DNA of 20,598 nucleotides from Roseovarius sp. (GTDB taxonomy: Bacteria > Pseudomonadota > Alphaproteobacteria > Rhodobacterales > Rhodobacteraceae), in the NCBI GenBank assembly GCA_007125415.1, contig SLDH01000292.1, positions 1 through 20,598 on the forward strand, given 5' to 3'. Of this stretch, positions 1 to 20,598 are shown one piece after another. The notes beneath the pieces are model-generated. The model saw nothing but the letters and a program-made list of their open reading frames with translations, was not told where the DNA came from and did no database searches. A program made the position numbers and the translations under genes. How positions within the stretch are numbered: position 1 is the stretch's first letter; the number at the start of each line of letters is the position of its first letter.

Positions 1-1
1 C

Positions 2-1174
2 AGCTCTTATGCGGTGCGCGATTACGCCCAGATGATCCATGATTTCGCCATCCGCCGCGAACTCATCACGCTGGGGCAGGAGATTGCGGGCAAAGCGCAG
101 CGCGCAGAGGTGGAGAGCGAACCGAAGGACCAGATCGTCGAGGCCGAGCAGAAACTCTACATGCTGTCGGAGCAAGGCAAGTCCGACACCGGATTTCAAA
201 GCTTTCTCAGGGCGGTAACGGACGCTGTGAATGTCGCCAATGCGGCCTATCAGCGCGATGGCGGGCTGGCGGGCATTTCCACGGGCCTCATCGACATGGA
301 CAAGAAGCTCGGCGGGCTGCACAAGTCCGATCTGCTGATCCTTGCCGGGCGCCCCTCCATGGGCAAGACCTCGCTTGCCACCAACATAGCCTTCAACATC
401 GCCCGTGCCTATCGGCGCGGGACCCTCCCGGACGGATCGGAAGGCTCGATCGAAGGCGGTGTCGTGGGGTTTTTCAGCCTCGAGATGAGTGCCGAACAAC
501 TCGCGGCAAGGGTGCTCTCGGAGGCCTCCGAAGTGCCGTCCGAGCAGATCCGCCGGGGCGACATGACCGAAGGCGAATTCCGCCGCTTCGTGGATGCGGC
601 CAAGACGCTCGAATCCTGCCCGCTTTTCATCGATGACACGCCTGCCCTGCCGATCAGCCAGTTGGCGGCCCGCGCCCGGCGGCTGAAACGCACCCAGGGC
701 CTCGATGTGCTCATCGTGGACTATCTGCAACTGGTGCGCGGCACCGGACGCTCGGAAAACCGGGTGAACGAGATATCCGAGATCACCATGGGCCTGAAGG
801 CGATCGCCAAGGAGCTTGATATCCCGGTCCTCGCTCTGAGCCAGCTTTCGCGTCAGGTCGAGGCGCGAGAGGACAAACGCCCGCAGCTTTCCGACCTTCG
901 CGAATCGGGATCGATCGAGCAGGATGCCGATGTGGTCATGTTCGTCTTCCGCGAGGAATACTATGCCGAGCGCGAGAAGCCCGGCGATGACAAGCTGGAA
1001 GAGATGGCGGCCTGGCAGGAGCGCATGGAGCGGCTGCACGGCAAGGCCGAGGTCGTGATCGGCAAGCAGCGCCACGGCCCGATCGGCACGGTGGAGTTGA
1101 GTTTCGAGGGGCGCTTCACGCGGTTCGGCAATCTCGTGAAGCCCTGGCAGCAGGCCGACGAGACGGATTTCTGA
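2..1174 (+). CDS. dnaB: Replicative DNA helicase DnaB, 3' part (5' end outside window)
   Basis: The frame is open from the first bases, so the gene starts upstream and only the last 390 codons are here. The fragment begins in the linker region ([17 protein letters not shown]) and continues into the RecA-like C-terminal helicase domain. The Walker A motif GRPSMGKTS is encoded at about 347-373, the FFSLEMS motif follows at about 470-490, and a Walker B-like stretch [12 protein letters not shown] lies near 700-735. Later motifs [10 protein letters not shown] and [16 protein letters not shown] are typical of DnaB. DnaB is the hexameric ATP-driven helicase that unwinds DNA at the replication fork. 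The stop lies 15 bases before a GC-rich hairpin. I see no frameshift, and the domain present looks functional. The family assignment is very secure. Confidence 0.96.
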
Positions 1175-1188
1175 TGTGGTGCCGGTCT

Positions 1189-1230
1189 GGGGGCGCTGCC
1201 CCCTGCCGGAGTATTTCGGGCAAAATGAAG
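1189..1230 (+). repeat. Hairpin plus GAGTATTT/GGCAAAATGAAG intergenic element
   Basis: Fifteen bases after the dnaB stop is a perfect 6-bp stem, GGGGGC (1189-1194) and GCCCCC (1198-1203), with the loop GCT. It is followed by GGAGTATTT (1208-1216) and GGCAAAATGAAG (1219-1230). From memory, intergenic elements with this layout are scattered through Rhodobacteraceae genomes. That is recollection, not a search result. The hairpin has no long T-tract directly after it, so any terminator function for dnaB would be weak. It could also act as a 3' mRNA-stabilising element. Confidence 0.5.
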
Positions 1231-1292
1231 ATGTACCGGCTCAGATGTCATTCCCTCTTGACGCTTGTGCACAGCCTGTCAGAACCGCTGCC

Positions 1293-2330
1293 ATGAGTAC
1301 GGGAATTCTGACGATCGATCTCGACGCGATGGCTGCCAACTGGCGCGCGCTCGACGCGATGAGCGCCGGCCAGACGGCGGCGGTGGTGAAGGCGGATGGC
1401 TATGGGCTCGGGGCGGCGCGTGTGGCGCGTGCGCTGCACCGCGCAGGGGCGCGGCATTTCTTTGTCGCCGTGGCGGAAGAAGGCGCGGAATTGCGCGAGA
1501 CGCTGGGGCGCGAGGCGCAGATCTATGTCTTTTCAGGTCATATGGCGGGCGACACCGACATGATCGGTGATCTCGATCTGGTGCCGATGATCAATTCCAT
1601 CGATCAGATGATCCGTCATGTGGAAGCCTTGCCGGACCATCCTTTCGGCATCCAGCTCGATACCGGCATGAACAGGCTGGGGATGGAGCCGGAGGAATGG
1701 GAAGCGGTGCGCGATATTGCGCTCGATCTTTCGCCACAACTGGTCATGAGCCATCTGGCCTGCGCCGATGATCCGGATCATCCCATGAATGCGCAGCAAC
1801 TGGCCGCGTTCCGGGCCATGACCGAGGGGCTGGACTGTCCACGCAGCCTTGCCAATACGGGCGGGGTGCTGATGGGGCCGGACTATCATTTCGAGCTGAC
1901 CCGCCCCGGAATCGGCGTTTATGGCGGCCTGCCCTATGCGGATGCTGCCCCGGTGGTGACACTGGACGTTCCGGTGATCCAGTGCCGCGATCTGGCGGCG
2001 GGCGAGACCGTGGGATACGGCAACAGTTTTACCGCCGCCCGCGACACCCGCATCGCCACGATCAGCGCGGGCTATGGGGACGGGTTGATCCGGGCCATGG
2101 GCCCACGTTTGCTTGCACTGAGCGGCGAGGCGGCCTGCCCGGTGGCCGGGCGCATCTCCATGGATCTCATCGGCGTGGACATCACCGATCTGGATCACGA
2201 CCCAAAGAGCCTCCGACTTCTGGGGGCGGATCAGCTTATTGATGACCTGGCCGATGCCGCCGGAACCATTGGCTATGAAATCCTGACCGCGATGGGCGCG
2301 CGCTATGTGCGCCGCTATATCGGCGGATGA
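1293..2330 (+). CDS. alr: Alanine racemase (PLP-dependent, biosynthetic)
   Basis: This encodes a 345-residue protein, the usual length for the family, which interconverts L- and D-alanine in the cytoplasm for peptidoglycan synthesis. The PLP-binding lysine is K33 in [11 protein letters not shown], at the start of the TIM-barrel domain. The barrel continues with [10 protein letters not shown] and [12 protein letters not shown]. The second catalytic base, a tyrosine, is Y242 in VGYGNSF at the entry to the C-terminal beta domain, which also carries SAGYGDGL and GRISMD. The frame is open back to 1176, but the ATG at 1293 fits the family N-terminus ([17 protein letters not shown]), and the upstream 39 codons cross the dnaB-downstream repeat element. 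The stop overlaps the mlaE start as ATGA, which suggests co-transcription with the transporter genes. The Shine-Dalgarno sequence at 1293 is weak. Confidence 0.95.
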
Positions 2331-3112
2331 ACGCGGTCGAGACCGCCCTTGCCGGCATCGGGCGCAGCGCACTCCAGGTACTGGCCGTGTTGGGGCGGGT
2401 TACGCTTTTTTCCCTGCACAGCTTTTCCCACATGGTGCGCCCGCCCTTCTATCCGCGCGAGTTCGGGGCAGCGCTCTTGCAGATCGGCTGGTTGTCGCTG
2501 CCCGTGGTGGGCCTGACGGCGATCTTCACCGGGGGTGCCCTGGCCTTGCAGATCTATTCGGGCGGGGCGCGCTTCAATGCCGAGGCGGTTGTGCCGCAGA
2601 TCGTGGCCATCGGCATGGTGCGCGAATTGGGGCCGGTGCTGGTGGGGCTGATGATCGCAGCGCGGGTCACCTCCTCCATCGCCGCCGAGATCGCCACGAT
2701 GAAGGTGACCGAGCAGATCGACGCGCTGACGACCCTCTCCACCCATCCGATGAAGTATCTGGTGGCGCCGCGTGTGCTGGCCGCGCTCATCACCGTGCCG
2801 CTGCTGGTCGGGGTTGGTGACATCATCGGCATCATGGGCGGCTATACTGTCGCCACGCGCAACCTCGGCTTCAATACGGCCGCCTACCTGCAGAATACGG
2901 TCAGTTTTCTGGAGGCGCGCGATATCATCTCCTCGCTGGTCAAAGGAGCCTTTTTCGGCGTGATCGCTGCAATCATGGGATGCTATTACGGCATGCGCTC
3001 GGGCCGGGGCGCGCAGGGCGTGGGCAGTGCTACGAAAGGCTCGGTGCAATCCGCCGCCATCCTGATCCTCGCGGCCAATTTCGTACTCACGGGGGTCTTC
3101 TTCACGCAATGA
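2327..3112 (+). CDS. mlaE: MlaE-family ABC transporter permease (lipid transport)
   Basis: This encodes a 261-residue integral inner-membrane protein of the MlaE/YrbE family. The family signature region is clear: hydrophobic [12 protein letters not shown], then [20 protein letters not shown], then [17 protein letters not shown]. The EQIDAL segment corresponds to the cytoplasmic coupling region that contacts the ATPase. About five membrane-spanning segments are visible. In the Mla system MlaE and MlaF form the inner-membrane complex that moves phospholipids between inner and outer membrane with an MCE protein (MlaD). The start overlaps the alr stop by ATGA at 2327-2330, and the stop overlaps the mlaF start in the same way, so translation is probably coupled across all three genes. 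No MlaD, MlaC or MlaB gene follows here. Confidence 0.92.
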
Positions 3113-3855
3113 TCGCGCTTCACGATGTTCACAAGACTTTCGGTTCCAACCCGGTTCTGCGGGGGGTGACGCTCGAAATCGCCTCGGGCACCTCGATGGT
3201 GATCATCGGCGGGTCGGGCACCGGCAAATCGGTGACGCTGAAATGCATTCTGGGGCTGGTGACGCCCGACAAGGGGACGATCACCCTCGACGGGCAGGAT
3301 GTCACCAAGGTCGAGCGGGAGGCGTTTCTTGCGCGTTTCGGGATGCTGTTTCAGGGCGCCGCGCTTTTCGACAGCCTGCCGGTCTGGCAGAATGTGGCCT
3401 TTCGCCTGCTCCGCGGCAGGTTGAGGAAACCGCGTGCCGAGGCGCGGGAAATCGCCATCGAAAAGCTGCGCCGTGTGGGACTGACGCCCGATCAGGCCGA
3501 CAAGTTTCCCGCCGAGCTTTCGGGGGGGATGCAAAAACGCGTGGGCCTTGCGCGGGCCATATGCGCGGAGCCCGAGATCATCTTCTTCGACGAGCCGACA
3601 ACCGGGCTCGACCCGATCATGGCCGGTGTGATAAATGATCTCATCCGCGAGATCGTGACCGAGATGGGCGTCACCGCCATGACGATCACCCATGACATGA
3701 GCTCAGTCCGCGCCATTGCCGATGATGTTGCCATGCTCCATGACGGGGTGATCAAGTGGAACGGGCCGGTCAGCGACATGGACAATTCGGGTGACCCTCA
3801 TCTGGAGCAGTTCATCCATGGCCGTGCCGAGGGGCCGATCGAGGCGGTGCGCTGA
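3109..3855 (+). CDS. mlaF: MlaF-family ABC transporter ATP-binding protein
   Basis: This encodes a 248-residue ATPase that powers the MlaE permease. All nucleotide-binding motifs are present in order: Walker A GGSGTGKS (residues 34-41), Q-loop around FQGAALFDSLPVWQNV (81-96), signature LSGGMQKRVGLARA (137-150), Walker B and catalytic glutamate IIFFDEP (157-163), and the H-loop in ITHD. The LFDSLPVWQNV wording after the Q-loop is typical of the MlaF/Ttg2A subgroup. The ATG at 3109 is chosen because it overlaps the mlaE stop (ATGA). An in-frame extension back to 2980 lies inside mlaE and looks unlike protein. The 76-base gap downstream contains a short GC hairpin before the PqiA-like gene. Confidence 0.94.
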   Translation: MIALHDVHKTFGSNPVLRGVTLEIASGTSMVIIGGSGTGKSVTLKCILGLVTPDKGTITLDGQDVTKVEREAFLARFGMLFQGAALFDSLPVWQNVAFRLLRGRLRKPRAEAREIAIEKLRRVGLTPDQADKFPAELSGGMQKRVGLARAICAEPEIIFFDEPTTGLDPIMAGVINDLIREIVTEMGVTAMTITHDMSSVRAIADDVAMLHDGVIKWNGPVSDMDNSGDPHLEQFIHGRAEGPIEAVR

Positions 3856-3893
3856 CGGGTTCGTGCCGTAAGTCTGGCTTCGGGCGCGGCGCT

Positions 3894-3909
3894 GCGGCCG
3901 CATGGCCGC
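3894..3909 (+). other. Short GC-rich hairpin between mlaF and pqiA-like gene
   Basis: GCGGCC (3894-3899) and GGCCGC (3904-3909) form a perfect 6-bp stem around the loop GCAT, in the 76-base gap. No T-tract follows, so an intrinsic terminator is unlikely. It may only be a chance GC palindrome or a transcript-processing site. Confidence 0.25.
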
Positions 3910-3931
3910 GTGACCTTGAAAGGGGCATGTC

Positions 3932-4381
3932 ATGCTGCGCTACGCCAATCTGACCCTTCTCATCCTCTTTCCGATTGCCTGGTTCGCCCCGCTCTTAAGC
4001 GCGGCCCTGCTGCCGATTTTCGGGATGAGGGAGATCAGCGTGATCAGCGGGCTGCAGGTGCTCTGGCAGAACGACATTGCGCTCGCGCTGCTTGTTACCT
4101 TCTTTGCGCTCTTTGCCCCCTATATGAAGACCATCGGGCTGGCGCTCATCCATTTCGGTCTGATGCGGCGCAAGATGCTCCCTGTGCTGCAGGTTCTGGG
4201 GCGGCTGGCAATGGCGGAGATCTTTCTCATCGCGCTCTATATCGTTGTTGCGAGAGGCGTTGGTGTCGGGCGTGTCGAGACCGCATGGGGGCTTTACTTT
4301 TTCACCGGATGTATCCTTGCCTCCATCGCCATCGGCTACATGACTGAAAAATCGGGGCGTCGTCGGACGTTCCTGTCCTGA
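3932..4381 (+). CDS. PqiA-like (paraquat-inducible protein A) single-domain membrane protein
   Basis: This encodes a 149-residue protein with four hydrophobic segments, at about residues 6-30, 47-70, 91-110 and 119-138. The segment MREISVISGLQVLWQND followed by LALLVTFFALFAPYMKTIGLAL matches the PqiA domain pattern of a short soluble loop between transmembrane helices. E. coli PqiA carries two such domains and about 400 residues; this protein has one. PqiA proteins work with PqiB, an MCE-family lipid-transport protein, so a position right after mlaE and mlaF is consistent with membrane lipid trafficking. A good Shine-Dalgarno sequence (AAAGGGG, 3919-3925) precedes the ATG. The C-terminal tail SGRRRTFLS is basic and probably cytoplasmic. 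The PqiA call rests on pattern memory. Confidence 0.7.
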   Translation: MLRYANLTLLILFPIAWFAPLLSAALLPIFGMREISVISGLQVLWQNDIALALLVTFFALFAPYMKTIGLALIHFGLMRRKMLPVLQVLGRLAMAEIFLIALYIVVARGVGVGRVETAWGLYFFTGCILASIAIGYMTEKSGRRRTFLS

Positions 4382-4506
4382 TGGAAGACAGGTGCGCATG
4401 ACAGAGGCTCAGATTGCCCGCCCAAAGGGCATGATCAGCCGATTGGCCAAAGAACACCGGCTTCGACGCGGATGATCAGCATTTGACGCAGGCGACCCGG
4501 TGAGGC

Positions 4507-5886
4507 ATGACCCGAAGCATGGCCCGACCGACATCCAGCTTTTCCTGCACCGCCTGCGGCGCGCGCCATGCAAAGTGGCAGGGGCGTTGCGATGCCTGCG
4601 GTGCCTGGAGCACGATTGTCGAGGATGCGCCATTGTCACGCGGCCCCGGATCGAAATCGCTCGGGGGCAAACGCGGCACCAGCCTGCCACTGACCGATCT
4701 GGCCACCGAAGAGGCTCCGCCGCCGCGCACTCGCTCGGGCCTCGAGGAACTGGACCGGGTTCTCGGCGGTGGTCTGGTGCCTGCCAGCGCCATTCTGGTG
4801 GGGGGTGATCCGGGAATCGGCAAATCCACCCTGCTGCTGCAAGCCGCAGCCCGCTTCGCGCAGGCAGGCCTGAAAACGGTTTACATTTCAGGAGAAGAGG
4901 CGAGCGCGCAGGTGCGGATGCGGGCCGAGCGGCTGGGCCTGCAGAAGGCACCGGTGCAGTTGGCGGCGGCCACGGCCCTGCGCGATATCCTGACCACGAT
5001 GGAAGAGCAAAAGCCGGGGCTCGTGATCATCGACTCGGTCCAGACCATGTGGGCCGACACCGTGGACAGTGCACCGGGCAGTGTCGCGCAGGTGCGCGCG
5101 GCGGCGCATGAGCTGACCAGCTTTGCCAAACGCACAGGGACGAGCGTGATCCTTGTGGGCCATGTCACCAAGGAAGGTCAGATCGCAGGACCCCGCGTGA
5201 TAGAGCACATGGTCGATACGGTGCTTTATTTCGAGGGCGAACGCGGGCATCAGTTCCGCATTCTGCGCAGCGTCAAGAACCGTTTCGGACCCGCCGATGA
5301 GATCGGCGTTTTCGAGATGACCGGCGCGGGACTGGCCGAAGTGGCCAACCCCTCGGCCCTCTTCCTGTCGGGGCGCGGTGATCCCTCTCCGGGCTCGGTG
5401 GTCTTTGCCGGAATCGAGGGCACCCGCCCGCTCCTGGTGGAGATGCAGGCGCTTGTGGCCCCTACCCCGCACAGCCAGCCACGCCGCGCGGTGGTGGGCT
5501 GGGACGGCGCGCGGCTGGCCATGATCCTTGCAGTGCTCGAGGCGCGTTGCGGCATTCCCTTCGCGGGGCTGGATGTCTATCTCAACGTGGCCGGTGGTCT
5601 GCGCGTATCCGAACCGGCAGCCGATCTTGCCGTGGCCGCCGCCCTGCTTTCGGCGCGCGAGGACGTGGCCCTGCCGCCGGAAACGGTGATTTTCGGCGAA
5701 ATCAGCCTCTCCGGCGCACTCAGACCCGTGGGACAGATGGAAAACAGGTTGAAAGAAGCGCAAAAACTTGGTTTCACCTGCGCAGTCGTTCCCGCCGGTG
5801 GCAAGACCGGCGCCAAGAGTGGTCTGGCGCTGACAAGGTTCAGCGATCTGACCGGGTTTGTCGGGGACACATTCGGCGCGGGCTGA
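4507..5886 (+). CDS. radA: DNA repair ATPase RadA (Sms)
   Basis: This encodes a 459-residue RecA-like protein involved in branch migration and recombinational repair. The N-terminal zinc finger has cysteines C14, C17, C28 and C31 (CTAC...CDAC). The RecA-like core has Walker A GDPGIGKST (100-108), a Walker B-like LVIIDSVQTMW, and the RadA-specific KNRFG motif (257-261). The C-terminal part, from about VEMQALV onward, is the Lon-protease-like domain (GLDVYLNVAGGLRVSEPAADLAV is recognisable in part). The ATG at 4519 would give MARPTSSFSC, which matches the usual start of the family better than the four-residue-longer form given here; Shine-Dalgarno spacing does not settle it. cvpA follows after 30 bases, suggesting a shared transcript. 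Confidence 0.94.
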   Translation: MTRSMARPTSSFSCTACGARHAKWQGRCDACGAWSTIVEDAPLSRGPGSKSLGGKRGTSLPLTDLATEEAPPPRTRSGLEELDRVLGGGLVPASAILVGGDPGIGKSTLLLQAAARFAQAGLKTVYISGEEASAQVRMRAERLGLQKAPVQLAAATALRDILTTMEEQKPGLVIIDSVQTMWADTVDSAPGSVAQVRAAAHELTSFAKRTGTSVILVGHVTKEGQIAGPRVIEHMVDTVLYFEGERGHQFRILRSVKNRFGPADEIGVFEMTGAGLAEVANPSALFLSGRGDPSPGSVVFAGIEGTRPLLVEMQALVAPTPHSQPRRAVVGWDGARLAMILAVLEARCGIPFAGLDVYLNVAGGLRVSEPAADLAVAAALLSAREDVALPPETVIFGEISLSGALRPVGQMENRLKEAQKLGFTCAVVPAGGKTGAKSGLALTRFSDLTGFVGDTFGAG

Positions 5887-5916
5887 CCGCTCAGGACGGG
5901 ACAGGGCAGGACGAAC

Positions 5917-6507
5917 ATGGACGGCTTCACACTCATCGACGGCATTGTGGCCGTTGTCATCATTCTGTCGGCTCTGCTGGCCTATTCGCGCGGCTTCGTG
6001 CGCGAAGCCCTTGCCATCGCGGGCTGGATCGTGGCGGGCATCGTGGCCTTCATCTTCGCACCGCAGGTGGAACCGCTGGTCAAGGAAATTCCCATCGTGG
6101 GTGATTTCATTGCCGATAGTTGCGAACTCAGCATGATCGGGGCCTTTACGATCATCTTTGCCGCAGCGCTGATCGTGGCTTCGCTGATAACGCCGCTCTT
6201 CTCGTCGCTGGTGCAGCGCTCGGCCCTTGGCGGGTTTGATCAGGGATTGGGCTTTCTCTTCGGTGTGGCCCGCGGCATCCTGCTCGTCGCGATTGCCTAT
6301 TTCGTCTATGAAACCGTGGTGAGCGCCCAATCCATCGCCATCATCGATGACAGCCGGGCCGCGCGGGTCTTCGCGCAACTGACCGAGCGGATCGCCAGTG
6401 GCAACCCCGAGCAGGCGCTGGGCTGGATCACGACACAATATGAGCAACTCGTGGGCGCATGTGACACCAGTCCGCTTCCTGGCGATACGCAAGGCATTGC
6501 GCAGTAA
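5917..6507 (+). CDS. cvpA: CvpA family inner-membrane protein
   Basis: This encodes a 196-residue protein with four hydrophobic segments at about residues 5-25, 31-49, 71-95 and 112-133. The pattern FTLIDGIVAVVIILSALLAY followed by SRGFVREAL is the standard CvpA N-terminus. CvpA was named for colicin V production in E. coli and lies next to purF in many proteobacteria, as here; its molecular function is not settled. A plausible ribosome site (AGGACGA) lies just before the ATG. The C-terminal third is soluble and ends without a recognisable motif. A 253-base gap with a candidate promoter separates it from purF, so the two genes may not be a strict operon here. Confidence 0.88.
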   Translation: MDGFTLIDGIVAVVIILSALLAYSRGFVREALAIAGWIVAGIVAFIFAPQVEPLVKEIPIVGDFIADSCELSMIGAFTIIFAAALIVASLITPLFSSLVQRSALGGFDQGLGFLFGVARGILLVAIAYFVYETVVSAQSIAIIDDSRAARVFAQLTERIASGNPEQALGWITTQYEQLVGACDTSPLPGDTQGIAQ

Positions 6508-6668
6508 GGCACATGCTCACCCGGGGATTTGCAAGATTGCAGGGTGACTTTTGCATGACCCGGCTTGCGGAGGAGAACAAGGGCAGCGCTCGCCTGGGCA
6601 GGCGCTCTTGCGCGAAGGTGCCGCTGGCTTGCTGCACTGTGGTGGCCTTGCGACAAGAGACCTGCACG

Positions 6669-6701
6669 ATGTCACGTCGCTGTCATATCGGCGGGTGACA
6701 T
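6669..6701. promoter_or_regulatory. Inverted repeat ATGTCAC/GTGACAT upstream of purF
   Basis: ATGTCAC (6669-6675) and GTGACAT (6695-6701) are perfect 7-bp inverted arms separated by 19 bases. The right arm overlaps the candidate -35 box (GTGACA, 6695-6700). This is a plausible operator for a dimeric regulator of purF, but no specific regulator can be named from the sequence. Confidence 0.3.
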
Positions 6702-6723
6702 TCATCATCCGAGCCATTATGTA
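6695..6723 (+). promoter_or_regulatory. Candidate sigma-70 promoter for purF
   Basis: GTGACA (6695-6700, five of six matches to TTGACA) and TATGTA (6718-6723, three of six matches to TATAAT) are separated by 17 bases. They lie about 40 bases before the purF start in an otherwise gene-free 253-base gap. The -10 box is poor, so confidence is limited. Confidence 0.35.
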
Positions 6724-6747
6724 AGGAATAGCCAGATAACTGGATTC

Positions 6748-6752
6748 GGAGG
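6748..6752 (+). promoter_or_regulatory. Ribosome binding site that favours a TTG start for purF
   Basis: GGAGG at 6748-6752 is 8 bases from the TTG at 6761, an ideal distance. It is 20 bases from the next ATG (6773) and overlaps the GTG at 6752. The spacing therefore supports initiation at TTG. Confidence 0.6.
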
Positions 6753-6760
6753 TGCTCCCC

Positions 6761-8227
6761 TTGTCCAAGCAAATGCCTCCCGCTCACCCTTTCGATGATG
6801 ACAAGCTGCGGGAGGAATGCGGTATTTTCGGCGTCATCGGCCTGTCCGACGCGGCGAATTTCGTGGCCCTCGGCCTGCATGCCCTGCAACATCGTGGACA
6901 GGAGGCAGGCGGCATTGTCGCCCATGATCCCGAACAGGGGTTCAACTCCGCCCGGCGATTCGGATATGTGCGGGATAATTTCACCCAGCAATCGCTGATG
7001 GAAACACTGCCGGGGCCGGTGGCCATCGGGCATGTGCGCTATTCCACCACTGGCGGGAAGATACCGGTCATTCGTGACGTGCAGCCCTTTTTCGGAGAGT
7101 TTTCCATGGGTGGGGCGGCCATTGCCCATAATGGCAACATCACCAATGCCGACGCCTTGCGCCGCGAACTGGTCGAGCGCGGCTCGATCTTCCAGTCGAG
7201 CTCCGACAGCGAGTGCATCATTCACCTCATGGCGCGGTCCCTGCAGCGCAATATTCCCGAACGCATGGAGGATGCGTTACGCCGGGTCGAGGGGGCTTTC
7301 TCGATCGTCGCCATGACGCGCACGAAGCTCATCGGCGTGCGTGATCCGCTGGGTGTGCGCCCGCTGGTGCTGGGAAAGATCGGCGATGGCTGGGTGCTGA
7401 GTTCCGAGACCTGCGCGCTCGATATCATCGGCGCGAAATATGTGCGGGAAATCGAGCCGGGCGAACTTGTGATCATCACCGCCGACAGGGGGGGGGAAAG
7501 CCATCGCCCGTTCCGGCCCGTCTCGTCACGGTTCTGCATATTCGAGCATGTCTATTTTTCGCGTCCCGACAGCATCATCGGCGGACGGTCCGTTTACGAG
7601 ACCCGCCACGAGATCGGCGTGGAACTGGCCCGCGAAAGCCCGGTAGAGGCGGATCTTGTCTGCCCCATTCCCGACAGCGGCACACCGGCCGCCATCGGCT
7701 TCAGCAAGGAATCGGGGATACCTTTCGCCATGGGCATCGTGCGCAACCAGTATATGGGTCGCACCTTCATCGAGCCCACCGAGCAGATCCGCAACATGGG
7801 CGTGCGCCTCAAGCTCAACGTGAACCGCGCGCTGATCGAAGGCAAGCGCGTCATTCTGGTGGATGACAGCGTGGTGCGCGGCACGACCAGCCGGAAGATC
7901 AAGGAAATGATACTCGATGCCGGGGCCGCAGAAGTGCATTTCCGTATCGCCTCGCCGCCCACGGCCTGGCCCTGTTTCTACGGGGTCGATACGCCCCAGC
8001 GCGAGAAGCTGCTGGCCGCGACCATGTCCGAGGATGAGATGTGCGCTCATCTGGAGGTGAACAGCCTCAAGTTCATCTCTCTCGATGGGCTCTATCGCGC
8101 GGTCGGTGAAAGCATGGGCCGCAATGCGAAATGTCCGCAATATTGCGACGCGTGTTTTTCGGGAGAATACCCGGTCGAGCCGTCCGACCAGATCGCCAAG
8201 GGGTTCGAGCTCAAAGCCGCGGAGTGA
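6761..8227 (+). CDS. purF: Amidophosphoribosyltransferase PurF
   Basis: This encodes a 488-residue enzyme making 5-phosphoribosylamine from PRPP and glutamine, the committed step of purine synthesis. The N-terminal Ntn-hydrolase glutaminase domain has its nucleophile cysteine at about residue 20 (EECGIFG), which implies removal of a short propeptide as in Bacillus-type PurF. HALQHRGQEA, VRYSTTGG and AHNGNITN follow. The C-terminal phosphoribosyltransferase domain has the PRPP loop VILVDDSVVRGTT (364-376). Cysteines in RFCIFEH, WPCFYGVD and CPQYCDAC resemble the iron-sulfur ligands of the Bacillus type, so this is probably a 4Fe-4S enzyme. The TTG start is chosen from the Shine-Dalgarno position; GTG 6752 and ATG 6773 are alternatives. 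It is the last housekeeping gene before the accessory region. Confidence 0.96.
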   Translation: MSKQMPPAHPFDDDKLREECGIFGVIGLSDAANFVALGLHALQHRGQEAGGIVAHDPEQGFNSARRFGYVRDNFTQQSLMETLPGPVAIGHVRYSTTGGKIPVIRDVQPFFGEFSMGGAAIAHNGNITNADALRRELVERGSIFQSSSDSECIIHLMARSLQRNIPERMEDALRRVEGAFSIVAMTRTKLIGVRDPLGVRPLVLGKIGDGWVLSSETCALDIIGAKYVREIEPGELVIITADRGGESHRPFRPVSSRFCIFEHVYFSRPDSIIGGRSVYETRHEIGVELARESPVEADLVCPIPDSGTPAAIGFSKESGIPFAMGIVRNQYMGRTFIEPTEQIRNMGVRLKLNVNRALIEGKRVILVDDSVVRGTTSRKIKEMILDAGAAEVHFRIASPPTAWPCFYGVDTPQREKLLAATMSEDEMCAHLEVNSLKFISLDGLYRAVGESMGRNAKCPQYCDACFSGEYPVEPSDQIAKGFELKAAE

Positions 8228-8391
8228 TGGCGCGCTCTACATGTGGTGGTCCGTGCAAGTGACCAGCGTCTTTTGGGTATTTTTTCCAAGAAGAAACATC
8301 GAATCGCGTCATCAGAAGATTTCAGCCCCCGGCCGGAGTCTCGCAGGAGCGCCCATGGATGAAAGGACCAATTGGCCCGCCTCGCATTTGA

Positions 8392-8421
8392 TTGGTATAT
8401 TCTGGTTCAAACTGGTATAAT
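8392..8421 (+). promoter_or_regulatory. Promoter of the gntR gene (probably leaderless transcript)
   Basis: A perfect TATAAT lies at 8416-8421, with TTGGTA (four of six matches to TTGACA) at 8392-8397 and an 18-base spacer. The expected transcription start is about 7 bases after the -10 box, which is base 8428, the A of the gntR ATG. The transcript would therefore have little or no 5' leader. The 12-mer shared with the monooxygenase promoter lies inside the spacer. Confidence 0.6.
8401..8412. promoter_or_regulatory. Candidate GntR operator TCTGGTTCAAAC (copy 1)
   Basis: This 12-mer is identical to bases 10561-10572 just upstream of the monooxygenase gene. Here it sits between the -35 and -10 boxes of the gntR promoter, where a bound repressor would block RNA polymerase. 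ATTGGT (8391-8396), CTGGT (8412-8416) and the palindrome CCAATTGG (8368-8375) are nearby half-site-like sequences. FadR-subfamily GntR proteins commonly bind TGGT-n-ACCA type sites. Autoregulation is inferred. Confidence 0.5.
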
Positions 8422-8427
8422 GACAGG

Positions 8428-9141
8428 ATGAACGACCAGGTTTTCAAAGACCCGCACTCGCCCATCGGCGCCACCGTGCAGATCGTGATCGATACGCTTT
8501 TCGCGCGGATCAAGGCCGAGGAGTATCCGACGGACACGCGGCTGCCCTCGGAGCGCACACTGGCCGCGGAACTGGGTGTGGCGCGCAATACGGTGCGCGA
8601 GGCGCTCGATGTGCTGGAAGCGCAGGGAGCCATCCGCCGCAGGGCGGGGTCCGGCAGTTTCGTCACCTATCGCTCGGGGCCGGCAGATCCAACGAGCGAT
8701 CCGGATCTGGCCGATGATACGAGCCCGCTTGATCATCTTGTGGTACGCGGCATCCTCGAGCCGGAAATGGTGCGCCTTGCCGTCATCAACATGACGCCGC
8801 GGCAATTGGGTGTGCTGGCCGAGATCCTGTCGGAAATCGAAGCGGTGCAGACCGATGTGGATGCGTTCATCGGGTTGGAAGAGCGGCTTTATCTGCAGAT
8901 TGCCGAAGGAACCGGCAATCCGCTTCTGGCCTCGTGTTACCGGTTGACGGTGGAAACGCTGCATCCGTCGTTCCGCACCAAACTGCGCCGCAGAAACCTT
9001 ACCCCGAAGCGGATCGAGGAGCATCAGAAGCGCTACAACACGCTTTTCAATGCCATATCCTCGCGTGATGTGGCCTCGGCGGTGGAGTTCGTTAAACTCC
9101 ACCTCATCGAAGAGCAGAGCCTGCTTTTGCAGGATGGCTAG
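8428..9141 (+). CDS. GntR family transcriptional regulator, FadR/FCD subfamily
   Basis: This encodes a 237-residue regulator. Residues 19-81 form the winged helix-turn-helix (LPSERTLAAELGVARNTVRE, then AIRRRAGSGSFV). Residues 105-230 resemble the all-helical FCD ligand-binding domain, with RGILEPEMVRLA, GTGNPLL and the late histidines H199 (EEHQKRYN) and H225 (KLHL). The usual FH pair before the TGN motif reads LY (residues 154-155), so one typical metal-ligand histidine is absent. The ATG at 8428 is chosen because the frame upstream crosses the promoter. The neighbours, a binding-fold protein and a monooxygenase, suggest it senses a small amine, amide or related carbon/nitrogen source; the ligand is unknown. 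Its stop overlaps the convergent neighbour's stop. Confidence 0.88.
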   Translation: MNDQVFKDPHSPIGATVQIVIDTLFARIKAEEYPTDTRLPSERTLAAELGVARNTVREALDVLEAQGAIRRRAGSGSFVTYRSGPADPTSDPDLADDTSPLDHLVVRGILEPEMVRLAVINMTPRQLGVLAEILSEIEAVQTDVDAFIGLEERLYLQIAEGTGNPLLASCYRLTVETLHPSFRTKLRRRNLTPKRIEEHQKRYNTLFNAISSRDVASAVEFVKLHLIEEQSLLLQDG

Positions 9142-10427
9142 AGCCGGCGCGCACCCAGTCGCGGCCCGGTCTGCCCCATGCGCTGATCCCACATCTGACC
9201 CAGCGCATACATCTCGGCGCGCAACAGTGCGCTGTGTCGCGAAAGCCAGGCGGGAACCGATTCGAAGCTGACGATTCGGGCCTTGCCACGCTGGATCGTG
9301 ACCACAGGCCAGTCGCCCACAAGCGCGTTGTCGATCCCGAATATCTCGGCCCCCCACCATTCCGCCGACCCAAAGGCGTGAGTGACATGGCCCAGTTGCT
9401 TCATTGCTGCCAGCACCGAGATCGGGTTGGTGGTGCCGGCCTTTTCCACCGCGGCATGCCAGATGTCGAGAATGGCGGCATATTCCCAACTGACCGCGGA
9501 CCAGCTTCCCGGAAATTTCTCGTTATATTCGTCATAAAACGCATTGGGGCGATTGAAGAAAAAAGCTTTCTCGCTCAACGCGGGATCGTCGAAATCCGGA
9601 AACTGGAAGGTCACGCCCTCTAGATAGTCCGCCCCGAGTTTCTGCGCCAGAACGTCGTATTGATCAAGCGTACAGGACAGGATCCGGCCTTTGAAGCCCG
9701 CCGCATGGGCCGCTTCGGTCAAGGCATGCACCATGGGCGTGTAGCTGGTACACCAACAGAGGATATCGGGGGCCTCTGCCAGCATGGCCCCGACGATCGC
9801 CGTCGCGTCGCCCCCTTCGGCGGGGTACTGCACTTCCTTGACGATGGCACAGTCCGCCGCCTTGAAGGCTGCGCGATAGGTGGCAAGCGAAGGCAGACCC
9901 ATCGCGTCGCGCTGGCTGCAGAGCGCAACGCGGCCGAGATCGGGCCGGGCGCGCGTCAACCAGTCCACTCCGGTCACCACATAGATGGGATGCACCTCGG
10001 AGGGCGCGATGAGATAGCGCGTGTCGGGGCTGAGATCCGAGGGCAGCAAGGTGGAGGTGAGAATGCGCCGCTCGGCCAGGTAGTCGGCCACGGCGGAGAA
10101 GCTGTCACCCCCCAGCATCATCATCAATTGCACATCGTGATGCTGCACCAGCGCCATTGCGCCCTCCCGCGCGGCCTCGGGACCGCCGGCGCAGTCGGAC
10201 GCATGAATGCGGATCGGATGACGCCGCCCGCCGATCAGCAAGCCGCCGGCCCTGTTGAGCCAGCTTTCCCAGATCCGACAGCCCTGCAAACCGGGTAGCC
10301 CCCAGGATTCGGCCTGCCCGCTCAGAGGGGCCAGAAAGCCGATATTGATCGCCGAACCCTTCCCCACTGCCATGCGCGGCATCGCGGCGCTGATCGTCAA
10401 CCTGTGGGCAAAACTGGAGCTTTCCAT
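9138..10427 (-). CDS. Type-I periplasmic-binding-fold protein (LivK/AmiC-like), no visible signal peptide
   Basis: This encodes a 429-residue protein. The core begins with INIGFLAPLSGQAESWGLPG and continues through GGLLIGGRRHPIRIHASDCAGGPEAA (quoted in part from memory of the pattern: the strand-loop-helix of Peripla_BP_6 proteins). The family includes branched-chain amino acid, urea and amide-binding proteins and the cytoplasmic amide sensor AmiC. The N-terminus MESSSFAHRLTISAAMPRMA has no proper hydrophobic signal sequence, and the frame has a stop 11 codons upstream, so no longer secreted form exists in this sequence. No ABC permease or ATPase gene is adjacent. A CGGGA ribosome site precedes the ATG. 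It may be a cytosolic sensor, or a binding protein using an unusual export route. The ligand cannot be read from sequence. Confidence 0.75.
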   Translation of the reverse strand: MESSSFAHRLTISAAMPRMAVGKGSAINIGFLAPLSGQAESWGLPGLQGCRIWESWLNRAGGLLIGGRRHPIRIHASDCAGGPEAAREGAMALVQHHDVQLMMMLGGDSFSAVADYLAERRILTSTLLPSDLSPDTRYLIAPSEVHPIYVVTGVDWLTRARPDLGRVALCSQRDAMGLPSLATYRAAFKAADCAIVKEVQYPAEGGDATAIVGAMLAEAPDILCWCTSYTPMVHALTEAAHAAGFKGRILSCTLDQYDVLAQKLGADYLEGVTFQFPDFDDPALSEKAFFFNRPNAFYDEYNEKFPGSWSAVSWEYAAILDIWHAAVEKAGTTNPISVLAAMKQLGHVTHAFGSAEWWGAEIFGIDNALVGDWPVVTIQRGKARIVSFESVPAWLSRHSALLRAEMYALGQMWDQRMGQTGPRLGARRL

Positions 10428-10501
10428 CTGAGAACATTCCCGTTTTCTGTGCAGGCCTCATCCTCGAGCCATATGAAATCATATCCGGACAAGGAATGTA
10501 A

Positions 10502-10530
10502 TTGACAAATTGGTCTAGTCTTTGGCTTAT
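10502..10530 (+). promoter_or_regulatory. Promoter of the flavin monooxygenase gene
   Basis: A perfect -35 TTGACA (10502-10507) is followed after 17 bases by GCTTAT (10525-10530, three of six matches to TATAAT). The predicted transcription start is near 10537, about 50 bases before the ATG. The weak -10 suggests a regulated promoter. An ATTGGT half-site lies in the spacer (10509-10514). Confidence 0.5.
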
Positions 10531-10576
10531 TGCAATGAACCAATAGAACCAAAAGATCAATCTGGTTCAAACCAAC
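10509..10576. promoter_or_regulatory. Operator cluster of TGGT/ACCA half-sites (copy 2 of shared 12-mer)
   Basis: In 68 bases there are ATTGGT (10509-10514), GAACCAAT (10537-10544), GAACCAAA (10546-10553) and TGGTT-CA-AACCA (10563-10574), a palindrome with 5-bp arms. ATTGGT and ACCAAT form an inverted pair across the -10 region. Bases 10561-10572 are identical to 8401-8412 in the gntR promoter. The region separates the divergent binding-protein and monooxygenase genes, so a bound regulator could control both. Confidence 0.5.
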
Positions 10577-10589
10577 ATGGGAGCATAGC

Positions 10590-11933
10590 ATGTCGAAAAA
10601 GCGCATAGCGATCATCGGAGCCGGACCGTCGGGGCTGGCACAATTGCGGGCCTTTCAATCCGCCAGGGCGAAGGGCGAGGAGATCCCCGACATCGTCTGT
10701 TACGAAAAACAGTCGAACTGGGGCGGGCTGTGGAACTACACCTGGCGCACGGGTGTGGATGAAGACGGCGAGCCCTGCCATTGCTCGATGTATCGCTACC
10801 TTTGGTCGAATGGCCCGAAGGAGGGGCTGGAGTTCGCCGATTACACTTTCGATGAGCATTTCGGCAAGGAGATTGCCAGTTTCCCGCCCCGCGCCGTGCT
10901 CTTCGACTATATCGAAGGCCGGGTGCTGAAGGCCGGTGTGCGCGACTGGATCAAGTTCAATCATCTTGTGCGGGATGTGAGCTATGATGAGGCAACCGGC
11001 CTGTTCAGCGTCACCGCACGTGACACCAAGAACGACGCTGAAACGGTCGAGCAGTTCGACCATGTGATCGTGGCCTCGGGGCATTTCTCCACACCGAACG
11101 TGCCTTACTATCCGGGCTTCGAGAGCTTCAATGGGCGCATTCTGCATGCCCATGACTTTCGTGATGCGCGCGAGTTCATCGACAAGGATATCCTGATTCT
11201 CGGCACCTCCTATTCTGCCGAGGATATCGGCAGCCAATGCTGGAAATACGGCTGCAAGTCGGTCACCGTGGCGCACCGCACGGCACCGATGGGCTACAAA
11301 TGGCCCGACAACTGGCAGGAGGTGCCCGCGCTCGTGAAGGTCGAAGGCAGCACGGCCTATTTCAAGGATGGCACCTCGAAGGATGTGGACGCGATCATCC
11401 TGTGCACCGGGTATCGCCACCATTTCAACTTTCTGCCTGATGATCTGCGCCTCAAGACAGCCAACAGACTGGCCACGGCCGATCTCTACAAGGGTGTCGT
11501 CTGGACGAAGAATCCCAAGCTCTTCTATCTTGGCATGCAGGACCAGTGGTACACCTTCAACATGTTCGATGCGCAGGCCTGGTGGGTGCGCGACCAGATC
11601 ATGGGCAAGATCGCCCTGCCCTCGCAGGCAGAGATGGAAGCCGACGTGAAGCGCCGTGAGGCCGAGGAAGATGCGCTTGAGGATGATTATGGCTGTATCG
11701 CCTATCAGGGCGACTATATCCGCGAACTGATCGCCGAAACGGATTATCCCAGCTTCGACATCGAGACGGCCAATCAGGCGTTCTATGAGTGGAAGAAGCA
11801 CAAGAAGGAAGACATCATGACCTTCCGAAACCATGGCTATGTCTCGCCGATGAGCAAGAAGAAGGCCCCTCCCCACCACACACCATGGAAAGACGCGCTG
11901 GACGACAGTCTCGAAGCCTATTTGCAGACCTGA
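10590..11933 (+). CDS. tmm: Flavin-containing monooxygenase, trimethylamine monooxygenase (Tmm)-like
   Basis: This encodes a 447-residue FAD/NADPH monooxygenase. The FAD-binding GxGxxG is GAGPSG (residues 10-15). The FMO fingerprint [11 protein letters not shown] is at 180-190. The NADPH-binding loop GTSYSAED begins at 205 and includes Y208, which corresponds to the conserved active-site tyrosine of bacterial Tmm enzymes. Long stretches such as [37 protein letters not shown] and [17 protein letters not shown] match my memory of Methylophaga and Roseovarius Tmm, which oxidise trimethylamine to its N-oxide. The usual neighbours (tdm demethylase, TMAO transporter, glutamate-methylamide genes) are absent, so a paralog with another amine or sulfide substrate is possible. 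GGGAG at 10579-10583 is the ribosome site, 6 bases before the ATG. A strong terminator follows. Confidence 0.78.
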
Positions 11934-11990
11934 CGCAGCGCAGGCATTCGCACCGCCTGGACCCTCTCCCCGGGGGCCGGGCGGCCCATT

Positions 11991-12019
11991 GGGGCCGATC
12001 TTGCATCGGCCCCTTTTTT
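11991..12019 (+). terminator. Strong intrinsic terminator after the monooxygenase gene
   Basis: GGGGCCGAT (11991-11999) pairs perfectly with ATCGGCCCC (12005-12013) around the loop CTTGC. Six T residues follow directly (12014-12019). This is a classical rho-independent terminator located 58 bases after the monooxygenase stop. Confidence 0.9.
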
Positions 12020-12058
12020 CATCGGGCCCTTTTTTCATCGGGCCCTCTTTCATCGGGC
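12005..12058 (+). repeat. Tandem 16-bp repeat copying the terminator 3' arm and T-tract
   Basis: The unit ATCGG(C/G)CCCTTTTTTC occurs at 12005-12020 and 12021-12036. A 15-bp variant with TCTTT follows at 12037-12051, and a partial unit ATCGGGC starts at 12052. The first unit is the descending arm of the terminator. The later units carry GGGCCC instead of GGCCCC, so each can still pair partly with the GGGGCCGAT arm. The array looks like slippage duplication. Confidence 0.85.
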
Positions 12059-12218
12059 CGGACAGGTGCAGCGATAATGCCCGCAGGCCGCGACGAAGGA
12101 TTGCGCATCGCAACGGGGCATGATGCTCGGTGTCAATTACCTGTCGAATCTCCGGCAAAGACAGTCTAAGGACATGGCCAACAGCCCCTTTGCTCTCGAA
12201 AGACGGCGCGCCGACCTG

Positions 12219-13223
12219 ATGAACGATGTGATCAAGACCTTCCGTGCAGCCTTGCCCGAGGCAGCACAGACCTTTCGCAAGAGCCTGCGCCGCCGCATCG
12301 TCCGCGCGCGCTTGCGGCTGACGGGTGCGGACCATGATACCCGGATGCGGGCGGAGCGGCGCCTGCGCGGGCGCGAGCAGCATGACCGGGTGAGGCGGGC
12401 GGATGCGGTAATCGTCTCCTATCCGAAATGCGGGCGCACATGGTTGCGGGTGATGATCTCGCGGCTTTGCCAGCAAATCTATGACTTACCTGCTGATGTG
12501 GTGATCGAGTTCGACAACCTGCATCATATGGACAGCCGCGCGCCCAGACTTTTCTTCACCCATGACACGCATATCCGCGAATATACCGGCCATTGGGACA
12601 CGAAGGTTGATTACTATGACCGGAAAGTCCTGCTGCTGGTGCGTGATCCGCGCGATGTGGCTGTGTCGCAATTCTTCCACTGGCGGTTTCGCACAAAGGC
12701 CTGGAAGAAGGACATGAATGACTACCCCGCCCATGGTGCGGATTGCTCGGTCTTCGATTTCGCGCGCGAAGATACCGGCGGCCTGCCCAGGATCATCGAT
12801 TTCATGAATCTCTGGGCCAGGGAAAAAGACAGGCTGCGCGCGCATCTCGTCATCCGGTATGAGGACATGCGGCGCTCCCCGGTCGAAACCCTGGCCGAGA
12901 TCGCCGCTTTTCTGGATATCCCCGCCGATGCCGCGCAGATCGCCGAGGCGGTCGAATATGCCTCTTACGAGAACATGAAGAAGAAAGAGGCCGATCAGAG
13001 CTTTCAGAGCAGTGGCGGACGGCTGAAGCCCGGTGATGCCGCCAACCCCGACAGCTACAAGGTGCGCCGCGCCAAGGTGGGCGGCTATCGCGACTATTTT
13101 GATGATGCGCAACTTGCCGAAATCGATGCGATGGTCACCGAAAGGCTGGACCCGGCTTTCGGATACGGCGCGTCCCATCCAGTCTCAGCCAATATTCACC
13201 CCGAAGACGGAACCCCCCGATGA
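12219..13223 (+). CDS. PAPS-dependent sulfotransferase, paralog 1
   Basis: This encodes a 334-residue P-loop sulfotransferase, expected to transfer sulfate from PAPS to a hydroxyl on a lipid, sugar or small molecule. The 5'-phosphosulfate loop is PKCGRTW (69-75). A histidine in LFFTHDT matches the catalytic base position, RDPRDVAVSQFF is the 3'-phosphate site, and VRRAKVGGYRDYF near the C-terminus corresponds to the RxGxxGDWKxxF motif. The frame is open back to 12120. The ATG at 12219 is chosen because it aligns exactly with the start of the downstream paralog (MNDVIKTFRAALPEA against MSDTFRLLRAALPQA); starts at 12120, 12123 and 12174 are possible. The N-terminus is very basic. Its stop overlaps the next start as ATGA. 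Substrate unknown. Confidence 0.85.
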   Translation: MNDVIKTFRAALPEAAQTFRKSLRRRIVRARLRLTGADHDTRMRAERRLRGREQHDRVRRADAVIVSYPKCGRTWLRVMISRLCQQIYDLPADVVIEFDNLHHMDSRAPRLFFTHDTHIREYTGHWDTKVDYYDRKVLLLVRDPRDVAVSQFFHWRFRTKAWKKDMNDYPAHGADCSVFDFAREDTGGLPRIIDFMNLWAREKDRLRAHLVIRYEDMRRSPVETLAEIAAFLDIPADAAQIAEAVEYASYENMKKKEADQSFQSSGGRLKPGDAANPDSYKVRRAKVGGYRDYFDDAQLAEIDAMVTERLDPAFGYGASHPVSANIHPEDGTPR

Positions 13224-14194
13224 GCGATACTTTCAGATTGCTGCGCGCCGCCCTGCCGCAAGCGAGCAAGACCGCCTACAAGAAGGCGAGCCGGCGCCTG
13301 CTCAAGCTGCGGCTCGACCTCACGGGCGCCGATGAGGCCGAGCGCGTGCGCGCCGAGCGGCATCTGCGCGGGCGTGAGCAATATGCCCGGCTCAAGCGCG
13401 CGGATGCCGTGGTGGTCTCGTTTGGCAAGAGCGGCCGCACATGGTTGCGGGTGATGGTCTCACGGCTTTATCAGCAGGTTTACGGGCTTCCCGAGAACAT
13501 CATGATCGGCTTCGACAATTTCCACAATCTGGACCGCCGGATCCCGCGTATCTTCTTCACCCATGACAATTACATCGAGGATTACACCGGCAACACCGAC
13601 ACGAAGGCCGATTTCTACGACAAGAGAGTGGTGCTTTTGATGCGTGATCCGCGCGATGTGGCCGTGTCGCAGTTCTTTCAGTGGAAATTCCGCATGCGCC
13701 CCGAGAAGAAGGCGCTCAATGATTACCCGCCCCATGACGACGATTGCGAAATCTTCGATTTTGTGCGGCATGAGGGGGGCGGCATGCCCAAGATCATGCG
13801 TTTCATGAATCTCTGGGCACGCGAGATGGACCGCATCAGGGCGCTGGAACTTGTCCGCTATGAAGACATGCGCAGCGATCCGCATGAGGTCCTGCACCGG
13901 CTTGCGAAGTTTCTCGATGTGCCGGCCACGGAGGCACATATTGCTGATGCGGTGGAATATGCCTCTTACGACAACATGAAAAAGATGGAAGCAGGCGAAG
14001 GCTTCCGCATGAGCGGCGGGCGCATGACGCCCCGGGACGCCGCCAACCCCGACAGCTACAAGGTGCGCCGCGCCAAGGTGGGCGGCTATCGCGACTATTT
14101 CGATGATGCGCAGGTCAAGGCCGTTGACGCCATGCTCGATGACCTGCTGGACCCGGTTTATGACTACGGTACGAAAGCCGCATCAGATACGTGA
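13220..14194 (+). CDS. PAPS-dependent sulfotransferase, paralog 2
   Basis: This encodes a 324-residue protein clearly duplicated from the preceding gene; the two align almost without gaps from the first residue. The P-loop reads GKSGRTW (69-75), with glycine where proline is usual. The catalytic histidine is H115 in IFFTHDN, the 3'-phosphate site is RDPRDVAVS (142-150), and the C-terminal motif is VRRAKVGGYRDYF. The ATGA overlap with paralog 1 implies translational coupling. The stop is 18 bases from the end of the convergent glycosyltransferase gene, with no recognisable terminator between them. Divergence from paralog 1 in the first 160 residues, where acceptor-binding loops usually lie, could mean different acceptors; this is inference. 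Confidence 0.87.
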   Translation: MSDTFRLLRAALPQASKTAYKKASRRLLKLRLDLTGADEAERVRAERHLRGREQYARLKRADAVVVSFGKSGRTWLRVMVSRLYQQVYGLPENIMIGFDNFHNLDRRIPRIFFTHDNYIEDYTGNTDTKADFYDKRVVLLMRDPRDVAVSQFFQWKFRMRPEKKALNDYPPHDDDCEIFDFVRHEGGGMPKIMRFMNLWAREMDRIRALELVRYEDMRSDPHEVLHRLAKFLDVPATEAHIADAVEYASYDNMKKMEAGEGFRMSGGRMTPRDAANPDSYKVRRAKVGGYRDYFDDAQVKAVDAMLDDLLDPVYDYGTKAASDT

Positions 14195-14212
14195 GGCGCC
14201 GCGCGTTCCCGA

Positions 14213-15151
14213 TCAGGCCGCAGGCGCCAGCGGCGGAACACGCTCCATCACCTCGAACGCGTCATGGCGCACATGGTTCTGGCGCATCTCCTCGCGCAGC
14301 ATCTCTTCGGTGATCACGCCCTTTTCCATGGCCTCGCGCACCAGCCCGAAGAAGAACGCCTCCTGCGCCGGGTCGGGGTGCGCCTTGTAGGTGCCTGCCA
14401 TTCCGTAATCGCCGAAGAGCGCGCGGCGCGCACGGCGCACCCAGTGCTTGGGCGGAAAGAGGCGGAAGGAATCGGCCGCGCGGTAATCCACCGGCAAGCC
14501 TGTCTTCCAGGGTTGTGTCTTGCGGTGGGTGTTGTGGATCATCTTGGTATTGGCATCCAGATGATCGAAATCGTTCCATTCGTTTTCCAGCAGGCCGATC
14601 GTCTCGCGATCCTCGTAAAGCAGGCTGATCCACGGCATGTAATCGCGGCTGCCATCGAACATTGCCTTGAACTGCTCGTCAAATTTCCAGTGCGTGAGCT
14701 TGGCATTGTCGAGCAGCATCACGCTCGTGGCCAGCGCCCCGCGCTTGCCCTTGGATCCCGATTTCGGACGGCACATCACCGCCGCCCCCCGCATGTCACG
14801 CGAAAAGAGCTCCCACACATCGGCCAGCGCGAACACATCAGGGTCGATCACCACGGCACGTCCCTTGAAACCCATCAGTTGCGGCGGCGCAAAGCGGGTT
14901 GGGGTGAAGGATTGCAGATCGTTGCGCACCCATTCGCGCCACTCGCCATCGCGCAGATATTTCTGGCCTTCATGCTCCTCGAAGACCGGAAAATCATCGT
15001 AATGCATGATCCGGATATCGAATTTCTCGTTATGCTTCGACGTGCGGCGTATGGAATATTCGGACACCAGCGCGCCGATGAACTGCTTGTGATTGGCCTG
15101 AATATAGACGCAATAGTCCTTGGCGGTGCTATCGGTGGAAACTTCTGTCAT
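14213..15151 (-). CDS. GT8-like glycosyltransferase, paralog A
   Basis: This encodes a 312-residue soluble protein with a GT-A-like layout. The N-terminal strand-helix is YCVYIQANHKQFIGALVSEY, a DxD metal/nucleotide-sugar motif is in VVIDPDVFAL (D103, D105), and there is a histidine-rich element HNTHRKTQPWKTG (206-217). The last resembles the H...KPW motif near the C-terminus of GT8 enzymes. It is a close paralog of the gene at 19707, which it exceeds by about 10 N-terminal residues. The Shine-Dalgarno sequence AAGGGA (complement of 15159-15164) lies 7 bases from the ATG. It converges with the sulfotransferase pair and diverges from the third sulfotransferase. I do not recognise a named family; donor and acceptor are unknown. 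The glycosyltransferase call is moderately secure. Confidence 0.62.
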   Translation of the reverse strand: MTEVSTDSTAKDYCVYIQANHKQFIGALVSEYSIRRTSKHNEKFDIRIMHYDDFPVFEEHEGQKYLRDGEWREWVRNDLQSFTPTRFAPPQLMGFKGRAVVIDPDVFALADVWELFSRDMRGAAVMCRPKSGSKGKRGALATSVMLLDNAKLTHWKFDEQFKAMFDGSRDYMPWISLLYEDRETIGLLENEWNDFDHLDANTKMIHNTHRKTQPWKTGLPVDYRAADSFRLFPPKHWVRRARRALFGDYGMAGTYKAHPDPAQEAFFFGLVREAMEKGVITEEMLREEMRQNHVRHDAFEVMERVPPLAPAA

Positions 15152-15507
15152 CTCGGTGTCCCTTCGGGATATCGTTAAAGCGGGTCTTGCCCGGTCGCGG
15201 CCTTTTGCTGACCCCTTGTCTCAGCCCCTGTCTGTCCTGCCGCGTCTGCGGGTTGCCCGCCGCGTTCGGCAAATCGACCATGGGCCGTCCGTCAAATTCT
15301 GGCGTCTCATAGCGGGGTTTGGGCCTCGGCGTCAACGGCGCTTCGCGCATGCAGGCAAGGCTGTGCCGATGATGCTGCACTGCCGCAATCGACATCAAAA
15401 CGCCGCTTGGGATGGACTTTCGCAGCGTGACGGGGCAAAGCACCCCATGCCGCGCATCAGGCCGTTCTGCGACAGGTGCGTGACTTGCCACAAACGGGAC
15501 ATCTGAC
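15152..15507. other. 356-base divergent intergenic region
   Basis: This gap separates the minus-strand glycosyltransferase from the plus-strand sulfotransferase operon, so promoters for both should lie here. Besides the minus-strand ribosome site near 15160, which falls in a small TCCC-TTC-GGGA hairpin (15159-15169), I see no convincing -35/-10 pair, tRNA, repeat or small gene. The open frames crossing it look non-coding. Confidence 0.5.
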
Positions 15508-16497
15508 ATGAGCCTCATCCCTTCCCTGCGCGAAATCGGTCGCGACAACATCCGCAAGGCGGTCATCATCGGCAGCACCGCCCCCCTGCCCCGCACCCTG
15601 CGCGTGGCGCAGCGCCGCGCGCGGCTGGGCGCTCTGGAAGTGGATATCGCGCGACGCTCCTCGCTGATCATCATCGCCCATCCCAAAAGCGGCAATACCT
15701 GGCTCAAGGTCATGCTCACCCGGCTCTACGCACAGCGCCACGGCATCCCCGAGGCGGATTTCGCACGCTACCCCGCTCTTGCGGATGCCAATCCCGATAT
15801 TCCCGGCTTTGCCGCCACCAATGGATGGTACAGCTATGAGCGCGCTGTGGGCGATCTGCTGCAACCGGGCGTGACGCAGGATCAAGGACTCAAGCAGAAG
15901 CCCGTGATGCTGCTGGCGCGCAACCCGCTCGATATCGCGGTGTCGTGGTTCTTCCAGTTCACCAAGCGGCAATCCGATCACAAGCAGGAGTTGATCAATG
16001 CCGGGCTCACCACGCCCGTTGACCGCGGCAATATCGAGATGTGGGATTTCGTGCGCCATAGCGAGATCGGCCTGCCGTCGCTCATCGCCTTTCTCAACCA
16101 TTGGGAAGCCGCGCTGTCGCAGCTGGATCACACGTTGCTGACCTCCTACGAGGCGCTGCGCGCGGATCCGGCCCGCGTGCTGGAGCAGATCACCACACTG
16201 ATGGGCGACAGCTTTTCGGAGGAAGAGATCGCCGATGCCGTCGCTTTCGGGTCCTTCGACAATCTGCGCAAGATGGAGACGGAAGGTTTCTTCCGCTCGG
16301 GCGGGCTCACGCTGCGCAATGCGGATGACCCTGAAAGCTTCAAGGTGCGCCGCGCCAAGGTGGGCGGCTACCGCGATTATTTCTCCGACACTCAGGTGGC
16401 AGAACTTGAGGGGCTGGTTGCGCGTGACCTCTCGCCGGGGCTGAAAACGCTGCTGGGGCTCGAGAGCCTGCAGCCCGCCGCACCGGCCGGCGGGTGA
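15508..16497 (+). CDS. PAPS-type sulfotransferase, divergent third copy
   Basis: This encodes a 329-residue P-loop sulfotransferase. PKSGNTW (59-65) is the PAPS 5'-loop, LLARNPLDIAVSWFF is the 3'-phosphate site, and VRRAKVGGYRDYF near residue 285 is the C-terminal PAPS motif, shared word for word with the two paralogs upstream. The middle and N-terminal parts differ strongly from them. At the position where both paralogs have the catalytic THD, this protein reads TNG (N105 in IPGFAATNGWY), so the usual base appears lost or moved. It opens a four-gene unit: the next start is 6 bases after its stop. The ribosome site is weak (GGGA before ATG). It may modify a lipid or glycan together with the downstream enzymes. 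Confidence 0.83.
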   Translation: MSLIPSLREIGRDNIRKAVIIGSTAPLPRTLRVAQRRARLGALEVDIARRSSLIIIAHPKSGNTWLKVMLTRLYAQRHGIPEADFARYPALADANPDIPGFAATNGWYSYERAVGDLLQPGVTQDQGLKQKPVMLLARNPLDIAVSWFFQFTKRQSDHKQELINAGLTTPVDRGNIEMWDFVRHSEIGLPSLIAFLNHWEAALSQLDHTLLTSYEALRADPARVLEQITTLMGDSFSEEEIADAVAFGSFDNLRKMETEGFFRSGGLTLRNADDPESFKVRRAKVGGYRDYFSDTQVAELEGLVARDLSPGLKTLLGLESLQPAAPAGG

Positions 16498-16503
16498 GCC
16501 TCC

Positions 16504-17688
16504 TTGACCGCGCAGCAGACAGCGCCGCGCATCTGGCGGGTCCTGGGCGACAAGCGCGGCGATAACGGCCAGGTGGAGCGGGTGGCGCGGGCGCTCGAGG
16601 CGCGCCATGGCTGGAAGAGCGCCCTGCGGCATCTCGAGATGCAGCCGAAATTCGTGCTTGGAAAGCCGCGCGTGGGGCCCACGCTCTACCATCTTGATCC
16701 GGCGCGCAGCGACCCGCTCGAGCCGCCCTGGCCCGATCTCATCCTCACCAGCGGGCGGCGCCCGGCCAATGCCGCGCTCTGGATCAAGCAACAATCGGGC
16801 GGGCGTGCGAAGATCGTGCTTCTCGGCAAGCCCTCGGGCTGGATGGCGCATTTCGACCTCATCGTGACCAGCGCCGAAACCCTGCCCGCACCATATGACA
16901 ATGTGCTGCATATCGGCCTGCCGCTGATGGATGTCGATCCCGCGCGGCTCGAAGAAGGCGAGGCCCGGTGGCGCGCGGATCTCGCCCCCCTGCCCCGGCC
17001 GCTCACGGCCTTTCTCATTGGCGGACCCACCAACCCCTTTCGCTACACCGCCGCCGTGCAGGCGCGGCTGCGCCGCCGCATCGAAGAGGTGCTGGACGCA
17101 GGCGGCACGGCCTATCTCGTGGGTTCGCGGCGCACGCCGCCGGGGTTCATGGAGGGGCTTGCCCGGGGTTTCGACGGGATGGTGCAGGTTTTTGACTGGG
17201 CGCAGGCTACGGGCGAGAACCCCTATGCCGGGCTGCTGGCGCTGGCGGATCGCTTCGTGGTTACCGGCGACAGTATTTCGATGCAGGTCGAGGTGGTGCG
17301 CCTTGGCAAGCCGCTCGAGATCGTCCCGCTGCCCACGGGCTGGCTCGGCAGGCTCGACAATGGCAGGCGTCGCCTCAGCGCCTGGCTCTTTCAGCCCCGG
17401 CGCGACGGGCGGCACATGGCCGAGACCGCGCGGATCACGCTCGCCCGCCTGCTCTACCGCCTGAAGCTCCTGCCGCAGACGCGGCATTTCCCGGCCTTTC
17501 ACCAGATGCTGATCGAACGCGGGCTGGCAAGCTGGATCGGGGAGGATACCACGCCCGTGTCTGAGCCCATGTCTGAGCCCGAGTATGGGCAAGCCGATGC
17601 GCTTGAAACCGATGCCGACATGGCCCGGATACTCGCTCGGATCGAGAGGCTGCTGGCGGCGAACGGCTTCTCCGGAGGCCGGCCATGA
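16504..17688 (+). CDS. ELM1/DUF1022-family protein (GT-B-like)
   Basis: This encodes a 394-residue protein. The N-terminus PRIWRVLGDKRGDNGQVERVA, followed by LILTSGRRPANAALWIKQ and IVLLGKPSGWMAHFDLIVTS, matches my memory of the ELM1 family, which includes plant mitochondrial fission protein ELM1 and many alphaproteobacterial proteins. A second Rossmann-like half contains AFLIGGPTNPFRY and RFVVTGDSISMQVEVV; the latter resembles the donor-binding region of GT-B glycosyltransferases. Its biochemical function is unknown. The TTG at 16504 is the only start between the in-frame stop at 16495-16497 and the conserved N-terminus. A short acidic linker near residue 355 contains a 12-bp tandem repeat. 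The stop overlaps the next start as ATGA, so it belongs to the lipid-enzyme unit. Confidence 0.75.
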   Translation: MTAQQTAPRIWRVLGDKRGDNGQVERVARALEARHGWKSALRHLEMQPKFVLGKPRVGPTLYHLDPARSDPLEPPWPDLILTSGRRPANAALWIKQQSGGRAKIVLLGKPSGWMAHFDLIVTSAETLPAPYDNVLHIGLPLMDVDPARLEEGEARWRADLAPLPRPLTAFLIGGPTNPFRYTAAVQARLRRRIEEVLDAGGTAYLVGSRRTPPGFMEGLARGFDGMVQVFDWAQATGENPYAGLLALADRFVVTGDSISMQVEVVRLGKPLEIVPLPTGWLGRLDNGRRRLSAWLFQPRRDGRHMAETARITLARLLYRLKLLPQTRHFPAFHQMLIERGLASWIGEDTTPVSEPMSEPEYGQADALETDADMARILARIERLLAANGFSGGRP

Positions 17689-18671
17689 CCGCCTCTCATA
17701 TCATCATGCTGAGCAACCCCACCAGCGGGAACAATCGCAAACACTGGGCGCGGATCGAGGCGCTGCTGGCCGCCCATCCGCAGATCATCCATCACATCAC
17801 GCCGGATTCCGACGCGGCGAGAGCGCTGATCGCAATGCTGGCCAAGGCGCCGCCCGATGTCATCGTCATCAATGGCGGCGATGGCACGATCGCAGCCACG
17901 ATCGGGATGATCGTGCAGAACTGGCCCGCCGCGCAACATCCTCTTTTCATCGTCCTGCCGGGCGGCACCGCCAACATGACAGCAGGCGATATCGGCATGG
18001 CCTCCGCCCACGCGCGGGCGCTCCGGCGGTTCCGCTCCTGGCTCAATGCTGGAGCACCACTCACCGGCAAGACACGCCAGCGCCACATCATGCAGGTTGC
18101 GGGGGCGGCTGACGGGCAGCTGCGCCATGGCATGTTTCTGGGCACCGGCGCGGTAATGCAGGCCACACGTTATGCTCATAGTAATGTTCATTCGAAAGGT
18201 CTGGGCGGCGAGATCAGCCTTATGCTGATCCTCATCCGGGCTCTCTGGGGGCTGATGCGGCAGGACCCGCGCTTTTACCAGCCTACCAATGTGAGCCTTG
18301 CCCTGCACGGCGCGGATGGCATGCCTCTTACGCGCGACACCGCACCCATGCTGATCCTCGTGGCCAGCACGCTGGAGCGGCTTTCGCTGGGTATCCGCCC
18401 CTTCTGGGCCGAGCGCGGCGGCGCGATCGGGCTTACGACGATTCGCGGCGGCGCGAAGCGCTTCGGTCGCGCCATTCTCTCACTGCTGCGCGGGCGCCCC
18501 AACCGGCATGTCACGGCACAAAATGGCTATGAGAGCTTTCGCGGCGATGCGATCCGCCTCCATTTCACCGGCGAGTTGAACCTTGATGGCGAGCTTTTTG
18601 AGACCGCAGGGGCCGATGCCCCGCTCAGCATCACCGCGCAGGGGCCGGTGCGATTTCTGTGCCCGCGATGA
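17685..18671 (+). CDS. Diacylglycerol kinase-family lipid kinase
   Basis: This encodes a 328-residue protein. The diacylglycerol kinase catalytic domain is clear: LSNPTSGNN (9-17) at the start, VINGGDGTIAA (61-71) with the GGDGT nucleotide-binding motif, and LPGGTANM (91-98). A C-terminal beta domain of the YegS/DgkB type ends near INITAQGPVR-like sequence (SITAQGPVRFL). Such enzymes phosphorylate diacylglycerol or related lipids, and sometimes sphingoid bases, at the membrane surface using ATP. It overlaps the genes on both sides by ATGA. Its product would be the substrate of the Tam41-like enzyme encoded next, which supports phosphatidate as the product. Exact lipid specificity cannot be read here. 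Confidence 0.85.
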   Translation: MTASHIIMLSNPTSGNNRKHWARIEALLAAHPQIIHHITPDSDAARALIAMLAKAPPDVIVINGGDGTIAATIGMIVQNWPAAQHPLFIVLPGGTANMTAGDIGMASAHARALRRFRSWLNAGAPLTGKTRQRHIMQVAGAADGQLRHGMFLGTGAVMQATRYAHSNVHSKGLGGEISLMLILIRALWGLMRQDPRFYQPTNVSLALHGADGMPLTRDTAPMLILVASTLERLSLGIRPFWAERGGAIGLTTIRGGAKRFGRAILSLLRGRPNRHVTAQNGYESFRGDAIRLHFTGELNLDGELFETAGADAPLSITAQGPVRFLCPR

Positions 18672-19618
18672 CCCGGCCACCTGCCTATCCCACGCCCGAG
18701 GGGCCGACACCGGAAAGCTCGTCAGAGTTGCGCGCCCTTCTCGGTGCGCTAAGCGAACGCTTTGGCGACGGGTTGCAGGCAATCATCCTCTATGGGTCCT
18801 GTCTGCGTTCGGGTGATCTGACCGAGGGGCTTGTTGATCTCTATGCGCTGGTCGAGCCGACGCCTCGCTCCGAGCCCCGCGCGTTCTTGCGCATTGCCGG
18901 GCGTATCCTGCCGCCCAATGTCTATTACCTCGAAGCGTCGTCAGGCGAGCAAACCGTGCGTTGCAAATACGCGGTGCTCAGCCTTGCGCAATTTGAGCGC
19001 GGCACGAGCGCGCGCTGGTTCCAGTCCTATCTCTGGGGGCGGTTCGCCCAACCGGTGAAAGTGGTCTGGGCGCAGAACGCCACCATTGCGGCACGGCTGG
19101 ACGCCGCGTTCTTTCGTGCGGGCGAAACGCTGCTGCGCCGCAGCCTGCCCGCCCTGCCCGCAGAGGGGCGCGTGGATGATCTGTGGCAGGCGGCCCTTGC
19201 CCTCAGCTATGGCACCGAGCTGCGCGCCGAGCAGCAGGGACGCAGCGCTGAGCTGGTCGCGCAGGGCCGGGCCTTCTTCACCGCGATGACCGAGGCCTTG
19301 CAGCCCCGCCTCGCGGACCTGTTGCAGATCTACACAGCGGATGACGGCAGCCTTCTCTACCGCGCGCAGGTTCCACGCCGCGCGCGGCGCATCGCACCGT
19401 TGCTCTGGGGGCTGCGCCGGGTGCAGGGCAAGGCGCTGTCCCTCACGCGGCTCGTCAAGGCGCTCTTCACCTTCGAGGGCGGGCTCGATTACATCGCCTG
19501 GAAACTCACGCGCCATTCGGGCCAGGTGGTGGAAATCCCCGACCGGGTTCGCCGCCGGCCGCTTGTGCATATCTGGGGGTTCTGCTGGCAGCTTTACCGA
19601 CGTGGGGTTTTCCGCTGA
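18668..19618 (+). CDS. Tam41-like phosphatidate cytidylyltransferase (CDP-diacylglycerol synthase)
   Basis: This encodes a 316-residue protein with a nucleotidyltransferase-fold start: AIILYGSCLRSG (YGS at 42-44), then VDLYALVEP with D57. Only one acidic residue is in the usual DxD place, as I recall also for mitochondrial Tam41. KYAVLSLAQF (100-109) and YLWGRFAQPVKVVW (121-134) correspond to the KYGVVS...YLAGRLQKPVKI block of Tam41. RLVKALFTFEGGLDYIAWKL (261-280) resembles its C-terminal helices. Tam41 makes CDP-diacylglycerol from phosphatidate and CTP and is unrelated to the membrane enzyme CdsA. The ATG at 18668 overlaps the kinase stop (ATGA). The assignment rests on remembered motifs; an uncharacterised nucleotidyltransferase is the alternative. 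Confidence 0.65.
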   Translation: MTRPPAYPTPEGPTPESSSELRALLGALSERFGDGLQAIILYGSCLRSGDLTEGLVDLYALVEPTPRSEPRAFLRIAGRILPPNVYYLEASSGEQTVRCKYAVLSLAQFERGTSARWFQSYLWGRFAQPVKVVWAQNATIAARLDAAFFRAGETLLRRSLPALPAEGRVDDLWQAALALSYGTELRAEQQGRSAELVAQGRAFFTAMTEALQPRLADLLQIYTADDGSLLYRAQVPRRARRIAPLLWGLRRVQGKALSLTRLVKALFTFEGGLDYIAWKLTRHSGQVVEIPDRVRRRPLVHIWGFCWQLYRRGVFR

Positions 19619-19637
19619 TTTTACCGCGCGCAACGCA

Positions 19638-19666
19638 TGGAACATGCGGGCTTGCTGCTGTATAGT
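19638..19666 (+). promoter_or_regulatory. Candidate promoter for the second glycosyltransferase gene
   Basis: TATAGT (19661-19666, five of six matches to TATAAT) lies in the 88-base gap before the ATG at 19707. The best -35 at 17 bases spacing is TGGAAC (19638-19643), which is weak (three of six). This suggests the last gene can be transcribed separately from the upstream unit. Confidence 0.4.
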
Positions 19667-19706
19667 GCCGCTCAACCTCCGTTCAACAGCTGGCAGATCA
19701 CATATC

Positions 19707-20598
19707 ATGAAATACGGCGTCTTCATCCAGACCAATCACAAGCAGATCGTCGGTGCGATCGTGGCCGAACATGCGCTGCGGCGCTATTCGCTCAACAATG
19801 ACAAGTTCGATGTGCATCTTGTGGATAGCCGGGACTATCCTTTCTTCGCCGCGCGCGAAGGACAGGAATATCTGCGCGACGGGATTTACCGGACCTGGCT
19901 CAACGATGATCTGCAATCCTTCACGCCGACCCGCATGATGCCGCCCGAACTCATGGGCTATGAAGGCCGCGCTGTCGTGATCGACCCCGACATTTTCGCC
20001 TGTGTGGACATCTGGGATCTCTTGAGCCGTGACATGGGTGGCAAGGCGATCCTTGCGCGCATGCGTTCGGGCCCCAAGGGGTTGATCGACGGAAATTTCG
20101 CGTCAAGCGCAATGCTGCTTGACTGTGCGCAACTGACCCATTGGAAAGTCGAGGAGCAGTTCAACGCCATGTTCGACGGCGATCTCGATTATCAGGACTG
20201 GATCGGCCTGCGCAAGGAGCCGCGCGAGACGATCGACCTTTTCGAGAAAGAGTGGAACGATTTCGACAAGTTCACGCCGGAAACCAAGATGCTGCATACC
20301 ACGCGGCGCAAGACCCAGCCCTGGAAGACCGGGCTGAAAGTGGATTGGCGGCCCGCCGAGCGCTTCCGCGCCTTCCCGCCCGCAGGCTGGGTGCTGCGCC
20401 TGCGCCGTCAGCTTTTCGGAGAATATGGGCTCATGGGCAATTACAAGGCCCATCCCGACAAGAATCAGGAGCGTTTCTTCCTTGGCCTGCTCAAGGAATG
20501 CGTGAACGAAGGCAAGATCACAGAGGAATTCCTGCGCGCCGAAATGGCCCAGAACCACGTGCGCCATGATGCGCTCGAGATTCTGGAGCGCACGCCCG
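19707..20598 (+). CDS. GT8-like glycosyltransferase, paralog B (3' end outside window)
   Basis: The frame from the ATG at 19707 is open for 297 codons to the window edge with no stop. It starts MKYGVFIQTNHKQIVGAIVA and aligns nearly end to end with the minus-strand glycosyltransferase at 14213-15151. Shared blocks include LQSFTPTR, GRAVVIDPD (DxD at 93-95), QLTHWK, RKTQPWKTG (201-209), YKAHPD and QNHVRHDA. By comparison with that paralog only about 10-15 residues are missing. It is expected to be a soluble GT-A-type sugar transferase acting with the sulfotransferases and lipid enzymes around it; donor and acceptor are unknown. There is no strong Shine-Dalgarno sequence. The coding call is very secure, the enzyme class moderately so. 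Confidence 0.68.
   Translation, partial: MKYGVFIQTNHKQIVGAIVAEHALRRYSLNNDKFDVHLVDSRDYPFFAAREGQEYLRDGIYRTWLNDDLQSFTPTRMMPPELMGYEGRAVVIDPDIFACVDIWDLLSRDMGGKAILARMRSGPKGLIDGNFASSAMLLDCAQLTHWKVEEQFNAMFDGDLDYQDWIGLRKEPRETIDLFEKEWNDFDKFTPETKMLHTTRRKTQPWKTGLKVDWRPAERFRAFPPAGWVLRLRRQLFGEYGLMGNYKAHPDKNQERFFLGLLKECVNEGKITEEFLRAEMAQNHVRHDALEILERTP

Follow-up and report, generated by a model that had tools for sequence, protein, structure and literature searches.

A Tam41-fold nucleotidyltransferase in Roseovarius with a probable role in a bacterial sphingolipid pathway

Introduction

Why would an alphaproteobacterium that presumably has CdsA keep a gene for a protein resembling mitochondrial Tam41, and what would this protein make? 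According to PMC7018664, mitochondrial Tam41/TAMM41 (PDB 6ig2, 6ig4) makes CDP-diacylglycerol for cardiolipin, and CdsA, an integral membrane protein, has neither sequence nor structural relation to Tam41. Bacterial Tam41 as such is already known: a Firmicutes Tam41 (PDB 7ecd) was reported to make CDP-diacylglycerol (Kimura 2022, as cited in PMC11646218).

We analysed 20,598 nucleotides from Roseovarius sp. (assembly GCA_007125415.1, contig SLDH01000292.1, forward strand), termed the window. An original prediction, made from the letters of this DNA, had designated the gene at 18668..19618, here called T, as a Tam41-type CDP-diacylglycerol synthase, a second and soluble one, and had considered it relevant to the origin of mitochondrial Tam41. 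Here we examined what T is, which reaction it may catalyze and from where the gene came.

Results and discussion

T is a remote homologue of Tam41

The reading frame of T (+ strand, 316 amino acids) is intact from the ATG at 18668 through 19618; an ATGA at 18668 overlaps the start of T with the stop of the preceding gene, D. The predicted motifs are all in place and in order, YGS at residues 42-44 (18791..18799), VDLY at 56-59, KYAVLS at 100-105, YLWGRFAQPVKV at 121-132 and KALFTFEGGLDYIAWKL at 264-280. An alignment of 28 T proteins, down to 27% identity with T of the window, has 23 invariant columns, among them Y42, G43, S44, D57, K100, R125, Y181, E184, R186 and E188. All of these except E184 align with residues that do not vary in the 16 Tam41 proteins aligned. 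D57 of VDLY (18836..18838), the single catalytic-type Asp, aligns with invariant D47 of the Tam41 protein P0121, K100 of KYAV (18965..18967) with Tam41 K106, R125 of WGRFAQP (19040..19042) with R130, and Y181, E184 and R186 of YGTELR (19208..19225) with Y180, D183 and R185; here T has a Glu where Tam41 has an invariant Asp. Of the nucleotidyltransferase triad a single acid is kept, plus conserved basic residues. Tam41 likewise is reported to have only one acid of the triad (PMC11646218). T ends in a conserved segment (19457..19615), mostly helical according to alignment and predicted structure, the end of which extends, as judged by eye and outside of the hhalign match, beyond the end of Tam41. 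T shares 18% identity with the Firmicutes Tam41 7ecd and differs from it by the Glu that replaces the Asp of the Y..D.R motif and by its longer conserved tail at the C-terminus.

The expected match to the Tam41 profile was obtained in part. With PF09139 T scored 22.2 bits and narrowly missed the cut-off of 24, yet the E-value was 1e-4, and 21 of 27 homologues, hand-picked from 120 listed in a protein search, matched at E<=0.01 (best 1.6e-7). A profile of T against one of Tam41 proper gave E 4.5e-6 and a probability of 87%. When the PDB was searched with the window T sequence alone, no Tam41 sequence was matched; the 27-row T profile reached mitochondrial Tam41 6ig2 with E 0.012 and 18 bits. 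As judged from these sequence comparisons, the homology to Tam41 is beyond chance, yet remote. A PF09139 family search of the genome that holds the window returned no match, although hmmscan gives T 22 bits; in 289 genomes of the class no protein exceeded the cut-off, a count which is a lower bound from a lossy search that also missed T of the window. The predicted structure of T (pLDDT 88.7) had Tam41 structures as best matches. This bore out the prediction of a Tam41-type nucleotidyltransferase.

The window and related loci link T to a lipid kinase

E, D and T form one run in which each gene overlaps the next by ATGA, and around it are three sulfotransferase genes and a gene K in two copies. 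D (17685..18671, +) contains a DAGK_cat domain (PF00781, E 3.6e-13), and we propose it to be a ceramide kinase of the CpgB type. Its start overlaps E (16504..17688, +), a PF06258 'Mitochondrial fission ELM1' protein (E 1.5e-50). In E and T, two members of mitochondrially named families are adjacent in a bacterial lipid cluster. The sulfotransferases (PF00685) are encoded on the + strand at 15508..16497 (E 3.7e-19), 13220..14194 (E 1.6e-23; its start overlaps the preceding gene by ATGA) and 12120..13223 (E 3.6e-26). K, a conserved protein recognized by alignment, is at 14213..15151 (- strand), and a second copy at 19707..20597 (+) runs off the window end. The 21 K copies aligned have a mean column identity of 71% and an invariant DPD motif. 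No Pfam or NCBIfam model matched the K copies scanned, and a K profile had one match in the PDB, at chance level; that K is a glycosyltransferase is a guess. Further upstream, a trimethylamine monooxygenase is encoded at 10590-11933 (NCBIfam equivalog NF058570, 828 bits versus a cut-off of 675), itself preceded by a GntR-type regulator at 8392-9141 (below all cut-offs) with a 429-aa ORF on the minus strand in between.

Around T, 80 related loci from named genomes were compared, the best 80 of 120 and biased to close relatives; neighbour genes were identified by profile searches on stop-to-stop frames. In 73 of these loci T was preceded by D in the same orientation, with a median gap of 2 bases between the two profile matches. 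Of the seven loci without D, three (L013, L030, L080) begin too near T to judge; in the other four (L069, L070, L071, L074) the profile search did not find D near T. E was within 8.5 kb of T in 56 of the 80 loci, a sulfotransferase gene in 52 of them and K in 51; many Roseovarius-type and Halieaceae loci have two or more K copies around T. Another protein of about 287 amino acids without Pfam match (c4; L031 6173-7033 and relatives) is within 8.5 kb of T in 34 of the 80 loci, and in many Halieaceae loci its gene immediately precedes D.

Three ceramide-type genes were scored as neighbours: an acyl-AMP ligase (NCBIfam NF006624), an epimerase-type reductase and a GNAT-like protein which occupies the position of the Caulobacter N-acyltransferase. 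At least one of them was a neighbour of T in 25 of the 80 loci, and in 55 none was present within 8.5 kb.

T co-occurs with ceramide genes

The class of the window was taken as Alphaproteobacteria. Among 289 class genomes 35 had a match to the T profile; one weak match (G044, E 3e-5), which lacks a ceramide-synthase type, was dropped, leaving 34 genomes with a strong T. When the genome of the window and one genome with T on a 3-kb contig were left aside, 32 stretches were obtained; L153, which has the remaining half of a gene split in two, was not counted. At least one ceramide-type gene was near T in 27 of the 32 and none in five, and D was above the strict threshold in 27. In several loci, for example L129 and L139, the order is acyl-AMP ligase, reductase, alpha-oxoamine synthase, T, D and then CDP-alcohol transferase, phosphoesterase, GNAT and NTP transferase. 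The alpha-oxoamine synthase and CDP-alcohol transferase genes in the loci were called by two motifs taken to mark these families; within the first 80 loci the alpha-oxoamine synthase motif was present in L077 only. The order in L129 and L139 agrees with the description of Caulobacter CC_1165 to CC_1153 in PMC11324152.

The ceramide-synthase type was present in 41 of the 289 class genomes, the same 41 when a corrected profile was used, and in 33 of the 34 with a strong T; eight genomes have it without T. Fisher's test gave p 1e-34, a value that ignores shared ancestry and comes from a profile built mostly from T neighbours. In G071, an 82% complete genome with T, the ceramide-synthase type was not found. 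In the family of the window T occurred in 4 of 248 genomes, and these same four were the only ceramide-synthase-type matches under E 1e-100, a threshold chosen after the scores were seen; ten weaker matches were elsewhere (14 of 248 at 1e-10). The ceramide-synthase profile used for this family, and for the Pfam and NCBIfam scan of the ceramide-synthase-type members, contained one wrong-strand row. The name ceramide synthase is putative. It rests on gene position, on a GNAT family match in 10 of 12 members and on the description of CC_1154 of Caulobacter as an N-acyltransferase (PMC11324152); no NCBIfam model names this type. A protein 50-80% identical to serine palmitoyltransferase (Spt) of the window's genome was present in 17 of 17 genomes chosen from the 80 loci.

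The genome of the window itself, an 87% complete assembly of 410 contigs, possesses the ceramide pathway, with the ceramide-making genes all located outside of the window. Contig C379 encodes Spt (570.7 bits versus an NCBIfam cut-off of 500), an acyl-AMP ligase (723 versus 600), a reductase and a phosphoesterase (both by profile) and, with scores below the NCBIfam cut-offs, an MsbA-related ABC transporter and a protein resembling ACP. Contig C410 has the ceramide-synthase type together with the NTP transferase, another E and a gene of the 2OG-oxygenase type (c14). Three PF01066 proteins are all encoded on contigs other than that of the window. The presumption of a CdsA was correct: the genome has one PF01148 (CdsA family) protein with 182 bits.

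T probably makes CDP-ceramide

In Caulobacter crescentus the lipid kinase CpgB, which contains a DAG-kinase domain, is a ceramide kinase (PMC10331486). The formation of ceramide phosphoglycerate requires CpgB together with CpgC (CC_1161/ccna_01219), a protein with a CDP-diacylglycerol-synthase-like InterPro domain (PMC11324152, PMC12275187, PMC10331486). From this domain an NDP-activated ceramide was suggested (PMC11324152). Like T in several relatives, CpgC adjoins, within a ceramide cluster, the gene of a lipid kinase that contains a DAG-kinase domain, and T of the window is next to D, which we liken to CpgB by domain type. Unlike in the CpgC locus, a CpgA-type CDP-alcohol transferase beside the pair was found neither in the window (by motif, and by Pfam among nine window proteins scanned) nor in those of the 80 loci that come from Roseovarius and gammaproteobacteria (by motif alone), the ceramide genes are on other contigs, and T is flanked by sulfotransferases, PF06258 and K genes. 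Caulobacter proteins by name were not among the matches listed in the protein search. The suggested correspondence of T and CpgC is one of gene order and domain type, not of direct alignment.

We consider T to be, probably, a Tam41-fold cytidylyltransferase of a bacterial sphingolipid pathway which converts CTP and ceramide-1-phosphate to CDP-ceramide. The fold and the residues point to CTP as the likely donor and to ceramide-1-phosphate as the likely acceptor, and the reaction would be analogous to that of CdsA-type CDP-diacylglycerol synthases on a lipid phosphate. Ceramide would be made by the acyl-AMP ligase, the ACP-like protein, serine palmitoyltransferase, the epimerase-type reductase and the GNAT-type N-acyltransferase. 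After phosphorylation by D, T, presumably in association with the membrane, would form CDP-ceramide, and later enzymes would replace its CMP by a head group. For CpgC this would provide a concrete chemistry, ceramide-1-phosphate plus CTP, in agreement with the NDP-ceramide idea (PMC11324152). Automatic names such as phosphatidate cytidylyltransferase may be wrong for members of the T family. The term CDP-ceramide was not found in the open-access literature searched, a body of text with subscription journals mostly outside.

CDP-diacylglycerol, the originally predicted product, has lost ground because the gene is tied to ceramide-type genes instead. According to this alternative T would be a second, soluble CDP-diacylglycerol synthase for phosphatidylglycerol and cardiolipin, and D a diacylglycerol kinase which supplies phosphatidic acid. 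The Tam41 fold and residues of T, the product reported for Firmicutes Tam41, the DAGK_cat domain of D and the 55 loci without a ceramide-type gene near T would all suit it. Furthermore, diacylglycerol and ceramide are phosphorylated by CpgB to a similar degree in vitro (PMC10331486); therefore, phosphatidic acid is a possible substrate of T. However, a CdsA-family protein is already present in the genome, and T tracks the ceramide-synthase type and Spt. In Caulobacter deletion of cpgB left phosphatidic acid unchanged (PMC10331486), and a CC_1161 mutant was devoid of ceramide phosphoglycerate (PMC11324152). A CDP-diacylglycerol synthase thus appears unlikely.

Slightly less probable still is that T acts on ceramide-1-phosphate without cytidylyl transfer, either by direct attachment of the head group, as in the first Caulobacter model, or with another nucleotide. 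Later papers, including a preprint from May 2026, call the mechanism of CpgC unidentified (PMC12275187 and PMC13228409, 2025 and 2026), and the motif search gave no clear candidate for a CDP-ceramide-consuming enzyme next to T in the Roseovarius lineage. Yet the residues invariant in Tam41 are also invariant in T, pointing to nucleotidyl transfer, and PMC11324152 describes the direct reaction as not particularly favourable in energetic terms.

An aminoglycoside-type or other small-molecule nucleotidyltransferase, a grouping of the fold named beforehand as evidence against the original prediction, is highly improbable. In its favour, Foldseek lists aminoglycoside transferases, after Tam41, and NCBIfam gives a match to ANT(9), a non-significant one (E 0.084). 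The fold of T groups with Tam41 and not with the aminoglycoside transferases.

Given CDP-ceramide as the probable product of T, its further use can be outlined tentatively. In the Roseovarius lineage the head group may be glycosylated and sulfated by the products of the neighbouring E, K and sulfotransferase genes, which are candidates only for such later steps. It is conceivable, though we would sooner doubt than assert it, that in Roseovarius and related gammaproteobacteria a Tam41-fold CDP-ceramide synthase feeds a new sulfated and glycosylated phosphosphingolipid via PF06258, K and the sulfotransferases, and that one fold serves two lipid classes. An open-access search for bacterial sphingolipid, sulfotransferase and ceramide synthase returned a match that, by its title, concerned a human protein. 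If such a lipid is made in this way, the Tam41 fold would operate on glycerolipids in mitochondria and Firmicutes and on sphingolipids in Proteobacteria, Nitrospirota and others.

T of Roseovarius most likely came from gammaproteobacteria

A quick tree was calculated from 82 T proteins, a selection from the loci retrieved. In this tree the 11 rows of the Roseovarius type, including the window, join one Thioalkalivibrio protein (SH-aLRT 100), and this group lies inside a set of 26 gammaproteobacterial and the 11 Roseovarius-type rows (SH-aLRT 98), apart from the other alphaproteobacterial rows. A single clade of all 43 alphaproteobacterial rows was rejected (AU p 3.5e-5, and 3.1e-5 without the betaproteobacterial row which in the first test lies among the alphaproteobacterial ones); the tested group was picked after the tree was seen. 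Most likely, the Roseovarius lineage acquired T from gammaproteobacteria, provided that the root lies outside of that set. In the same tree L065, whose contig is titled Klebsiella pneumoniae (a MAG), is placed with an uncultured gammaproteobacterium, and this contig may have been mislabelled.

Yeast Tam41 matched Firmicutes Tam41 7ecd with 106 bits, against only 18 bits of the T profile with mitochondrial 6ig2. By these scores eukaryotic Tam41 is much closer to Firmicutes Tam41 than to the T branch. The notion that T bears on the origin of mitochondrial Tam41 had to be abandoned: T is remote from the eukaryotic protein, and the Roseovarius copies fall within gammaproteobacterial diversity. By tree, AU tests and distance a mitochondrial-origin reading was rejected for this gene, and an alphaproteobacterial ancestry of mitochondrial Tam41 gets no support from T. 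A Tam41 relative in an alphaproteobacterium is not necessarily akin to the protein from which the mitochondrial enzyme descended.

T relatives were also present in 17 plasmid records, four of which were inspected. The plasmids of Pseudomonas sp. JS425 and Roseomonas mucosa carry a ceramide-type cluster in which T is named 'hypothetical protein' and a neighbour 'ELM1/GtrOC1 family putative glycosyltransferase'. A Diaphorobacter plasmid has a rearranged cluster with head-group type genes, and a Qipengyuania plasmid has the D-T pair with no ceramide genes within 12 kb. Sphingolipid-type clusters reside on plasmids; therefore, the pathway may move between species. In Pseudomonas sp. JS425 (pPNP1, L166) the cluster is near an integron with sul1, and in Diaphorobacter (pDCB2, L169) it is near mer genes.
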